The notes under the pieces: model-generated | Seen by the model: the letters and a program-made list of their open reading frames with translations, nothing else | What the model was told of the DNA's origin: nothing | The model's database searches: none | Made by a program: the position numbers and the translations under genes | Source of the DNA: Actinokineospora inagensis DSM 44258 | GTDB taxonomy: Bacteria; Actinomycetota; Actinomycetes; Mycobacteriales; Pseudonocardiaceae | Assembly: GCF_000482865.1 (NCBI RefSeq) | Contig: NZ_KI519517.1 | Span: 64,548 to 128,547, forward strand | Direction of reading: 5' to 3' | DNA length: 64,000 nucleotides | Part shown: in pieces, positions 1 through 64,000 of the stretch | How positions within the stretch are numbered: the first letter of the stretch is position 1 | How the letters are laid out: every line of letters begins with the position of its first letter

Positions 1-947
1 GGGAACAGCCCCGCGTGCGCGGGGACGACGGGGTGCCGGGTGATGTGGCCGCGCCGGGTCCAGGGAACAGCCCCGCGTGCGCGGGGACGACGTCACATTT
101 CCCATCACGGTGCTGGTGGTCGCGGGAACAGCCCCGCGTGCGCGGGGACGACGGGGTGCCGGGTGATGTGGCCGCGCCGGGTCCAGGGAACAGCCCCGCG
201 TGCGCGGGGACGACGTCACATTTCCCATCACGGTGCTGGTGGTCGCGGGAACAGCCCCGCGTGCGCGGGGACGACGGGGTGCCGGGTGATGTGGCCGCGC
301 CGGGTCCAGGGAACAGCCCCGCGTGCGCGGGGACGACGTCACATTTCCCATCACGGTGCTGGTGGTCGCGGGAACAGCCCCGCGTGCGCGGGGACGACGG
401 GGACCTGGCCTTCTATGGCACCGACCACCCGGGAACAGCCCCGCGTGCGCGGGGACGACCGACGGACCGGACAGGAAGCGGTTGACCCGGTGGGAACAGC
501 CCCGCGTGCGCGGGGACGACTCTGCACATCGGCGGCTGCCCCTCGGTGAGCGGGGAACAGCCCCGCGTGCGCGGGGACGACCAGGACCGGGACACCGTGC
601 TCTACGACCCCTGGGGAACAGCCCCGCGTGCGCGGGGACGACCGGTCCGGCTGTGGGTCGTCATTGACGAGGCCGGGAACAGCCCCGCGTGCGCGGGGAC
701 GACGCGAGGACGGAGCCCCAGTCGCGGCCGCCGTCGGGAACAGCCCCGCGTGCGCGGGGACGACGTGATCCCCACACCCTGCGCGGTGGGCGGGATGGGA
801 ACAGCCCCGCGTGCGCGGGGACGACTCGCCGGTGGCGGTGGTCTCGGCGACGAGGGCGGGAACAGCCCCGCGTGCGCGGGGACGACCGGATCGGTGACCG
901 GAGGTGAACGACCGCGGAGGGAACAGCCCCGCGTGCGCGGGGACGAC
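1..947 (-). CRISPR. CRISPR array 1, type I-E-like, 16 repeats visible, truncated by window edge
   Basis: Sixteen essentially identical 29-bp repeats start at 1, 63, 124, 186, 247, 309, 370, 431, 492, 553, 614, 675, 736, 797, 858 and 919. On this strand each starts GGGAACAGCCCC and ends GGGGACGAC, with an internal CCCCGCG/CGCGGGG palindrome. Spacers are 32 bp (three are 33 bp). Repeat size and palindrome fit subtype I-E arrays of actinomycetes. The leader lies at 948 and beyond, so transcription runs on the minus strand towards position 1 and the newest spacer is 887-918. The first six spacers are a two-spacer unit repeated three times. The array begins exactly at the window edge and probably continues. 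No cas gene is present in the window. Confidence 0.98.
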
Positions 948-1403
948 ACTTCTTGACCAGCAGGTTTAGAGCGGCCAGTGCCCATTCTCATTCACTTTCA
1001 CCGCTCGACTCCACACCCTGCCCATGATCCCACAGCCCCACGACAACCAGCCGGACTATCGCCTCCAAGGCCAGCGTGTCCCGTGTATCAGCCCGCCACG
1101 GCGTGCACCGGCAGAGGATCCCGCCCACCCCGGTGCCTGCCGGCGCCCAAGTCCAGGCTCCGGATCGGACCCAGTCAGCGCCCAACTGCTGTGCCTCACC
1201 GATAGAACCCGGATCCGCCTGGAGCCCTCCGTGAACCCACCCAAAACCCCTTGCCGCCAGCCCCACACCCCCCTACAGGCGGCCCCCACCCTCTCCGGGG
1301 GCAGCCCTCGATGCCAGTCTACCGGCAGGCACCGACAGTGGATCTTGATCCAAGCCCCGGAGAGTCCCTCCTGTGGATAACTTCCGTCGCCCAGGTGGGT
1401 GAC
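948..1403 (-). promoter_or_regulatory. CRISPR array 1 leader with promoter-like element
   Basis: This segment is the inverted counterpart of 7084-7541. About the first 100 bp next to the array and the last ~160 bp are almost identical between the two copies; the middle (roughly 1060-1240) is diverged. Read on the minus strand it contains a TTATCCACA DnaA-like box (1372-1380), a TGTCGGTG...GGTAGACTGG core (TAGACT at 1316-1321) and a GCCCCC/GGGGGC hairpin, then the array-proximal leader. Position and conservation support a leader role. That the core acts as the crRNA promoter is inference. Confidence 0.8.
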
Positions 1404-1630
1404 GTTCGAGGTGTGGTGGGTGGGGCTGGGCCTGGGGAAGTGGCGCGCGGGAGGGGCGCGATCGGGTGAGGGGAGGAGGTGTCGGGAGAAATTGGTGGGC
1501 GTGGGCGTCGAGCCGCAGGGGGTGACCTGGATCTTGTGAGGGGTGGGGTGAACAGCTTGTGGCGGCCGGGCGTGGGGTCCATTGAGGACAGTCGGAACGA
1601 GGTGCGGTGTCGGGGTAGAGTGGGTGGGCG

Positions 1631-2683
1631 ATGATTCGACGGTTTCGGTGGCATGCGGCGGTGTTGTTGCTGGTACTCGTACTGGCGGCGTTGGTGGTGG
1701 TCGTCCTACCGGGATCGCCGCCTGCTGGGGGGCCGCCGGAGGGGGTGCCGCGGGTGTTGGTGGCGTTGGGGGACTCGACCATCTCGGGGGAGGCGGCGGG
1801 GGACTACGAGGCGGGGACGGATGGGACCGGTGGGGACTGGTGTCACCGGTCGCGCAACGCGTCCATCCACAAGACGGGGTTGCGGTCGATTGACGAGACG
1901 ATCAACCTGGCGTGTTCGGGGGCGCCGTCGGCGCAGGTCGGGTTGGGGGACGCGAAGCAGTACACGGAGGGGTCGCAGGCGTCGCGGTTGAGCGCGTTGG
2001 CGAAGCAGAAGCGGGTGGTGGCGATCCTGGTCGCGGTCGGCGCCAACGACGACCCGGCGTTCTCGCACGTGTTGGACGGGTGCGTGCAGGCCTGGCTGGA
2101 CGCGTCGAAGTCCGCGTGTTCGGTGACGGCGGGGGACTGGCAGGCCAGGGTGGACCGGATGGTCCCGAAGGTCACCAAGGCGCTGGCCGACATCCGCACC
2201 GCCATGGCCGACGCCGGTTACCAGAACTCCGACTACCACCTGGTGCTGCAGTCCTACGCGGCGCCGATCAGCCCGGAGGTGCGGCCGGAGCTGCGGAACC
2301 TCAACGGGTGCCCGTTCCGCGAGGAGGACCTGCGCTGGGTCCGCGCCACCGCCGTCCCGAAGATCACCGACGGGGTGCGGCAGGCCGCCCGCGACTCCGG
2401 CGCCCGGTTCCTGGACGTCTCCCGCGCGGGCCTCGGCCACGAGGCGTGCACCCAGGAAGACCCGAAGAACGAGTGGTTCAGCCGCCTGTCGGTCAAGTGG
2501 AACGACCTCAGTGAGGACGAACGCGCCTCGCACGCCCTGCAGGAATCCTTCCATCCCAACGCCGCGGGCCACGCCCAGTTCGGCCGCTGCCTCGGCGAGT
2601 TCCTGTCCACCAGCGACCGCGCCGCCGCCTGCCTCGCCGGATCCGACGGCAACCTGCACGCCGCCACCAGCATCGGTCCCTAG
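1631..2683 (+). CDS. SGNH/GDSL-type hydrolase, membrane-anchored or secreted
   Basis: The 350-aa product has an N-terminal hydrophobic segment (about residues 9-28) after basic residues, so it is exported or anchored. The SGNH hydrolase blocks are visible: VALGDSTISG carrying the nucleophile Ser near residue 49, GANDD near residue 137 (block III Asn), and SFHPNAAGH near residue 306-314 (catalytic His region). Six cysteines in the mature part suggest disulphides typical of exported lipase/esterase-like members. The substrate cannot be told from sequence. It sits alone between the array 1 leader and a convergent ABC exporter operon. A TAGAGT hexamer lies 9 nt before the ATG. Confidence 0.85.
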   Translation: MIRRFRWHAAVLLLVLVLAALVVVVLPGSPPAGGPPEGVPRVLVALGDSTISGEAAGDYEAGTDGTGGDWCHRSRNASIHKTGLRSIDETINLACSGAPSAQVGLGDAKQYTEGSQASRLSALAKQKRVVAILVAVGANDDPAFSHVLDGCVQAWLDASKSACSVTAGDWQARVDRMVPKVTKALADIRTAMADAGYQNSDYHLVLQSYAAPISPEVRPELRNLNGCPFREEDLRWVRATAVPKITDGVRQAARDSGARFLDVSRAGLGHEACTQEDPKNEWFSRLSVKWNDLSEDERASHALQESFHPNAAGHAQFGRCLGEFLSTSDRAAACLAGSDGNLHAATSIGP

Positions 2684-3045
2684 TAGCTCACCCCCTCGAC
2701 GTTGCTTTGGCCCATGCCAAGGCGGACGTACTTCTACAACGCGGCCAAGGGCGTTGTGCGCAGGTCCGGACACGGCCAACGTTCGAGCCACGGACTCACA
2801 CAATTCACCCATGACGCTCATCCAGTAACACCACCGGGCGACCCCAGCGGGTCTGCGGCATGCTGGATCAAGATCATCTGGTACCCGGGCGCCCACCCAC
2901 CCGGGGGCCGGGGGCCCATTCCTGAGCCTATCGAGGAAGGCGGCTTGTCAAGGGCGGTTGGCGATGGCTGGGGATGCTTCGCGCCGTTGTGGACAACTCG
3001 GGCGGGGCGATTGGTGAGGCTGGTTGAAGCGGTGTGTCGCGGGGG
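2684..3045. other. Intergenic region between convergent genes
   Basis: This gap lies between the SGNH hydrolase and the last gene of the ABC operon. I see no coding frame with convincing codon use and no clean terminator. A GATCAAGATC palindrome (2866-2875) followed by a G/C block (2883-2918) recalls part of the promoter-like element in the two CRISPR leaders, where GATCAAGATC also occurs, but the rest of the core is missing. Confidence 0.5.
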
Positions 3046-3681
3046 TCAGGTGATCCGGCCATTGGTCAGGGAGAGGCGGCGGTCGGCGATGTCGTGGACC
3101 TCGTCGTGGTGGGTGGCGATGAGGACGGCGGTGCCTTCGCCTGCTGTGCGGCGGAGCAAGGCCAGTACTGCGGTGACACTGGCGTGATCGAGGTGCGCGG
3201 TTGGCTCGTCGGCTAGGAGTACTCGGGGGTGTACTGACACGGCGCGGGCTAGGGCGGCGCGTTGTTGTTGGCCGTAAGAGACTTCCTGGGGGTAACGGTC
3301 TGCCAGCTCGGAGATGCCCAACTCGGCGAGTAGGTCGTCGACGCGGGATGGCTCGGTTTGGCGGGACAAGCGCAGGGGGAGGGCGACGTTCTCGGCCAAG
3401 GTGAGTTCTTGGGCCAATCCCAGCGCTTGGGGGAGTACGGCGCAGTCTTCCCAAGCGGGGACTGCGGCAAGAGGCGCGCCGCACACCTCGACCGTTCCGG
3501 CGTCCGGTTTGTCGAAGCCGCACAAGACGGCGAACAAGGCGCTCTTACCCGAACCGGATCGGCCCGAGATTGTCACTACCTCGCCCGCGGACACGTCCAG
3601 GTCGACCCCCAGTAAGACCTCCACGCGGCCGTTGGGGTGGTCGAAGCCGCGGGTGATGTCCCGGGCGGAGATGGCGATCAC
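3046..3681 (-). CDS. ABC transporter ATP-binding protein (MacB/LolD-like)
   Basis: This 211-aa ATPase has Walker A GRSGSGKS near residue 40, an ABC signature of the form VSYGQQQRAALARA, Walker B VLLADEPT and a switch histidine in IATHHD. The family energises FtsX-type permeases that act on lipoproteins, peptides or cell-envelope targets rather than classical importers. Its start overlaps the stop of the upstream ATPase by 4 bp (ATGA), so it is the third gene of a minus-strand operon of permease, ATPase, ATPase. Two different ATPases with one long permease suggests a heterodimeric motor. The signature Ser-Gly pair is changed to Ser-Tyr-Gly, a mild deviation. Confidence 0.92.
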   Translation of the reverse strand: MIAISARDITRGFDHPNGRVEVLLGVDLDVSAGEVVTISGRSGSGKSALFAVLCGFDKPDAGTVEVCGAPLAAVPAWEDCAVLPQALGLAQELTLAENVALPLRLSRQTEPSRVDDLLAELGISELADRYPQEVSYGQQQRAALARAVSVHPRVLLADEPTAHLDHASVTAVLALLRRTAGEGTAVLIATHHDEVHDIADRRLSLTNGRIT

Positions 3682-4370
3682 GCGGCCTCCTCGAGCAGAC
3701 CTTCGCGCAGGCGCACGACCCTGTCGCCGAGGGCGACGAGTTCAGGGTCGTGCGACGCGGTGACGACGGCGACGCCCCGGTCGGCCAGGCGGCGCAGGAC
3801 GTCCAGCACGAGCGTGGCGGAGGCGGCGTCCAGTTGCGACGTCGGCTCGTCGGCCAGCACGACGGCGGGGTCGCGGGCCAGGGCGCAGCCGAACGACAGG
3901 CGTTGTTGCTGGCCGCCGGACAGCGCGCCGATCCGCCAGTCGCCGGTGCCGGCGATGCCGAGCCAGTCGAGGATGTCGGGGTCGGCGTCCGGCAGACCCG
4001 CGGACTGGGCGGCGGCGCGCAGGTTCTGGGCGACGGTGAGGTGCGGGATCAGGTTGTCCGGCGGCGCCTGGAACACCACCGCGATCCGGTCGCGGCGCAC
4101 ACCGCGGCGGGCCCGGTTGGACAGCCTGCCGACGTCGAGTCCCTGCCAGGCGACCGAACCGGACGTGTGACGGTCGATCAGTCCCAATACGCGCAACAAA
4201 GTGGACTTACCGGAGCCGGATGGCCCCGCCAGCACTGTTACCCCCCTCGGCTTCACGTCGAAGGTAACGCCACCGACCGCGGTGACAAGGCCGGTCGGGG
4301 TTCGGTAGCGCACGTGGACGTCACGCAGCTCGTAAAGCGGGACTTCCTCGTCGAACAGCGGCTCAGCCAC
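3678..4370 (-). CDS. ABC transporter ATP-binding protein (MacB/LolD-like)
   Basis: This 230-aa ATPase shows Walker A AGPSGSGKST, a canonical LSGGQQQRLSFGCALA signature, Walker B VVLADEPTSQLDA and an H-loop in TASHDPEL. It is the second gene of the operon, overlapping the permease stop by 8 bp and the next ATPase start by 4 bp, so the three products are probably made together. The signature motif is more canonical than that of its partner. The family role is ATP-driven conformational work on an FtsX/MacB-type permease in the cytoplasmic membrane. The cargo is unknown. Confidence 0.93.
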   Translation of the reverse strand: MAEPLFDEEVPLYELRDVHVRYRTPTGLVTAVGGVTFDVKPRGVTVLAGPSGSGKSTLLRVLGLIDRHTSGSVAWQGLDVGRLSNRARRGVRRDRIAVVFQAPPDNLIPHLTVAQNLRAAAQSAGLPDADPDILDWLGIAGTGDWRIGALSGGQQQRLSFGCALARDPAVVLADEPTSQLDAASATLVLDVLRRLADRGVAVVTASHDPELVALGDRVVRLREGLLEEAA

Positions 4371-6924
4371 GGATCAGCTCCCCCACTCGTGCCGTGTTGA
4401 CCGACCGCACCGCCGACCAACACACCAGCGCCACCACGGCCGCCGCCACCAGCGTCGTCGTCGACACCAGCGGCAGCAGGTCCGGTGCCCCCGCGACCGG
4501 TCGCAGCCACGGCGACGGGTCCAGCATCGGTGCCGACACGGCTGCGCACACTGCTCCGGCGGCGCTGCCCGCCGCGACCGAGACCCCGGCGAGCGCGCCA
4601 AGTTCGGCGAGATGGCTGCCGACGAGGGTGCGTTGCCGCAGGCCCATCCGGGTCGCCAGGGCGCCCGCCACCGCGTTCTGCCTGCGGCGGACCTCCACGG
4701 CGAGGACCAGCGCGGCCGCCGCGACGACGGCGAGCACGAATCCCAACGCGGTGACGAAGTCGAACGTCCAGGTCACGGTGAGGAACGGCAGACCGTCCAG
4801 CGCGGCAGTCTTCGACCGGGAGCTCAGGTGGTAGAGCCCGGCCGCGTTCAGGTCGCTGATAAGAGCGTCGATGGGCTGGGCGGACCAAATCTGCCAGGTG
4901 TCGACCTGCGTCAGATCGGTCAGCGCTGTGCGCGAGACGACGTAGCCGCGCGCGGTGCCGATCAACGGGAACGACGCGACCTGGCCGACCGGATGGACCT
5001 TGCCGAGGCGCTGCACGTCCATCGTGGCGTCCGGAGTGGACCCGACGCGCAAGACCGGCACGACGCCATTACCGGGCGCGGTTAGCGCTGACAGTTGCTG
5101 GTTGACCTCATCGACGTCGCGGTCCCCTAGCCACGCCGCGTGCGTGAAGGTGCTCGGGTCGACGACGAGAACGGTGAGTTGGCTGACCTTAAGCACACCG
5201 ACGACGGTGTCGCGCGCCGCCAACGGCGCCGGTAGCCCGTTGATGGCGACCCGGTCGGAGATCTGCGCGGTCGACTCAGCGCCTACGAACAGTCCCGACT
5301 TAGTGTCCAACGCCTGGCTTTGCGCGTCGGCAACGCCCACTCCGACGGTGAGTGTGCCTACCGCGAGCGTGCCCACCAACAAGATCCCGACCGCAGACCC
5401 TGCCGCCGCCGATAGCCTGCGCATCGCGAGGTGCAGAGCGGGGAACCGCCACAGGTTGACCCGATGTGCGGCTCTTAGCGCCCAACGAGCCAACCGCACA
5501 GCGACAAGAGCGGTCGTTAGCACTACCAGCAACGGGAACGCCAAACCGACAGCGTCCGCTGATTGCGGCAACGGCTGCCCGAACACGAGTTGGGTGGGAG
5601 TGTTCCGCAGTCGTGACCACGCCAGGTACGCGAGCACGGCCGTCACCAACTCCCACGGCACGAACCGCCACACCCGCGGCGTCTGGCGCGGCCCGGCGAC
5701 CTGGAACTCGCGGTGCGCGCGCAGTGCCGTCACCCCGCCGACCACGACCAGCGCCGCGATCAACACCGCCGCCGCGACCAGGGCGGACACCCCGAACGTG
5801 CCGTCGGTCAACGCGGTCGACGGGGCGTACCAAGACAGCGTGAACCGGGCCGCCAGCAGCCCGACGGCGGCGCCGAGCAGCAACGGGGCCGCCAACTCCA
5901 GGATCGCCCGCCACCCCAGCGCGACCGGACCGGCGCCGCGCGACCACAGCAGCCGCAACTCGGCGTGCCTGCGCTGCACCCACTGCACCGTCACCGCGCC
6001 GACCCCGGCCAACCCGACCAACAGGCTGATCACGGTCAGCGGCAGCACCGCGCCCAACACCGTCGACCCGGCCTCGCGGGCCACCGACACCGGCTTGGCG
6101 AAGTAGTTGGCGGCGTTGACCAACCGGGACTGTTCCCCGAGGGCGCTCGTGAGGCCCGCGACCGCCGCTTTGCCCCGGTCGACCAGGGCGGCGGCTTCGT
6201 CGGTGGTGGCGGGCAGGTCGGTCGGGAAACGCACGGTGACCGCGGCGGCGTTCTTGCTGAGCGGACCCATCGACCGGGTGAAACTGTCCAGGTCGGGGAA
6301 CCAGACGACGGCGGCCGTCGCGCCCTCGGTGGCCAGCGGGTTCGGCATGACCCGCTGCTGTTCGGAACACCAGTAGGTCGGGACCGGCTCGGCCAGGTCG
6401 GCGTAGATCGCGGTCACCGGCGGCAACGTGCCGTGCAGACCGCGGTCGCCCAGCTTGATCCCGGCGTCCTTCGCGATGCTCTGCGGCACCCACAAACCGT
6501 CCCGGCCGCCGCCTTGGAGGACCTTGAGGTTGTCCATCGCGCCGTCGCGGTAACCGAACTGTGACCAGGGGTGCGGGCCGTTGAAGTCCCATTGTCGTAC
6601 GGGCGAGTAGACGGCGCCGATCATGGTGGTGAACCCGGCCGCCCTGCCTTGGTCTCTGGCTGTGCGGAGGATTGTGTTCGCTTCGTCCACAGTGACCCGG
6701 TTACCGTCCACAACCGGCGGCACGGTCTGCGCGCAAAGCCGGTTCGCCTGGTAGGTAACGGCGGCGTTGCCAGCCGCGTTCGCGTGCATGACGGCGGCGG
6801 CGCCCACGAAACTGAGCAGCAGAGCCGCCACGAACGCCACCAACACCGTCAGCGGACTCGACACGGCGGCACGGGGAGCGGCTCGCCAGGGCAACTGCAT
6901 GGAGCGGCACGCTACCTCCGCCAC
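4363..6924 (-). CDS. FtsX-like ABC transporter permease, 853 aa
   Basis: The protein has one N-terminal membrane segment (about residues 26-46), a large extracytoplasmic region, then a cluster of membrane segments from about residue 290 through the middle and a final set near the C-terminus. This is the doubled layout of long FtsX/MacB permeases. No substrate motif is recognisable. The start is uncertain: a GTG at 6924 gives the longest frame and an in-frame ATG lies at 6900. GGAGG sits between them, 14 nt before the ATG. It heads the operon with two ATPases and lies between the two inverted CRISPR leaders. Confidence 0.85.
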   Translation of the reverse strand: MAEVACRSMQLPWRAAPRAAVSSPLTVLVAFVAALLLSFVGAAAVMHANAAGNAAVTYQANRLCAQTVPPVVDGNRVTVDEANTILRTARDQGRAAGFTTMIGAVYSPVRQWDFNGPHPWSQFGYRDGAMDNLKVLQGGGRDGLWVPQSIAKDAGIKLGDRGLHGTLPPVTAIYADLAEPVPTYWCSEQQRVMPNPLATEGATAAVVWFPDLDSFTRSMGPLSKNAAAVTVRFPTDLPATTDEAAALVDRGKAAVAGLTSALGEQSRLVNAANYFAKPVSVAREAGSTVLGAVLPLTVISLLVGLAGVGAVTVQWVQRRHAELRLLWSRGAGPVALGWRAILELAAPLLLGAAVGLLAARFTLSWYAPSTALTDGTFGVSALVAAAVLIAALVVVGGVTALRAHREFQVAGPRQTPRVWRFVPWELVTAVLAYLAWSRLRNTPTQLVFGQPLPQSADAVGLAFPLLVVLTTALVAVRLARWALRAAHRVNLWRFPALHLAMRRLSAAAGSAVGILLVGTLAVGTLTVGVGVADAQSQALDTKSGLFVGAESTAQISDRVAINGLPAPLAARDTVVGVLKVSQLTVLVVDPSTFTHAAWLGDRDVDEVNQQLSALTAPGNGVVPVLRVGSTPDATMDVQRLGKVHPVGQVASFPLIGTARGYVVSRTALTDLTQVDTWQIWSAQPIDALISDLNAAGLYHLSSRSKTAALDGLPFLTVTWTFDFVTALGFVLAVVAAAALVLAVEVRRRQNAVAGALATRMGLRQRTLVGSHLAELGALAGVSVAAGSAAGAVCAAVSAPMLDPSPWLRPVAGAPDLLPLVSTTTLVAAAVVALVCWSAVRSVNTARVGELIRG

Positions 6925-7083
6925 ACCGCCCGATGGCCAAACGCGACAGATTCGAGATCAGGGCGCTTGGTCGACGGCTGCACGCCTGCCGCTGCGCCTT
7001 TGCCCATGGTGGGTGCTGGTCACTCGCTTGAGTGGCGTCGTGGTGTGGTTTCCCCAGGTCCATAGGCTGTTCGGTCGGTTGTG

Positions 7084-7541
7084 TGTCACCCGCCTGGGCG
7101 ACGGAAGTTATCCACAGGAGGGGCTCTCCGGGGCTTGGATCAAGATCCACTGTCGGTGCCTGCCGGTAGACTGGCATCGAGGGCTGCCCCCGGAGAGGGT
7201 GGGGGCCGCCTGTAGGGGGGTGTGGGGTTGGCGGCAAGTGGTTTTTGGAGGTTTCGCGAAGGGCCGGGGCATTGATCCGGGTTTGTTGGTGAGGCGCCGG
7301 TGTGGGGTGCTGATTGGGTCGACTCCGGAGCCTGGCCCCTGGGTGTCGTCGGCTGGGTATCGGGGTGGGGTCGTTTGCTGTTTGCGTTTCGTGGTGGGTT
7401 GATGCACGGCACGCTGGTGGTCTTGGGTCGATGGCTGGCTGGTTGTCGTGGGGCTGTGGGATCATGGGCAGGGTGTGGGGTCGAGCGGTGAAAGTGAATG
7501 AGAATGGGCACTGGCTGCTCTAAACCTGCTGGTCAAGAAGT
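7084..7541 (+). promoter_or_regulatory. CRISPR array 2 leader with promoter-like element
   Basis: This is the inverted copy of 948-1403. It contains a TTATCCACA box (7107-7115), the TGTCGGTG...GGTAGACTGG core (TAGACT at 7167-7172), the GCCCCC/GGGGGC hairpin and, next to the array, about 100 bp that differ from the other leader at only a couple of positions. The core lies roughly 370 bp from the first repeat, so any transcript starting there would carry a long leader before the first crRNA. Confidence 0.8.
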
Positions 7542-7935
7542 GTCGTCCCCGCGCACGCGGGGCTGTTCCGTCATGACATCGCAAGGGTAACCAGGAGGGA
7601 GGGTCGTCCCCGCGCACGCGGGGCTGTTCCCCAAGGTGGACAGATCGGCGAGGCCGACGAACTGTCGTCCCCGCGCACGCGGGGCTGTTCCCGTCTCGTG
7701 CTGCTGCAGATCGGCGACAGCTTCGTCGTCCCCGCGCACGCGGGGCTGTTCCGCCCTGGAACCCCAAAAATCTGCCTGGTCGGCGTCGTCCCCGCGCACG
7801 CGGGGCTGTTCCCTCGGTGTACCAGACGAGGCGATCAGCGTGGAGGTCCTCCCCGCGCACGCGGGGCTGTTCCCGACCGGTTAACCGCATCCCCGACCGC
7901 CACTACGTCGTCCCCGCGCACGCGGGGCTGTTCCC
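7542..7935 (+). CRISPR. CRISPR array 2, type I-E-like, 7 repeats and 6 spacers
   Basis: Repeats start at 7542, 7603, 7664, 7725, 7785, 7846 and 7907 and are the reverse complement of those in array 1, starting GTCGTCCCCGCG and ending GGGGCTGTTCC. Spacers are 32 bp except the fourth (31 bp). The sixth repeat has a G-to-C change at position 4 and the final base varies (C or G). The leader precedes 7542, so the array is read on the plus strand, away from array 1. The six spacers differ from each other and from those of array 1. Confidence 0.98.
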
Positions 7936-8036
7936 CCTGATTACATGATCGTCGACATCCTGCCGCAGTCGCCTCCTGCGCAAGTGGGGTGGTTTCGGGG
8001 CAGGGCCTTGGGTTGTTGCCTGTGGGGAGTCGAGCT

Positions 8037-8525
8037 TCAGGTTGTGGGGGGTGGGTTCGCTGTGAGGGGGCCGGCCAGGGTGGTGAGGTGGGCGATGACC
8101 TCGGGGAGGGGGCGGCGGGTGTCGATTTCCACGGTCGCGGACTGGCGGAGGAGGGGTTCGATGAGGGTGGTGTCGGTGGTGATGCGGGTGCGGTCTGCGG
8201 GGGAGTTGCCGTAGGGGTTGGTGGTTCGGTGGGTGACGCGGTCGAGGATCACCGCCAAGGGTGCGGTGAGTAGGACGATGTGGTCGAAGCGGGGGCGGAA
8301 CACGGCCTGGTTGCGGACGGTGCCGGAGATGAAGAGGGGGTCGCCGGAGTGTTCGTGGGTGGTGATGAGGGCGTCGATGAGGTCTTCGCGCCAGAGGGGG
8401 TCTGGGCCGGGGGTGGTCCAGTCGCCGTAGTCGGTGTCGATGGCGACATAACCTAGGCGGGCTAGGGCGGCGAGGGTGGTGGACTTGCCGGTGCCGGACA
8501 TGCCTGTCACCAGGATCACGGGCAT
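8037..8525 (-). CDS. P-loop kinase-like ATPase (AAA/shikimate-kinase-like)
   Basis: This 162-aa protein begins MPVILVTGMSGTGKST, a Walker A at the very N-terminus as in small nucleotide or shikimate kinases, followed by DTDYGDW and a short lid-type region. It resembles the widespread actinobacterial AAA-family single-domain kinases of unknown substrate. The start was set at the ATG directly before the P-loop. On the minus strand a TACAAT hexamer ends exactly 6 nt before this ATG (8532-8537), which would give a leaderless message. It stands alone beside CRISPR array 2, with no sign of a link to it. Confidence 0.8.
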   Translation of the reverse strand: MPVILVTGMSGTGKSTTLAALARLGYVAIDTDYGDWTTPGPDPLWREDLIDALITTHEHSGDPLFISGTVRNQAVFRPRFDHIVLLTAPLAVILDRVTHRTTNPYGNSPADRTRITTDTTLIEPLLRQSATVEIDTRRPLPEVIAHLTTLAGPLTANPPPTT

Positions 8526-8540
8526 GTGTCCATTGTAGAG

Positions 8541-8569
8541 GGCTGGGGCAGGACCCACCTGCCCCAGCC
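8541..8569 (-). terminator. Hairpin terminator after the S28 peptidase gene
   Basis: A perfect 12-bp stem (8541-8552 with 8558-8569, arm GGCTGGGGCAGG) and a 5-nt loop lie just past the stop of the S28 gene and just upstream of the kinase start. There is no clear U-tract. Confidence 0.7.
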
Positions 8570-8577
8570 GGGAACCA

Positions 8578-10014
8578 CTAGAGCGGGCGGCGGGGGTTGC
8601 GGGGCGGGTCCACCCGGTCGAGGCCATCGATGCCGTCGTCGGAGGACGCCAGCGACGTGGGGGCGGGGACGTTGGCCCAGCGGAGGAGGGTCTTGGTGGC
8701 GGCGTCCCGGTCGGTGGGGTTGAGGGCGGCGATGTTGGCGCCGTGGTTGGCGCCGGGGGCGATGTAGCGGTACGAGTCGTGGTGGCTGGGGGTGAAGGGT
8801 TCGGCGCCCCACGGGTCGTTCGAGCCGTAGACGAAGAGGAACTGGCTGCCCTCGGAGCGGACCCAGTGGTCGACGTCGTGCATCGGGCGGGGGTCGTACT
8901 TCGAGCGCAGTGCCTGCGGGATGTTCGAGTTCGCCTGGTACAGGTCCGGGTAGTGGCGCAGGCCGCGCAGGTAGTCGAACTTCGGTTCTGGCCAGCCGAG
9001 TTGGGTGGCGGCCTGGTAGAAGTACGGCGCGTACGGGGTGATGCCCTGGTCGGTGTAGAACGAGAAACCGGCTGTCGCGTCGATGAACTTGTACAGGTCG
9101 TCGTCGGAGGCGGTCTTCTCCGGGACGGACGGGCAGTCGGACTGCAGCGAGTACTGCCAGAACGACCACTCGACGTCCAGGATGGTCTCCTCGTAGGCCT
9201 TGTCGAGCGAGCCGAGGACCTGGTTGAACGTCCAGCCGTTCGCGGTGGCGGTGGCCTGGTACTTGGCCTCCAGCGACGAGCGGCGCTTCAGGGCTTCCTG
9301 CTGGACGCCTTCGAGGCGGGTGCGGCAGGCCGGGTCGGTGCCGACGGTCTGGAAGAACCTGTCGTAGGCCCGGTCGTCGTTGTTGTTGACGTCGTCGGGC
9401 GCCACGTAGGCGACGACGCCGTCGACGTCGTGCGGGTAGAAGCGGCGGTGGTAGACCGAGGTCATGCCGCCCTTGCTGGCGCCGGTGGAGATCCACTTGG
9501 CGTGGTAGACCCGCTTGAGGGCGGTGACGATGTCGTGGTGGTCGGTGGCGGCCTGCCAGATGTCCAGGTCGTGCCAGTCCGCGGGTTCCGGCCGGGACGG
9601 GGTGAAGAACCGCTGCTCCACCGAGATCTGGTTACCGTCGATGATCTTGGTCGGCTCGGACCGGAACGCCGTCGTCGACATGTTGTAGCCGGTGGTGTGC
9701 AGCACCACCGGCCGGGACACGTCCTTGTGCAGTAACTGGAACCGCTGCTCGAAGGTCGGGCCGCCCGGGTGCCGGTGGTCCACCGGCTGCTTGAAGGTCA
9801 ACAGGAAGAACCGGTACCCCGCGGGCGGGGTCGCCGACTCGGAGACGATGGTCAGCCCGGGGATCGCCCGCAACTGGTCGGCGATGTCGCCGCTCTGGTG
9901 GTGACCGGCGCCGGTGCCCGGAGCCGCCTGCGCGGGATTGGCGGCCACGGCCACCCCCACGGCCGCGGCGACGGCGACCACGGCCGCCACCGCCCGTCTG
10001 GTGCGGAAAAGCAC
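8578..10014 (-). CDS. Secreted S28-family aminopeptidase (tripeptidyl/prolyl type)
   Basis: The 478-aa product has a signal peptide (basic start, hydrophobic core, ANPAQA cleavage region). The mature enzyme shows an alpha/beta-hydrolase serine-peptidase layout: nucleophile Ser in STGASKGGMTS near residue 180, Asp in YGSNDPWG near 400 and His in GANHGAN near 423. This matches the Streptomyces-type S28 aminopeptidases that release N-terminal tri- or prolyl-peptides outside the cell. The GTG start at 10014 is chosen because AAGGAG precedes it by 5 nt and it opens the signal peptide; a longer upstream frame lacks coding character. Monocistronic, followed by a hairpin terminator. Confidence 0.9.
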   Translation of the reverse strand: MLFRTRRAVAAVVAVAAAVGVAVAANPAQAAPGTGAGHHQSGDIADQLRAIPGLTIVSESATPPAGYRFFLLTFKQPVDHRHPGGPTFEQRFQLLHKDVSRPVVLHTTGYNMSTTAFRSEPTKIIDGNQISVEQRFFTPSRPEPADWHDLDIWQAATDHHDIVTALKRVYHAKWISTGASKGGMTSVYHRRFYPHDVDGVVAYVAPDDVNNNDDRAYDRFFQTVGTDPACRTRLEGVQQEALKRRSSLEAKYQATATANGWTFNQVLGSLDKAYEETILDVEWSFWQYSLQSDCPSVPEKTASDDDLYKFIDATAGFSFYTDQGITPYAPYFYQAATQLGWPEPKFDYLRGLRHYPDLYQANSNIPQALRSKYDPRPMHDVDHWVRSEGSQFLFVYGSNDPWGAEPFTPSHHDSYRYIAPGANHGANIAALNPTDRDAATKTLLRWANVPAPTSLASSDDGIDGLDRVDPPRNPRRPL

Positions 10015-10171
10015 GCCCACTCCTTGGTTTGGTGTCGCGTGGCCACCGGTCGGCGGCCGGAGTCGGCAGAGTCTTGCGCACCACGCCGGGGGTCCGAAAC
10101 CCGCTGACAATCGCCCCACGACGACCATCGGCGTCCGTTCGAGTGGCGGTATGGACCACCGGGACCCGGGA

Positions 10172-11599
10172 TCAGGCGGAGTACGCCGGGTTCGCCCGCC
10201 AGAACGACTGGCCGTCGGCGGGCAGGGTGGCGATCGGGTCGTAGTACGGGTAGCGGCGGCTGAGGATGGCGGCGGGGTCGTCGGTCGCGCCCCGCTCGGT
10301 GCCCGCGCGGTAGTTCTTGGTCCAGTACGACACACCGCGGACCCGGTCGTAGTCGGCGAGCTGGTGCACCCACCGCTTGCCGACGTACGGCACGTCGCAG
10401 ATGATGCGCGGCGTCGCGTAACCGGGCAGGTAGCCCATGATCGCGTGCTGCAGCTCTTGTGCCTCCCACACCGCGACCCGCCAGTGCTCCGCGTTCGGGA
10501 TCATGTCGCACATGTAGAAGTAGTACGGGAGGATGTTGGCCTCCCCCTGCAGCGCGAAGCACAGGTCGAGCAGCGCCTCGGGGGTGGCGTTGACCCCGCG
10601 CATGAGCACGCCCTGGTTGCGCACGTCGCGGACGCCGACCTCCAGCGCGGTGCGGGCGGCCTCGGCGACCAGCGGGGTGACCGACTGGACGTGGTTGACG
10701 TGCGTGTGGATCGCCAGGTTCACCCCGCGGCGGGCGGCGGTGCGGGCGACCCGCTCCATGCCCTCGACCACCGACGGCTGCAGCCAGTGCTGCGGCAGCC
10801 CGGCGAGCGCCTTGGTGGCCAGCCGGATGTCGCGGACCGTGTCGATGTCCAGCAGCCGCATCAGGAAGCCCTCCAACTGTTTCCACGGCACGTTGGCGAC
10901 GTCCCCGCCGGACACGACCACGTCCCGCACGCCGGGGGTGCGCCGCAGGTAGTCGATCATCTGGTCCTGCCGGTCGACCGGTTTGAGCGCCAGTTTGTGC
11001 TTGTCGACCTGCGGGGTGGAGTTGCCGACCAGGTCCATCCGGGTGCAGTGCCCGCAGTACTGGGGGCAGGTGGACAGCAGTTCGGCCAGCACCTTCGTCG
11101 GGTACCGGTGGGTCAGGCCCTCGACCACCCACATCTCGGCCTCGTGCAGCGAGTCGCGGGTGGAGTGCGGGTGGCTGGGCCACGCCGGGTCGCGGTCGGA
11201 GCGCACCGGGAGCATGTACCGGCGGACCGGGTCGGCGTAGAACGCGTCGGTGAACTCGCCCGCCGACGCGGTGGGGGCCATCGTGTTGAGCATCTGCGGC
11301 GGCAGCAGCATCGACATGGTGGCCAGGGTTTCCTGGTCGGCGCGCAGGTCGGCGTAGAACGACTCGGTCAGCAGGTCGCCGACGACTTTGCGCAACTGGC
11401 GCTCGTTCTTGACGCAGTTGACCCGCTGCCACTGGGCGTCGCGCCACTGCGCCTCGGTGACCCCGGCCCAGCCGGGGTACCGCCGCCAGTCGGGTTCGAC
11501 CAGCTCGTGGCGCGCGTACTCGTAGGGCTGGCGCCCCGCCTCCTGCACCGCGGCCGACACGGTGGTCTCCAGTGCCCGCAGGTCCGACAACGCAGTCAT
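10172..11599 (-). CDS. kamA: Lysine 2,3-aminomutase (radical SAM)
   Basis: The 475-aa enzyme carries the radical-SAM cluster motif CPQYCGHC (CxxxCxxC) near residue 183, followed by conserved family blocks such as VVSGGDVAN. PLP-dependent KamA converts L-lysine to L-beta-lysine, the first step of the lysine fermentation pathway and also used to supply beta-lysine for antibiotics. It is divergent from, and separated by about 90 bp from, the kdd-kamDE-kal run, so catabolism is the more likely role. The shared promoter region contains GGCGTG and CACGCC half-sites that could bind a regulator. Confidence 0.93.
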   Translation of the reverse strand: MTALSDLRALETTVSAAVQEAGRQPYEYARHELVEPDWRRYPGWAGVTEAQWRDAQWQRVNCVKNERQLRKVVGDLLTESFYADLRADQETLATMSMLLPPQMLNTMAPTASAGEFTDAFYADPVRRYMLPVRSDRDPAWPSHPHSTRDSLHEAEMWVVEGLTHRYPTKVLAELLSTCPQYCGHCTRMDLVGNSTPQVDKHKLALKPVDRQDQMIDYLRRTPGVRDVVVSGGDVANVPWKQLEGFLMRLLDIDTVRDIRLATKALAGLPQHWLQPSVVEGMERVARTAARRGVNLAIHTHVNHVQSVTPLVAEAARTALEVGVRDVRNQGVLMRGVNATPEALLDLCFALQGEANILPYYFYMCDMIPNAEHWRVAVWEAQELQHAIMGYLPGYATPRIICDVPYVGKRWVHQLADYDRVRGVSYWTKNYRAGTERGATDDPAAILSRRYPYYDPIATLPADGQSFWRANPAYSA

Positions 11600-11691
11600 A
11601 GTTACTCCTAGCCGCTAGGGTGGCGTGAAGATATGCTGCCAGAGCGCTAGCACGCCGTAAATTCTACAGTTGCCCACGGAGGGGACGCGGG

Positions 11692-12723
11692 ATGGACGCA
11701 CAGCTTTCAGCGGTCGGGCTGCACCGGGTGCTGGAACCGGCCGGAGTGCTGCCCCAGCGCGCCCACCGGCTGGACCCGGACCCCGAGCCGCACCAGGACG
11801 AGGTCGTCATCGACGTCGAACGGCTCAACCTGGACGCCGCCTCCTACCGGCAACTGCGCGAACAGCACGGCGACGGCGACGCGGTGCGTGCGGCGGTGCT
11901 GGCGATCGTCGCCGAGCGCGGCAAGATGCAGAACCCGGTCACCGGATCGGGTGGCATGCTGCTCGGCACCGTCCGCGCCGTCGGCCCGGACTCGCCGCTC
12001 GGCCTCGAGCCGGGCGACCGGGTGGCGACGCTGGTGTCGCTGACGTTGACCCCGCTGCGGATCACCGACGACCTCGCCGACTGGGACGGCCTGGGTGAGC
12101 AGGTCCCGTGCCGGGGCACCGCGATCCTGTTCGGCCGGTCGATCGCCGCCGTGCTGCCCGACGACCTGCCGGACGGGTTGTCCCTGTCGGTCATGGATGT
12201 CTGCGGCGCACCCGCCCTCACCGACCGTGTCGTGCGCGAGGTCGGGGCCGGGGCGTCGGTGTGCGTGCTCGGTGGCGGAGGCAAGTCCGGGTCGCTGTCG
12301 CTGGCCGCGGCTCGCCGGGCCGGGGCGGCCAGGGTGGTCGCCCTGGTGCCCACCGACGTCGAGGCGAAGGCCGTCGTGGACGCCGGACTGGCCGACGAGG
12401 TGGTGATCGCCGACGCGCGCGACCCGATCGCGGTGCTGCGGGCCGTCGGCGCGCAGGTCGACGTGACCGTGGTGTGCGTTGACGTGCCCGGCTGCGAACA
12501 CGGCGCGATCATGGTGACCCGCGACGGCGGCACGGTGGTCTTCTTCTCGATGGCCACCTCGTTCTCCGCCGCCGCGTTGGGCGCCGAGGGGCTTGCCGCG
12601 GACGTGCGGATGCTGGTCGGCAACGGCTACGTCCCCGGTCACGCCGAGTTCGCCCTGGACCTGCTGCGCACCGAGCCCGGCGTGCGGGCCCTGTTCACCG
12701 CCCGCGAGACTCAAGACTCGTGA
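11692..12723 (+). CDS. kdd: L-erythro-3,5-diaminohexanoate dehydrogenase
   Basis: The 343-aa oxidoreductase contains a Rossmann motif VCVLGGGGKSGS near residue 200 and family-typical text such as MQNPVTGSGGMLLG and MDVCGAPAL. Kdd oxidatively deaminates 3,5-diaminohexanoate, made by KamA plus KamDE, to 5-amino-3-oxohexanoate using NAD(P)+. It is the first gene of the plus-strand operon. ATG at 11692 has GGAGGGG upstream. Its stop overlaps the next start (GTGA at 12720). Confidence 0.92.
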   Translation: MDAQLSAVGLHRVLEPAGVLPQRAHRLDPDPEPHQDEVVIDVERLNLDAASYRQLREQHGDGDAVRAAVLAIVAERGKMQNPVTGSGGMLLGTVRAVGPDSPLGLEPGDRVATLVSLTLTPLRITDDLADWDGLGEQVPCRGTAILFGRSIAAVLPDDLPDGLSLSVMDVCGAPALTDRVVREVGAGASVCVLGGGGKSGSLSLAAARRAGAARVVALVPTDVEAKAVVDAGLADEVVIADARDPIAVLRAVGAQVDVTVVCVDVPGCEHGAIMVTRDGGTVVFFSMATSFSAAALGAEGLAADVRMLVGNGYVPGHAEFALDLLRTEPGVRALFTARETQDS

Positions 12724-14345
12724 CCACAGAAACGACCCTGCTCACCGGCGGCCGGATCCACTCCCCGGCCGACCCGTTCGCCACCGCCATCGCCATCCAG
12801 GACGGGGTGGTGGTGTGGCTCGGGCAGGACTCGGTCGGCCGGTCGCTCTACGGGGACGGTGAGGTCGTCGAGTTGGACGGCGCGTTCGTGGCACCCGCGT
12901 TCGTCGACGCGCACGTGCACGCCACCTCCGCCGGCCTGCTGCGCGTCGGCCTGGACCTGACCGGGGCGCGGAGCCTCGCCGAGTGCCTGGCCATGGTCGC
13001 CGAGCACGCTCACGGTGGTCGCCCGGTCTGGGGGCACGGGTGGGACGAGACGCGGTGGCCGGAGGGCAGGCCGCCGACCCGCGCGGAGCTTGACGTCGCC
13101 GCCAAGGGATCAGCCGTGTACCTGTCCCGAGTGGATGTCCACTCCGCGTTGGTCTCCACCGCCCTGATCGTTCGGGCTCAGCGCGGCCAGGCTCGGGGTG
13201 TGCACGACGCCGACGGCTTCCACCCCGACGGTCCGCTCACCCGCGACGCCCACCACCGGGTCCGCCGGGCCGCCCAGGACGCCATCACCCCGGCGCAGCG
13301 CGACGCGGCGCAACTGGAGTTCCTGCGATACGCGGCCAGCCAGGGGATCGCGTGTGTGCACGAGTGCGCGGGACCGGACATCTCCGGGCCGAACGACCTG
13401 ACCGCCTTGTTGGCCCGCGCCGGCGGGGATCTGCCGGAGGTTGTCGGCTACTGGGGTGAGATCGGGTCCGCTGAACTCGCCGTGCGGCACCGGGTCCGGG
13501 GGCTGGCCGGGGATCTCTTCGTCGACGGCGCCCTGGGCTCCCGCACTGCCGCGTTGTGCGACCCGTACACCGACTTCGACACACGGGGAGCGTTGTACCT
13601 GGAGGCCGAGGCGATCGCCGAGCACCTGGTGGTGTGCACGGAGGCCGGGATCCAGGCGGGTTTCCACGTCATCGGTGACGCGGCCGTCGCGGAGGTGGTC
13701 GCCGGGTTCGCGTTGGCGGAGAAGCGAGTCGGGTTGCCCGCGCTCGCCGGGACCCGGCACCGGCTCGAACACCTGGAGATGGTCAGCCCGGAGCAGGCCC
13801 AGCAGTTGGGGCAGTGGGGCGTGGTCGCCTCGGTGCAGCCGCAGTTCGACGCCGCCTGGGGCGGTCCGGACGGGATGTACGCGGCGCGGCTGGGGGTCGA
13901 GCGCGGCACCTCGCTGAACCCGTTCTCCCGGTTGGTCGCTTCCGGTGTCGTGCTCGCGTTGGGCTCGGACGCGCCGGTCACGCCGGTCGACCCGTGGGCG
14001 TCGGTGCGCGCCGCCGTCAACCACCGCACCGAAGGGTCGGGGTTGTCGCCGCGCGCCGCGTTCACCGCGCACACCCGGGGCGGCTGGCGCGCCGCCGGGG
14101 TCGATGACGGCCTCACCGGCACCCTGGTCCCCGGCGCGCCCGCGACCTTCGCCGTGTGGGACGCGCCGGACCTGGTGGTGGCCGTCCCGGACGACCGGGT
14201 CCGCCGCTGGTCCACCGACCCGCGCTCACGGGTTCCGGGGCTGCCCCCGATGGACCCGGACGCGCCGTTGCCCACCTGCCTGCGCACGGTTCTGCGCGGC
14301 CGGGTGATCCACGAGGCTGGAGGGAACCGGGATGCCACTGCTTGA
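12720..14345 (+). CDS. Amidohydrolase family protein (YtcJ-like)
   Basis: This 541-aa metal-dependent hydrolase has the opening metal motif VDAHVHA, the mid-domain histidines in FHVIGDA and HRLEHLEM, and the terminal LGSDAPVTPVDPW that supplies the last metal-site Asp, as in YtcJ/N-substituted formamide deformylase-like enzymes. Its GTG start overlaps the kdd stop and its 3' end overlaps kamD by 14 bp, so it is translationally tied to the lysine pathway. A deacylating or deformylating step on an amino intermediate is conceivable, but this enzyme is not part of the classical pathway and its substrate is unknown. Confidence 0.88.
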   Translation: MTTETTLLTGGRIHSPADPFATAIAIQDGVVVWLGQDSVGRSLYGDGEVVELDGAFVAPAFVDAHVHATSAGLLRVGLDLTGARSLAECLAMVAEHAHGGRPVWGHGWDETRWPEGRPPTRAELDVAAKGSAVYLSRVDVHSALVSTALIVRAQRGQARGVHDADGFHPDGPLTRDAHHRVRRAAQDAITPAQRDAAQLEFLRYAASQGIACVHECAGPDISGPNDLTALLARAGGDLPEVVGYWGEIGSAELAVRHRVRGLAGDLFVDGALGSRTAALCDPYTDFDTRGALYLEAEAIAEHLVVCTEAGIQAGFHVIGDAAVAEVVAGFALAEKRVGLPALAGTRHRLEHLEMVSPEQAQQLGQWGVVASVQPQFDAAWGGPDGMYAARLGVERGTSLNPFSRLVASGVVLALGSDAPVTPVDPWASVRAAVNHRTEGSGLSPRAAFTAHTRGGWRAAGVDDGLTGTLVPGAPATFAVWDAPDLVVAVPDDRVRRWSTDPRSRVPGLPPMDPDAPLPTCLRTVLRGRVIHEAGGNRDATA

Positions 14346-15906
14346 CCTCGACCCCGAGGTCGTCGCCACCGCTCGGGACTTGGCGGCGAAGGCGGCCGCG
14401 CCGGTTGTGGAGATCGCTCGGTCGCACACCACCGTCTCGGTGGAGCGGGCCACACTGCGGTTGGCGGGGATCACCGGCGCCGACAGCACCCACCGGGCGG
14501 GCGACGTGCCGTGGGTCAACCGGGTCGTCGACACCGTCGCCGACCACTGCGGGCTGGAACACGGGGTGTGCGGGCCGGTCTTCCACGCCCTCGCCGAGCA
14601 CAACCTGGAAACCCTCACCGAACTCGCCGAGGCGACCGCCGCCGGGCAGGTCAGCTACAAGATCCCCACCGGCCGGGACGCCGTGCGCGCGGCGAGGGCC
14701 GCGCGGGCGGCTGTCGCCAAGGGACTGCGCACGGTGGACCGGAACCGGGCCCAGCGGGACAAGTTGGTGGCCAAGCTCGGTGACCCGCCGCGTCGGCCGT
14801 GGATCTACCTGATCGTGGCCACCGGTGACATCGACGAGGACGTGGTGCAGGCCGCCAACGCCGCGCGCGCCGGGGCGGACATCATCGCGGTGATCCGGTC
14901 CACCGGGCAGTCGCTGCTGGACTACGTGCCGGAAGGCGCCACCCACCACGGGTTCGCGGGCACCTACGCCACCCAGGAGAACTTCCGGATCATGCGGGCC
15001 GCCATGGACGAGGTGTCCCGGGAGGTCGGCCGCTACGTCCGGGTCACCAACTACGCGTCCGGGCTGTGCATGCCGGAGATCGCGGTGCTCGGCGGCCTGC
15101 AGCGACTGGACATGATGCTCAACGACTCGATGTACGGAATCCTGTTCCGCGACATCAACCCGATCCGCACCTTCGTCGACCAGCGGTTCTCCCGGCAGGT
15201 GCACGCCCGCGCCGGGATCATCATCAACACCGGCGAGGACAACTACCTCACCACCGCCGACGCCGTGGACGCCGCGCACACCGTCACCGTGTCGCAGTTG
15301 CTCAACGAGCACTTCGCGCACGAGGCGGGGCTGCCGGACGACCTGCTCGGCCTCGGGCACGCGTTCGAGATCAACCCGAAGGTGCCCGAGTCGTTCCGGT
15401 TGGAGTTGGCGCACGCGCTGCTTGCCCGCGAGCTGTTCCCGGCCGCGCCGCTGAAGTGGATGCCGCCGACCAAGCACATGACCGGCGACGTGTTCAACGG
15501 CTACCTGTTGGACGGGTTCTTCAACCTGGCCGGTGTCCTAACGGGACAGTCGATCCTGCTGGTCGGGATGATGACCGAGGCCGTGGTCACCCCGTTCCTG
15601 TCCGACCGCGACCTGGCCCTGGCCAACGTCCGCTACGTGCTCGACGCCGCCGGGGGACTGGTCGAGGACTTCCGGCCCGCGCCGGACGGGTTCATCGCCA
15701 AGCGCGCCCACCAGGTGCTCGGCGAGGCCGTCGACCTGCTCAACCGCGTTGTGGACGACGGACTGCTCAACGCCATCGCCGACGGCACCTTCGGCCTGAT
15801 GAAGCGCCCACCGGACCAGGGCAAGGGCGCCGACGGGGTGATCGCCAAGGCCGACACCTACGCCAACCCCGCCGTCGACCTGCTCGACGAGGGGGCGACC
15901 CGATGA
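14332..15906 (+). CDS. kamD: Lysine 5,6-aminomutase alpha subunit
   Basis: The 524-aa protein matches the large alpha subunit of the adenosylcobalamin- and PLP-dependent lysine/beta-lysine 5,6-aminomutase. The TIM-barrel region contains conserved blocks such as RSTGQSLLDYVPEG and LKWMPPTKHMTGD. It moves the terminal amino group of beta-lysine from C6 to C5, giving 3,5-diaminohexanoate. ATG lies inside the end of the amidohydrolase gene, and the stop overlaps kamE by ATGA, as expected for stoichiometric subunits. No B12 riboswitch is visible upstream. Confidence 0.95.
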   Translation: MPLLDLDPEVVATARDLAAKAAAPVVEIARSHTTVSVERATLRLAGITGADSTHRAGDVPWVNRVVDTVADHCGLEHGVCGPVFHALAEHNLETLTELAEATAAGQVSYKIPTGRDAVRAARAARAAVAKGLRTVDRNRAQRDKLVAKLGDPPRRPWIYLIVATGDIDEDVVQAANAARAGADIIAVIRSTGQSLLDYVPEGATHHGFAGTYATQENFRIMRAAMDEVSREVGRYVRVTNYASGLCMPEIAVLGGLQRLDMMLNDSMYGILFRDINPIRTFVDQRFSRQVHARAGIIINTGEDNYLTTADAVDAAHTVTVSQLLNEHFAHEAGLPDDLLGLGHAFEINPKVPESFRLELAHALLARELFPAAPLKWMPPTKHMTGDVFNGYLLDGFFNLAGVLTGQSILLVGMMTEAVVTPFLSDRDLALANVRYVLDAAGGLVEDFRPAPDGFIAKRAHQVLGEAVDLLNRVVDDGLLNAIADGTFGLMKRPPDQGKGADGVIAKADTYANPAVDLLDEGATR

Positions 15907-16670
15907 CCGCCGTCCAGCCCGACCACGGGAAACGCCACGTCCGCCCGTACGGCGACACGAGCGGCGACGGCATGATCCAGACGTCGTTCACCCTGCCCGT
16001 GCCCGCCGGTCCGCGCGCGGAGGGGGCCGCGTTGCTGCTGGCCGCCAAGATGGGCATCGACCCGGCCATGGTCGTGCACTCGAACGCCATCGGCCCCGAC
16101 TTCACCTTCTTCGTCGTCTACGGCTCGGTGCGCCACATCGTGGACCTCGACGAGGTGGAGGTCGTCGAGCGCGAGTACCCGTTGCTGCCACCGAGCGAGG
16201 TCAACACCGCGGTGAAGAAGTCGTTGCGGCGCAAGCTGGTCGTGGTCGGCGCGTGCATCGGCACCGACGCGCACACCGTGGGCATCGACGCGATCCTCAA
16301 CATCAAGGGTTTCGCGGGGGAGAAGGGGCTGGAGTACTACCGGGAGTTGCGGGTGGTCAACCTCGGCGCCCAGGTGAGCGTGCCGGACCTGGTCAAGCGG
16401 TCGCGCGCGGAGAAGGCGGACGCGGTGTTGGTGTCCCAGGTGGTCACCCAGCGGGACGCGCACATCCTCAACACCCAGGAGATGTCGGCGGCGTTCCGCG
16501 AGGCCATGGGCGCCCGGCGGCCGCTGCTGATCGCCGGTGGCCCCCGGTTCGACCCGCGGATGGCGGGCGACCTCGGCGTCGACCGGGTGTTCTCGCGCGG
16601 CACCACCCCCGGCGAGGTCGCCAGCTACCTCGTCCACGCCATCACCCAGCGCAAGGAGCAGCCGGTATGA
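15903..16670 (+). CDS. kamE: Lysine 5,6-aminomutase beta subunit (B12-binding)
   Basis: The 255-aa subunit carries the cobalamin-binding DxHxxG motif as DAHTVG near residues 122-127. Eleven residues after that His is a Lys in NIKG, matching the known position of the PLP Schiff-base lysine in the clostridial enzyme. Both cofactor contacts are therefore intact and the protein should be functional with KamD. ATG at 15903 overlaps the kamD stop, and the stop overlaps the kal start. Confidence 0.95.
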   Translation: MTAVQPDHGKRHVRPYGDTSGDGMIQTSFTLPVPAGPRAEGAALLLAAKMGIDPAMVVHSNAIGPDFTFFVVYGSVRHIVDLDEVEVVEREYPLLPPSEVNTAVKKSLRRKLVVVGACIGTDAHTVGIDAILNIKGFAGEKGLEYYRELRVVNLGAQVSVPDLVKRSRAEKADAVLVSQVVTQRDAHILNTQEMSAAFREAMGARRPLLIAGGPRFDPRMAGDLGVDRVFSRGTTPGEVASYLVHAITQRKEQPV

Positions 16671-17056
16671 GCCCGACACCAGGAGTGACCGTCACGCACC
16701 GCCGGTACGTGCCGCACGCGCACGCCCACTACGGCGGCAGCCTCGTCGACGGCGCGTACTCGCTGGGGCTGTTCGGCGACGTGGCCACCGAGCTGTGCGT
16801 GCGCACCGACGGCGACGAGGGCCTGTTCGCCGGTTACGACAAGGTCGAGTTCCTGGCGCCGCTGCGCGCGGGTGACGTGGTGGAGGCGACGGCCACGCTG
16901 GTGCGCGTTGGCACCCGGTCCCGGGGCGTGGAGTTCGAGGCCCGAGTGGTGTGCCGGGCCGCTCCCGAGCGCGGTCCGTCCGCCGCCGACGTGCTGGACC
17001 CACCGGTGATCATCACCCGGGCGAGTGGCACCGTCGTGGTGCCGCCGGGGCAGTGA
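16667..17056 (+). CDS. kal: 3-aminobutyryl-CoA ammonia-lyase (hotdog fold)
   Basis: This 129-aa hotdog-fold protein fits Kal, which eliminates ammonia from L-3-aminobutyryl-CoA to give crotonyl-CoA late in lysine fermentation. The block GLFGDVATELCVRTDGDEGLF and the following DKVEFLAPLRAGD are typical. It is translationally coupled to kamE (ATGA) and ends the operon. The enzyme that makes its substrate, Kce, is not encoded in this window. Confidence 0.85.
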   Translation: MSPTPGVTVTHRRYVPHAHAHYGGSLVDGAYSLGLFGDVATELCVRTDGDEGLFAGYDKVEFLAPLRAGDVVEATATLVRVGTRSRGVEFEARVVCRAAPERGPSAADVLDPPVIITRASGTVVVPPGQ

Positions 17057-17228
17057 ACCCGGCCGCCGGTTGCGCCGAGTGAGTGATCTTCTCCGGCGCT
17101 GCTCCGTTCGGCGGATGCCGTGCTTGCGCCGGTTAGCCGTTCGCTGATAACAACCGGGTCTACGTGTGAACAGCGCTGTCGGGGCGGGTCGCCTCGGTGG
17201 CCGCCGCCGACGGAGGACTGCGAGACCC

Positions 17229-19292
17229 ATGCCGGACGAGCTCGTCGAGGTGCGGCTGCACCTCGACCACGCACCGGACAAGGTCTGGGACGTCCTCGGC
17301 GAACCCGCCCTCTACTCCCGGTTCGTCCGCGAGATCGCCTGCGCCGAACGCGAGCCGCAGCGCGCGGGCCGCGCCCGCTACCGGGTCCGGTTCAGCGTCG
17401 CGGGCGGCGAGCCGGTGCAGGACAGGGTGGAGGTCCTGGTCAACCGCCCCGGCGAGCACTTGGTGCTGGTCGGGCCCGCCTGGCAGGGCGGGCACCTGTC
17501 GATCAAGCTGGAACCGGAGTCCGGCGCGCGCACCGCCGTCGAGGTCGTGCTGTCCCTGCCGGAGGGGCTGACCGGCGGCGGCACCACGCTCAGCACGGCC
17601 TGGCTGCGCAAGCGGATCCGCAAGGCGCTCAGCCGGGTCGACGACCACCTGTCCGGCCGCGCGATCACCGTCTCCTCGACCCGCATCGACCAGGCCGCCC
17701 GCGGCCAGTCCACGCTCACCGTGGCCCGCACCCTGGCCCGCGCGGGCGTGCTGTCCCCCGGTCGCCCGGACAAGGTCCTCCGGCAGGTGGGGGCGCTGGC
17801 CCGCTGGGGCGCGACCCTGGTCGGCGGGTACCGGGCCGCCGCCGCCCGGGTGCCGGACGCGGTGGCGTTCACCGACGAGCGCGGCACGCTCACCTTCGAC
17901 GACGTCGACCGGCGGACCACCCGGCTGGCCAACGGCCTGGCCAAGCGCGGGGTCCGCGCCGGGCGCCGGGTCGCCGTCATGTGCCGCAACCACGCGGGCC
18001 TGGTCGAGGCCACCATCGCCTGCGGCAAGCTCGGCGCCGACGTGCTGCTGGTCAACACCGGTCTGTCCGCCGACCAGCTCGCCGACCTGGTCGAGGCGCA
18101 CCGGCCGATCGCGCTGCTCGCCGACGACGAGTTCGCCCCGCTGTTCCACAACCTGCCGTCGGCGTTGCCGTGGCTGTCCACTTGGACGGCCGACCCGGGC
18201 GAGGACACCGTGGACGGGGTGATCGGCGCCTCGCCCGCCACCCCGGTCAAGCCGCCGCCCACCGCGGGCAAGATCATCGTGTTGACCTCCGGCACCACCG
18301 GCACGCCCAAGGGCGCGCGCAGGCGCAACCCGCCCGGCCTGGGCTCGGCGACCGCGGTGCTGTCCAGGATCCCGTTCCGCGCCGGGGAGAAGATGCTGGT
18401 CGCCGCCCCGGTGTTCCACACGTGGGGCCTGGCCGCGGTCCAGTTGGCGATGCCGCTGCACGCCAACGTGGTGCTGCAGCGCCGCTACGACGCCGAGGCC
18501 ACCCTGGCCGCCATCGCCGACCTGCGCTGCACCGCGCTGTTCGCCGTCCCGGTCATGCTGCAGCGGATCATGGCGCTGCCCGAGCGGGTCCGCGCCCGGT
18601 ACGACACGTCGAGCCTGCGGATAGTGGCCTCCAGTGGATCGGCGCTGTCCCGCCACCTGGTCACGTCGTTCACGGACTCTTACGGCAGCATCCTCTACAA
18701 CCTCTATGGGTCGACCGAGGTGTCCTGGGCCAGCATCGCCGACCCGGCCGACCTGCGCGCCGCCCCGACCACCGCGGGCCGCTGCCCGGTCGGGACCAGG
18801 GTGGCCATCGTCGACGCCGACGGCATCCCGGTCGCCCCCGGCGTGGTCGGCCGCATCTGCGTCGGCAACGAGATGCTGTTCGAGGGCTACACCAACGGCA
18901 CCAGCAACGAGATGCACGACAACCTGATGGTCACCGGCGACCGCGGCTACCTCGACGCGGACGGCCGCCTCTTCGTCTCCGGCCGGGACGACGACATGAT
19001 CATCTCCGGCGGCGAGAACGTCTTCCCACGACCGCTGGAAGACCTGCTGCTCGGACTGGACGCGGTCGCCGACGCGGCCGTCGTCGGGGTGCCGGACCAG
19101 GAGTATGGCCAGCGGTTCGCGGCGTACCTCGCGCTGAAACCCGGTGCTCGGCTTGGCGCGACCGCGGTCCGCGAGTACGTGCACGACCACTTGGAGCGCT
19201 TCTCCGTCCCACGGGACGTGTTCTTCGTCCGCCGGGTCCCGCGCAACGCCACCGGCAAGGTCGTCAAGCGGCTGCTGGCCGACCTGGACTGA
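17229..19292 (+). CDS. SRPBCC (START-like) domain fused to acyl-CoA synthetase
   Basis: The 687-aa protein joins an N-terminal SRPBCC/START-like ligand-binding domain (about residues 1-150, beginning VRLHLDHAPDKVWDVLGEP) to a complete ANL-superfamily acyl-CoA or acyl-AMP synthetase. The synthetase half has the P-loop-like LTSGTTGTPKGA, the NLYGSTE adenylate motif, TGDRGYLD and the C-terminal catalytic lysine in NATGKVVKR. The SRPBCC part may bind the hydrophobic acid before activation. The ATG at 17229 (GGAGG 12 nt upstream) is preferred over a weak start at 17166. It is not coupled to the lysine operon, so a shared role is uncertain. Confidence 0.88.
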   Translation: MPDELVEVRLHLDHAPDKVWDVLGEPALYSRFVREIACAEREPQRAGRARYRVRFSVAGGEPVQDRVEVLVNRPGEHLVLVGPAWQGGHLSIKLEPESGARTAVEVVLSLPEGLTGGGTTLSTAWLRKRIRKALSRVDDHLSGRAITVSSTRIDQAARGQSTLTVARTLARAGVLSPGRPDKVLRQVGALARWGATLVGGYRAAAARVPDAVAFTDERGTLTFDDVDRRTTRLANGLAKRGVRAGRRVAVMCRNHAGLVEATIACGKLGADVLLVNTGLSADQLADLVEAHRPIALLADDEFAPLFHNLPSALPWLSTWTADPGEDTVDGVIGASPATPVKPPPTAGKIIVLTSGTTGTPKGARRRNPPGLGSATAVLSRIPFRAGEKMLVAAPVFHTWGLAAVQLAMPLHANVVLQRRYDAEATLAAIADLRCTALFAVPVMLQRIMALPERVRARYDTSSLRIVASSGSALSRHLVTSFTDSYGSILYNLYGSTEVSWASIADPADLRAAPTTAGRCPVGTRVAIVDADGIPVAPGVVGRICVGNEMLFEGYTNGTSNEMHDNLMVTGDRGYLDADGRLFVSGRDDDMIISGGENVFPRPLEDLLLGLDAVADAAVVGVPDQEYGQRFAAYLALKPGARLGATAVREYVHDHLERFSVPRDVFFVRRVPRNATGKVVKRLLADLD

Positions 19293-19330
19293 CCACCGCC
19301 CGTCCCTCGACTCCGCTCGGCCGGCCGTGG

Positions 19331-19356
19331 TATCTAACAGATATATCTGGTAGATA
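19331..19356. promoter_or_regulatory. Palindromic operator upstream of padR-like gene
   Basis: A 26-bp near-perfect palindrome has half-site TATCTAACAGAT followed by ATCTGGTAGATA, with one mismatched pair. It ends 9 bp before the PadR-family start codon and is the only AT-rich stretch here. PadR proteins usually repress their own operon from such sites, so autoregulation is the likely reading (inference). Confidence 0.7.
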
Positions 19357-19365
19357 GGGGGAGTC

Positions 19366-19899
19366 GTGGTCCGGCGGAGTCAGACCGAGTTGGCCGTGCT
19401 CGGCGCGCTGAGCGTGCAACCGATGACCGGCTACGCGGTGCGCGAGGCGATCCGGGACGTGCTCGGGCACTTCTGGAGCGAGAGCTTCGGGCAGATCTAC
19501 CCGACCCTCGCGGCGCTGGAGGAGCAGGGCCACGTGCGTCGCCCCGACCGCGCCGCGCCGTACGAACTGACCGCGAGCGGACAGCGGCGCCTGCGGGACC
19601 TGCTGGCCGAACCCGCGCAGAAGACCCCGCCGCGCAACGGCCTGATGCTGCGCCTGTTCTTCGGCCGCCAACTCGGTCAAGCCGCCTGCCGCGCGCTCCT
19701 GCACCAAGCCCGCGACGACGCGGAACGCCAACTCGCCGAATACACCGGCCTGCGCGCCGCCGTCGCCGCGGAGGCCACGCCGGACACCCCCTACGCCCTG
19801 TTGACCATCTCGGCCGGTGAGCACACCGCCCGAGCCGCCCTCGCCTGGGCCGAAGACTCCCTCGCCGCCCTGGACGCACTCCCCGGAGACCAACCATGA
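19366..19899 (+). CDS. PadR family transcriptional regulator
   Basis: The 177-aa protein has the PadR winged-helix N-terminus (ELAVLGALSVQPMTGYAVREAI, then FGQIYPTLAALEEQGHV) and a helical C-terminal dimerisation domain of the Vir/AphA type. GTG start, preceded by GGGGGAG. It overlaps the next gene by ATGA, so the membrane protein is probably its regulated partner. A palindrome directly upstream is a likely operator. Confidence 0.92.
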   Translation: MVRRSQTELAVLGALSVQPMTGYAVREAIRDVLGHFWSESFGQIYPTLAALEEQGHVRRPDRAAPYELTASGQRRLRDLLAEPAQKTPPRNGLMLRLFFGRQLGQAACRALLHQARDDAERQLAEYTGLRAAVAAEATPDTPYALLTISAGEHTARAALAWAEDSLAALDALPGDQP

Positions 19900-20303
19900 G
19901 AACAACCCCGTCCAGCAAGAGAACCGTCATCGCCGCCGCCGCATTGTGCGGAATCGTGGCCGCGTTCCAACTCACCCTCGCCCTCGGCGCCCCCCTCGGC
20001 CACGCCGCCTGGGGTGGCGCGAACGCGGACCTGTCCACTGGGCTCCGGGTGGCCAGCGGGTTCACCGTGCTGCTGTGGACCTTTGCCGCTTTCGTGCTCT
20101 TGCGTCGCGGCCGGGTGATCGGCGGTGGGGTGCCCGCGCGGGTCGCGGAGGTCGGGGTCTGGGTGGTCGTCGCCCTGTTGGCACTCGGTGTGCTGGCGAA
20201 CGCGGCTTCCAGCAGTCCGTGGGAGCGCTACGGGTGGGCGCCGGTCATCCTCGTCCACTTGGTCTTGTGCGTGCGGGTGGCCCGGGAAACGCGTTCGTCC
20301 TGA
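19896..20303 (+). CDS. Small four-helix membrane protein
   Basis: This 135-aa protein has four predicted membrane segments: near residues 10-32, 48-68, 86-105 and 113-126. I do not recognise a family beyond a general resemblance to small actinobacterial membrane proteins linked to PadR genes. It is translationally coupled to the regulator and should respond to the same signal. Role unknown. Confidence 0.75.
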   Translation: MRTTPSSKRTVIAAAALCGIVAAFQLTLALGAPLGHAAWGGANADLSTGLRVASGFTVLLWTFAAFVLLRRGRVIGGGVPARVAEVGVWVVVALLALGVLANAASSSPWERYGWAPVILVHLVLCVRVARETRSS

Positions 20304-20338
20304 GCCTGTCCCGCCATGTGGAGGCCGAGGTGGGTTGG

Positions 20339-21298
20339 TCAGAGCACGGCGTAGGCGCGGACGGGGAAGGTGCCGAAGTTGACGACCGGGGCGGGGACGG
20401 CGTGGAAGCGGAAGCCGGAGGCGGGGAGTTGCTCCAGGCCGCGAAGGTGCTCGACCACCGGGATGCCTGCGGCCAGCAGCGCCGTGTGCACGGGGCGGTC
20501 TGGGCCGTCGGTGCCGTCGATGTTGAGGCTGTCGATGCCGACCAGGGCGGCGCCCTGGGCGATCAGCCACTCTGCGGCGTCCGCGGTCAGGTGTGGGTGG
20601 CCGGAGAAGTAGGCGTCGGTGGACCAGTGGGTGGCCCAGCCGGTGTGGACGAGGACGGCGCGGCCGGTGACGGTGAAGGGGAGGAGGGTGGCCTTGTCGA
20701 TGGCGCGGTGGCCGTCGCCCGCGACTCGGACGACCAGGGCGTCCAGGTCGGCCAGTCGGTCCAGCGGTAGGCCCGCGAGGTCGGTGCCGCCCGCGTAGCG
20801 GTGGAAGGGGCTGTCCACGTAGGTGCCGGTGTTGCCCGCCATCGTGATCTTGCCGATGTGGAACTCGGTGCCCGGCGCGTAGACCGATCGGGACGCCTCG
20901 CGGGTCAGGTGGTCGGCGAACTCGGGGCCGGGGATGCCGGGGTAGGTCGTCATGCCCTCGCGGATCGGGTGGCTCAGGTCGACCAACCGGGCGGCGGACG
21001 GGTGGTCGACCTCGGTGACCTTGATACCGCGCGAGCCCTTGTGCGGCTCGGCGATCATCCGGCGGTTGGCGATCTCGACCGTGCCGACCATCAGCAGGCC
21101 GAGGTGGCGGACCAGCGACTCGGCGACCTCGTCGTCGGTCGGCTCGGCGCCGGGGGAGTCCAGGCGGAAGCCGCGCACGGTCAGCGAGCCACCGTTGCGG
21201 AAGGTCACCTCGGCGTCGAACTCGACGCGCCACTGCTGCTCGGTCACGGGTCGGACGCTAGCAGTGCCGGGGAAGCCGATGTCCGGCTCACGCTCCAC
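20339..21298 (-). CDS. Cyclase-family protein (kynurenine-formamidase-like)
   Basis: The 319-aa protein has an N-terminal extension of about 85 residues and then a cyclase/KynB-like domain starting LVDLSHPIREGMTTYPG. The metal motif normally written HxGTHxDxPxH reads NTGTYVDSPFH: the first two His are Asn and Tyr while Asp and the last His remain. The later block VLVHTGWATHW...YFSGHPHLT is conserved. This may be a subfamily with altered metal binding; the substrate is unknown. Convergent with the PadR pair. The first in-frame ATG was used. Confidence 0.82.
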   Translation of the reverse strand: MEREPDIGFPGTASVRPVTEQQWRVEFDAEVTFRNGGSLTVRGFRLDSPGAEPTDDEVAESLVRHLGLLMVGTVEIANRRMIAEPHKGSRGIKVTEVDHPSAARLVDLSHPIREGMTTYPGIPGPEFADHLTREASRSVYAPGTEFHIGKITMAGNTGTYVDSPFHRYAGGTDLAGLPLDRLADLDALVVRVAGDGHRAIDKATLLPFTVTGRAVLVHTGWATHWSTDAYFSGHPHLTADAAEWLIAQGAALVGIDSLNIDGTDGPDRPVHTALLAAGIPVVEHLRGLEQLPASGFRFHAVPAPVVNFGTFPVRAYAVL

Positions 21299-21420
21299 AT
21301 CAGACTGAGAGCAGGCTTACCCTAACTGTCGACTAGAGGTTTACAGTTAGCCCTGACCTGCGCGTTCGCCGACGTTCGGGCCTCACCGGGGTCTCAGCCG
21401 CCGCGCCGTACCCTTACCCG

Positions 21421-23073
21421 GTGGCCGCACCCACCGTATCCCCGGAACCCGAGATCGCCGGTCCCGAGCCGCGCCGCCGCCGGTTCCGGGTCAACCCCCG
21501 GCTGCTGCTGCGGTGCGCCGCCGTCCTCGCCGCCGGTGGGCTGGTCTACCTGAGCGTGCCGCCGCGCACCGTGTGGTGGCTGGCGCCGCTCGGGTTCGCC
21601 GTCCTTGGCTGGGTGCTGCACGGCCGCGGGGCGAAAGCCGGACTCGGGTACGGCTTCCTGTTCGGCCTCGGCTTCATGACCCCGCTGCTGGCCTGGACCG
21701 GGATCTTCGTCGGCGCGGTCGCCTGGCTGCCGCTCAGCGCCCTGGAGGCGCTGCTGGTGGGCCTGCCGTGCATGGCGATCCCGATCGTCACCCGGCTGCG
21801 CGGCGGGGTCGTCTGGGCCGCGCTGGTCTGGGTCGCGGGGGAGTACCTGCGGTCGATCCTGCCGTTCGGCGGGTTCCCCTGGGGGCGGATCGCGTTCAGC
21901 CAGCCGGAAGGCCCGTTCCTGCATCTCGCCGCGTTCGGCGGCACGCCGCTGATCGCGTTCGCGGTCGCCCTCACCGGCTTCGGCGTCGGGAACCTGGCCT
22001 GCCGGGTCGCGGGTGGCGACCGGCGGCCGCTTCGGCTGGTGTCCCCGGTGCTGGCCATCGCGGTGCCGTTGGTCGCCGCGATCGTCACCGGGCCTCTTAT
22101 CCCGACCGACCCGCAGGCGGGCGAGGTCACTGTCGCCGCCGTGCAGGGCAACGTGCCGCGCGCCGGGCTCGACTTCAACGCGCAGCGCCGCGCCGTGCTC
22201 GACAACCACGTCAAGCGCACCGAGCAGCTCGCCGCCGACATCCACGCGGGCAAGGTCCCCCAGCCCGACCTGGTCGTCTGGCCGGAGAACGCCTCCGACA
22301 TCGACCCGCTGCGCAACGCCGACGCTTACGCCGAGGTCGACAAGGCCACCCGCGACCTGGGTGTGCCGATCGCGCTGGGCGCGGTGCTGGTCGGCCCGGA
22401 CAAGAAGCCGCGCAACACGGTGATCCTCTGGGACCCCCAGCGCGGCCCGGTCGACTTCTACACCAAGCGCCAACTGCAGCCCTTCGGCGAGACCATGCCG
22501 ATGCGCGGGTTCTTCCGGCTGTTCACCAGCGCCGTCGACCGCGCGGGCAACTTCGTCCCCGGCACCGACCCGACCGTGTTCGCCATGGGCCGGGCCCGGC
22601 TGGCGGTGACCACCTGCTACGAGGTCGCCTTCGACGACGTGGTCCGCGACTCCGTGCTCAACGGGTCCAACCTGCTCGCGGTGCCCACCAACAACGCCAC
22701 CTTCGGCCGCAGCGAGATGACCTACCAGCAGTTGGCGATGGACCGCGTCCGGGCCGTCGAGCACGGCCGCTCGGTGATCGTCGCCGCCACCAGCGGGGTG
22801 TCCGCGATCGTGCGGCCGGACGGTTCGGTCATCGAGCAAACCGACCTTTTCACCCCTGCGGCGCTGGTCGAACGCGTGCCGCTGCGCACAGCCACTACGA
22901 TGGCTGACCGACTGGGTGCCTGGCCCGAGCGGGTCATGGTCGCCTTCGCACTCGCCGCGCTGGTCGTCGGATGGGTCACGGCCGCACGCGCGCGGGCCGC
23001 GACCCGCACCGGCGGCGCGGTGACCGAGCCCGGACCGGGAACCGACCGGCCCGAGCCGAACGACCAGGCGTGA
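21421..23073 (+). CDS. lnt: Apolipoprotein N-acyltransferase
   Basis: The 550-aa protein has several N-terminal membrane segments followed by a nitrilase-fold domain with the catalytic Glu in VVWPENASD (about 287), Lys in [12 protein letters not shown] (about 349) and Cys in TTCYEVAF (about 399). Lnt N-acylates diacylglyceryl-cysteine of lipoproteins on the outer face of the cytoplasmic membrane. It is 35 bp upstream of ppm1; in Mycobacterium tuberculosis the two are one fused protein, here they are split. The GTG start has a TACCCT hexamer ending exactly 6 nt upstream, suggesting a leaderless transcript. Confidence 0.95.
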
Positions 23074-23107
23074 CGCGCGCGACCCGACGGGGAGAGGAAA
23101 CACATCG

Positions 23108-23863
23108 ATGGACCAGCCGCAGGGCCAGCTCGAACCGGTGCTGGTGGTGATCCCGACCTACAACGAGCGGGAGAACCTGGAGCCCATCGTGCGCAGGCTG
23201 CACGCCGTGCTGCCCGCCGCGCAGGTGCTGGTGGTCGACGACGGCAGCCCCGACGGCACCGGTGACCTCGCCGACGAGCTCGCCGCCGCCGACGAGCGGG
23301 TGCACGTGCTGCACCGCACCGAGAAGGCCGGGTTGGGCGCCGCCTACATCGCCGGGTTCGGCTGGGCGCTCGACCGCGACTACGCCGTCATCGTCGAGAT
23401 GGACGCCGACGGCTCGCACGCCCCCGAGGACCTGCCGCGGCTGCTCGGCGCGCTGCCCGGCGCCGACCTGGTGCTCGGGTCCCGCTACGTGCCCGGCGGC
23501 AAGGTCGTCAACTGGCCGTGGCACCGCGAGTTCCTCTCCCGCGGCGGCAACTTCTACGCCAGGGTCGCCCTGGGCGCCAAGCCCAAGGACATCACCGGCG
23601 GCTACCGCGCGTTCCGCCGCGAGGTGCTGGAGAAGCTCAAGCTGCACACGGTGGCCTCGCAGGGCTACTGCTTCCAGATCGACCTCGCCTGGCGCACCAT
23701 CGAGGCCGGGTTCACCGTGGTCGAGGTCCCGATCACCTTCGCCGAGCGCGAGCGCGGCGAGTCGAAGATGAGCGGCAACATCGTCCGCGAGGCCTACATC
23801 CGGGTCACCAAGTGGGGCCTGCGCCGCCGCGGCAACCAGCTCAGGTCCCTGTTCCGCCGCTGA
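23108..23863 (+). CDS. ppm1: Polyprenol monophosphomannose synthase
   Basis: This 251-aa GT-A fold glycosyltransferase shows [28 protein letters not shown] and the DxD-like EMDADGSH, all typical of dolichol/polyprenol-phosphate mannose synthases. It moves mannose from GDP-mannose to polyprenyl phosphate, supplying lipoglycan synthesis and protein O-mannosylation. It forms an operon with lnt. Its last 23 bp overlap the convergent TMEM175 gene. The lnt-ppm1 then rbpA order is like that of Mycobacterium, with an insertion in between. Confidence 0.95.
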
Positions 23864-24503
23864 CCCCGTCCGGGGTCCCCGTCCGGCGGGGGCCCCGGCG
23901 GTCACGGGCCAGGGTGTAGAGGTAGTAGCCGTGCGGGAACACGGCCCAGCACGCGTACGCCCAGTGCGTGAAGAACGCGATCGGCACCGACACCAGGAAC
24001 CCCAGCGACTGCGCGGCCGACCGGTGGATCGACTCGGTGATGGCCCGCGGGCTCGTGTCCGGCCACAGCAGGGCCGACCGCCGCGCCTCCCACGTGATCA
24101 GTTGGAACCCGACGCCCGCCAGCAGTTGCACGGCGACGTAGAACAGGAACCGCGCCTCGAACGCGCCGTCCCCCGCGATGACCTCGGTGGCGAACGGCGT
24201 GACGACCTGGGCGAACAACCAGAGCAGGTTGTACATCATCAGCGCCTTGCTCACGGCCGCGATGTGCGCGAACAGCCGGTGGTGCGCGCGCCAGTAGGTC
24301 GCGATCACCAGGAAGCTGATCCCGAACGCCAGGTACTCGCCCCGGTGCTCGCCGAGCGTGTGCAGGAACTCGGCGTTCGTCGCGCCTGTGGGCACCGGCA
24401 ACTCCAACGCCAGCAACGTCATGGCGATCGCGACGACGGCGTCACTGAAGAACACCAGCCGCTCGGTGGAGACAGCGCCCTCGGGGACTTCTCGATCGGT
24501 CAT
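23841..24503 (-). CDS. TMEM175-family potassium channel-like membrane protein
   Basis: The ~220-aa protein contains the TMEM175 signature [20 protein letters not shown] in the first membrane helix and five or six further helices, as in bacterial TMEM175 (DUF1211) leak K+ channels. Starts at 24515, 24512 and 24503 are all possible; 24503 was chosen because none has a good ribosome site and it is closest to the conserved core. It lies where other actinomycetes have different genes between ppm1 and rbpA. Confidence 0.85.
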
Positions 24504-24554
24504 GGCGGGCATCATGCCGCGATCAACACCGACCCCTGACCGCAGGTCGCTCCC

Positions 24555-24908
24555 TGGGATCACCTGCCGGGTCGATCCCTGGGGTCACGTGCCGTGCTGG
24601 GCCGCCGTCGGGATCACGGGCGGTACCGCGGGGTCAGGCGCCGGGTCGTTTCCCGGGGGTACGTGCCGGGCCGGGCGGTATCCCAGGATCAGGTGTCGGG
24701 TCGGGTCGTTTTCCCGGGATCGTCTGCCGTGCTGGGCCGTCGTCCGGGTCAGGTGCCGGGCCGGGCGGTTCCCGAGGATCACGTGCCGGGGCGTTCCCGG
24801 GGTGAGGTGCTGTGCAGGCCGTTCCCCGGGATCAGGTGCCGTGCCGGCCATCGTCGGGGTATCTGGCCGGGCCGTCCGCCGGGATCACCTGCCGTGCCGA
24901 CTCCGGGT
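24555..24908. repeat. Degenerate tandem repeat, about 13 units
   Basis: Roughly thirteen imperfect units of 24-31 bp follow one another, most beginning GGGATCA or GGGGTCA followed by a GTGCCGGGCCGG-like core and ending GTTCCC. Codon structure is absent in all frames. The array ends just before a DnaA-like box and the recurrent intergenic element at 24923. Confidence 0.75.
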
Positions 24909-24922
24909 GGGGAGGGGATGAG

Positions 24923-25040
24923 TTGTCCACACTCCGGCCTGCAGTCCACAGGCTCCAGCGCTGACCCCTGTCGATCTTGGGCAGCCGGTAGACTGGCCTC
25001 GGGGACGCCCCCCGGGAAGGGTGGGGGCCGCCCGGGGGTG
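24923..25040 (+). repeat. Recurrent intergenic element, copy A
   Basis: Order: TTGTCCACA box (24923-24931), a second weaker box (24942-24950), TGTCGATCTT, GGTAGACTGG (TAGACT 24989-24994) and a strong hairpin in which CCCCCGGG pairs with CCCGGGGG. From CCGGTAGACTGG onward about 55 bp are identical to copies at 38274 and 45386, far above what non-coding DNA should keep by chance. Promoter-like function is inferred. Confidence 0.85.
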
Positions 25041-25384
25041 GGTTTGGGCTGGTGGGTGGGGATTTCGAGTAGGTGTGGTGGTCTGTTGTTGTGGCGGGCG
25101 TGGTGTTTGTGGTGGTGTCGGTCGGGGGTGCGGCGCTGAGGGCGGGGTTGCGGGGGCGTCGGTGAGGCATGGCGGTGGTCGCCGCGATGGGGCGGCCTGG
25201 TGGGCGCGTGACCGCCGTCATGGTCGACGTTGGTGCGGGCGCGGGTCGTGGATTGATCACCCGTGCTGGATGGCCGCGCAGGTCAATGGCGTGTTCGGGG
25301 TCGAGCGGACCCGGGCGGCAGAGATGGCCGGGGGATGCGACGGTGGGCATCCTGACCGTGAAGGGTGGGAGAAGTCGGCACAGG
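25041..25384. other. Non-coding G/T-rich tail downstream of element copy A
   Basis: No gene is supported. The first part is G/T-rich, as in the tails of the copies at 38396 and 45511. The frames that stay open here lack the codon bias of real genes. Confidence 0.5.
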
Positions 25385-25417
25385 ACGGCCGCCCGGCTGG
25401 GGGTTCCGGGCGGCCGT
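25385..25417 (-). terminator. rbpA terminator hairpin
   Basis: A perfect 12-bp stem (25385-25396 with 25406-25417, arm ACGGCCGCCCGG) and a 9-nt loop lie 66 bp beyond the rbpA stop. Confidence 0.75.
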
Positions 25418-25482
25418 TGGTTCACTGTGGTCCCGTTCGTCCCGGGATGTCCGTCGAAGTCGGGAACGAAGGCGGGAGGGGG

Positions 25483-25827
25483 TTACGCCGTGCGGCTGCG
25501 CCGCCCGCGCAGTTCGGTCAGGCGCTCGGTGAGCAGGTCTTCCAGTTCGGCGATGGTGCGGCGCTCCAGGAGCATGTCCCAGTGGGTGCGCGGGGGCTTG
25601 ATCTTCTTGGGCTCGGGGTCCGTGCCGTCGAGCATCTTGGACTCGGCGCCGTGCAGCCTGCACTCCCACACCGAGGGGATCTCGGCGTCGTCGCTGAAGG
25701 GCACCTCGAAGTCGTGGCCCTTCGGGCACGCGTACCTGACCGTTCGACGGGGGGCCAGGTCGTGGTTGCGGTCAGTCTCGTAGCTGACCGCACCTAGCCT
25801 GCTACCACGGAGAACGCGGTCGGCCAT
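25483..25827 (-). CDS. rbpA: RNA polymerase-binding protein RbpA
   Basis: The 114-aa protein starts MADRVLRGSRLGAVSYETDR and has the zinc-site region YACPKGHDFEVPF...WECRLHG, then a C-terminal helix (ERRTIAELEDLLTERL) that contacts group 1/2 sigma factors. RbpA is an essential actinobacterial transcription activator that stabilises the RNA polymerase-promoter complex. A SigR-type promoter lies 58 bp upstream (25885-25910). It is flanked by a terminator and stands alone. Confidence 0.97.
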   Translation of the reverse strand: MADRVLRGSRLGAVSYETDRNHDLAPRRTVRYACPKGHDFEVPFSDDAEIPSVWECRLHGAESKMLDGTDPEPKKIKPPRTHWDMLLERRTIAELEDLLTERLTELRGRRSRTA

Positions 25828-25884
25828 AGCGGTGTCCTTTCACTGGGCCCGCCGGGACGGGCCAGGGTGTTGCTTACCCAGAGC

Positions 25885-25910
25885 AACGAGTGGATCGAGA
25901 AAAGGATTCC
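25885..25910 (-). promoter_or_regulatory. SigR/SigH-type promoter of rbpA
   Basis: On the minus strand the sequence reads GGAAT, exactly 18 nt, then GTT (plus strand AAC 25885-25887 and ATTCC 25906-25910; a further G makes GGGAAT). This is the consensus of the thiol-oxidative/heat-stress sigma factors SigR/SigH. SigR control of rbpA is known in Streptomyces. Function in this organism is inferred from the match. Confidence 0.75.
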
Positions 25911-26418
25911 CGTTCCGCCCGCTGCGATCGCTCAGGGTGACATGCTTCACCCGTCAACAACAGCATCCTCTTAAGAGATGCCACGTCACCGGGATTGTGA
26001 CGCGTGATCGGTGGAACCACATCGACATCTCACCCACTCGGGGGATGCTATCCACACCGGGGCCGATCAGGCGAACGCGAGTCGCCCCCACGCGGCCGTG
26101 GTGGCGCCGGTGTCCCCGATGCGGCGGCGGCACCCGGGTGGCGCCTGATAACGGACCGTAGCCCCTACGGTTCTCGAGCCACTGACGCTTTTCTCACCCT
26201 GAGTGGTTGAATCCGCCATCTCCGTGTCCACGACCGACCCCGGGTCGCCCGCTCGCACCACCGGCCGTCGACCGGCAGTTCGGACGAGCTGCCGCCGAGG
26301 CCATTTGTCCTGGTCAGGCGGCTTTGGCGCCACTCGGTGTGCCCGGATGTCGCATTGACCCGTTCCGTGCCGCGTGGTGACGATGGCGTCGAATGTCCGC
26401 ACTGACCGGGGGAGCGAC
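25911..26418. other. Intergenic region between divergent rbpA and DUF1906 gene
   Basis: About 500 bp with no convincing gene. It holds the distal rbpA promoter region and presumably the promoter of the exported protein at 26419. I see no repeat or RNA structure that stands out. Confidence 0.5.
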
Positions 26419-28860
26419 ATGAACACCGACATGCCGAGACGGCAGGCGCTGCGGTTGATGGGGGTCGCCGCCGGGGCGGCGGGGGTCACCGTGGCGGGCG
26501 CGGGTGCCGCGGCGGCGGAGCCGGTGGACGCGGCGGTCGGCACGCCGCAGCCGCAGCCGCTGGAGGCGCAACTGCGGGGCGGGGACCCGGTGTACTCGGT
26601 GAACGCGCGCGGGGTCGGGCTGCTCGGCGCGCAGGTCGACGAGTGGGTGCTGCAGGCGCAGCGGTGGGTCAACCGCACCTACGGCGGCACCCCCGGGTAC
26701 GTGCCCGCGCCGGAGACCGGCCGTACCGGCTGGTCGACGATGTTCGCGCTGACCAGGGCGCTGCAGATCGAGGTCGGGCTCAGCGGCGACCAGTTGTCCG
26801 ACACCTTCGGGCCGACCACGCTGTCCCTGCTCACCCAGCGCTTCGGCGACATCGACCCCGGCGAGCCCGCCAACGTGGTCCGGATCGTCCAATCTGGCCT
26901 CTACTGCAAGGGCTACTGGGGTGAGTCGCTCAGCGGGCGCTACGGCGTGCCCACCGGCGACTCGGTCGCCCAGATGCGGTCGAACATGGGCTTCGCCGAC
27001 AGCCGCCGGACGCTGGCGCCCAAGGAGTTCCGCGCGCTGCTCACCATGGACGCCTACGTGCTCGTGGAGAACGGCTCGGCGACGGTGCGGTCGGTGCAGC
27101 AGTGGATGAACCGCAAGTACTACGACCAGTCCTGGTTCACCATCATCCCGTGTGACGGGCACTCCTCGCGGGACGTGGCGAAGGCGCTGATCTACGCGGT
27201 GCAGACCGAACTCGGCGTGGCGGGGGCGAACGGCAACTACGGTCCGGGCACCCGCGGCGCGGTCAAGGCGAAGGCGCCGATCCGACTCGGTGCCGCGGAC
27301 AGCGGGTCGGCGTCGTACGTGCGCCTGTTCCAGGCGGGAATGATCTTCAACCGGTACGAGGTCCCGTTCGACGGGGTGTTCGCCACCAGCACCCAGCAGC
27401 AGGTCTTCGCCCTGCAGCAGTTCCTCGCGCTGCCCGGTACCGGCGTCGGCGACTACCAGACCTGGTCGTCGCTGCTGGCCAGCAACGGCGACCCGGAGCG
27501 CAAGGGCACGGCCGCCGACTGCGTGTCCGAGGTGACGGCGGCCCGCGCGGCCGCGTTGAAGCAGGCGGGCTACCAGGTGGTCGGCCGCTACCTGACGAAC
27601 GTGCCGAACACGACGCTGGACAAGAAGATCCGGCCGGGCGAGCTGGCCACGATCTTCGCCGCGGGCCTGCGCGTGTTCCCGATCTACCAGACCTACGGCG
27701 GCAGCGCGGCCTACTTCACCGACCAGCAGGGCGCCGCCGACGCGAGCACGGCCCTCGACGCCGCCACCGCCTACGGGTTCGAGCGGGGCACCACGGTGTA
27801 CTTCGCGGTCGACTACGACGCGCTCGACAGCGACATCACCGACAGCATCCTGCCGTACTTCCGGGGCGTCAACCGGGCCATGGGCTACTTCGGCAACCCG
27901 TACCGCGTCGGCGTCTACGGCGCGCGCAACGTGTGCGGCCGGGTCGACGCCGAACACCTGGCCACCACCAGCTTCGTCTCCGACATGTCCACCGGCTTCA
28001 GCGGCAACCTCGGGTTCACCATGCCGCGCAACTGGGCGTTCGACCAGATCGCCACCACCACCGTCGGTGGCGTCGTCGAGATCGACAACGACATCTCCTC
28101 CGGCCGCGACACCGGTGTCTCCCGCGTCGTGGCCCGCACCTCCCCGAACGACCGCCTCGACGTCCGCTTCAGCACCGCCCAGACCGCCGCGTTGGGCACG
28201 GACCTGGAGAACTACGCCAAGACCGTCACCTCCAACACCATCGGCCTCAAGCACAGCGTCCGCGAGTCGCTGGACGTGGTCGTCGCCTACGACGAGCTGA
28301 TCACCAACCTGTCCCGCTCCTACGGCGTGCGCAAGGCCGTGATCCAGAGCGAGGTGTGCTGGGAGTACTGGAAGGAAACCCCGCAGGACAACGTCTCCGA
28401 CGGCCTGGTGGTGAGCTGGTACGCCTACCAGGAGGCGTACGAGGCGTGGCAGTCCGTCCCCGTCGGCCCGGCCCCCACCCCGCCCGCCGTCGCCGTGGAC
28501 GACTGCAGCACCGGCATCGCGCAGATCTTCGCCGCGACCGCCATCCGCGGCCGCAACTGGGCCGTCGGCCAGGGCCTGATCCCCGACGCCCCCGTCAACG
28601 GGGGCGACTGGCACAAGGTCTGGGACACCTGGAAGCAGCTCCACGACAACGGCAACTACAACATCTCCACCGTGCCCCTGGTCCTGTTCGAGGGTGGTTC
28701 CCAGGTCGGCGTCACCGGCCGTCGCCTCGACTACACCGAGGTCGAACTCAAGAAGCTTTTCGCCCGCTACAACGGAACCGGCGCCCCGGCGGACCTCTAC
28801 GGTCGGGAGTTGTACGGGATGTACCTGGTGTTCGAGGGCTACAACGCCCGCCTCCGCTGA
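26419..28860 (+). CDS. Tat-exported DUF1906 glycoside-hydrolase-like protein
   Basis: The 813-aa product begins MNTDMPRRQALRLMG followed by an Ala/Gly-rich stretch, a twin-arginine signal. Residues from about 55 to 340 resemble repeated peptidoglycan-binding-like modules. About residues 370-570 form a DUF1906 (Rv2525c-like) TIM-barrel domain with VVGRYLTN, VFPIYQTYG, YFAVDYDA and VGVYGARNVC. A C-terminal ~200-aa region is not assigned. Proteins of this type act in the cell wall. ATG chosen with GGGGGAG 5-6 nt upstream; an earlier in-frame ATG at 26374 would mask the Tat signal. Confidence 0.88.
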   Translation: MNTDMPRRQALRLMGVAAGAAGVTVAGAGAAAAEPVDAAVGTPQPQPLEAQLRGGDPVYSVNARGVGLLGAQVDEWVLQAQRWVNRTYGGTPGYVPAPETGRTGWSTMFALTRALQIEVGLSGDQLSDTFGPTTLSLLTQRFGDIDPGEPANVVRIVQSGLYCKGYWGESLSGRYGVPTGDSVAQMRSNMGFADSRRTLAPKEFRALLTMDAYVLVENGSATVRSVQQWMNRKYYDQSWFTIIPCDGHSSRDVAKALIYAVQTELGVAGANGNYGPGTRGAVKAKAPIRLGAADSGSASYVRLFQAGMIFNRYEVPFDGVFATSTQQQVFALQQFLALPGTGVGDYQTWSSLLASNGDPERKGTAADCVSEVTAARAAALKQAGYQVVGRYLTNVPNTTLDKKIRPGELATIFAAGLRVFPIYQTYGGSAAYFTDQQGAADASTALDAATAYGFERGTTVYFAVDYDALDSDITDSILPYFRGVNRAMGYFGNPYRVGVYGARNVCGRVDAEHLATTSFVSDMSTGFSGNLGFTMPRNWAFDQIATTTVGGVVEIDNDISSGRDTGVSRVVARTSPNDRLDVRFSTAQTAALGTDLENYAKTVTSNTIGLKHSVRESLDVVVAYDELITNLSRSYGVRKAVIQSEVCWEYWKETPQDNVSDGLVVSWYAYQEAYEAWQSVPVGPAPTPPAVAVDDCSTGIAQIFAATAIRGRNWAVGQGLIPDAPVNGGDWHKVWDTWKQLHDNGNYNISTVPLVLFEGGSQVGVTGRRLDYTEVELKKLFARYNGTGAPADLYGRELYGMYLVFEGYNARLR

Positions 28861-28909
28861 CCCGGTAGCGTTCTCCGGAGAGGACCGCGCCGATTTCCGG
28901 GGGATCGCG

Positions 28910-29254
28910 ATGACCCGACGAGGACCGTTGTGGCTGGGCTGGCTGGCGGCCAACCTCGCTTTGGGTGTGGTCGCCAGCGTGCCGCTGATGACGGCGCTCG
29001 TCTTCAGCTACTTCGTCCGCGCCAACGTCTGGGGCACCGTCTCCTCCCCGTTCGCGCACGGCAGCGGTGAGGAGATCGCCGCCATCGCCACCATGGCCCT
29101 CGGCACCCTGTTCGTCGTCGTGGTGGCCACCCTCGCGAACCGGGCTTTCCGGCGCCGCCTCGAGGTCCGCGGCCTGGTCTTCTGGGTGGCGACCGTGGTC
29201 CTGATCCTCGCCCCGTGGCCGGTGGTGTGGGCGCTCGACCGGATGACGATATGA
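28910..29254 (+). CDS. Small membrane protein, three helices
   Basis: The 114-aa protein begins MTRRGPLWLGWLAANLALG and has three hydrophobic segments (about residues 8-30, 50-72 and 86-105). No family is recognised. It follows the DUF1906 gene by 50 bp and may be co-transcribed. The longer frame from 28694 overlaps the upstream gene and is not coding before 28910. Confidence 0.7.
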   Translation: MTRRGPLWLGWLAANLALGVVASVPLMTALVFSYFVRANVWGTVSSPFAHGSGEEIAAIATMALGTLFVVVVATLANRAFRRRLEVRGLVFWVATVVLILAPWPVVWALDRMTI

Positions 29255-29339
29255 GCGTCCACGACGGGTGCCGGGATGCGTGATACTCCTCGGACCGATG
29301 TGGCCGTGGTTGGCCACGGGTCGTGCGTGAGGAGAACTG

Positions 29340-29963
29340 GTGGCGAAGTTGTACTTCTACTACTCGGCCATGAACGCCGGGAAGACCACGACGCTGTTGC
29401 AGAGTGCGTACAACTACCACGAGCGGTCCATGACCACGCTCATCCTGACGCCCCTGGTCAACAACCGCGACGGGGAGGGTGTGGTCGCCTCCAGGATCGG
29501 GCTGACCGCGCAGGGGCGCGTCTTCGACCCGTCCGAAGACCTGTTCGCGGTCGTCGGCGAGGGGGACATGCCGCACTGCGTGCTGGTGGACGAGGCCCAG
29601 TTCCTCACCAAGGCGCAGGTCTGGCAGCTCACCGACGTGGTCGACCGGCTCGGCATCCCGGTGTTGGCGTACGGGTTGCGGACCGACTTCCGGGGTGAGC
29701 TGTTCGAGGGCAGCCAGCACCTGTTGGCCTGGGCCGACGCCCTGGTGGAGATCAAGACCATCTGCCACACCGGTCGGAAGGCGACGATGGTGGTGCGCAC
29801 GGACGCCGACGGGAACCCGGTCACCGGCGGTCCGCAGATCGAGATCGGCGGTGATGAGCGTTATATCTCCGTCTCGCGCAGTGAGTACAAGCGCATCACC
29901 GGCGCGGGTGAGCAGGCGGTGGCCCCGGCTCGCCAGGTCGGGACCGATGCCGGGCGGGGATGA
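29340..29963 (+). CDS. tdk: Thymidine kinase (type II)
   Basis: The 207-aa enzyme has the P-loop AMNAGKTT (residues 10-17), the DEAQF motif near residue 83 and the C-terminal lasso with [11 protein letters not shown]. It phosphorylates thymidine (and deoxyuridine) in pyrimidine salvage. In the E. coli-type enzyme four ligands (Cys, Cys, Cys, His) hold a structural zinc; here the equivalent positions read C-H-T-G and VSRSE, so only the first Cys is kept. GTG start with GAGGAG just upstream. Monocistronic, convergent with the MFS gene. Confidence 0.94.
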
Positions 29964-29975
29964 GGGGAGCCGAGA

Positions 29976-31397
29976 TCAGAGCAGCGACGGCTCGGTGTTC
30001 CCGGCGGCCTGGATGGCGCGGCGGACCGGGACGAAGGACATCAGGACCAGGCCGACGGCGAAGAAGACGACCAGCGAGATGATCGCGTACCGGTAGGAGC
30101 CGGTGGTGCTGGCCATGATCGCGAACAGCAGCGGGCCCAGCCACGAGGTGGCCTCCTCGCCCGTCTGGTACACCGAGAAGTACTGGGCTTCCTTGCCCTT
30201 GGGCACCATGTGGCTGAACAGCGACCGGGACAGCGCGTTCGTCCCGCCCAGCACCAGGCCGATGCCGCCCGCCAGGGCGTAGAACTGGAGCGCCTGCCCG
30301 GCCTGCACGAAGTAGGCGGCGCCGACCACCACGACCCAGACGACCAGGCTCAGCATGATCGTCCGCTTGGCGCCGAGCCTGCGCGCGACCAGCCCGTGCA
30401 GGATGCCGCCGAGGAACGCGACGAACTGCACGATCAGGATCGTGGTGATCAGCACGTCCGCCTCGAACTTGAGTTCCTCGCTGCCGTACTGGGCGGAGAC
30501 GTTGGCGACCGTGGCGATGCCGTCGGTGTAGATCAGGTAGGTGCCGAGGAAGGCCAGGGTCAGCGGGAACGCCCTCGCCTCGCGCAGGGTCGCGAACAGT
30601 TCGCGGAACCCGGCGGTGAACACCGACCCGCCGCCCTGGTCGAAGCCCTGCGGCCGCTCGGTGTGCCCGCGCAGCCTGCGCAGCGGGATGATGGTGAACA
30701 GTGCCCACCACACACCGGAGAGCAGGAACGCGATCTGCGCGGCGTTGCCCGCGGTGATCCCGAAGCTGTCCCGGAACAGGTAGACGACCAGTTGCACGGC
30801 CAGCGCGAGCCCGCCGCCGAGGTACCCGAACGCCCAGCCGCGCGAGGACAGCCCGTCGCGTTCGTCGGCCGCGGCGATCAACGGCAGGTACGAGTAGTAG
30901 ATGACCACCGACGTGCCGTAGGCGGTGTTGGCGACGATGAACAACACCGCGCCGAGTTGCCAGTTCGAGCCGCTCACCAGCGACATCCCGACCGTCGCCG
31001 CGGCGCCGATGAACGCGGACGCGGCCAGCATCGGCTTCTTGGTCGGGGTGCGGTCGGCGATCGCGCCGATCAGCGGCACGATCAGCACCTGGACCACGGT
31101 GGCCACCGACAGCAGGTAGCCCCACAGCGAGCCAGCCGGGAAGTGCAGGCCGAGCAGGCTGACGTCGCAGTGCGAGAGCTTGTCGGCGTCACCGGCGGCG
31201 TCGGCCGGGCACGGGTTGGCGCCGTTGAGCGCGGTGTCGGCCATCGCCGCCTTGGCGGCCACCTCGGTGAGGTAGAGCGCGCCGAAGACCGTGGTCACCG
31301 AGGTGGGGAAGACCGAGTTGGCCCAGTCGTACCAGCACCAGCCCCACTGCTCCCGCTTGCGCGCCTTGGCCGTCGACGTCGCTTCCACCATGCTCAA
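29976..31397 (-). CDS. MFS transporter, UMF1 family
   Basis: The 473-aa protein has about twelve membrane helices and the UMF1/Atg22-like N-terminal signature WCWYDWANSVF. Family members are linked to efflux of amino acids or nucleoside-like compounds; the cargo here is unknown. It is followed on the same strand (upstream side) by a methyltransferase with a 97-bp gap, so co-transcription is possible. Confidence 0.88.
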   Translation of the reverse strand: MSMVEATSTAKARKREQWGWCWYDWANSVFPTSVTTVFGALYLTEVAAKAAMADTALNGANPCPADAAGDADKLSHCDVSLLGLHFPAGSLWGYLLSVATVVQVLIVPLIGAIADRTPTKKPMLAASAFIGAAATVGMSLVSGSNWQLGAVLFIVANTAYGTSVVIYYSYLPLIAAADERDGLSSRGWAFGYLGGGLALAVQLVVYLFRDSFGITAGNAAQIAFLLSGVWWALFTIIPLRRLRGHTERPQGFDQGGGSVFTAGFRELFATLREARAFPLTLAFLGTYLIYTDGIATVANVSAQYGSEELKFEADVLITTILIVQFVAFLGGILHGLVARRLGAKRTIMLSLVVWVVVVGAAYFVQAGQALQFYALAGGIGLVLGGTNALSRSLFSHMVPKGKEAQYFSVYQTGEEATSWLGPLLFAIMASTTGSYRYAIISLVVFFAVGLVLMSFVPVRRAIQAAGNTEPSLL

Positions 31398-31494
31398 GGC
31401 CGCCTCCGTGCGGGACTGTCGGGCCGGTCAGCCGGGAGCGTACTGGCTCCGGTGGCGGCCGGGACCCGACGGCGGGCACGTCGAGTCCAAACAG

Positions 31495-32292
31495 TCACTT
31501 CCGCTTGCGGGACGCGGTTTTCCCAGCCGCTTTCGCCGCCTTGACCGGTTTCGCCGCCCCGGTGTCCGCCGCCTGCTCGGGCGTGGTGGCCAGTACCCCG
31601 GTCGCGAGACCGGTGAGAGTGGACAGTGCGAACCCGCCGTGGTCGGCGACCGCGTCGCGGACCCGGCTCTCCACCACCGACGCCAACAGGTCCCAGGTGA
31701 CCCCGGCGGTCTCCGGGCGTTGCGCGCGCAGCAGGGCAAGGACGGCGGCGGTGTCCAGGTGCTCGGTGCCGCGCAGCGGGGTCACCTCGACGGCGGACAG
31801 GTGCCGGGTCAGCCACGCCTGGGCGTGGTCGAGGGAGAACCGGGCGTTGTCGTCGAGGAACGGCGGCGGGTCCACCACGCCGCAGTCGCGGGCGGCGGTC
31901 GTCCACAGGCCGCGCAGTTCGCGCCGGTCGGCCAGCGCGTTCGCGGCGACGACGACCCGGCCGCCGGGGGCCAAGATCCGGACGAACCCGGCGAGGGTGG
32001 CGTCCACGTCGTCCACCTCGTGCAGCCGGTGCAGCACCACCACGGCGGCGACGGAGCCCGCTTTGATCGGGAGCGCGTCGGCGGCGGCCCGCAGGTCGCG
32101 GCCGAGCGCCACGGTGCGGCCGAGTCCGCGCACGGCGGCGAGGGTGGCGATGGCGGTGGGCTCGTCGCCGATCAGCACGACCGGGCCGTCGACCCCGGCC
32201 AGCGCGGCCCGGACGGCGCCGGGCAGATCCGGCTGCTGTTGATCACCCGGCGCGGTGCGGGTGGCGGCGGTGGTCACGTCAGCGGTCGGCAC
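31495..32292 (-). CDS. SAM-dependent methyltransferase-like protein with basic tail
   Basis: The 265-aa protein resembles class I methyltransferases in its middle (VVVLHRLHEVDDVDATLAGF, then LAPGGRVVVAAN) but the N-terminal SAM glycine loop is degenerate (VVLIGDEPTAI), so activity is doubtful. The C-terminus is a Lys/Ala-rich tail ending SRKRK that could bind nucleic acid. It is a common but uncharacterised neighbour of GDPD genes in actinomycetes. The GTG start has a CATATT hexamer 7 nt upstream. Confidence 0.7.
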   Translation of the reverse strand: MPTADVTTAATRTAPGDQQQPDLPGAVRAALAGVDGPVVLIGDEPTAIATLAAVRGLGRTVALGRDLRAAADALPIKAGSVAAVVVLHRLHEVDDVDATLAGFVRILAPGGRVVVAANALADRRELRGLWTTAARDCGVVDPPPFLDDNARFSLDHAQAWLTRHLSAVEVTPLRGTEHLDTAAVLALLRAQRPETAGVTWDLLASVVESRVRDAVADHGGFALSTLTGLATGVLATTPEQAADTGAAKPVKAAKAAGKTASRKRK

Positions 32293-32345
32293 AGGCCCAA
32301 ATATGCCCCTTGCTCGCCCGAATGGGGAGCACTACCGGGTGACGA

Positions 32346-33140
32346 TCACGCTGGTTGCCACAGGCCGAGGTCGAGCAGCACGTCCTTGAGCACCTGCGCG
32401 CGGTCGGTCATCAGCCCGTCCACGCCCAGGTCGAGCAGCTCGCGCATCTGCTCGGGCTCGTCGATGGTCCACACGTGGATCTCGGCGTCGCGGCGGCGGG
32501 CGGCGGCCACCAGCGCCCGGTCGACCACCCGCAGCGGCCCCTGTCGGACCGGGACCTGGGCGATCAGCGGGCGTGCGCCGGGGCGCAGCAGGGTCGCGGG
32601 CAGCCTGCGGGCCGCCCAGAAGCCGATCATCGCGCGCATGCCCATCGAGGTGAGCACGTCGGGACCCGCGAGCTTGCGAATGCGGACCAGCCGGGCCTCG
32701 GAGAACGACGCCAGGCACACCCGGTCGGCCGCCTTGGTCCGGCGCAGCACGTCCAGCACCGGCTCGACGGCGGAGTCGGCCTTGACGTCGACGTTGATCC
32801 GGGCGTCGGGCAGTTCTTCGAGCAGGTCCGCCAGCCCGCAGACCGGCTCCCGGCCGTCGATCCTGGCCTGCGACACCCGCTGCCAGGGCTGGTCGGCGAT
32901 CTTGCCGGTGGCGTCGGTGGTGCGGTCCAGCGCGGAGTCGTGGTGCACGACGACGACACCGTCGCTGGTGGCGTGCACGTCGGTCTCCAGGTAGTGGTAA
33001 CCCTCCTCGACCGCGCGGCGGAACGCCGAGAGCGAGTTCTCCATGCCCGCGAGGTCGCCGTAGTGCCAGCCGCGGTGGACGAAGGCGCGCGGGTACGGGC
33101 CTTCGAAGAAGCCGTGCCGGGGCGGGGAGGAAGGGCGCAC
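32346..33140 (-). CDS. Glycerophosphodiester phosphodiesterase
   Basis: About 264 aa with the GDPD catalytic core: FVHRGWHYGDLAGMENSLSAF near the N-terminus, LETDVHATSDGVVVVHHD, and the C-terminal HVWTIDEPEQM. These give the acid-base histidines and the Glu/Asp metal ligands. It hydrolyses glycerophosphodiesters to glycerol-3-phosphate. No signal peptide, so likely cytosolic. The GTG at 33140 is a guess; the next upstream in-frame GTG is at 33179. It is divergent from the zinc-ribbon gene. Confidence 0.9.
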   Translation of the reverse strand: MRPSSPPRHGFFEGPYPRAFVHRGWHYGDLAGMENSLSAFRRAVEEGYHYLETDVHATSDGVVVVHHDSALDRTTDATGKIADQPWQRVSQARIDGREPVCGLADLLEELPDARINVDVKADSAVEPVLDVLRRTKAADRVCLASFSEARLVRIRKLAGPDVLTSMGMRAMIGFWAARRLPATLLRPGARPLIAQVPVRQGPLRVVDRALVAAARRRDAEIHVWTIDEPEQMRELLDLGVDGLMTDRAQVLKDVLLDLGLWQPA

Positions 33141-33207
33141 CTCCCGAGTGTGCCCCAGCGGCGTGGCGCGGTGGTGCACGCCGGGTGTCCGGATAGCGTC
33201 AGCGCCC

Positions 33208-33555
33208 GTGTCCCAGCCGACCGCCCTCCGTCCCGGCCGTGCCAACCCGTGTGGGTGGTGCGGCGCGCAGTTGCCCGACGACGGTCGCGGCGGACGGCGG
33301 CGCCGGTACTGCGCCCAATCGTGCAGGCAGCGCGCGTACGAACGGCGTACCGCGGTGCAACGCGGTGGGCTGCCCGAGGACGCGGTGGTGTTGTCCACCA
33401 CGGAGCTGGCGGACCTGCAGGACCGCCTGTTCCAGCTCCGTTGCGCCGCCGAGGACGTGCTCATCGCCACCGAGGACGGGGCGACCGCCGATGAGCTGCG
33501 GGTTCTCGCCGAACGGGTGCGCGCGGGCGCGAAAGGGCTTGAGCGCCTGCGCTGA
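33208..33555 (+). CDS. Small zinc-ribbon-like protein
   Basis: This 115-aa protein has the pattern CGWCGAQL...RRRYCAQSCRQRAYERR, a four-cysteine knuckle followed by a basic helix, and then an acidic helical half. It is a conserved actinobacterial hypothetical, probably nucleic-acid binding. The GTG at 33208 sits 8 nt after a TAGCGT hexamer, so the message may be nearly leaderless. Role unknown. Confidence 0.75.
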   Translation: MSQPTALRPGRANPCGWCGAQLPDDGRGGRRRRYCAQSCRQRAYERRTAVQRGGLPEDAVVLSTTELADLQDRLFQLRCAAEDVLIATEDGATADELRVLAERVRAGAKGLERLR

Positions 33556-33615
33556 ACAGCACCGGTCCACTACGCTTCGTGCTCGTGTCCCCACGAGAAC
33601 GGGTGAGGGGTTGGG

Positions 33616-35637
33616 GTGATGGGCGAGACTGAGCGTGACACAGCGGTGGTGCCGGTGGCCGCCGAGACCGCCGACGCGGACCTGGCCGCCTTAACGGCCG
33701 TCGACCCCGGCCCGGAGCCCGCCGAGCAGGCCGAGCCCGCTGTGCCCCTGGAGCTGGCCGACCCCGTGGGGCAGGCTGAGCCCGCCGAGCCGGTGGAGCA
33801 GTCCGAGCCCGCTGAGCAGCCCGAGCTCGTGGTCCAGGCTAGGCCAGCCGGGCGGGGCGGGCCTGGTCGTGGCGGCGCCGTGGCCCCGGCCAGACGGGCC
33901 GAGGCGGCCGCCGCCGCGCTCGCCTCGGACATCCTCGCCGTGCTCGGGTCGACCGACACCGCCTTCGCGCTCACCGACCACCGCGCCCACATCAACTGGG
34001 TCAACCCGGCGATGTCCGCCCTGCTCGGCCTCACCGCGCGGCAGTGCGTCGGCCGGGCGCTGACCGCGCTGCTCGCGGGCGCCCCGGACAGCCCTGGCGA
34101 CACCGGGGCCAGCACCGACGTGGTCGTGTCGGTCCCGCTGCCGGACGGCGGCGGGCACCGCTGGCTGGAGATCCGCTGTACCGCCGCCCCGCGCGGCCAA
34201 TGGCTCTACCGGGTGCTGGACGTGTCCCGCTGGCGCGAGCGCGAGCTGGACGCGGCGGGCCTGACCAAGCACCAGGACGAGCTGCTGCGGCTGGTGGACG
34301 AGGACCCGCTGACCGGGCTGCCGAACCGGCGGGCGCTGACCAGGGAGCTGGAGCGGCAGTTGGCCAGGGGCGCCCGGGGCGCGTTCCTGCTGCTCGACCT
34401 CGACCACTTCAAGGACATCAACGACCTGCACGGCCACCCCACCGGCGACCGGGTGATGTGCGCGTTGGCGTCGCTGCTGCGCGACCGGCTCGGCGGCGTC
34501 GACGGGCAGGTGCTGGGCAGGCTCTCCGGCGACGAGTTCGCCGCCGTGCTGGCCGACACCGACGAGCAGGCCGCCGTCGCGGTCGCCGACCGGCTGCGCA
34601 ACGCCATCGCGGCCATCCCGATGAACGGCATCGCAGGCATCGCCGGGGTCGCCGGAGCCAGTCGGATCACCGTCAGCATCGGCATCGCGACCTTCGACTC
34701 CGGGGTGGGCTGGCACGAGGTGCTGGCCAACGCCGACATGGCGCTCTACGCCTCGAAAGCGGCCGGTCGCAACCGGGTCACCGTCTACGAGCAGGGCCAC
34801 TACCAGGACACCGCGCTGCGCGTCACCGTGATCGAACGGGTCAGGGCCGCCCTGCGCGACGGCGGTTTCGTGCTGCACGCGATGCCGATGGTCAAGCTCG
34901 GCAGCGGCCGGGTGATCGGCCACGAGCTGCTGCTGCGGCTGGAGGACGGCCGCGAGCCGCGCCTTGGCCCCGGTGAGTTCCTGCTCGCCGCCGAGCGTTC
35001 GGACCTGGTGTTCGAGATCGACCGCTGGGTGGCCGACAAGGCGATCCAGACCCTGGTCGAGCACCCGTACCCGGGGCTGCGGTTCAACGTGAACGTCTCC
35101 GGTCGGACCCTGGAGGACGAGGACTTCGGCGGTTTCGTGCTGGACCGGCTGACCGCCGCCGGTGTCGCCCCCGGCAGGCTCGGCTTCGAGATCACCGAGA
35201 CCGCCGCGGTGACCAACCTGGACGCCGCCCGCAGCCTCGCCCAGCAACTGCGCGCCAGCGGCTGCCGCATCACCCTCGACGACTTCGGCTCCGGGTTCGG
35301 GTCGTTCGTCCACCTGAAGCAGCTCCCGATCACCGGCCTGAAGATCGACGGTGAGTTCATCCACGGGATCGACTACGGCAGCCGGGACACGGTGCTCGTG
35401 CAGGGGATAGTGGACATCGCGCGGGGCCTGGGGCTGTCGGTGGTGGCGGAGTGGGTCGAGCGGGCCACCCAGGTCGAGGCGCTGTCGCGGTTGGGGGTGC
35501 GGGTCGCCCAGGGGTTCCACCTGGGTGAGCCGGAGCCGCTGGACGTCTTGTTGTCGCGTCCGCACGGGGTGTGGATGCGGCGGCCCACGCTGATGCCGGA
35601 CGCGACGCTCACCGCTCCTGTCCGGGACAGGTCGTAG
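33616..35637 (+). CDS. PAS-GGDEF-EAL cyclic di-GMP signalling protein
   Basis: 673 aa. Residues 1-85 are a Glu/Pro/Ala-rich low-complexity region. A PAS domain follows (about 95-215), then a GGDEF domain with active loop GRLSGDEF (about 302-309, SGDEF variant) and an EAL domain with HELLLRL, NVNVSGR, EITET, LDDFGSGFGSF, LKIDGEF and AEWVER. Most EAL catalytic residues are present, so it may both make and degrade c-di-GMP. No membrane helix, so cytosolic. GTG 33616 or ATG 33619; GAGGGG lies 5-8 nt upstream. Confidence 0.92.
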   Translation: MMGETERDTAVVPVAAETADADLAALTAVDPGPEPAEQAEPAVPLELADPVGQAEPAEPVEQSEPAEQPELVVQARPAGRGGPGRGGAVAPARRAEAAAAALASDILAVLGSTDTAFALTDHRAHINWVNPAMSALLGLTARQCVGRALTALLAGAPDSPGDTGASTDVVVSVPLPDGGGHRWLEIRCTAAPRGQWLYRVLDVSRWRERELDAAGLTKHQDELLRLVDEDPLTGLPNRRALTRELERQLARGARGAFLLLDLDHFKDINDLHGHPTGDRVMCALASLLRDRLGGVDGQVLGRLSGDEFAAVLADTDEQAAVAVADRLRNAIAAIPMNGIAGIAGVAGASRITVSIGIATFDSGVGWHEVLANADMALYASKAAGRNRVTVYEQGHYQDTALRVTVIERVRAALRDGGFVLHAMPMVKLGSGRVIGHELLLRLEDGREPRLGPGEFLLAAERSDLVFEIDRWVADKAIQTLVEHPYPGLRFNVNVSGRTLEDEDFGGFVLDRLTAAGVAPGRLGFEITETAAVTNLDAARSLAQQLRASGCRITLDDFGSGFGSFVHLKQLPITGLKIDGEFIHGIDYGSRDTVLVQGIVDIARGLGLSVVAEWVERATQVEALSRLGVRVAQGFHLGEPEPLDVLLSRPHGVWMRRPTLMPDATLTAPVRDRS

Positions 35638-35668
35638 TCTCCCCGGTGGGCGCCCGGAGCGGGGTGCC

Positions 35669-36274
35669 ATGTGGACAGGGGGCTTGGTGATCGTCGAGTT
35701 GCGCCAGTACACGCTGCACCTGGGGCGGCGGGATGAACTGGTCGAGTTGTTCGAGCGGGAGTTCGTGGCGCCCCAGCGGGAAGTCGGGATGCCGGTGCTG
35801 GGGACCTTCCGGCAGCCGTCGGCGCCCGACCGGTTCGTGTGGCTGCGCGCGTTCCCGGATCTGGCGAGCCGCACCGGGTCGTTGGCCGCGTTCTACGAAG
35901 GTCCGGTGTGGACGGCGCACCGCGACGCGGCGAACGTGACCATGGTCGACTCGGACGACGTGCTGTTGCTGCGGTCGGTGCACGGCGGGGTGCCCGCACG
36001 GCGGTCCACGCCGGGTCCGGTGCGGGTGAGCGTGCACTACTTCGACGGGCCAGCCGACGAGTTGGCCCCGCTGAGCTGGGACCCCTGGGTGCTGGCGACC
36101 CATCCCGGGCCGAACGGGTACCCCCGGTTGCCGGTCCGCGAGGGGGAGAACGTGCTGGTCGCGGTGTCGCTCGACCCGTCGGTGCCGCCTGTTCCGGACG
36201 CCTGGACCGCGCGGGCGACCCGGGACCCGGAGCACCTGGTGCTGGAGCCGACCACGACGTCATCGCTGGGTTGA
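35669..36274 (+). CDS. NIPSNAP family protein
   Basis: The ~200-aa protein has an N-terminal NIPSNAP/ferredoxin-like domain (VELRQYTLHLGRRDELVELFEREF ... GTFRQ), typical of small dimeric alpha/beta-barrel proteins of uncertain function. ATG 35669 and GTG 35687 are both plausible. It is 31 bp downstream of the GGDEF/EAL gene, with no terminator seen between. Confidence 0.8.
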   Translation: MWTGGLVIVELRQYTLHLGRRDELVELFEREFVAPQREVGMPVLGTFRQPSAPDRFVWLRAFPDLASRTGSLAAFYEGPVWTAHRDAANVTMVDSDDVLLLRSVHGGVPARRSTPGPVRVSVHYFDGPADELAPLSWDPWVLATHPGPNGYPRLPVREGENVLVAVSLDPSVPPVPDAWTARATRDPEHLVLEPTTTSSLG

Positions 36275-36291
36275 GATTCTTTCCGGATCGA

Positions 36292-36318
36292 TGTCGAGCG
36301 CCCGGTCGCCGCTCCGTC
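36292..36318 (+). promoter_or_regulatory. Candidate ECF42-type promoter
   Basis: TGTCGA (36292-36297), 17 bp, then CGTC (36315-36318), located 51 bp before the DGPF gene start. ECF42 sigma factors are described as recognising TGTCGA at -35 and CG(A/T)C at -10, so the sigma factor encoded downstream probably drives its own operon. Confidence 0.65.
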
Positions 36319-36368
36319 ATGGGGTGGGTGCGGCCACCGGGGCCGCGTGGATGAGAGTGGGGCTGACC

Positions 36369-36740
36369 GTGAAGTACATGCTGCTGATGCAGGTCAACAA
36401 CGCCGTGCTGGACGCGCTGACCGAGCAGGAGCGTGAGGTGGTGATGAACGGGCACCAGGAGTTCATCAAGACCATCCGCGAGTCCGGTGAGCTGATCGGC
36501 ACCCAGGCGCTGGGCGACCCGGGCACCACCAGCGTCACCGTGGCCACCCGGGGCGGCGAGGTCGTGGTGACCGACGGGCCGTTCGTCGAGGCCAAGGAGT
36601 ACCTGGGCGGCTACTACCTGGTCGACTGCGAGAGCCGGGACCGGGCGGTGGAGCTGGCCGGGATGATCCCGGACACCAAGATCGAGGGCCTCGCGGTCGA
36701 GGTGCGGCCGGTGATGTTCTCCGCCGGGGCGGACATGTGA
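36369..36740 (+). CDS. YciI/DGPF-domain protein, ECF42 partner
   Basis: The 123-aa protein has the YciI-like fold and the eponymous motif TDGPFVEAKEYLGGYYLVD. DGPF proteins are almost always encoded beside ECF42 sigma factors and are their main known targets, but their chemistry is unknown. The GTG start at 36369 follows a purine-rich site. Its stop overlaps the sigma-factor start (GTGA), so the two are translationally coupled. Confidence 0.93.
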   Translation: MKYMLLMQVNNAVLDALTEQEREVVMNGHQEFIKTIRESGELIGTQALGDPGTTSVTVATRGGEVVVTDGPFVEAKEYLGGYYLVDCESRDRAVELAGMIPDTKIEGLAVEVRPVMFSAGADM

Positions 36741-37936
36741 CCACGCACGACGTCGGGGGCCTGCTGCGCGACCTCGCGCCGCGGGTCCTCGGCGTGCTCG
36801 TCCGGCACCACGGGCAGTTCGACGCCTGCGAGGACGCCGTGCAGGAGGCGCTGCTGGCGGCCGCGACGCACTGGCCGGAGCAGGGCGTGCCGGACAACCC
36901 GACCGGCTGGCTGGTGACGGCGGCGGGCCGCAGGCTCACCGACCACTGGCGGTCGGAGAACGCCCGGCGCCGCCGGGAGGACGTGGTCGCGGCGCAGGCG
37001 GCGATCATCGGGGACGTCCCGGACACCGACGACACGCTGGAGCTGTTCGTCCTGTGCTGCCACCCGGACCTGAGCCCGCCGTCCCAGGTCGCGCTGACCC
37101 TGCGGGCGGTCGGCGGCCTGACCACCGCCGAGATCGCGGCCGCCTTCCTGGTCCCGGAGGCGACGATGGCCCAGCGGATCAGCCGGGCCAAGGCCAGGCT
37201 GCGCGGTGCCTCGTTCCCGCGCACCGCCGACCCGACCCGGCTGGCCGCCGTCCTGCACGTGCTGTACCTGATCTTCACCGAGGGCCACACCGCGTCCTCC
37301 GGCACCGACCTCAACCGCCCGGACCTGACCACCGAGGCGATCCGGTTGACCCGGCTGACCCACCGCCTGCGCCCCGACGACGGCGAGGTCGCCGGGCTGC
37401 TGGCCCTCATGCTGCTGACCGACTCCCGCCGCGCCGCCCGCACCACCGTGGACGGCGGCTTGGTCCCGCTGGACGAACAGGACCGGTCGCTGTGGGACCG
37501 CGCCGCGATCGCCGAGGGGGTCGCGCTGGTCACCGCCGCGCTGTCGCGGGCGCCGTTGGGGCCCTACCAACTCCAGTCCGCCATCGCCGCGATCCACGCC
37601 GAGGCTCCGTCCACTGAGGACACCGACTGGCCGCAGATCCTGCTGCTCTACGACATCCTCGCCCGGATCGCGCCCAACCCGATGATCACCCTCAACCGCG
37701 CGGTCGCGGTGGCGGAGGTCGCGGGCCCCAGCGCGGGCCTCGACCTGCTGGACGCGTTGGCGAGCGACAAGCGCATGGCCCGGCACCACCGGTTGGACGC
37801 GGTGCGCGCGCACCTGCTGGAGCAGGTGGGGGATGTGGACGGCGCGCGGGAGTCCTACCGGTTGGCGGCGCGGCGCACGTTGAGCCTGCCCGAGCGGCGG
37901 TACCTGGAGGGCCGAGCTGATCGGCTCGGGCGATAG
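36737..37936 (+). CDS. ECF42-family RNA polymerase sigma factor
   Basis: The 399-aa protein has sigma region 2 (ACEDAVQEALLAA), region 4 (LTTAEIAAAFLVPEATMAQRISRAK) and a long C-terminal extension of about 200 residues with TPR-like and DUF6596 features, which is the ECF42 hallmark; no anti-sigma factor is encoded nearby, also typical. The C-terminal extension is thought to control activity. It is coupled to the DGPF protein and probably autoregulated. Confidence 0.93.
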   Translation: MTTHDVGGLLRDLAPRVLGVLVRHHGQFDACEDAVQEALLAAATHWPEQGVPDNPTGWLVTAAGRRLTDHWRSENARRRREDVVAAQAAIIGDVPDTDDTLELFVLCCHPDLSPPSQVALTLRAVGGLTTAEIAAAFLVPEATMAQRISRAKARLRGASFPRTADPTRLAAVLHVLYLIFTEGHTASSGTDLNRPDLTTEAIRLTRLTHRLRPDDGEVAGLLALMLLTDSRRAARTTVDGGLVPLDEQDRSLWDRAAIAEGVALVTAALSRAPLGPYQLQSAIAAIHAEAPSTEDTDWPQILLLYDILARIAPNPMITLNRAVAVAEVAGPSAGLDLLDALASDKRMARHHRLDAVRAHLLEQVGDVDGARESYRLAARRTLSLPERRYLEGRADRLGR

Positions 37937-38172
37937 GAGCGATCCGTTCTGGGTCCTGGGACCTTGGTGACGTAGTGGTGTTCGTGGGGATGCTGTGCTG
38001 CTGGGCTGTGGGTGGTGTGACGTCTGCTGGAGTGGGTCGGGGGGTTTGGCGGGCTGCCGGGATCTCGGCGGTTGGGTTGCGTGGCGGCAGCGGGTGCGGC
38101 CCGCCCAGGCGGAGCAGGGCAACGGCGCCAGGCCGGTCGGTGCCGGCGCGGTGGGCACTGGAGCAGTCGGCG

Positions 38173-38230
38173 CGGGAGCGGCTGGCACGGAGCGGTTGGC
38201 GCGGGAGGGGCTGGCACCGGAGCGGCGGGC
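38173..38230. repeat. Short degenerate tandem repeat
   Basis: Four copies of a GGAGCGGCTGGC-like unit with 14-15 bp spacing (38174, 38188, 38203 and 38218), directly upstream of element copy B. Confidence 0.55.
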
Positions 38231-38273
38231 AGCAAGAGTGGCCTGCTCATCGAGCGGCTCACCTCTCGATGAG

Positions 38274-38395
38274 TTGTCCACATCTCGATGGGCTGTCCAC
38301 AGCCCATGGTGCGGCCCCCTGTCGATCTTGCCCGGCCGGTAGACTGGCCTCGGGGACGCCCCCCGGGAAGGGTGGGGGCCGCCCGGGGGTGGGTT
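38274..38395 (+). repeat. Recurrent intergenic element, copy B
   Basis: Two DnaA-like boxes (TTGTCCACA 38274-38282 and CTGTCCACA 38293-38301), then TGTCGATCTT, GGTAGACTGG (TAGACT 38340-38345) and the GC hairpin, identical to copy A over about 55 bp. It also shares about 100 bp of diverged tail with copy C, including GTGCTTGTCCCA. The rest of 37937-38563 shows no gene. Confidence 0.85.
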
Positions 38396-38563
38396 GGTGT
38401 TGGTGGGGTGGGTTTCGCGGGGTTGTCTGGGTGGCGTGGCATGGTGGGTGGGGTGCTTGTCCCAGTGAGTCCGCGCGGCGCGTTCGCGGCTTGGGGTTGG
38501 GTCGGGGTTGAGCGGCGGGTACTGGAAGGTCGGGCCGACCGGGTTGGGCGTTAGGGTTTTCGG

Positions 38564-39352
38564 GTGTTGTTCGCTGATGTCGTGGCCCGGTTGCGGGCGG
38601 CCGGGTGTGTGTTCGCCGAGGATGAGGCGCGGTTGTTGCTGGCGGCTGAGGGGGACTTGGCGGGGCTGGTCGCGGCGCGGGTTGCCGGGGAGCCGCTGGA
38701 GCACCTGTTGGGGTGGGCGGAGTTCGCCGGGTTGCGCGTGTTCGTCAGCCCCGGGGTGTTCGTTCCCCGGCGCCGCACGGAGTTCTTGGCGGCTCGGGCC
38801 GCCGAGTTGGCCGAGGATGTCCTGGTCGACCTGTGTTGTGGGTGTGGTGCCATTGGGGCGGCGGTGCGGGCGGCCGCGCCGGGGGTGGCGGTGATCGCGG
38901 CGGATTTCGACGCCGATGCCGTGGCTTGTGCGCGGCGGAACCTGGCGGAATGTCCGGTGTACCAAGGGGATCTCTACGACGCATTGCCGGAATCGTTGCG
39001 CGGCAAGGTGGACGTCGTCGTGGCCAATGTGCCTTATGTGCCCAGTGCCGAGATCGCGACCATGCCGCCGGAGGCGCGGGACCACGAACCGCTGACCGCG
39101 CTCGACGGCGGCCCGGACGGGCTGGCGTTCCAGCGCCGACTGGCCGTCGGGGCGGTCGACTGGCTCCGCCCCGGCGGCCACCTCCTGGTCGAGACCAGTG
39201 TCCGGCAGGCACCCGAGTCGTTGGCGATCTTCACGGCGGCCGGGTTCACCGCCCGGGTCGAGCACCACGCCGACCTGGACGCCACCATCGTCGTCGGGAC
39301 TGTCCGACCCGCGACTGTTTTGGAAAACACGGGTGGATCACCAGGTCAATAG
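38564..39352 (+). CDS. PrmC-like protein N5-glutamine methyltransferase
   Basis: The 262-aa protein follows the HemK/PrmC plan: N-terminal helical part with EHLLGWAEF, a class I SAM domain with LVDLCCGCGAIGAAV, and the catalytic tetrapeptide as NVPY instead of NPPY (VVVANVPYVPS). The family methylates the GGQ glutamine of release factors, but the NVPY form marks a paralogue whose target may differ. The GTG start has TAGGGT ending exactly 6 nt upstream, suggesting a leaderless message. Its last 15 bp overlap the convergent gene. Confidence 0.85.
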   Translation: MLFADVVARLRAAGCVFAEDEARLLLAAEGDLAGLVAARVAGEPLEHLLGWAEFAGLRVFVSPGVFVPRRRTEFLAARAAELAEDVLVDLCCGCGAIGAAVRAAAPGVAVIAADFDADAVACARRNLAECPVYQGDLYDALPESLRGKVDVVVANVPYVPSAEIATMPPEARDHEPLTALDGGPDGLAFQRRLAVGAVDWLRPGGHLLVETSVRQAPESLAIFTAAGFTARVEHHADLDATIVVGTVRPATVLENTGGSPGQ

Positions 39353-40042
39353 CCGGTTTCGGCCGCTCGTCGGCGAGTGTGGGTGCACATCGTCGGATTC
39401 GTCGAATGGGGGGAAATCGCGTCGTCTCCTGGTCTCGGCGGGGAGCGCTTCGACCACGGAAACGAGAGCGAAAACGGTGGCCGCGGTGGACAGGTCGATG
39501 ACCTGGTCCGGTTGTCCGGAACCGACCGGGATGTCATTGCGGCGGAGCAGTTCGGCGACGTCCGGCGGGGCGGTCAGCGTGTAGCCGAGGCGGGCGAGCC
39601 GGTCGAGGCCGGGCAGCGCCCGGCGCAGCGGCGGGCCGGTGATCGCCACGTGCGTGACCCCGCGTAACGGCGGCGGGTCGCCGTGGTCGAGGTGGACCTG
39701 GGCAAGGGCCGCGCCGAACGTCGGCGCGACCGCGGTGTGGCCGTGTCGGTGCACGGCGACGCGCGGCCCCCGGTGACCGAGCAGGGCGCTCGGCAGGGCG
39801 CCGGTCCGCGCGGGCTCGCTCCCGCTGGCGGTCATGGTGACCGGCGGCACGACCAGGGCGTCTCCGCCGAGGACGGGGACGCGCTCGGCGACCGTGGCCT
39901 GGCTGGCTATCAGGATGGTGGGCACGCTCAACCGGGTACCAGTGCCGACCGCCGGACGCGACTCGGGCCCGCCGGGATCGCGCTGGGGAGTCCACCCACC
40001 AGGGGTGATGCGCCTGGCTGATGGATCACGGTCAGTCATCAT
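39338..40042 (-). CDS. Hypothetical protein
   Basis: The 234-aa frame has the strong third-position G/C bias of real genes. The C-terminal half, with LDRLARLGYTLTAPPDVAELLRR then NDIPVG, loosely resembles the methylglyoxal-synthase-like allosteric domain of carbamoyl-phosphate synthase, where a short nucleotide-binding fold ends in a similar ATxGTA/GIPV pattern; this is tentative. The true start may be downstream of 40042. It is divergent from a small LuxR gene. Confidence 0.6.
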   Translation of the reverse strand: MMTDRDPSARRITPGGWTPQRDPGGPESRPAVGTGTRLSVPTILIASQATVAERVPVLGGDALVVPPVTMTASGSEPARTGALPSALLGHRGPRVAVHRHGHTAVAPTFGAALAQVHLDHGDPPPLRGVTHVAITGPPLRRALPGLDRLARLGYTLTAPPDVAELLRRNDIPVGSGQPDQVIDLSTAATVFALVSVVEALPAETRRRRDFPPFDESDDVHPHSPTSGRNRLLTW

Positions 40043-40110
40043 TTGTGGTGGGCGGCTGGGTCCGCGAACCTGGAAGGGACCAGCGGGACGCGAGCACGAG
40101 GAGGTGCACG

Positions 40111-40302
40111 GTGCTTGACCACAAGCTCAGCGCGCACGAACACCGCATTGCCACCATGGTGGCCGACGGGGCGTCGAACCGGACGATAGGGGACGGTCTC
40201 GGTGTCTCCACCCGGGCGATCGAACACCACTTGACCAGGGTTTACCGCAAACTCGGCATCAGCGGGCGGCGGCAGGTGTCCGCGGCACTGGCGGCCGGGT
40301 GA
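40111..40302 (+). CDS. Small LuxR-type HTH protein
   Basis: This 63-aa protein is almost only a GerE/LuxR DNA-binding domain: LSAHEHRIATMVADGASNRT ... VSTRAIEHHLTRVYRKLGI. It has no receiver or ligand domain, so it would bind DNA constitutively or through partners. GTG start with GAGGAGG 6 nt upstream. It lies between the hypothetical gene and the MFS operon and could regulate either. Confidence 0.82.
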   Translation: MLDHKLSAHEHRIATMVADGASNRTIGDGLGVSTRAIEHHLTRVYRKLGISGRRQVSAALAAG

Positions 40303-40406
40303 GCCCCGATTGGGCATTCGCCGCGGCGGGTACCTGACAAAGGTGCGTTCCCGAGCAATCCAAGCGGGCGAAAATGATTCGCCCGGTGTCGAATCGTCGC
40401 GGAGAT

Positions 40407-41927
40407 ATGGTCTTGGACATGTCGGTTGATCAGCAGAAGGACAGCAGGACATCGGCCGGGTTCACCCTCCTGGCCACCTGCCTGGGTCTCTTCCTCGGGC
40501 AGGTCGACACGACCGCCATCAACCTGGCGCTGCCCGCCATGGGGCGAGATTTCGACGGCGGCATCGCGAGCATGCAGTGGGTGGTCATCGCCTACAACGT
40601 GACGTTCGCGGCGCTGCTGCTGACCGGCGGGACGCTGGGCGACCGGTTCGGCCGCCGCCGGTTCTTCCGGGTCGGCATCGCGGTGTTCGTGGTCGGCTCG
40701 ATCGTGTGCGCGGTGGCGGGTTCGCTGCCCGCCATGCTGGTCGGCCGGGTGCTGCAGGGCGCGGGCTCGGCGATGATGCTGCCGCAGAGCCTGGCGATCC
40801 TGGCCGTGGCGTTCCCCGAGCCCAAGGAACGCAACCGGGCGATGGCCGCGTGGTCGGTGGTCGCCGGACTCGGCTTGGCCGCCGGACCCACCCTCGGTGG
40901 GCTGCTGGTGAGCAAGCTGGACTGGAGCTACATCTTCTGGGTCAACGTCCCGCTCGGGCTGGCGTCGCTGGCGCTGACCTTCCGGTACGTGCCCGAGTCG
41001 CGCAACGAGCGCGCCCGGCACGTCGACGTCCTCGGCCAGGTGCTGGGGGTCGCGGTGCTGGCGCTGCTGACGTTCGTGGTGGTCGACGGCGACCGCACCG
41101 GCTGGGGATCGCCGCTGATCATCGGCTGCCTGGTGGTGCTGGTCGGCTGCGCGGCGGGGTTCTTCGTCGTGGAGAACCGGCAGCGCGAGCCGATGCTGCC
41201 GCTCGGGCTGATGCGCCGCGGCCAGTTGCCGGTGGCGACGGTGGTCGCGATGTGCATGACGTTCGGCATGTACGGCATGCTGACCCTGGTCAGCCTGGCC
41301 TTCCAGCAGGAGCGCGGCACGTCGGCGCTCGTCGCGGGCTTGCAGTTGCTGCCGCTGCCGCTGGTGTTCATGGCGCTCTCGCCGGTGGTCGGCAAGCTGG
41401 TGACCCGGTTCGGGCCGCGGCTGCCGATGGCGGCGGGCATGTTCCTGATGGGCCTGGGGCTCGCGTTGTTCGCGGGGGTCGGCTCGGACGCGAACATCTG
41501 GCTGATCGAGGCCTCGTTCGTCATCGTCGGCATGGGCTTGGCGCTCAACACCGGCCCGGTGGTCGGCGTGGCCGTCTCGGCCGTGCGACCGGAGCGCGCA
41601 GGCCTCGCCTCGGGCATCGCCAACCTGGCCCGGATGTTCGGCGCTGCCATCGGGGTCGCGGTGCAGGGCACCGTGCTGGCCATCGTGTCCGGTGACGCGC
41701 TCAAGGGGCCGGACTTCACCGCAGGCATCAGCGCGGCCATGTGGGTCGGCGCGGCGGTCGAGTTCACCGGCGCGATCATCGCCTTCACCATGGTGGTGAA
41801 CCCCGGCAAGCAGGGCAAGAAGTCCGACTCCGGCGTGCCGGAGCCAAGGACGGACAGTACACACAGGACGTCCACTGTGGACGAAACAACGGACAACCGA
41901 GTTTCCACGGGAGACCGCGAGAAATGA
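40407..41927 (+). CDS. MFS transporter, DHA2 (EmrB/QacA) family
   Basis: The ~506-aa permease has fourteen membrane segments and the DHA2 motifs LGQVDTTAINLALPAM (helix 1) and LGDRFGRRRFF (loop 2-3). These export drugs or self-made metabolites by proton antiport. Starts at ATG 40407, TTG 40413 and ATG 40419 are all possible; GGAGA at 40401 best fits the TTG or 40419. Its stop overlaps the next gene (ATGA), making it the first gene of a six-gene plus-strand run. Confidence 0.92.
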   Translation: MVLDMSVDQQKDSRTSAGFTLLATCLGLFLGQVDTTAINLALPAMGRDFDGGIASMQWVVIAYNVTFAALLLTGGTLGDRFGRRRFFRVGIAVFVVGSIVCAVAGSLPAMLVGRVLQGAGSAMMLPQSLAILAVAFPEPKERNRAMAAWSVVAGLGLAAGPTLGGLLVSKLDWSYIFWVNVPLGLASLALTFRYVPESRNERARHVDVLGQVLGVAVLALLTFVVVDGDRTGWGSPLIIGCLVVLVGCAAGFFVVENRQREPMLPLGLMRRGQLPVATVVAMCMTFGMYGMLTLVSLAFQQERGTSALVAGLQLLPLPLVFMALSPVVGKLVTRFGPRLPMAAGMFLMGLGLALFAGVGSDANIWLIEASFVIVGMGLALNTGPVVGVAVSAVRPERAGLASGIANLARMFGAAIGVAVQGTVLAIVSGDALKGPDFTAGISAAMWVGAAVEFTGAIIAFTMVVNPGKQGKKSDSGVPEPRTDSTHRTSTVDETTDNRVSTGDREK

Positions 41928-42223
41928 TCACCTGCTGCATCCAGTACACCCTCGACCCGCACCGGATCGACGACTTCGAGCGCTACGCCACCACCTGGCC
42001 GCCGATCATCGAGCGCTGCGGCGGCCGGTTGCAGGGCTACTACCTGCCCAAGGAAGGCGCGAACGACTACGCCGTCGCGATGATCGACTTCGACTCGCTG
42101 GCCGACTACGAGGTCTACCGGGCCGCGCTCGCCGCCGACCCGGACGCCAAGGACAACATCGCGCACGCCCGCGACACGAGGTGCATCCTGCGCGAGAGCC
42201 GGTCCTTCCTCCGCAAGGTCTGA
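41924..42223 (+). CDS. NIPSNAP-like small protein
   Basis: The 99-aa protein starts MITCCIQYTLDPHRIDDFER and contains GGRLQGYYLPKEGANDYAVA, a dimeric alpha/beta-barrel fold of the NIPSNAP type. It is translationally coupled to the MFS exporter. Such proteins can be small isomerase or binding proteins; the function here is unknown. Confidence 0.8.
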   Translation: MITCCIQYTLDPHRIDDFERYATTWPPIIERCGGRLQGYYLPKEGANDYAVAMIDFDSLADYEVYRAALAADPDAKDNIAHARDTRCILRESRSFLRKV

Positions 42224-42256
42224 TCGGAACGGTCTGATCGGAAGGGAGTGAGCGAC

Positions 42257-43021
42257 ATGGTTGTGGTCGAGGCGACCAAGGACGAGGCCACCGTGCTCGG
42301 TGACGCGGAGATCTCCGCCATCGGCGGACTGCTCGCCGACCGGGCCCGCTGCCGGGTGCTGATGGCGCTCGGCGACGGCCGGGCGCTGCCCGCCAGCGTC
42401 CTCGCCGACGAGGCCGGGGTGTCCCGGTCCACCGCCAGCAGCCACCTCGGCAAGCTCACCGACGCCGGTCTGCTGCTGGTCGAGACACACGGGCGGCACC
42501 GCTACTACCGGCTCGCGGGCAGGCACGTCGGCGAGCTGTTGGAGAAGCTCACCCAGATCGCCCCGGCCCAACCGGTCCGCTCCTTGCGCGACGGCAACCG
42601 CGCCGCGCACCTGCGGGCCGCCCGCACCTGCTACGACCACCTCGCGGGCCGCCTCGGCGTGGCGGTCATGACCAGCCTGCTGCGGCGCGACCTGCTCACC
42701 GGCGGCGACGGCACGGTCGACGCGCACGACCCGATCGCCGGGTACGGGCGCGACGCCGAGTACACCGTCACCGAGGCCGGGTGGGCGTTCCTCGGCGACA
42801 TCGGCGTCCGGGTGCCGGACGGCACCCGCAGGCTGGTCCGCTACTGCGTCGACTGGAGCGAGCAGCGCCACCACCTGGCGGGCCGCCTCGGCCGGTCGCT
42901 GCTCGACCGCTTCCTCGACCAGGGGTGGCTGGCCCACCGCGACCGCAGCCGCAGCGTGAAGGTGACCGACGCGGGCACCGCCGTGCTCGCCGAGAAGTTC
43001 GACATCACCTGGAAGACCTGA
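42257..43021 (+). CDS. ArsR-family winged-helix regulator
   Basis: 254 aa. N-terminal ArsR helix-turn-helix (DRARCRVLMALGDGRALPASVLADEAGVSRSTASSHLGKL, about residues 27-80) followed by a longer C-terminal region containing a second winged-helix-like part (AEYTVTEAGWAFL). No CxC metal site, so it probably senses an organic ligand. The ATG at 42257 is chosen because AAGGGAG is 8 nt upstream and covers the GTG at 42248. Candidate regulator of its own operon. Confidence 0.88.
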   Translation: MVVVEATKDEATVLGDAEISAIGGLLADRARCRVLMALGDGRALPASVLADEAGVSRSTASSHLGKLTDAGLLLVETHGRHRYYRLAGRHVGELLEKLTQIAPAQPVRSLRDGNRAAHLRAARTCYDHLAGRLGVAVMTSLLRRDLLTGGDGTVDAHDPIAGYGRDAEYTVTEAGWAFLGDIGVRVPDGTRRLVRYCVDWSEQRHHLAGRLGRSLLDRFLDQGWLAHRDRSRSVKVTDAGTAVLAEKFDITWKT

Positions 43022-43059
43022 CACACCGACCGACCGGAGATCGGGGAGTTGACGCCCGT

Positions 43060-43917
43060 ATGACCCAGACCGTGGATCGCCCGACGACCGCGAAGACCGG
43101 CCCACCGGCGGGCCGCGGCAAGACCCCGGCCACCCCAGAGGTGATCGCCGAGCTCACCGCCGAGCAGCCGGTCGAGATCGCCGAGTTCGTCAAGACCTTG
43201 GACACCATCGACCCCAACGGGTTCACCGCCTGCCCGTCGCGGACAGCGCACCTGCTGTCCGCGCACGTCGCGGGCAACTACCTGGAGATCACCCGGCACG
43301 TCGAGGCGTACCTGGCCGGGGCACCGCTGGCCAGGACCCGCACCTTCGACGAGCGCGAGCCGGAGTTCCGGACGAAGACGTCGCCACAGCTCATCGAGTC
43401 CATTGTGGATGGTGAGGCGCGGTTGCGGGCCGCGATGTCCGAACTGCTCGCCCTCGACCACGACCCGATCGTGCGGTGGACCAACCGCCGCGTGCACGCC
43501 GTCGGGTTCCTCAAGCACAGCCGCAGCGAATGCGCCGTGCACCGCTGGGACATCGTCGGCGACGACGAAGTGAGCCTGCGGCTGCTCAGCCAGGAAGAAC
43601 TGTTCCGGCACCTGGTCGAGTTCGTCGGCCCGATCCCGATGACCGCGCGCGGCATGGCGACCGGCGTCGGCCAGGGGGCGAGCCTCAAGGCGCGGGTCCG
43701 CGCGCCGGGACAGCCGGACGCCGTCATCGGCGTGCACCGCGGGGTGCCGTCGCTGGTCGAGGGCGAGCCGCACGGGCAGGCCCTGGTCGAGGCCGTCGAC
43801 CCGGCCGCCCGGCTGCTGTTCCTGTGGGGCCGCAAACCCACCCCGTTCCACCGGCTGCGCACGACCGGCACGGGGGAGGAACTGTCCCGGCTGCAGTGGC
43901 TGCTGTCCGGCTACTGA
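43060..43917 (+). CDS. DinB/maleylpyruvate-isomerase-like (mycothiol-type) protein
   Basis: The 285-aa protein has the TIGR03083-type layout: helical bundle with HLLSAHVAGNYLEITRHV, a basic/His segment SRSECAVHRWD, and a C-terminal SCP-2-like half (ALVEAVDPAARLLFLWGRKP). Members use mycothiol or a divalent metal bound by three His. The N-terminal ~40 residues are unusual and polar. It lies in the MFS-PEP-mutase-like operon, which suggests thiol-dependent chemistry in that pathway. Confidence 0.82.
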   Translation: MTQTVDRPTTAKTGPPAGRGKTPATPEVIAELTAEQPVEIAEFVKTLDTIDPNGFTACPSRTAHLLSAHVAGNYLEITRHVEAYLAGAPLARTRTFDEREPEFRTKTSPQLIESIVDGEARLRAAMSELLALDHDPIVRWTNRRVHAVGFLKHSRSECAVHRWDIVGDDEVSLRLLSQEELFRHLVEFVGPIPMTARGMATGVGQGASLKARVRAPGQPDAVIGVHRGVPSLVEGEPHGQALVEAVDPAARLLFLWGRKPTPFHRLRTTGTGEELSRLQWLLSGY

Positions 43918-43946
43918 GCGGGGAAGGAGACCAGGGAGAGAGCACA

Positions 43947-44843
43947 GTGGACACCATTGGAGGATCGACTGGCGCGGCGGTGCTGGCGAACCGGTTCCGC
44001 GCCATGCACGACGGGCCGGACGTGCTGGTCCTGCCCAACGCCTGGGACCCGGGCAGCGCGGCCCTGTTGGCCAGTCTGCCCGGGGTGCGCGCGGTCGCCA
44101 CGTCGAGCGCCGGGGTCGCCGCCGCGCGCGGACTGCCCGACGGCGAGCGGCTGAGCCTGGACCAGGTCGTGGACACCGTCGAGGGGATCGTTCGCTCGGT
44201 CACCGTGCCGGTGTCGGTCGACCTGGAGACGGGCTACGGCCACGACCCGGCCGAGGTGGCCGACTCGGTGAGCGCGCTGATCGACCTCGGCGCGGTCGGG
44301 GTCAACCTGGAAGACGGGTCCACCCGGGACCCGACGCGGCTGCTCGCCCAAGACGACCACGCCGAGCGGATCGCCGCCGCCAAGTCGGCGGGCGCGCAGG
44401 CTGGAGTCCCGGTCGTCGTGAACGCCCGCACCGACGTGTACTGGCGCGCGGTGGGGGACCAGGAGAAACGGCTCGCCGAGGCGACGACCAGGCTGCGCGC
44501 CTACCGCGACGCGGGTGCTGACTGCGTGTTCGTCCCCGGTTTCCCCGAACGCGGCCTGGACCGCGACGGCCGCCGGGCCGCCGTCGCCACCTTGCTGTCG
44601 TCGATCGGCGACGTGCCGCTGAACCTGCTCGCCGGGGCGAACGTGCCCTCGGTACTGGAGCTGCGGGCCCTGGGCGTGCGGCGGCTGACCACCGGCTCCG
44701 GCCTGTACCGGCTGGGGATGGCGGCGGTACTGGACGCCGCGAGCGAACTGATCGAGACGGGCGAGCAGGAAGCGCTGTCGCGGGCCGAACACCTCAGCTA
44801 CCAGCGCCTGGCCGAGACGTTGGCACACGACCCGCCGGTATGA
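43947..44843 (+). CDS. Isocitrate lyase/PEP mutase superfamily protein
   Basis: The 298-aa TIM-barrel enzyme has LVLPNAWDPGSAALLAS, a metal/substrate segment VDLETGYG, VGVNLEDGS and VVNARTDVYW, as in oxaloacetate- or carboxyvinyl-phosphonate-related lyases. The KKCGH-type loop of isocitrate lyase is absent. It could cleave a 2-oxo or 2-hydroxy acid C-C or C-P bond; the substrate is unknown. GTG start with GGGAGAG 6 nt upstream. Confidence 0.88.
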   Translation: MDTIGGSTGAAVLANRFRAMHDGPDVLVLPNAWDPGSAALLASLPGVRAVATSSAGVAAARGLPDGERLSLDQVVDTVEGIVRSVTVPVSVDLETGYGHDPAEVADSVSALIDLGAVGVNLEDGSTRDPTRLLAQDDHAERIAAAKSAGAQAGVPVVVNARTDVYWRAVGDQEKRLAEATTRLRAYRDAGADCVFVPGFPERGLDRDGRRAAVATLLSSIGDVPLNLLAGANVPSVLELRALGVRRLTTGSGLYRLGMAAVLDAASELIETGEQEALSRAEHLSYQRLAETLAHDPPV

Positions 44844-44872
44844 CTCGTCCCATGTGAAAGGAGTATGGCTGT

Positions 44873-45217
44873 ATGTGGTGGTACTGCGGGTACAAAGCTC
44901 TCCCCGGCGTCCGCGTCGGCGAACTGGCCAAGCGGTTCCTGAGCAGGCACGACGCGGGCAGCAACCGACCGTCGGAGGTGCGCGCCTGGTTCGGTTTCCC
45001 TTCTGGCACCGCCGGGTTCGTGCTGGTGGAGGTGGACAGCCCCAAGGAATTGGCGGCCGTCCTGGACCCGTACGCCCGGCTCGTGGAGTGGGACGTGCAG
45101 GCGGTGTTCGAGATCAACTACAACCAGGTGCTGGAGGAACTGCGCCGCTCGACGCAACACGCGGCGATCGAGGACATGATGTCCGGCTTACCGCCAGCGG
45201 GGGTTGGGGCGCGGTAG
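44873..45217 (+). CDS. DUF3303-like small protein
   Basis: The 114-aa protein has the alpha/beta-barrel-like pattern of DUF3303 (WYCGYKALPGVRVGEL ... AWFGFPSGTAGFVLVEVDSP). AAAGGAG precedes the ATG. It is the last gene of the run and is followed by a strong hairpin terminator. Function unknown; probably an accessory to the same pathway. Confidence 0.75.
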   Translation: MWWYCGYKALPGVRVGELAKRFLSRHDAGSNRPSEVRAWFGFPSGTAGFVLVEVDSPKELAAVLDPYARLVEWDVQAVFEINYNQVLEELRRSTQHAAIEDMMSGLPPAGVGAR

Positions 45218-45228
45218 CCGCCGTGACT

Positions 45229-45261
45229 CAGGCCGGACGTCCTTTTTGGGCGTCCGGCCTG
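45229..45261 (+). terminator. Terminator of the MFS-DUF3303 operon
   Basis: A perfect 11-bp stem (45229-45239 with 45251-45261, arm CAGGCCGGACG) encloses an 11-nt loop with five T. It ends the plus-strand run. Confidence 0.8.
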
Positions 45262-45385
45262 GTTCTGTGGGGAGTTCGTTTCGGTGGGCTGGTCTTTCTG
45301 GGGAGCTGTCTGCTTCTCGTGGGTTGCGCCGCTGCCGGCATCTTGGTGGGTCGTCCGCGTCCCGTGGGTTGTGTGCGTCTTGGCG

Positions 45386-45510
45386 TTGTCCACATCTCGA
45401 TGGGCTGTCCACAGCCCACGGCGCGACCCCCTGTCGATCTTGCCCGGCCGGTAGACTGGCCTCGGGGACGCCCCCCGGGAAGGGTGGGGGCCGCCCGGGG
45501 GCGGGTTGGT
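45386..45510 (+). repeat. Recurrent intergenic element, copy C
   Basis: TTGTCCACA (45386-45394) and CTGTCCACA (45405-45413) are followed by TGTCGATCTT, GGTAGACTGG (TAGACT 45452-45457) and the hairpin, near-identical to copies A and B. The flanks 45262-45385 and 45511-45728 contain no gene; the downstream tail is similar to that of copy B. Confidence 0.85.
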
Positions 45511-45728
45511 GCTGGCGGGTGTGGGCTGGGGTGGAGTCGGTTTGTGCTGGTGGGGTGGGGGATTTCGCAGGGTTGCCTTGGTGGGCGCGGCGTGCTGGGT
45601 GGCGTGCTTGTCCCATTGAGTCCGCGGCGCGTTTGTGGCTTGGTTTCGGATCGGGGTGGTCGAAACAAGCCTGAGTCTGGTGAGTGCCGCGGAAGGTGGG
45701 CGTCTCGTGGGCAAGGGGGTGGGTGTGG

Positions 45729-46598
45729 TTATTCGTAGGGGGTGGCGTAAGGCGGGATGTCGACGTCCATGGCGAGGTCGGCGAAGTGGCGGGCGAAGGG
45801 GTGGGCGCCTTGGCGCAGGTGGACCAGTTGGACGGGGACCAGTGGTGCGCCGATCAGGGGGATGAACCGCACGGCTGGGTGGGCCACTCGGTAGGCGGCG
45901 GAGAGGGGGACCACGCCGACGCCGCGTTCGGCGGCTACGGCCTCTAGCCACTCGTCGTAGTTGGTGCAGCGCACGGATACCCGGGGGCGGTGTCCGCGTG
46001 GCCACTGGTCCAGTCGGGTTGTGCCGCTGACCTCGTTGAGCACCAGTGGCAGGCCGGCGAGTTCGCGCCAGCGGACTTTGGCTCGGACGTTCTGGCCGTC
46101 GCCGCGGCGGACGGCGAGGACTTGGCGTTCGCGGAACAGGGGGACGCACCGCAGGCCGGTGGGGAGGTCGTCGCCGAGTAGGAGGGCTACGTCGACGTCG
46201 CCGCGGTGGACGCCCGCGTAGGTCTCGTCTCGGCGGACCAGGGCGACTCGGGTGTCGTGTTCTTGCTCGAAACCGCGGATCGCCTGTTGGGTCCACACGT
46301 CCGGCAGCGACCAGGTGAACCCGAGGCGCAGGGGGCTGGCGTCGGTGTGGCTGTCGAGCACGTCGTCGAGGTCGGTCAGGATCCGGTTCAGCCCGTGCAG
46401 CAGGCGTTCGCCGTCGGCGGTGAGGGAGACCTGGCGGGTGGTGCGGTGCAGCAGCCGGGTGCCCATGCTGCGCTCCAGGTTGCGCACGGTCCTGGTGATA
46501 CCGGGTTGGCTCATGCCGATCCGCCGGGCCGCGTTGGTGAAGCTGAGTTCCTCGGCGACAACCACGAATGCTCGTAATTGCCGCAGCTCCACGTCCAT
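45729..46598 (-). CDS. LysR-type transcriptional regulator
   Basis: The 289-aa protein begins MDVELRQLRAFVVVAEELSF, the LysR winged-helix (TNAARRIGMSQPGITRTVRNLE), and has a periplasmic-binding-like effector domain. The second of two adjacent ATGs (46598) was chosen, with GGGGGAA upstream; the longer frame is not coding. It is divergent from the MocR gene. The 96-bp gap contains an imperfect palindrome with GGGTA/TACCC arms (46638-46658) that could be an operator. Confidence 0.92.
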   Translation of the reverse strand: MDVELRQLRAFVVVAEELSFTNAARRIGMSQPGITRTVRNLERSMGTRLLHRTTRQVSLTADGERLLHGLNRILTDLDDVLDSHTDASPLRLGFTWSLPDVWTQQAIRGFEQEHDTRVALVRRDETYAGVHRGDVDVALLLGDDLPTGLRCVPLFRERQVLAVRRGDGQNVRAKVRWRELAGLPLVLNEVSGTTRLDQWPRGHRPRVSVRCTNYDEWLEAVAAERGVGVVPLSAAYRVAHPAVRFIPLIGAPLVPVQLVHLRQGAHPFARHFADLAMDVDIPPYATPYE

Positions 46599-46694
46599 CA
46601 TTTCCCCCGTCGGCACCGGTGGTGACTCGCTACTAGTGGGTATGTACCGGACGTACCCGGGTCGCCGGGAAGTGACACAACATCGCGGAGAGGA

Positions 46695-48197
46695 GTGGCT
46701 GGCGCCATGCCGGACACGCTCAATTCGGCGCAATCGGACACGCAATCCGACAATCAGGTGTGGTTGCGGGAAATTTCGGTCACCAAGGGTGGGCCTGCCC
46801 CGCTCTACCGGCAGCTCTACACCGGAATACGTGGGCTGATCGTCGCGGGCCGGTGGTTACCCGAGGGCACCAGGTTGCCCTCTTCGCGATTTCTGGCCGG
46901 TTCACTCGGAGTTTCCCGGAACACCGTCGTACTGGCCTACCAGCGGTTGGCCGAGGACGGCTATGTGCGCGGCATGGCGGGCGGTGGGACGGTGGTCACC
47001 GCCGCCGCGACCAAGGCCAGGGCCGTCGAGGTCGACCGCCCGCGCCGCGCCAGGACGCCCCGCGACAAGCCCGTGTCGCGGGGCGTCGGCTTGCCCAACA
47101 CCGCTTTCCCGGTCGGGGTGCCGCCGGTCGACCTGTTCCCGACCGCGTTGTGGGCGTCGCTGACCCACCGCAGGCTGCGGGTGGCGGGGGAGCGGGTGCT
47201 GCTCGGCGCGGACGCGGTGGGGCGGTGGCCGGTGCGCGAGGCGGTGGCGGCCTACCTCGGTGTGGTGCGCGGGATCCGCTGCACCCCCGACCAGGTCGTG
47301 CTGACCCGTGGTCTGGAGGCGGGGCTCGACGTGCTCGTCCGCGCGCTGCTGGCACCCGGCGCGGGCGTGTGGTGCGAGGAGCCCGGACCCGTTGGCCTGC
47401 GGCGGGTTCTGACCAGCGCGGGCCGCGTGGCGCACCCGGTCCCGGTGGACGCCGACGGGTTCGACGTACCCGCCGCCTGCACGACCGCGCCGCCCGCCGG
47501 AATGGCTGTGCTGTCGGCTTCCCGCCAGTTGCCGCTGTCGGTTCCGTTGAGCGACAAGCGCCGCACCTTGCTGCTCGACCACGCCGCCGCGCACCGGATG
47601 TGGGTGGTCGAGTACGAGCCGGATGCCGCGTTCCTGCTGCCGGACGCGCCGCCACCGCTGGTCACCACCGACCCCGACCGCCGGGTTGTCCACATAGGAA
47701 CGTTCAACACCGTGTTGTTCCCGCAGGTGCACGCGGGCTACTGCGTGCTGCCACCCGACCTGGTCGAGCCGGTTGGCGACCTGCTCGGCGCGACCGGCGG
47801 CGAGGTGCCCGCGCTCACCCAGGAGGTCCTCGCCGACTTCCTCGACCACCACCGGTTCGCCCGGTTCCTCGCCCGCGCCAGGCAAACCGCGCAGCGGCGG
47901 CACGCCAGACTGGCCGAGTCGCTGTCCACGCTCGTCCGGAATTCGTCCGAAATAGACCTCGAACTGCTCGGGCGACCGGGTGAGGGCGGATATCTCACCG
48001 CGTTGTTCCCGTCGCTTGTGGACGATTGCGCGATGGTGCGCAGGGCGCACCGGGTCGGCGTTCAGGTGACCGCGTTGCGACGTTACTACCAATCCGAACC
48101 GAACCGGTCCGGATTGGTCTTCGGTACCGCCGGGGTGCGCGAGGAGGCAATTGTCCAGGCCATGCGGCTGATGGTCCCCATCCTGGCCCGCCGCTGA
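46695..48197 (+). CDS. MocR-type regulator lacking the PLP-binding lysine
   Basis: 500 aa. GntR winged-helix (LYRQLYTGIRGLIVAGRWLP, then SRFLAGSLGVSRNTVVLAYQRL; about residues 30-100) fused to a fold-type I aminotransferase domain. In MocR proteins the PLP lysine sits in GTFSK; here the segment reads GTFNTVLFPQVHAGY (about 333-347), so the lysine is Thr. The usual HQxPTG block reads SRQLPLS. PLP is therefore unlikely to form a Schiff base and another ligand may be sensed. It lies directly upstream of the E1-like gene. Confidence 0.9.
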   Translation: MAGAMPDTLNSAQSDTQSDNQVWLREISVTKGGPAPLYRQLYTGIRGLIVAGRWLPEGTRLPSSRFLAGSLGVSRNTVVLAYQRLAEDGYVRGMAGGGTVVTAAATKARAVEVDRPRRARTPRDKPVSRGVGLPNTAFPVGVPPVDLFPTALWASLTHRRLRVAGERVLLGADAVGRWPVREAVAAYLGVVRGIRCTPDQVVLTRGLEAGLDVLVRALLAPGAGVWCEEPGPVGLRRVLTSAGRVAHPVPVDADGFDVPAACTTAPPAGMAVLSASRQLPLSVPLSDKRRTLLLDHAAAHRMWVVEYEPDAAFLLPDAPPPLVTTDPDRRVVHIGTFNTVLFPQVHAGYCVLPPDLVEPVGDLLGATGGEVPALTQEVLADFLDHHRFARFLARARQTAQRRHARLAESLSTLVRNSSEIDLELLGRPGEGGYLTALFPSLVDDCAMVRRAHRVGVQVTALRRYYQSEPNRSGLVFGTAGVREEAIVQAMRLMVPILARR

Positions 48198-48299
48198 GCG
48201 ACTTGGTACCGAACCCCTGTCGGTTTTGGACCTGTGCGACCCCGCTTTTCCCGGGCACTCTCAAGTCGTAGGCAGTCACCGAACTCAGGAGGAGAACGC

Positions 48300-49181
48300 G
48301 TGTCCAACCACCCGTACAGCTTCCCCAGCGAGTACGACGACGACATCTACTGGGCCAGGGTAGCCAGGACCCTCGGTTGGCTGGGTGACACCGACGAGGA
48401 AGCCCGGCAGCGGCAGACCGTGCTGCGCGACACCGTCGTCGGCGTCGCGGGCACCGGCGGCATCGGCGGCAGCATGGTAGACCGGCTGGCCCGGCTCGGC
48501 GTGCTGCACCTGCGCATCGCCGACCTGGACACCTTCGAGTACTCCAACATCAACCGGCAGTTGGGCGCCGGGGTCGACACGATCGGCAAGAACAAGGCCG
48601 AGATCGTCGCCAACACCGTGCACGCGATGACCCCGGACGTGGCGCTCGACGTGTTCACCCAGGGCATCACCGAGGAGAGCGCGGACGCCTTCGTCGACGG
48701 CTGCGACTTCATCCTCGACGAGATCGAGCCGTACGAGGTCAAGGCCCGCTACGCGCTGCACCGCGCCTTCCACCGCTCCGAGCGCTGCCAGTTCATGATG
48801 ACCGCGCACGTCTACGGCAACCGGACCTTCCTGTGGAAGTGGACCAAGGACTCGATGCCGGTGTGGGACGTGCTGGGCATCGACGAGGACGCCGACCTCA
48901 CCCCCGAGGTCGCCGACCGGCTCACCAAGCGGCTCATCCCCGAGTGGCAGCAGTGGCCCGCCGAGTCCATGCAGCGGCACTGGCTGGTGGAGAACGCGAC
49001 CTGCCCGATCACCCCGGGCGCCCCGCCGATGGCGCAGGGCCTGCTGCTGGAGCGGTTCATGTTCGGCATCCTGGGCATCGAGGAGCTCGGCGACACGAAG
49101 AAGTTCCCGGTCTCCCCGGGGTACGCCATGGTCGACTCGCGCACCTGGGAGGCCAAGATGGTCGAGGGGAAGTGGTGGTGA
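48300..49181 (+). CDS. ThiF/E1-like adenylyltransferase
   Basis: The 293-aa protein has the E1-like nucleotide site VAGTGGIGGSMVDRL (about residues 48-62), the acidic strand RIADLDTFEYSNINRQ with the Asp and Arg that bind ATP, and a conserved Asp further on (ILDEIEPYE). The paired CxxC zinc motifs and the catalytic Cys of MoeB/ThiF are not evident, so it may adenylate a small-molecule or peptide carboxylate rather than a ubiquitin-like protein. GTG start with AGGAGGAG 5 nt upstream. Its stop abuts the carbamoyltransferase start. Confidence 0.88.
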   Translation: MSNHPYSFPSEYDDDIYWARVARTLGWLGDTDEEARQRQTVLRDTVVGVAGTGGIGGSMVDRLARLGVLHLRIADLDTFEYSNINRQLGAGVDTIGKNKAEIVANTVHAMTPDVALDVFTQGITEESADAFVDGCDFILDEIEPYEVKARYALHRAFHRSERCQFMMTAHVYGNRTFLWKWTKDSMPVWDVLGIDEDADLTPEVADRLTKRLIPEWQQWPAESMQRHWLVENATCPITPGAPPMAQGLLLERFMFGILGIEELGDTKKFPVSPGYAMVDSRTWEAKMVEGKWW

Positions 49182-50114
49182 GTGGCCACCCTGCGCGCGA
49201 CTCGGCACGCTGACGCGTTCACCGGGCGGCACGTGCTGTCCATGGGTGACTACCACCCGCGGGACCTGGACCTGCTGTTCCGCACCGCCGACGAGACGCG
49301 CTCCGACCTGGCGAGCGGCCGTGACCACCGGCCGCTCGCCGGTCGGCTGCTCATGTCGGCGTTCTTCGACAAGAGCACCCGGACCCGGCTGGCGCACGAG
49401 ACCGCGATGATCCGCCTCGGCGGCACCGTGGCGGGTTTCGCCGACGCCACCGTCACCCGCGCGGGCGGCACCACCCAGGAGAGCGACGACGACATCGCCC
49501 GGATGGTCTCCCTCTACGGCGACGTCGTCGTCGTCCGCCACCCGGAGACCGGCTGGCCCGCGCACGCGGCGTCGCTGAGCGAGGCCGCGATGGTCATCAA
49601 CGGCGGCGACGGCGTCGGTGAGCACCCGACCCAGACGATGGTCGACCTCTACACCATGCACCGCCGCTTCGGCGGGCTGGACGGCCTGCGCATCCTCATC
49701 CTGAACGACCTCCGGATGCGCTGCGTCCGGTCCCTGCTGCTCGGCCTGCGCCACTTCGACTGCACCGTCTACGGCCTGAGTGCTTCCGGCAAGGACGCCG
49801 CCGCCCTGCCCGAGGGCGTCCCGCCCATCCACACCGGCCGCGACCTGGACTCCCTGCTGTCCGAAGTGGACATCGTGTACTCGTCGCCGACGGTGGCCGC
49901 CGAACGGCCGGAGGACTCGCTGGACCGGGTCACCCTCAACCGCGACCTGCTGCGCAGGCACAGCGGCCACGACATCACCGTGATGCACCCGTTGCCCCGC
50001 AAGGGTGAGGTCGACACGGACCTGGACGACACGAGGTTCGCGGGCTACTGGGAACAAGCCGACAACGGCGTCCCGGTCCGCATGGCCCTGCTCCGCCTGA
50101 TGTTCGGCTGCTGA
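49182..50114 (+). CDS. Aspartate carbamoyltransferase paralogue
   Basis: The 310-aa protein matches PyrB closely: carbamoyl-phosphate site FFDKSTRTR (about 60-68), GDGVGEHPTQTMVDLYT (about 142-158) and HPLPRKGEVDTDLDD near 269, then NGVPVRMALL. The 80s loop, which in PyrB supplies Ser and Lys to the neighbouring active site (KGE motif), reads TRAGGTTQES and has no lysine. This suggests a different acceptor or altered catalysis, not housekeeping pyrimidine synthesis. It starts immediately after the E1-like stop. Confidence 0.88.
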   Translation: MATLRATRHADAFTGRHVLSMGDYHPRDLDLLFRTADETRSDLASGRDHRPLAGRLLMSAFFDKSTRTRLAHETAMIRLGGTVAGFADATVTRAGGTTQESDDDIARMVSLYGDVVVVRHPETGWPAHAASLSEAAMVINGGDGVGEHPTQTMVDLYTMHRRFGGLDGLRILILNDLRMRCVRSLLLGLRHFDCTVYGLSASGKDAAALPEGVPPIHTGRDLDSLLSEVDIVYSSPTVAAERPEDSLDRVTLNRDLLRRHSGHDITVMHPLPRKGEVDTDLDDTRFAGYWEQADNGVPVRMALLRLMFGC

Positions 50115-50134
50115 ACCGCTGGGAACATCTCGGA

Positions 50135-50163
50135 AACCCGACGACCGACCCGGTCGTCGGGTT
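50135..50163 (+). terminator. Terminator of the E1-like/carbamoyltransferase operon
   Basis: A perfect 12-bp stem (50135-50146 with 50152-50163, arm AACCCGACGACC) and a 5-nt loop lie 20 bp after the stop codon. Confidence 0.75.
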
Positions 50164-50180
50164 CCGCGTGTCTGGACCCC

Positions 50181-50226
50181 GCCGTTCTGAGCAGCCCCCG
50201 AATCCAGCCTACCGACCCGCACCGAC
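50181..50226 (-). repeat. Left arm of 46-bp inverted repeat around DnaA-box cluster
   Basis: Pairs with 50632-50677 (44 of 46 positions). Read outward (minus strand) it contains GTCGGT, GGTAGGCTGG and a G-rich block, that is, the core of the recurrent intergenic element. Confidence 0.85.
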
Positions 50227-50270
50227 GGAAACCCGCGGCTCCAGGCTGGCCTGTGCGCTGATCCACCAGT

Positions 50271-50606
50271 TGTGGACAACGAACCCTCACTCGCGTGCAC
50301 TACGCACCCGCTTGTGTGGGCAAGGGGTCCCCACTCGTTGTGGATAACCGACCCCCACTCATGCGGACAACGGACCCCCACTCGTCGTGGACAACGGACC
50401 CGCTCGTGTGGGCAGCAGACCCCCACGCGTTTGGGGGCAACAGCCCTCCGCTCGTTGTGGACAACGGCCACACTCGCGTGCACAACGGACTGCTGTGTGG
50501 ATAACGGATCCCCACTCGTCGCGGACAACAGCCCCATTCGTTGTGGACAATGGGTCCTCACTCCGAGTGGATCCACGACAGCCCACAACCGATGGGCTTG
50601 TCCACA
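50271..50606. repeat. Cluster of DnaA-box-like sites
   Basis: Six perfect boxes: TGTGGACAA at 50271, 50456 and 50542; TGTGGATAA at 50339 and 50496; TTGTCCACA at 50598. At least four one- or two-mismatch boxes lie at 50315, 50362, 50386 and 50520. They sit in a loose tandem unit resembling CCCACTCGTTGTGGACAACGG. TTGTCCACA is the preferred actinobacterial DnaA box. No gene is supported in the interval. DnaA binding is inferred. Confidence 0.75.
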
Positions 50607-50631
50607 GCCCCTCCTGGAGCGTGGGGTTTTC

Positions 50632-50677
50632 GTCGGTGTCGGTCGGTAGGCTGGATTCGGGGGCTGCTCAGAACGGC
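50632..50677 (+). repeat. Right arm of 46-bp inverted repeat around DnaA-box cluster
   Basis: Near-perfect inverse of 50181-50226, facing outward to the right, with GGTAGGCTGG as a possible -10 region. It follows the last TTGTCCACA box by 25 bp. Confidence 0.85.
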
Positions 50678-50700
50678 ACGCTCAGCCTGGCCGGACAGGT

Positions 50701-50734
50701 GACAACGCCCCGGCGAGGGCACCGGGGCGTTGTC
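50701..50734 (-). terminator. Terminator of the GNAT-PurU operon
   Basis: A perfect 13-bp stem (50701-50713 with 50722-50734, arm GACAACGCCCCGG) and an 8-nt loop lie 10 bp beyond the GNAT stop. Confidence 0.8.
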
Positions 50735-50744
50735 GGGGGGAAGG

Positions 50745-51371
50745 TCAGTTGTACAGCGGCTTGGTCATGGTGATCGACGGGTAGGGGCCGTTGTCGGTGG
50801 GGGCGTCCACGTGGGTGACCTCGTAGCCGAGTTTGGCGTAGAAGTGTTGGGCGGGGTTGCCGTTGAGGACCTGCAGGGTGGCCGAGTCCTTCCCGGCCAG
50901 GCGGGCCTTTTCCTCCAGCACGGCCACCACGTGCGCACCCGCGCCGAGCTGGCGGGCCTCGCGGTCGACGACGATGCTGTGCAGTTGGGCCTCGCCCGCG
51001 GCCAGGGGGGTGATGAGCGCCCCCATGAGCCTGCGCATGCCGTTCAGGAAACGGGTGCCGTCGCGCGGGCCGAGGAGGTCTCGGGCGTCCGCCGCGATCG
51101 TGTCGTACCAGAGGTTGACGCGGGGGTGTTGGCGGGTGGCGATGGCGCCGATGGCGACCGGGGTGCCCGCGTCCTCGACGACGACCATGCCCTCGATCGC
51201 GGCGGGGGCTTGTTCGCGCAGGGCGCGGTGGACCAGGAGCTCGTTGGGCTCGGTGTCCCCGTTGATCATGCCGGGGGCTTCCTCGCGGTAGAGCTGGGTG
51301 AGCATTCCGGCGATGCGGGGGACGTCCCGCGAGTCGGCGGGCTTGTGCGCGATGTCGAGTTGCTGGGTCAT
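50745..51371 (-). CDS. GNAT family N-acetyltransferase
   Basis: The 208-aa protein shows GNAT features: LHSIVVDREARQLGAGAHVVAVLEEKA (acetyl-CoA loop with a QLGAGA-type pattern) and NPAQHFYAKLGYEV near the end. It transfers an acyl group from acyl-CoA to an unknown amine. It is 11 bp downstream of purU on the same strand, so probably one transcript. Confidence 0.87.
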   Translation of the reverse strand: MTQQLDIAHKPADSRDVPRIAGMLTQLYREEAPGMINGDTEPNELLVHRALREQAPAAIEGMVVVEDAGTPVAIGAIATRQHPRVNLWYDTIAADARDLLGPRDGTRFLNGMRRLMGALITPLAAGEAQLHSIVVDREARQLGAGAHVVAVLEEKARLAGKDSATLQVLNGNPAQHFYAKLGYEVTHVDAPTDNGPYPSITMTKPLYN

Positions 51372-51382
51372 GCGTGACCTCC

Positions 51383-52270
51383 CTAGGCGAAGACGACGGT
51401 CCGGTTCCCGTTGCGCAGCACCCGGTGTTCGGCGTGCCAGGTGACGGCGCGGGCGAGTACCCGGGATTCCAGGTCCTGGCCGACGGCGCGCAGCCGGGCC
51501 GGGGTGTGCCGGTGGTCGACGCGCAGCACGTCCTGTTCGATGATCTGGCCCTCGTCGAGGGCGGGGGTGACGTAGTGCGCGGTGGCGCCGATGAGCTTGA
51601 CCCCGGCGGCGTGGGCTTGCGCGTACGGGCGGGCGCCCTTGAAGCTGGGCAGGAACGAGTGGTGGATGTTGATCATCCGGCCCGCGTGCTCGGCGCAGAA
51701 CCGGGGACCGAGCACGCGCATGTAGCGGGCGAGCACCACCAGGTCGACGTCCAGGCCGCGCAGCAGGTCCGACAGCCGCGCCTCCTGGTCGTCGCGGTCA
51801 TCGAGGTCGCCGCCGGTGACGGGGACGTGGTGGAACGGGATGCCGTGCCAACTGGCCAGCTCGCCCGCGTCCGGGTGGTTGGACACGATCGCGGTGACGT
51901 CGACCGGGAGTTCCCCGGTTCGGTGCCGGAACAGCAGGTCGTTGAGGCAGTGCAGGTGCTTTGACACGAGCAGCGCGGTCCGCGGCCGGGCACCGACCTC
52001 GTCGATGGACCAGGTCATGCCCAGCGCGCGGGCGGTCTCGGCGAACTTGTCCCGGATGACTGAGATGTCAACTGCGCCGATGTCCGCGGTGCCGATGTCC
52101 CCCGCTCCACCGAGCCGGAACTGGACCCGGGTGAAGAAGTCCGCGGCGCTGAACTGCTGGCAGTCGACGATGTTGGCGCCCGCGCCGGTCAGCAGGCCGG
52201 TGACGGCGGCGAGGATGCCCCCGGCGTCCGGGCAGGTCCCGGTGAGCACGTACTCGCCTTGGTCGGGCAT
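51383..52270 (-). CDS. purU: Formyltetrahydrofolate deformylase
   Basis: The 295-aa enzyme has an N-terminal ACT domain (YVLTGTCPDAGGILAAVTGLL) and a formyltransferase-fold catalytic domain with VSNHPD, HHSFLPSFKGARPY and TAHYVTPALDEGQIIEQD, which contains the catalytic Asn/His/Asp set. PurU releases formate from 10-formyl-THF. The ATG at 52270 is chosen with AAGGAGG 7 nt upstream. Being next to a GNAT and an FAD protein rather than purine genes may mean a pathway-specific formate or folate role. Confidence 0.93.
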   Translation of the reverse strand: MPDQGEYVLTGTCPDAGGILAAVTGLLTGAGANIVDCQQFSAADFFTRVQFRLGGAGDIGTADIGAVDISVIRDKFAETARALGMTWSIDEVGARPRTALLVSKHLHCLNDLLFRHRTGELPVDVTAIVSNHPDAGELASWHGIPFHHVPVTGGDLDDRDDQEARLSDLLRGLDVDLVVLARYMRVLGPRFCAEHAGRMINIHHSFLPSFKGARPYAQAHAAGVKLIGATAHYVTPALDEGQIIEQDVLRVDHRHTPARLRAVGQDLESRVLARAVTWHAEHRVLRNGNRTVVFA

Positions 52271-52346
52271 GGTCACACCTCCTTCTCGACTCTGGAAAGG
52301 CTAGGGCCGAAACGGTTCGACCCCGGTCGAATCGCGGCTGGTGTCC

Positions 52347-54323
52347 TCAATGGACCGACAGTGCCCTGGCGGCCAGCAGGCCGGTGCGGGCCACCGCGTC
52401 GGCGTCGCCGAGGATCACCGAGTTCACCCCGGGCCGGATGCCCGCGGCGGTCACCCAGTGCACCGACTCGGTCGGCACGCCGAACGCGAAGCGGCGCGGG
52501 TGGGCCCGGCCGGACACGTCCACCAGGTGGTACGGGCTGCGGGTCACCGCGAGCCCGCCGGTCTCGTAGTGGCCGCCGTCGCGCTGGGGGATGCGGTAGT
52601 GCGTGCAGTCGCCCCGGGTCAGCAGGCGGCGGATCAACGGGTCACTGGTGGTGCGCACGTCGGTCTCCGGTAACCTGGCCTCCACCAACGCTTTCGCCCG
52701 GTATTCGACGCCGGGGACGCGGGCGGAGCGGGTGACGAAGCCGCCGTCAACGCAGCCGACCGTCATGCCCGGACCGACCACCGACAGCACACCGGCCTCG
52801 ATCAGCGCGATCATCTCCTCGATCCGCGACACCGGCGGTCCGATCGAGACGAATGCGTTGAACGGCGTGTACCAGCCGCGCAGCGCGTCCCGATAGGACT
52901 CACCGGAGATGCCGCTGTGGTCGACGACCAACCGGATCTCGTTGCGCAAGTCCCGCAGGACATCCAGCGCCGCCTTCAGCGGACCGTCCACAGTGCCCAG
53001 TTGAGCCTCGCGCACGTCGGCTTCCAAATAGGACACCAGCCAGTCGTGGAAGTGGTCCGGTCCGGTGAACTCGATACCGTCGTGCGGGTGCGCGACGCGC
53101 TGCCAGTCCCAGTGCTCGTCCGGGCCGATGCCGCACTCGGCGAGCAGGTCGGGGTTCTCGGTCCCGATCTCGGTCGCCAGGTAGCGGCGGCGGAACTCGT
53201 CGGCGTCGCACACGCAGTCCCGGCCGCGGATCAACGTGCTGTAGTACACGGCGCGGACCTCGCGGTCGATCAGCGGCCACACCTCGGTGCCGAAGTCCGG
53301 CAGGTCGCCCTGCTCGGCGCGGGCGCGGAACGCGGCGATCACCGGCGGGGTCAGGCACAGCGGCTCGTGCCGCCCGTGCGCGCCCTTCTGGTTGGCCCCG
53401 CGCGAGTGGTGCGGCACCCCGCGCCTGCACCCGGCGATCATCCTGGGCTCCCGCCTGGACGGCCGGTAGGTGACCTTGTCGCCGTCGCGGGTGAACACGC
53501 CGCCGCGGCCGGTGGTCAGCAGCGCCATGTGGTCGAAGAAGTTCAGGCCCATCCCGCGCAGGATAACCGGCTCGCCCGGTTCGATCGCGGACAGGTCTGT
53601 CTCGGCCGGGTTGCCCGGCGGGTGGTAGTACAGGTCGTTGTCGTCGGCGAACTCGCGCAACGCTTCCTCGCGCTCCCCGGGGTGGGTGTCCAGGTGGCCC
53701 ATCGCGAGCACGACCTGGTCCAGACCGGTCAGCCGCGCACCGCCGTCCAGGGTCAGCGTCTGCGTGCCGTTGTCCGCGTCGACCAGGTCCACCGCCCGGC
53801 ACGGGTGCTGCACGATGGTGACCCGGCGCGGCGCGTGCCGGACCAGGTGCCGCAGCACCCAGCTCAGGTACTGGCCGTAGAACGCGCGCGACGGGTAGTC
53901 GTCCGGGCCCAGCCGGGCCGCTTCCGCCAGCACCGCGGGCGGCTCGTCGTCCAGGGGACCGATCAAGGTCAGGAACCGCGCCCACTCGTACAGGCTCGGC
54001 CCGGCCAGCACCGGCCCCGCGCAGTCGACGGAGTCGTCCACGAACATGGTCACCTGCGCGGCGACCGTGTTCATCAACAACTCCGCGGCCTGGCCGGTGC
54101 GCCAGACCCGGCTGCCGGTTCGCAGGTGCGGGTCGACCAGGTGGATCCGCAGCCGGTCGCCCTCGTTCAGGCACTCCGACGCGTTGGCGCACAACCGGTC
54201 CAGCACAGACAGCCCGCGTGGTCCCAGTCCCACCACGCACACCTCGACCGTGCCGCCCATGTGCTCGGAATCGGCGTCGCCGCGCACGGTGCGCGCCGCC
54301 GGGATTGACTCCTTCGCCATCAT
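52347..54323 (-). CDS. Large FAD/NAD(P)-binding protein
   Basis: The ~658-aa protein opens with a Rossmann dinucleotide site VCVVGLGPRGLSVLDRL and belongs to the NAD_binding_9 type, with LHxxDP-like LVDPHLRTGSRVWRTGQ and VLAMGHLDTHPGE typical of lysine/ornithine N-hydroxylase-like flavoproteins. No second, reductase-type domain is obvious. It may oxidise an amine or serve a redox step in a small-molecule pathway. ATG 54323/54320 pair used; the longer frame is not coding. It is 76 bp upstream of purU. Confidence 0.82.
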   Translation of the reverse strand: MMAKESIPAARTVRGDADSEHMGGTVEVCVVGLGPRGLSVLDRLCANASECLNEGDRLRIHLVDPHLRTGSRVWRTGQAAELLMNTVAAQVTMFVDDSVDCAGPVLAGPSLYEWARFLTLIGPLDDEPPAVLAEAARLGPDDYPSRAFYGQYLSWVLRHLVRHAPRRVTIVQHPCRAVDLVDADNGTQTLTLDGGARLTGLDQVVLAMGHLDTHPGEREEALREFADDNDLYYHPPGNPAETDLSAIEPGEPVILRGMGLNFFDHMALLTTGRGGVFTRDGDKVTYRPSRREPRMIAGCRRGVPHHSRGANQKGAHGRHEPLCLTPPVIAAFRARAEQGDLPDFGTEVWPLIDREVRAVYYSTLIRGRDCVCDADEFRRRYLATEIGTENPDLLAECGIGPDEHWDWQRVAHPHDGIEFTGPDHFHDWLVSYLEADVREAQLGTVDGPLKAALDVLRDLRNEIRLVVDHSGISGESYRDALRGWYTPFNAFVSIGPPVSRIEEMIALIEAGVLSVVGPGMTVGCVDGGFVTRSARVPGVEYRAKALVEARLPETDVRTTSDPLIRRLLTRGDCTHYRIPQRDGGHYETGGLAVTRSPYHLVDVSGRAHPRRFAFGVPTESVHWVTAAGIRPGVNSVILGDADAVARTGLLAARALSVH

Positions 54324-54641
54324 CACCGTCCTCGTCCGCAGTTGTCGAACTCCCCTCGGTGGTACCAGAGCGGCGGCACGGTCCCGCCCCGACACACACC
54401 GCGATCCGGCAGGCGGTGGTGGGTGAACAGCGCCTATGCGGCGGCGTTATTGCTCGAACCGGCGACAACGACCCAGGTCACCAAGGGGACCAAGGTGAGC
54501 GTGGTTCGGAACCATCGGCACCAGCGGCTGAGGGGGTGGACATCCCGCCGTGATCAAGACGGGTGTGGGTGAGCAGGCCCCACCTGTGCGGAAACTGGTC
54601 CTAGTTGGACAACTCGCCGGGGCGGTTCCAGGTCGACTTCG
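54324..54641. other. Intergenic region upstream of the FAD-PurU-GNAT operon
   Basis: About 318 bp with no supported gene. It should hold the promoter of the minus-strand operon; I see no operator, repeat or terminator that stands out. Confidence 0.45.
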
Positions 54642-55559
54642 TCAGCGCGGCGGGGAAGTAGCCGGTCCGGATCGGTCGGCGCGTTCGACCAGGTCGCCGA
54701 TGCGCTGGGCGAACAGCGGCCACAGCTCACCAGGGAAGCCGTGGCCCATGCCGTCGACGACCAGCAGTTCGGCGCCGGTGATGGCGGCGGCGGTGGCCCG
54801 GCCGCCGCTGACGTCGCACATCAGGTCGGCGGCGCCGTGGATGACCAGGGCGGGGATGTCCAGCGAGCGCAGCCGGTCGGTGCGGTCGCCGGACGCGATG
54901 GACGCGACGGCCTGGCGGAGCATGCCCGTGTTGTCGCGGCCGCCCCGGTCGTAGGCGCGGGTGGCGCGTTCGGTGGCGGCCCGCTCGTCGAACCGGAACC
55001 CGGGTGAGCCCACCGCTCGCAGCGCGCGGACCTGCCAGGCGATGTAGCCGTCGCGGTCGGCAGGCGGCTCCCCGAGCGGGCCGATGGCGGCGAAGTTCGC
55101 CCGGCCGACGTCGGGGTTCCCGGTGGTGGACATCATCGAGGTGAGCGAGCGCACCCGGTCGCGGTGCTCCAAGGCAATGGTCTGGGCCACCATGCCACCC
55201 AGCGACGCGCCGACCAGGTGGACGCTGCGCAGGCCCAGCGCGTCGAGTAGCCCGATTGTGTCGGCGGCCATGTCCGACAACGTGTACGACACCGACGAGA
55301 AATCGCCCGCGAGCGCGGCCGCCACATTCGGCTCCGGCCCGTCGGTGAAATGCGTGGACCGGCCGGAATCGCGGTTGTCGAACCGGATCACATGCAGGCC
55401 GCGCTCCACCAGTTCCGCGCAGAACCCGTCCGGCCAGTTGATCATCTGCGCGCCACCGCCCATGACCAGCAGGACAGGCGGGTCGCCGGGATCGCCGAAC
55501 CGCTCGTAGACCGTGGTGATCCGGTCGGGACCGACCCCCGTCGCCGTTTCCTCCGCCAT
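54642..55559 (-). CDS. Alpha/beta hydrolase (RdmC-like)
   Basis: The 305-aa protein has YERFGDPGDPPVLLVMGGGAQ, the nucleophile elbow VGASLGGM, and the late His in DGMGHGFP, giving an alpha/beta hydrolase resembling anthracycline methyl-esterases such as RdmC; many homologues act in general ester metabolism. ATG 55559 used; a longer frame to 55733 has no homology. Monocistronic. Confidence 0.87.
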   Translation of the reverse strand: MAEETATGVGPDRITTVYERFGDPGDPPVLLVMGGGAQMINWPDGFCAELVERGLHVIRFDNRDSGRSTHFTDGPEPNVAAALAGDFSSVSYTLSDMAADTIGLLDALGLRSVHLVGASLGGMVAQTIALEHRDRVRSLTSMMSTTGNPDVGRANFAAIGPLGEPPADRDGYIAWQVRALRAVGSPGFRFDERAATERATRAYDRGGRDNTGMLRQAVASIASGDRTDRLRSLDIPALVIHGAADLMCDVSGGRATAAAITGAELLVVDGMGHGFPGELWPLFAQRIGDLVERADRSGPATSPPR

Positions 55560-55792
55560 CGCGGCGAACACCCCATTTCGCAAGAGAACCGGCCGAAAAG
55601 CTACCACAGAATCCGCGCCGTGACCCCGGGGAAATCGACGGAAAACGGGTCCGATAACATCGGTGTGGAAAGCGGAAATGACACTTGGCCCGGTGCCGCG
55701 GGCATGGGGTAGCGTGGGTTCGGCTCGTCGCACGGCGGGCGGACCGGGCAGTTGAGCAAGCAGCGGCCCACCGAATCGGGTGGAGGTTCCGC

Positions 55793-56125
55793 ATGGGCAC
55801 GGTGCTGGCGTTCACGGTGGCGAGAGCCCCCGGCCGGGACGTGGTGTCGTTCACCGGCGAGGTGGACATCGGGTCGGCCCCGACGCTGCGCGACGGGCTG
55901 GCGCGACCGTCCGCCGCCCTGCTCGTCGCCGACTTCACCGGGGTGACCTTCCTCGGCTCCACCGGGCTGACCTGCCTGCTCCAGGCGCACGACCGGCTCG
56001 TCGCCGAGGGCAGGGCCCTGGTCGTGGTGACCCCGCCGACCAGCGCGGTCAGCCGGGCCATCTCCATCTCCGGGGTGGACCAAGCCGTCACCGTGGTGGC
56101 TACCCTCGGCGACGTTCCCGGTTGA
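55793..56125 (+). CDS. STAS-domain anti-sigma factor antagonist
   Basis: This 110-aa single STAS domain has [20 protein letters not shown] and the phospho-acceptor segment [13 protein letters not shown]. Such proteins bind anti-sigma factors when unphosphorylated. No anti-sigma factor is encoded nearby. TGGAGG is 7 nt before the ATG. It is only 10 bp upstream of the response regulator and probably in the same operon. Confidence 0.9.
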
Positions 56126-56135
56126 GGAGGCGCGC

Positions 56136-56831
56136 GTGCACCTGGTGGTGGTCGACGACGAGGCCGCGGTCCGCGACTCGCTGTCCAGGACCCTCCGGTT
56201 CGAGGGCTACACGGTGTCCACCGCCACCGACGGCGCCGCCGGGGTGGAGTTGGTGCGCACCGAGCGCCCCGACGGGGTGATCCTGGACGTCACCATGCCG
56301 GTGCTCAGCGGCCTCGACTGTTGCAGGCTGTTGCGGGCCGAGGGCAACTACGTGCCGATCCTCATGCTCACCGCCCGCACCGGTGTCACCGATCGGGTGG
56401 CCGGGCTGGAGGCGGGCGCGGACGACTACCTGGTCAAGCCGTTCGCCCTGCAGGAGCTGCTGGCCCGGGTGAAGGCACTGCTCCGGCGGACCGAGTACAA
56501 CGCCGCCACGGCCGCCGTCGAGTCCTCGGCCCTGCGGTTCGCCGACGTGCTGCTCGACCCGGCGACCCGGGAGGTCATCCGCGGCGACCGGCCGCTGAAG
56601 CTGACCCGCACCGAGTTCGCCATCCTGGAGGCGTTCCTGCGCAACCCGCGGATCGTGCTCACCCGCACGTCGATGTTCGAACAGGTCTGGGGTTTCGACT
56701 TCGGCGCCGCCTCCAACGGCCTGGACGTCTACGTCGGCTACCTGCGGCGCAAACTGGAAGCGGAAGGCGAGCCGCGCCTGCTGCACACCGTGCGCGGCGT
56801 CGGCTACGTGCTGCGTGAGGAGCCACTGTGA
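56136..56831 (+). CDS. OmpR/MprA-like response regulator
   Basis: The 231-aa regulator has a receiver domain ([13 protein letters not shown], phospho-Asp in VILDVTMP near residue 51, Lys in LVKPFAL) and an OmpR-type winged helix ending GVGYVLRE. It resembles mycobacterial MprA, an envelope-stress regulator. GTG start with GAGGAGG upstream. The stop overlaps the kinase start (GTGA). Confidence 0.93.
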
Positions 56832-58222
56832 AGCGGCGGTCGTTGTCGTTGCGGGCCCGGTTGACGGTGCTCGCCGTCGCCGCCGTGGCCGTCGCCGTGG
56901 TCGGCGTGTCGCTGACGTCGTGGTTGCTGCTGCGCACCAAGCTCCGGCACGACTTCGACGCCCAACTCCAGTCGTACGCCCGGGTCGCCGCCACCGCCGC
57001 CACCCCCGCCGACGCCCTCGACCTGCTCCAGAACAACAGCGGCCACCGCGACCAACACCACGGCGGCGGCCTGGTCATCCAGTTCCTCGACCGTGCGGGC
57101 CAACCCACCGGCCCGGCAGCGGGCGACGCCACCGCCATCCCGCTGACCACGCGGGCCCAGGCCGCCGCGATGGGGGTCGACAGCCGCGGCTCCGAGCTGG
57201 TCCGGATCGGCCCGGACCGCTACCAGGTGTGGTCCACCCCGACCTCGACCGGCGCGGTGCAGGTCGCCATGGACGCCGAACAGGTCGAGGGCACCGTGAC
57301 CGAACTGGGACTCTGGCACGTCCTCGTCGGCCTCGCGGGCATCGCCGTGGCGGCTCTGCTGGGTCGAGTGGTCGCCCGCACCGCCCTGCGCCCCGTCGAC
57401 ACCTTGACCGCCGCCGCCGAGGACGTCGCCCGCACCCAGGACCTGTCGGCGGGCATCGAGGTCCGCGGCACCGACGAACTCGCCCGCCTCGGCGCCGCCT
57501 TCAACGCCATGCTCACCGCCCTCGCCGACTCCCGCGACGCCCAACGCCGCCTGGTCCAAGACGCGGGCCACGAGCTGCGCACCCCCTTGACCAGCCTCCG
57601 CAACAACATCGAACTCCTCGTCCACGCGGCATCCACCGGCCGACAACTCGCCCCCGAAGACCAAACCCGCCTACTGGCCGACCTCTCCGCCCAGGCTGTC
57701 GAACTCACCACACTGATCGAAGAACTAGTCGACCTGTCGACGGGGGAGCGCTCACCCGAGGCAGAAGAGTTGGTCGACCTGAGCGATGTCGTCGGCCCAG
57801 CGGTGGAACGCGCCCGCGCCCGAGCCCCCCAGGTCAGCTACGCGACAGACTTCACCCCAGCACGAGTACACGCGCGCGTAGCGGCCTTGGAGCGGGCAGT
57901 CCTCAACCTGCTCGACAACGCCGCCAAATGGAGCCCCCCCGGCTCCACAGTGACAGCACGAATCACAGCGTCATCTGACGGCGCACGAATAGACGTAGAC
58001 GACGAAGGCCCCGGAATCGCAGACGCCGACGTGCCACATGTATTCCAACGCTTCTACCGCTCCGACGAGGCCCGAGCCCTCCCCGGCTCGGGATTGGGCT
58101 TGGCAATCGTAGAACAAATCGCCACCCAACACGGCGGCACAGTATGGGCAGGCCGAGCAGAAACAGGCGGCGCCAGAGTAAGCATCCTCCTCCCCATCGC
58201 CCCCGCGCCCGACCCAAGCTGA
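56828..58222 (+). CDS. MprB-like sensor histidine kinase
   Basis: 464 aa: one N-terminal membrane helix (about 13-35), an extracytoplasmic sensor part, a second helix (about 160-180), HAMP, then the DHp box [14 protein letters not shown] with phospho-His near residue 247, and the ATPase with [19 protein letters not shown] and GSGLGLAIV. It is the partner of the upstream regulator. From about 57740 to the end codon use shifts to many A-ending codons (GCA, CGA, GTA, ACA), unlike the first two thirds. Confidence 0.93.
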
Positions 58223-58488
58223 GTACGGGACCCCACCACACCGCCCACATGGCGAAGCGCCGCAACACACACCGCCACCCGCGACGCGACTTGATAAGTG
58301 GGCGGGCGAGCGAGCTCGATGTGCTGGTGGGTACCGGGCATTGGGCGGTGGATTTCTTGTTGGCGGAGAAGTCGCGCTCGGCCCAGATCGACAACGCGCC
58401 ACCCCGGCACCGCGCGCCCAAAAACCCACCCCTGATCGACGAAGCTCCACACTGGCACCGCGCGCCTCGGGACCCGCCGATACCAACC
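58223..58488. other. Non-coding region before the MITE-like element
   Basis: No gene is supported; the open frames here lack coding bias. The sequence loosely mixes repeated CACCGCGCGCC-like words but I see no clear structure. Confidence 0.45.
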
Positions 58489-58637
58489 GCCCGTTGTGGT
58501 GAAGTTGTTTTGTTTGGGGGGAGCGGTGGCCTAAGCCGGCTGGCGGGTAAGGCCACGCTTTCCAGTGGCCCCGCCTTTTAGCCTTACCTGAGGCTGCCGC
58601 TAGGGGCCCCAAACAAAACAACTTCACCACAACGGGC
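58489..58637. repeat. MITE-like palindromic element with 31-bp perfect inverted ends
   Basis: The ends 58489-58519 and 58607-58637 are perfect inverted copies (GCCCGTTGTGGTGAAG then TTGTTTTGTTTGGGG), enclosing 87 bp that itself contains a GTGGCCT/AGGCCAC hairpin. The arms are AT-rich for this genome. No coding capacity and no obvious flanking target-site duplication, but the form fits a non-autonomous mobile element or a large structured RNA. Confidence 0.8.
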
Positions 58638-58734
58638 ACCCCAGCTTTCATCTGGCGCCCGGGGCCGGCGTCGCCGCCAGGCGACCAGGCCGAACCCCGA
58701 GGCGCAGCCGAGGCCCAGAGCTCCCTCACACCAA

Positions 58735-58932
58735 GATCAACCGAGAACAAAGCCCCCAAATACACAGCCTAAACGACCCCACCGACAAGAACACCCAGCC
58801 GACCAAGACCCATGATCAACCCGACGAAAGCCCCCGAATACACAGCCTAGCGACGACCACCGACAGCCCACGCGATCACGTCCGCGATCCATGATCAACC
58901 CGATGCGAAGCCCCAAATACACAGCCTAGACC
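58735..58932. repeat. 79-bp tandem repeat, 2.5 units
   Basis: GATCAACC occurs at 58735, 58814 and 58893 (exact 79-bp period), each followed by AAGCCCC and AATACACAGCCTA. The third unit is partial. On the minus strand each carries TAGGCTGTGTATT. No frame is coding. Confidence 0.8.
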
Positions 58933-59045
58933 GACCCACCGACACCCCCCACCAACCACCACGCACCCACCCCGCACCGGAACTCTCACGCTAGCCGAGC
59001 GGATCTCTCATCGAACCTTCATCCGCGTTCGGCACCGTAGGCAAC

Positions 59046-59945
59046 GTGACAACGGACCTTGCCGAAACGATCCTGATCGGGATCGCCTGTGCGGTGGTCG
59101 CGAGTGCGTTCTTCGCGACGGGAGTGCTGCTGCAGCACCGGGTAGTGAGCGCGATGACCCCCGCGGGTGAGCTGGGTCGGTCCGCCCTGCGCAAAATGGT
59201 CCGGTCGCCGGGTTGGCTGGCCGGCGTAGGGTCCGGCGTCCTCGGCGGATGCCTGCATGTCGTCGCGCTGTCGTTCGCACCGGTGGCCATCGTCGAGCCG
59301 GTCGGCGTACTGGGACTCGTCTCGATCGTCGTAGTGGGTGCCCGCCTGCGCCGTGAGCACGTCGACGTGGGGACTCGCCGCGCCGTGTTGGCCGTGTGCG
59401 CCGGTGTAGGCGGTTTCGTCGTAGTCGCCGCCGGGGCGATCAGTTCGCAGCCGGTGGCGCAGACCGGTCAGGTGCAGTTCGTAGTGGCTTGTGCCGCCGT
59501 CGTCGGCTTCGTCGGATGGCAGCAGCGAAGCTGCCTGGCCACCAGCGCCGCCGCGGCCGTCGTGTCCGGCTTCGGCTCAACGGTCGTCCGCGCGGCGTCG
59601 CAGCACTGGCAGGAAGGCGGCGCGGTCGCGGTCGACCTGGGGTTGAGCGTCGAAGCCGCGGCCCTGCTGCTCACCGGCGGCTGGCTCATGCAACGGGCGT
59701 ACGCGCGCGGCACGGCGGCCCTCGTCGTCGGCACGACAACCGTCCTCGGCCCCATCACGTCCGTCCTCGTCGGCCTGACCCTCTACGGCGAGGCAACCGG
59801 CCTGACCGGCGAGGACATCGCGGGCATGACGCTGCTGGCCCTGCTGGCCATCGCCGGTGTGCGGGTCCTCGCCCAGTCAATGCACCCCACCGAACCGGTG
59901 GTCGCGGTCGTACCCCCAGTTGAGCAGCACGCGCACGCCGCGTGA
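59046..59945 (+). CDS. DMT/NIPA-like transporter
   Basis: The 299-aa protein has nine or so membrane helices in the EamA/NIPA pattern: ASAFFATGVLLQHRVV, FAPVAIVEPVGVLGLV, and late ALVVGTTTVLGPITSVLVG. NIPA-like members move Mg2+ or small metabolites; the cargo is unknown. GTG start at 59046. Followed by a small membrane protein whose stop is 455 bp downstream. Confidence 0.85.
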   Translation: MTTDLAETILIGIACAVVASAFFATGVLLQHRVVSAMTPAGELGRSALRKMVRSPGWLAGVGSGVLGGCLHVVALSFAPVAIVEPVGVLGLVSIVVVGARLRREHVDVGTRRAVLAVCAGVGGFVVVAAGAISSQPVAQTGQVQFVVACAAVVGFVGWQQRSCLATSAAAAVVSGFGSTVVRAASQHWQEGGAVAVDLGLSVEAAALLLTGGWLMQRAYARGTAALVVGTTTVLGPITSVLVGLTLYGEATGLTGEDIAGMTLLALLAIAGVRVLAQSMHPTEPVVAVVPPVEQHAHAA

Positions 59946-59962
59946 CCAAAGAAAGGCACGAG

Positions 59963-60400
59963 ATGACAACACCACCTGAGCCGGAGCAGTACCACCCGGC
60001 CAACCCCCTTGGCTCCGACGCGGGTGACCAGCAGGCCGAGCAGCCCCACGCCGGATACGACGGTTCGACCGAGCGCTTCGCGGAACAACCTCAAGCTGAC
60101 CACGAGGCCCCGGCAGGCGAGTCCGATCAGCCCCAGGTCAGCCCCCAGGTCCAGGACAACCGGCCGTCCCGGCTGCGCCGCGTGGGCTCGGCCGCCGGTC
60201 GGGTCGCCCGGCATCGGGTGACGCTTCCGGTGGTTGCCCTGGTCGTCGGCGGTGCCATCGGCGCGGGTGTAACCGCGGTGGCTATGCATGAGGGGGACCA
60301 CGCCGCTCCCGCCGTGAGCCAGACCGACCACCGGGGTGCGCCGAATGGTGAGCACGACCGGGGTGGGGGCGAGCGAGGTGGCAGGCCTGGGCACCGCTGA
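59963..60400 (+). CDS. Single-pass membrane protein with acidic/Gln-rich N-terminus
   Basis: The 145-aa protein has a polar, Gln/Glu/Pro-rich cytosolic part (about 1-75), a basic stretch, one membrane helix (about 88-108, LPVVALVVGGAIGAGVTAVA) and a short His/Gly-rich outside tail. No family recognised. GAAAGG lies 6 nt before the ATG. It is 17 bp after the transporter and probably co-transcribed. Confidence 0.72.
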   Translation: MTTPPEPEQYHPANPLGSDAGDQQAEQPHAGYDGSTERFAEQPQADHEAPAGESDQPQVSPQVQDNRPSRLRRVGSAAGRVARHRVTLPVVALVVGGAIGAGVTAVAMHEGDHAAPAVSQTDHRGAPNGEHDRGGGERGGRPGHR

Positions 60401-60419
60401 GTGACGCGGGTGCCCGCCG

Positions 60420-60454
60420 GACCCCCGGAACGTTACCCCGACGTTCCGGGGGTC
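60420..60454. terminator. Bidirectional terminator between convergent genes
   Basis: A perfect 14-bp stem (60420-60433 with 60441-60454, arm GACCCCCGGAACGT) and a 7-nt loop lie between the convergent membrane protein and lipoprotein genes. Confidence 0.85.
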
Positions 60455-60476
60455 TCCCGCAGGTGAGCGGTGACCG

Positions 60477-61037
60477 TCAGTCGTTCTCCACGGTGAAGTC
60501 CCAGATGGCCAGCACGTGCCCGGCCTGGCGCCAGTTGATCTGGGCGTGCCCCGTCTGGAACCGGCCGGTCAGCTTGAGGGTGGCCGGATGCCCCGGTGAC
60601 GCCGTCACGTCGCCTGCGCCGGACGGGGTCAGCGCGACCGTGGCGCCGGTCTCGTCCTGGCAGAGCAGGTCGGCCATGGCCAGGTGCACGGTCCCGGCGG
60701 TCGGGGCGGCGGTCACCGTGATCTCACCGGTGATCGCCTCGTCCGGCCGTCCGGTGTGCGTGGTGGCGGTGTCGGCCGGGCCGGTCGTGGTGAGCAGCGC
60801 CTTGGCGTCACCAGCCAGTTCGACCTGGACCGGCGCGCCCATCGCCACCAACTGCGGGTGACCGGGGGAGGCGGTGACCGGCGCGGGAACGCCGGGCGCC
60901 GCACTGGCCACCGGGAACGCGCCGAGGCTGGCGACGACGTCGTCCGCCGACGGCTCGGGCGGGGTGGAGCAGCCCGTGAGGAGAACCGCGGTGAGCGCCA
61001 GGACGGCGCCCACCGCGGATCGGGAAGCAGACGGCAT
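60477..61037 (-). CDS. Putative lipoprotein
   Basis: The 186-aa protein has a lipoprotein signal with lipobox LTGC at about residues 20-23, so it should be lipid-anchored outside the membrane. The rest is Ala/Pro/Thr-rich with no recognised domain and ends WDFTVEND. It begins 4 bp after the phosphoesterase stop, so the two are one operon and may act together. Confidence 0.8.
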   Translation of the reverse strand: MPSASRSAVGAVLALTAVLLTGCSTPPEPSADDVVASLGAFPVASAAPGVPAPVTASPGHPQLVAMGAPVQVELAGDAKALLTTTGPADTATTHTGRPDEAITGEITVTAAPTAGTVHLAMADLLCQDETGATVALTPSGAGDVTASPGHPATLKLTGRFQTGHAQINWRQAGHVLAIWDFTVEND

Positions 61038-61041
61038 GGGG

Positions 61042-62478
61042 TTACTTCACCGTCTCGTACTTCGGCTGGACCGCCTCGTCCAACCCACCGGCGACCGCCG
61101 GGTACACCGCCCGCTGGTCACCGGCGACGACCGCCCGGTGCGCGCGGCCAGAGGCGTTGTTGTAGACGTCCTGGCCGAACGGGCGCAGACCGTCCGCTGC
61201 CGCGTAACCGAGGTGGCCCTTGCCGTCCGTGCCGCCCCGGCTGATCCCGAACAGGTCCTCCGTGCTGCGCAGCCACGAGTAGTGGTTGTACGGCTGGTCG
61301 GAGATCGACCCCGGCTGGATGAACCGGGAGATGAACACCGCGCCGGTGATGCCGCCACCGGGGGTGGTGTCCTGGCCGAACGCCTGGAAACCGGGCTGGG
61401 TGGTGTTCGGGCCGGGCAGCTCGTTGCAGCAGGCCACAATGGACTGCGCGGTGTCCGTCGCCGTGTTCAGCGTCGGGTCGGTGTTGCCCTGGTAGTCCGC
61501 GATGGAGTTCCCGTACATCTTGTACGGCGGGAAACCCTCGTCGAACAGGATCTGGATCTCACCGTCCTTTTGGAACGCGGGAGACGCCATGATCTCCGGG
61601 ATGTACTTCTTGAGGAACAGGTCCGCGGCGAACAGCCCGCCCTGGTGGTTGTTCGGGTCACCGGAGAGGTTGTCGCCCTTGCAGGTCGCGTCGTGCGCGT
61701 CGCTGCAGTTGTTCGGGCTGATCCAGGAGAACTGCGGCGTGGTGGCCACGCTCTTGAGGTCCTCCTCCAGACCGGACAGCTTCGGGTGCCCCTGGCTCGC
61801 CGGGTAACCGGTCAGCGGGACGACCTTGCCGCAGTCGGCCGGGTTGTCGATCACCGAGTGGAACCACGCGACCGGGCTGTGCTTGGCCACGTACTGGTCC
61901 TGCGCGGTCGCGCCACCCGGGTCCGGGACGCCGCTGCCGCCCGGGTCGCCGGGAATGCCGCAGCGGTAGACGTCCTCGCGGCCGGGGGTGTTGCCCTCGT
62001 CCTGCAGGTACGTCTTCCACGACACGTGCGCCTGGTCGAGCTGGTTGAACAGCGTCGGCACCGACTGCGGGTACACGCACCCGGTCGACGCGTAGGTCTG
62101 CCCGTCCGCCGCCGGGAAGCCCGGCTGCACGTTCTTGTACTGCGGGCAGTCCGCCTGGTTGTCCGGCGCCGGGCTCTGGCCGGACACCAGCGAGATGTAG
62201 TTGCCCAGGCTGAAATGGCTCGTCCCGTAGTACTGCCGGAGGAGCAGTCCGTAACTGGGCAGCGTCTTCCACAGGTAGTCGTTCTGGTTCAACCCGGTGA
62301 ACGTCGCCTCGTACGACTTGTTCTCCAGGATGAACGTCCACACGTGCCCGACCTTCGGCGGCTGGAACCCGCCCCGCGCACGCTCCGCCCCGGCCGACGC
62401 GGCACTCGCCGTGCCCACCGCCACCGCACCACACACCACCGCCACGAACAACCGGCGCCACCGCCGCGGTCTCACCAC
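61042..62478 (-). CDS. Secreted phosphoesterase family protein (phospholipase C/acid phosphatase-like)
   Basis: The 478-aa product has a signal peptide (VVRPRRWRRLFVAVVCGA, then an Ala-rich cleavage region) and a PF04185-type domain: HVWTFILENKSYEATF, a metal-binding region HFSLGNYISLVSG, and late ILFDEGF and SRFIQPG. The GTG at 62478 is chosen because GGGAGG is 6 nt upstream and the frame before it is not coding. Family enzymes hydrolyse phosphate esters or phospholipids outside the cell. Confidence 0.88.
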   Translation of the reverse strand: MVRPRRWRRLFVAVVCGAVAVGTASAASAGAERARGGFQPPKVGHVWTFILENKSYEATFTGLNQNDYLWKTLPSYGLLLRQYYGTSHFSLGNYISLVSGQSPAPDNQADCPQYKNVQPGFPAADGQTYASTGCVYPQSVPTLFNQLDQAHVSWKTYLQDEGNTPGREDVYRCGIPGDPGGSGVPDPGGATAQDQYVAKHSPVAWFHSVIDNPADCGKVVPLTGYPASQGHPKLSGLEEDLKSVATTPQFSWISPNNCSDAHDATCKGDNLSGDPNNHQGGLFAADLFLKKYIPEIMASPAFQKDGEIQILFDEGFPPYKMYGNSIADYQGNTDPTLNTATDTAQSIVACCNELPGPNTTQPGFQAFGQDTTPGGGITGAVFISRFIQPGSISDQPYNHYSWLRSTEDLFGISRGGTDGKGHLGYAAADGLRPFGQDVYNNASGRAHRAVVAGDQRAVYPAVAGGLDEAVQPKYETVK

Positions 62479-62690
62479 GCCAGACCTCCCTTTTCGCTCT
62501 ACTCGCCAATCTGGCCGCCTGAATCTACGACCGGGATCGGGGTCCGCATTCCGAACTTCGGATGAACAAGCCTGCTGAACCGTGCGAACCGCTGATCGGG
62601 TGATTGTTTTCCACTCGACCGATCGACAATTCATGGGGTTTTGTTTGCCTTGGGCGCCGTAGATTTGGGTGTTGGTAAAGGGACCTTCTG

Positions 62691-63449
62691 CTATCGCCCG
62701 TTTCCGCGGAGCCGGTTGAGCAGGTCGTAGGTCTTCCCGACCATCGTGTCGAAGCGCCCGGGGGCGACGTTGACATAGCGCTCGCAGTCCGGCTGCCGGG
62801 TGAAGGAGAACAGGTAGCGGCCCCGCTCGGTGTCGTAGAACGTGCAGCAGTCGTCGCCGGTCGTGCGGTGGCCACCGAGACCGTCGCGCACGCCCGCGCA
62901 GATCTGGCCCGCACCCCGACGGGGCAGCCCGGCCACGTCCAGCACCCGCCGGACATCGCGGTGGGCGGGAGCGCCGTTGATGGCCGCCCGCAGGTCGGAT
63001 TCCGGCACCGACAGGCTGGGGCCGGGGGCAGGCGGCGCGTCCGGGATCTCGGCGAGGAGGCCCTCGGCCAGGGCGTCCGGCCGGAGTGGGCGGAGCACGA
63101 CCTGTCCGGAGGCGGGCACGTGGCATGCCAGCACCGCGTCCGGTCCGCCGGCCGCGACGTGCAGGTGGTAGCGACCGACCGCGGGTGACTCCACAGTGGA
63201 CGTGAGCTCCAGCGCGCCTCGACCGAGCACGGTCATCGTGCGCAGGAACTCCTCGGTTGGTTTTCCCGCCCGCCACAGCCCGTGCTCCGCGAGCCGTAGG
63301 CGCACATCGTCGTTGTGGGCCTGGGTTTCCTCGGGGTTGCGCCAGATCGGGTCCGGGGACAGCCAGGCGGGTAACGCGACACCGGCCTCTTGCGCACCGA
63401 CGAGCAAGCAGTCGGCGGCGAGCACAACCTCACGGTCCATCACCAGCAC
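62691..63449 (-). CDS. espG: ESX secretion-associated protein EspG
   Basis: The 252-aa protein fits the EspG family, cytosolic chaperones that bind PE/PPE-type substrates and keep them soluble for the ESX (type VII) secretion machine. The C-terminal half contains CCTFYDTERGRYLFSFTRQPD. GTG start at 63449 with GAGAGGAG about 5 nt upstream. Its start lies inside the end of the next, PPE-like gene (20-bp overlap), matching the usual substrate-chaperone coupling. Confidence 0.88.
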   Translation of the reverse strand: MLVMDREVVLAADCLLVGAQEAGVALPAWLSPDPIWRNPEETQAHNDDVRLRLAEHGLWRAGKPTEEFLRTMTVLGRGALELTSTVESPAVGRYHLHVAAGGPDAVLACHVPASGQVVLRPLRPDALAEGLLAEIPDAPPAPGPSLSVPESDLRAAINGAPAHRDVRRVLDVAGLPRRGAGQICAGVRDGLGGHRTTGDDCCTFYDTERGRYLFSFTRQPDCERYVNVAPGRFDTMVGKTYDLLNRLRGNGR

Positions 63450-64000
63450 CGCGACTCCTCTCCGGGGCGCCGATGACCGGCGGCATCAACTTCGGCAACG
63501 GGCCGACCAGCGCGTTGTCCGGATCGGCTTCCTGCAGGTATTCCGGGGTCTCGTGCTCGGTGTCCTCGGCTCCGTCGCCCCGGCCGCCGTGGCCTGCGGC
63601 ACCGACACCGCCCATGCCCGATCCACCCGGATGTCCGCTGCCACCCATCGGACCACTGGTGAGGCGGCCGCCCGCGCCGAGGCCACCCGGCGTGCCCGCG
63701 CCGACCCGGTTGCCGGTACCGGCGCCAATCTCTGGTCCCGTGCCGCTTCCCCTGCCCACGCCGGAGCCAGTTCCGGCTCCCGTGCGTGCCCCGTCCGGTC
63801 CGAATCCGCTGCCGGGCAGGGCACCGCCTTCGGGGTTGCCGCCCGGTCCACCGAGACCGGGGTTCGACCCACCGGGGCCGTATCCGCCGGGGCTGCTGTT
63901 GTAGTCGCCGCCTGATGGTGTGGACGGCAGATAACCCGCCGTCGTCGTGTAGTCCGGTGGCGTTGTGTTGCCGGGCGCTGTGGTGTTGCCGGGCAGAGTC
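63430..64000 (-). CDS. PPE-like/type VII secretion substrate, C-terminal part (partial)
   Basis: This is the end of a longer minus-strand gene that stays open to the window edge; the N-terminal WXG/PPE region is off-window. The visible ~190 residues are a Gly/Pro/Thr-rich repetitive tail followed by an acidic stretch (EDTEHETPEYLQEADPDNAL) and a short end, as in actinomycete PPE-family proteins. Its 3' end overlaps espG, which probably chaperones it. Confidence 0.75.
   Translation of the reverse strand, partial: TLPGNTTAPGNTTPPDYTTTAGYLPSTPSGGDYNSSPGGYGPGGSNPGLGGPGGNPEGGALPGSGFGPDGARTGAGTGSGVGRGSGTGPEIGAGTGNRVGAGTPGGLGAGGRLTSGPMGGSGHPGGSGMGGVGAAGHGGRGDGAEDTEHETPEYLQEADPDNALVGPLPKLMPPVIGAPERSRGAGDGP

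Follow-up and report, generated by a model that had tools for sequence, protein, structure and literature searches.

The locus at positions 50181-50677 of the window, by which we mean the whole 64,000-nucleotide stretch of DNA that was analyzed (C2:64548-128547, 70.8% GC, in a genome of 7.28 Mb and 97 contigs), sits between two convergent genes that encode a carbamoyltransferase-family protein and a GNAT acetyltransferase (Table 1). The cluster of DnaA boxes that an earlier note had described here is real: six exact TTRTCCACA boxes fall within 350 bp where 0.009 are expected, and nine are found when one mismatch is allowed (0.23 expected). The expected values are means over 2000 composition-matched sequences simulated with a first-order Markov model, among which the maxima were one exact box and three boxes at up to one mismatch. 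At least four near-perfect boxes had been claimed in addition to the exact ones, and at the one-mismatch definition we count three. As proposed, the boxes do lie within a degenerate tandem repeat, which has nine copies (67-100%) of a unit of about 24 bp, and the inverted-repeat arms agree at 44 of 46 positions, with a weaker symmetry that extends to 95 bp at 82%. The flanks had been called unusual; their symmetry is genuine, and they are two outward, promoter-like copies of a dispersed repeat family. The densest 350 bp in exact boxes among 105 sources from this genome (372,131 bases with overlaps counted, many of them chosen for boxes) is the locus itself, present there as L023, with six against five for the runner-up.

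Both arms carry a putative TAnnnT-type -10 hexamer (TAGGCT) at the distance found in their class, and each has an exact box at one of two operator positions only, the partner being degenerate. A consensus scan of the locus returned neither a sigma-70 promoter nor a U-tract terminator, and the -10 reading comes from conservation in the repeat family and at the competence gene comEA rather than from that scan. The locus has no match in the phage and plasmid collections, and the Rfam 15 covariance models gave 0 matches up to E 1 in the interval 49900-50900 and nothing credible in 20 sources from the same genome, where two matches scored far under the gathering scores.

Two short RNAs are predicted to leave the arms, with starts placed 7 nt after each -10 (near 50199 on the minus strand and 50659 on the plus strand). 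No U-tract terminator was found at their ends. For two starts of B-type elements (described below), the folds were no better than those of shuffles. Both predicted RNAs would end short of the neighboring gene ends unless there were readthrough, so that an influence on these genes is at most possible. The carbamoyltransferase-family neighbor was matched at E ≤ 1e-40 in 1 of 16 genomes of the genus, its own, which makes conservation of the locus as a whole unlikely; a protein-guided search of named genomes returned two distant loci.

Table 1. Features of the locus and of related elements in the window
Feature	Position	Strand	Details
Left neighbor, aspartate/ornithine carbamoyltransferase family	49182..50114	+	PF02729/PF00185; 3' end towards element
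Predicted short RNA, ~70 nt	50126..50199	-	Ends in 50135-50163 hairpin (inverted repeat); fold -38.0 kcal/mol, z -2.5
Left arm, outward C1 core	50181..50226	-	Putative -10 TAGGCT at 50206-50211, then GGATTC + GGGGGCTGCTCAG; core 0 mismatches
RecA-NDp/PafBC-like motif CGTCGGTG-N8-TAGGCT	50206..50227	-	Pattern match
Degenerate tandem array, ~24 bp unit (GTTGTGGACAACGGACCCCCACTC-like)	50269..50563	.	Nine copies
Exact DnaA box, box-1 position	50271..50279	-	68 bp upstream of left -10; box-2 position degenerate (CAGCGCACA)
One-mismatch box, central array	50315..50323	-	Pattern match
Exact box (TTATCCACA), central array	50339..50347	-	Pattern match
One-mismatch box, central array	50362..50370	-	Pattern match
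One-mismatch box, central array	50386..50394	-	Pattern match
Exact box, central array	50456..50464	-	Pattern match
Exact box (TTATCCACA), central array	50496..50504	-	Pattern match
Exact box, central array	50542..50550	-	Pattern match
Exact DnaA box, box-2 position	50598..50606	+	49 bp upstream of right -10; box-1 position degenerate (CAGCCCACA)
RecA-NDp/PafBC-like motif CGTCGGTG-N8-TAGGCT	50631..50652	+	Pattern match
Right arm, outward C1 core	50632..50677	+	Putative -10 TAGGCT at 50647-50652; core 0 mismatches
Predicted short RNA, ~80 nt	50659..50742	+	Ends in 50701-50734 hairpin (inverted repeat); fold -44.9 kcal/mol, z -2.6
Right neighbor, GNAT acetyltransferase	50745..51371	-	PF00583; 3' end towards element
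A-type element	2925..2996	-	TTGTCCACA box, TTGACA -35, TAGGCT -10
B-type element, twin boxes	24923..25056	+	-10 TAGACT, GC-rich start
B-type element, twin boxes	38274..38407	+	
B-type element, twin boxes	45386..45519	+	

A dispersed repeat family and its box spacing

The core of the arms recurs throughout the genome. When the locus served as a blastn query on the genome that carries it, at least 153 matches were obtained at E ≤ 1, with each arm and strand counted separately and 40 of 63 candidates scored, and among the matches listed, the hits fall on the arms and adjoining DNA with none in the middle of the array. The repeats form a dispersed, intergenic family, C1, with the -10 hexamer and a conserved GGATTCGGGGGCTGCTC. 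The core TAGGCTGGATTCGGGGGCTGCTC was found at up to five mismatches in 68 copies from the fetched loci that had at least 130 bp upstream and 60 bp downstream; in the core listing of 75 rows, four rows at five mismatches are of B type. The own-genome loci with a core at up to four mismatches, which were picked from blast and pattern hits so that the orientation counts are not whole-genome counts, form 34 groups, 16 with a single core and 18 with several, and the outermost cores of the latter point outward in 16 groups, inward in 0 and the same way in 2. Gene calls for these counts were made with a simple codon-usage finder, and by them 35 outer cores face the 3' end of a gene and 15 a 5' end, with 4 further outer cores more than 130 bp from a 3' end (n = 50 outer cores). 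Convergent genes flank 18 of the 34 groups compared with 8 of 53 neighbor pairs in the window. Two C1 cores (L040:2156 and L042:2031) lie 38 and 36 bp before the predicted starts of an MFS transporter and an ABC permease, suggesting that the core may also serve as an ordinary promoter.

Exact boxes upstream of the -10 concentrate at two positions in the 68 C1 copies, with 20 hits at 66-68 bp and 11 at 47-50 bp and peaks 67 and 48 bp from the start of the hexamer. With up to two mismatches allowed, the hits at the two positions rise to 44 and 39, compared with 0.87 for the average offset. Exact boxes are missing from both operator positions in many C1 copies. Two other element families, which have quite different start sequences, show a box geometry nearly equal to that of C1: the peaks lie at 67 and 48 bp in the A family (15 copies), which has a TTGACA -35, and at 66 and 47 bp in the B family (18 copies). 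We take all three families to be non-coding, and this putative promoter geometry is common to them. Of the 54 predicted genes of the window, one has a twin box within 400 bp upstream, and the box there belongs to a B element.

Further B-type elements at 1299-1380 (minus strand) and 7108-7230 (plus strand) lie 375 and 376 bp upstream of both CRISPR arrays of the window and point at them, and another, at L061:1453, lies 207 bp upstream of a CRISPR array and points at it. This placement raises the possibility that CRISPR arrays are transcribed under the same control as DNA uptake. A CRISPR leader was rejected as the parent of the element, given that CRISPR repeats lie within 900 nt of only 3 of 42 B elements in the DNA examined. 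A-type-like elements at L021:833-1050 include one with a triple box (three TTGTCCACA in 19-bp steps), and words like GTTGATCTTG recur in dispersed C1, B and class-3 elements.

Within the genus, the exact core pattern was found in 5 of 16 genomes, with 41 copies in the genome that carries the locus and 6, 6, 3 and 2 in the others. We read 17 C1 loci in these four relatives, 14 of them distinct, and exact boxes are present in 8 of the 14 and absent in 6. At L064, L069, L074 and L084, units are arrayed at a spacing of mostly 110-190 bp, and some other loci are single. Two cores face inward at L075 and all cores point one way at L074 and L082, so that outward pairing is not general. The box TTGTCCACA occurs 66 to 573 times per genus genome (control, 13 to 37). 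The patchy copy numbers suggest that the element body undergoes expansion and loss and that the operator at comEA and ssd persists.

Twin boxes upstream of comEA and ssd

Of 120 genomes examined in the bacterial family, 77 contain an exact twin box with an N10 spacer, and the reversed-pattern control gave 0 in each. In a sample of 60 genomes of the family, Ssd (TIGR03815, the actinobacterial CpaE homologue) scored above cut-off in 59, and a ComEA-like match (TIGR01259) was obtained in all 60, each under the curated cut-off. One ssd and one comEA region per genome were then compared in 59 genomes; G026 (74% complete, partial matches), the second ssd copy of G020 and the region L303 (215 bp, too short) were set aside, and L217 was kept as a shortened region with an assumed match position. 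A box pair (18-20 bp apart, at most two mismatches in total) lies upstream of ssd in 49 of 58 regions and upstream of comEA in 43 of 59, and the opposite strand of the two sets of regions held 0 pairs in 80,709 and 87,585 bases. Nine ssd and 16 comEA regions have no pair, and five in each set have one exact box. In the genome that carries the locus, comEA has a twin box with two mismatches and ssd has one exact box and no pair.

The spacing at comEA follows that of the dispersed elements, with a TANNNT hexamer 65-68 bp from box 1 in 42 of 43 paired regions. An in-frame start codon at +80 or +81 is present in 21 of 24 paired comEA loci, and the mRNA could thus be leaderless. At ssd, TANNNT at 60-80 bp was found in none of the 49 paired regions, and the corresponding offset is occupied by AC.GT 31 times in 50. 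Among the 27 paired ssd promoters of the set L165-L194, 15 have a motif that contains GATC (TTGATC, TCGATC or TGGATC, frequently with TTG or ATG behind it) no more than 11 nt past box 2, and this may be a partner site.

The genes that follow twin boxes look like a competence regulon. All four comEA loci tested have a comEC-type protein (PF03772) encoded next, and the single ssd locus tested (five loci inspected, one clear frame scanned) continues with a T2SSE ATPase. Among 30 loci from the exact twin-box search, the 12 clearest downstream proteins that were scanned included ComEA (L142, L161), Ssd (L145, L158), YraN, DUF4192 and M23 peptidases; other loci among the 30 resemble B-type elements. 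Four more genomes (G073, G101, G049 and G046) contributed 20 exact-pair loci, selected from a larger number of pairs, and the ten proteins scanned there comprised two SSB, one YraN, one DUF4192, two M23 peptidases, a SAF/RcpC (CpaB-like) pilus protein barely above cut-off and three without a family hit. Ssd recurs among these 20 loci (L255), and several others are B-type-like. ComEA-ComEC, a Tad/Flp pilus and a single-strand binding protein are what DNA uptake requires, and a Flp pilus reportedly serves transformation in an actinobacterium, to go by the title of PMC4322843. A literature search of limited reach found no published report of a twin-box operator. Exact twin boxes number 102, 101 and 66 in three genomes of other genera (G127, G016 and G044), which suggests that the expansion of box-bearing elements took place on several occasions within the bacterial family.

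The boxes themselves point to a binder. In 67 twin-box promoters with 134 boxes, chosen at up to two mismatches per pair, changes occur at position 1 (25 C), position 2 (9 C, 1 A) and position 3 (A, G, C), and positions 4-9 are TCCACA except in three single cases. The DnaA-box consensus of Streptomyces fits both this variation at positions 1-3 and the near-invariant TCCACA. A protein with DnaA domain IV (PF08299) was found exactly once in 59 of 60 genomes and was not found in the 60th, a 74%-complete assembly; the DnaA of the genome studied here has the GGRDHTTV signature and a normal domain IV. With changes mainly at positions 1-3 and DnaA the sole protein found to carry its DNA-binding domain, we consider that the twin boxes are probably bound by DnaA. 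TTGTCCACA also appears in the part of PMC4285127 used here as the high-affinity DnaA box of Mycobacterium tuberculosis and Streptomyces coelicolor. More tentatively, and with doubt outweighing confidence, we suggest that DnaA itself could be the competence activator of this actinobacterial family, acting through twin boxes at comEA, the Tad pilus, ssb, yraN and cell-wall hydrolase genes, and that the dispersed non-coding promoters, the divergent pair at 50181-50677 with its operator array included, might be part of this regulon, acting through small RNAs, antisense transcripts at gene ends or decoys.

Interpretation of the locus and competing explanations

We read the locus, with a probability of roughly 0.6, as a divergent pair of small non-coding promoter elements of the competence type with an amplified operator between them. 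The repeat family, its geometry and the sharing of that geometry with competence promoters are seen directly in the DNA. Given that the twin-box geometry is common to two other element families and to the promoters of comEA(-comEC) and ssd, the element would be a member of the competence-type (com) class, and the fixed spacing to the -10 together with the identical module at competence genes indicates gene regulation. As a group, the C1 family resembles the comEA and ssd (Tad pilus) promoters in its twin TTRTCCACA boxes 18-20 bp apart and, for comEA, in a box 1 that lies 65-68 bp from a TANNNT -10; those promoters drive protein genes, whereas the element is gene-less and aimed at 3' ends. Each arm combines a putative outward -10 (TAGGCT), its fixed discriminator and a G-rich start (GGATTC-GGGGGCTGCTC) with a single exact DnaA box, which occupies one of the class's two operator positions, about 67 and 48 bp upstream of the -10. 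A factor, likeliest DnaA, would bind the twin boxes and activate transcription, and a pair of RNAs, about 70-80 nt long, would extend outward as far as the hairpins by the 3' ends of the convergent neighbors. The central boxes may add local binding sites, either as a decoy or as a strong operator. Transcription itself, the identity of the factor, its action as an activator and not a repressor, and whatever effect the RNAs may have are what we infer from this arrangement.

A dedicated competence regulator other than DnaA could bind the twin box instead, in which case the likeness to a DnaA box would be coincidence or mimicry and the element a non-coding member of that regulon. We find this rather unlikely, given the pattern of near-invariant and variable box positions and the failure to find a second domain-IV protein in the 60 genomes, and we know of no dedicated twin-box competence regulator of such a kind. 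It would nevertheless suit the tight link of the boxes to comEA and ssd, and also to ssb and yraN, and direct repeats 18-20 bp apart are an arrangement as for a dimeric activator. Also in its favor, the oriC of this genome (L095:4233-5363, dnaA-dnaN) holds one exact and six one-mismatch boxes (7 versus 0.18 expected), and classic boxes are reported to be missing from the Kutzneria albida oriC in the portion of PMC4210621 cited here. The few exact boxes at the former and the report on the latter suggest that the dispersed boxes may serve another protein. DnaA-box clusters outside oriC are known, among them datA in Escherichia coli and others in Streptomyces, and the earlier note had raised a DnaA-titrating or replication-timing role for this one, in which the cluster would bind many DnaA molecules and lower free or ATP-bound DnaA. 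As with those clusters, the locus is indeed away from dnaA, the single match to which is at C9:107706-108191 and thus on another contig than the window (C2; contigs unordered). Identity as oriC was rejected, given that dnaA and dnaN are not adjacent and dnaA is on another contig. The density of the cluster, the match of its boxes to the actinobacterial high-affinity box (PMC4285127, in the part used here) and a DnaA with normal domain IV all fit titration. However, exact boxes number 494 genome-wide (384 TTGTCCACA and 110 TTATCCACA; reversed-pattern control, 37 and 3), so that the cluster holds about 1% of them (6/494) and has no leading share, and like elements stand at dozens of loci; a special titration or timing role is therefore unsupported. 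Many clusters across the genome had been named beforehand as evidence against such a role, and this applies in part: box-bearing elements do occur at dozens of loci, although 50181-50677 is the densest among the sources examined. The fixed -10 geometry and the presence at competence promoters are unexpected of a pure sink and set the locus, as one of many box-bearing elements, apart from datA-type clusters, and the left neighbor gene, matched in 1 of 16 genus genomes, makes conservation of the whole locus unlikely. We regard a datA-like locus as very improbable. A unique replication locus was rejected from the box numbers and the membership in a repeat family, and titration may be a side effect of all boxes of the genome together.

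The element could also be a selfish or neutral intergenic repeat of the REP, BIME or MITE kind that settles at gene ends, with the boxes as baggage or as an aid to mobility; we hold this to be unlikely, and it and the promoter reading can both be true. The patchy copy number in the genus (core in 5 of 16 genomes, 41 copies here versus 2-6), the unit arrays at several relatives' loci and the bias to convergent intergenic regions are in keeping with such a repeat. Correia (NEMIS) elements of Neisseria are described, in the portion of PMC2229807 drawn on here, as small dispersed intergenic repeats with inverted ends, putative divergent promoters and an internal IHF site. The locus resembles them in all these respects, its internal protein site being a DnaA-box array, but it is 497 bp long rather than about 107-155, and other copies of the element are single cores or mixed arrays. 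Terminal inverted repeats (44/46) are a trait of Correia and MITE elements, yet 16 of 34 core groups are single, and no direct repeat or target-site duplication (TA or other) was seen by eye in 30 bp on each side outside the arms. With REP and BIME elements, the locus shares inverted pairs in convergent intergenic regions; a REP-type palindrome was rejected, given that the core is not self-complementary (it has a direct GGCTG repeat), and promoter and operator parts are present in addition. Weighing further against a purely selfish repeat, three families with unrelated bodies have nearly equal box-to-(-10) geometry, and real genes use that geometry too. The arms might instead be DNA-damage promoters of the RecA-NDp type that give damage-induced RNAs through PafBC, with the boxes secondary. 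Both carry GTCGGTG-N8-TAGGCT, which fits what we take to be the RecA-NDp consensus (TGTCRGTG-N8-TAnnnT) except at the first base, where C stands for T, and the pattern GTCRGTG-N8-TAGNCT occurs at 118 sites genome-wide against 0 for the reversed pattern. In competent cells, DNA enters in single-stranded form. The section of PMC11804915 used here describes the recognition of a -26 motif by PafBC and its activation through single-stranded DNA, and a joint response is, as speculation, conceivable. Against this, GTCRGTG is present at the 8-bp gap in only 18 of the 68 C1 copies and 5 of the 18 B copies, and in none of the 15 A copies, the first motif base of the arms departs from the consensus, and, unlike RecA-NDp promoters, the locus has no neighbor gene downstream in sense. 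PafBC alone was rejected, given that most copies lack the motif, and damage-induced promoters seem to us quite unlikely.

The part of a 2026 paper cited here (PMC12849477) describes the switching-on of competence in Actinomycetota as little known and, for Micrococcus luteus, the signal or cascade as unidentified. The twin-box operator at comEA and ssd is a concrete site for mutation and for use as bait, and suggests a testable answer on the control of DNA uptake. If DnaA binds this operator, DNA uptake would be coupled to replication control, and the dispersed elements, with 50181-50677 among them, would be an unrecognized non-coding arm of the competence regulon. Counts of "DnaA boxes" in such genomes would then not be simply readable as counts of replication sites.

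PafBC-like units are also found elsewhere in the window and the genome. Three tandem units of the form TGTCGGTG-N8-TAGGCTGTGTATT.GGGG, 78-79 bp apart, lie at 58766-58944 on the minus strand, and many more are present genome-wide; in the fetched loci very few such units have a sense gene within reach. Downstream of the tandem units, at about 58490-58637 of the window, lies a long MITE-like inverted repeat (CCCGTTGTGGTGAAGTTGTTTTGTTTGGGG and its complement).
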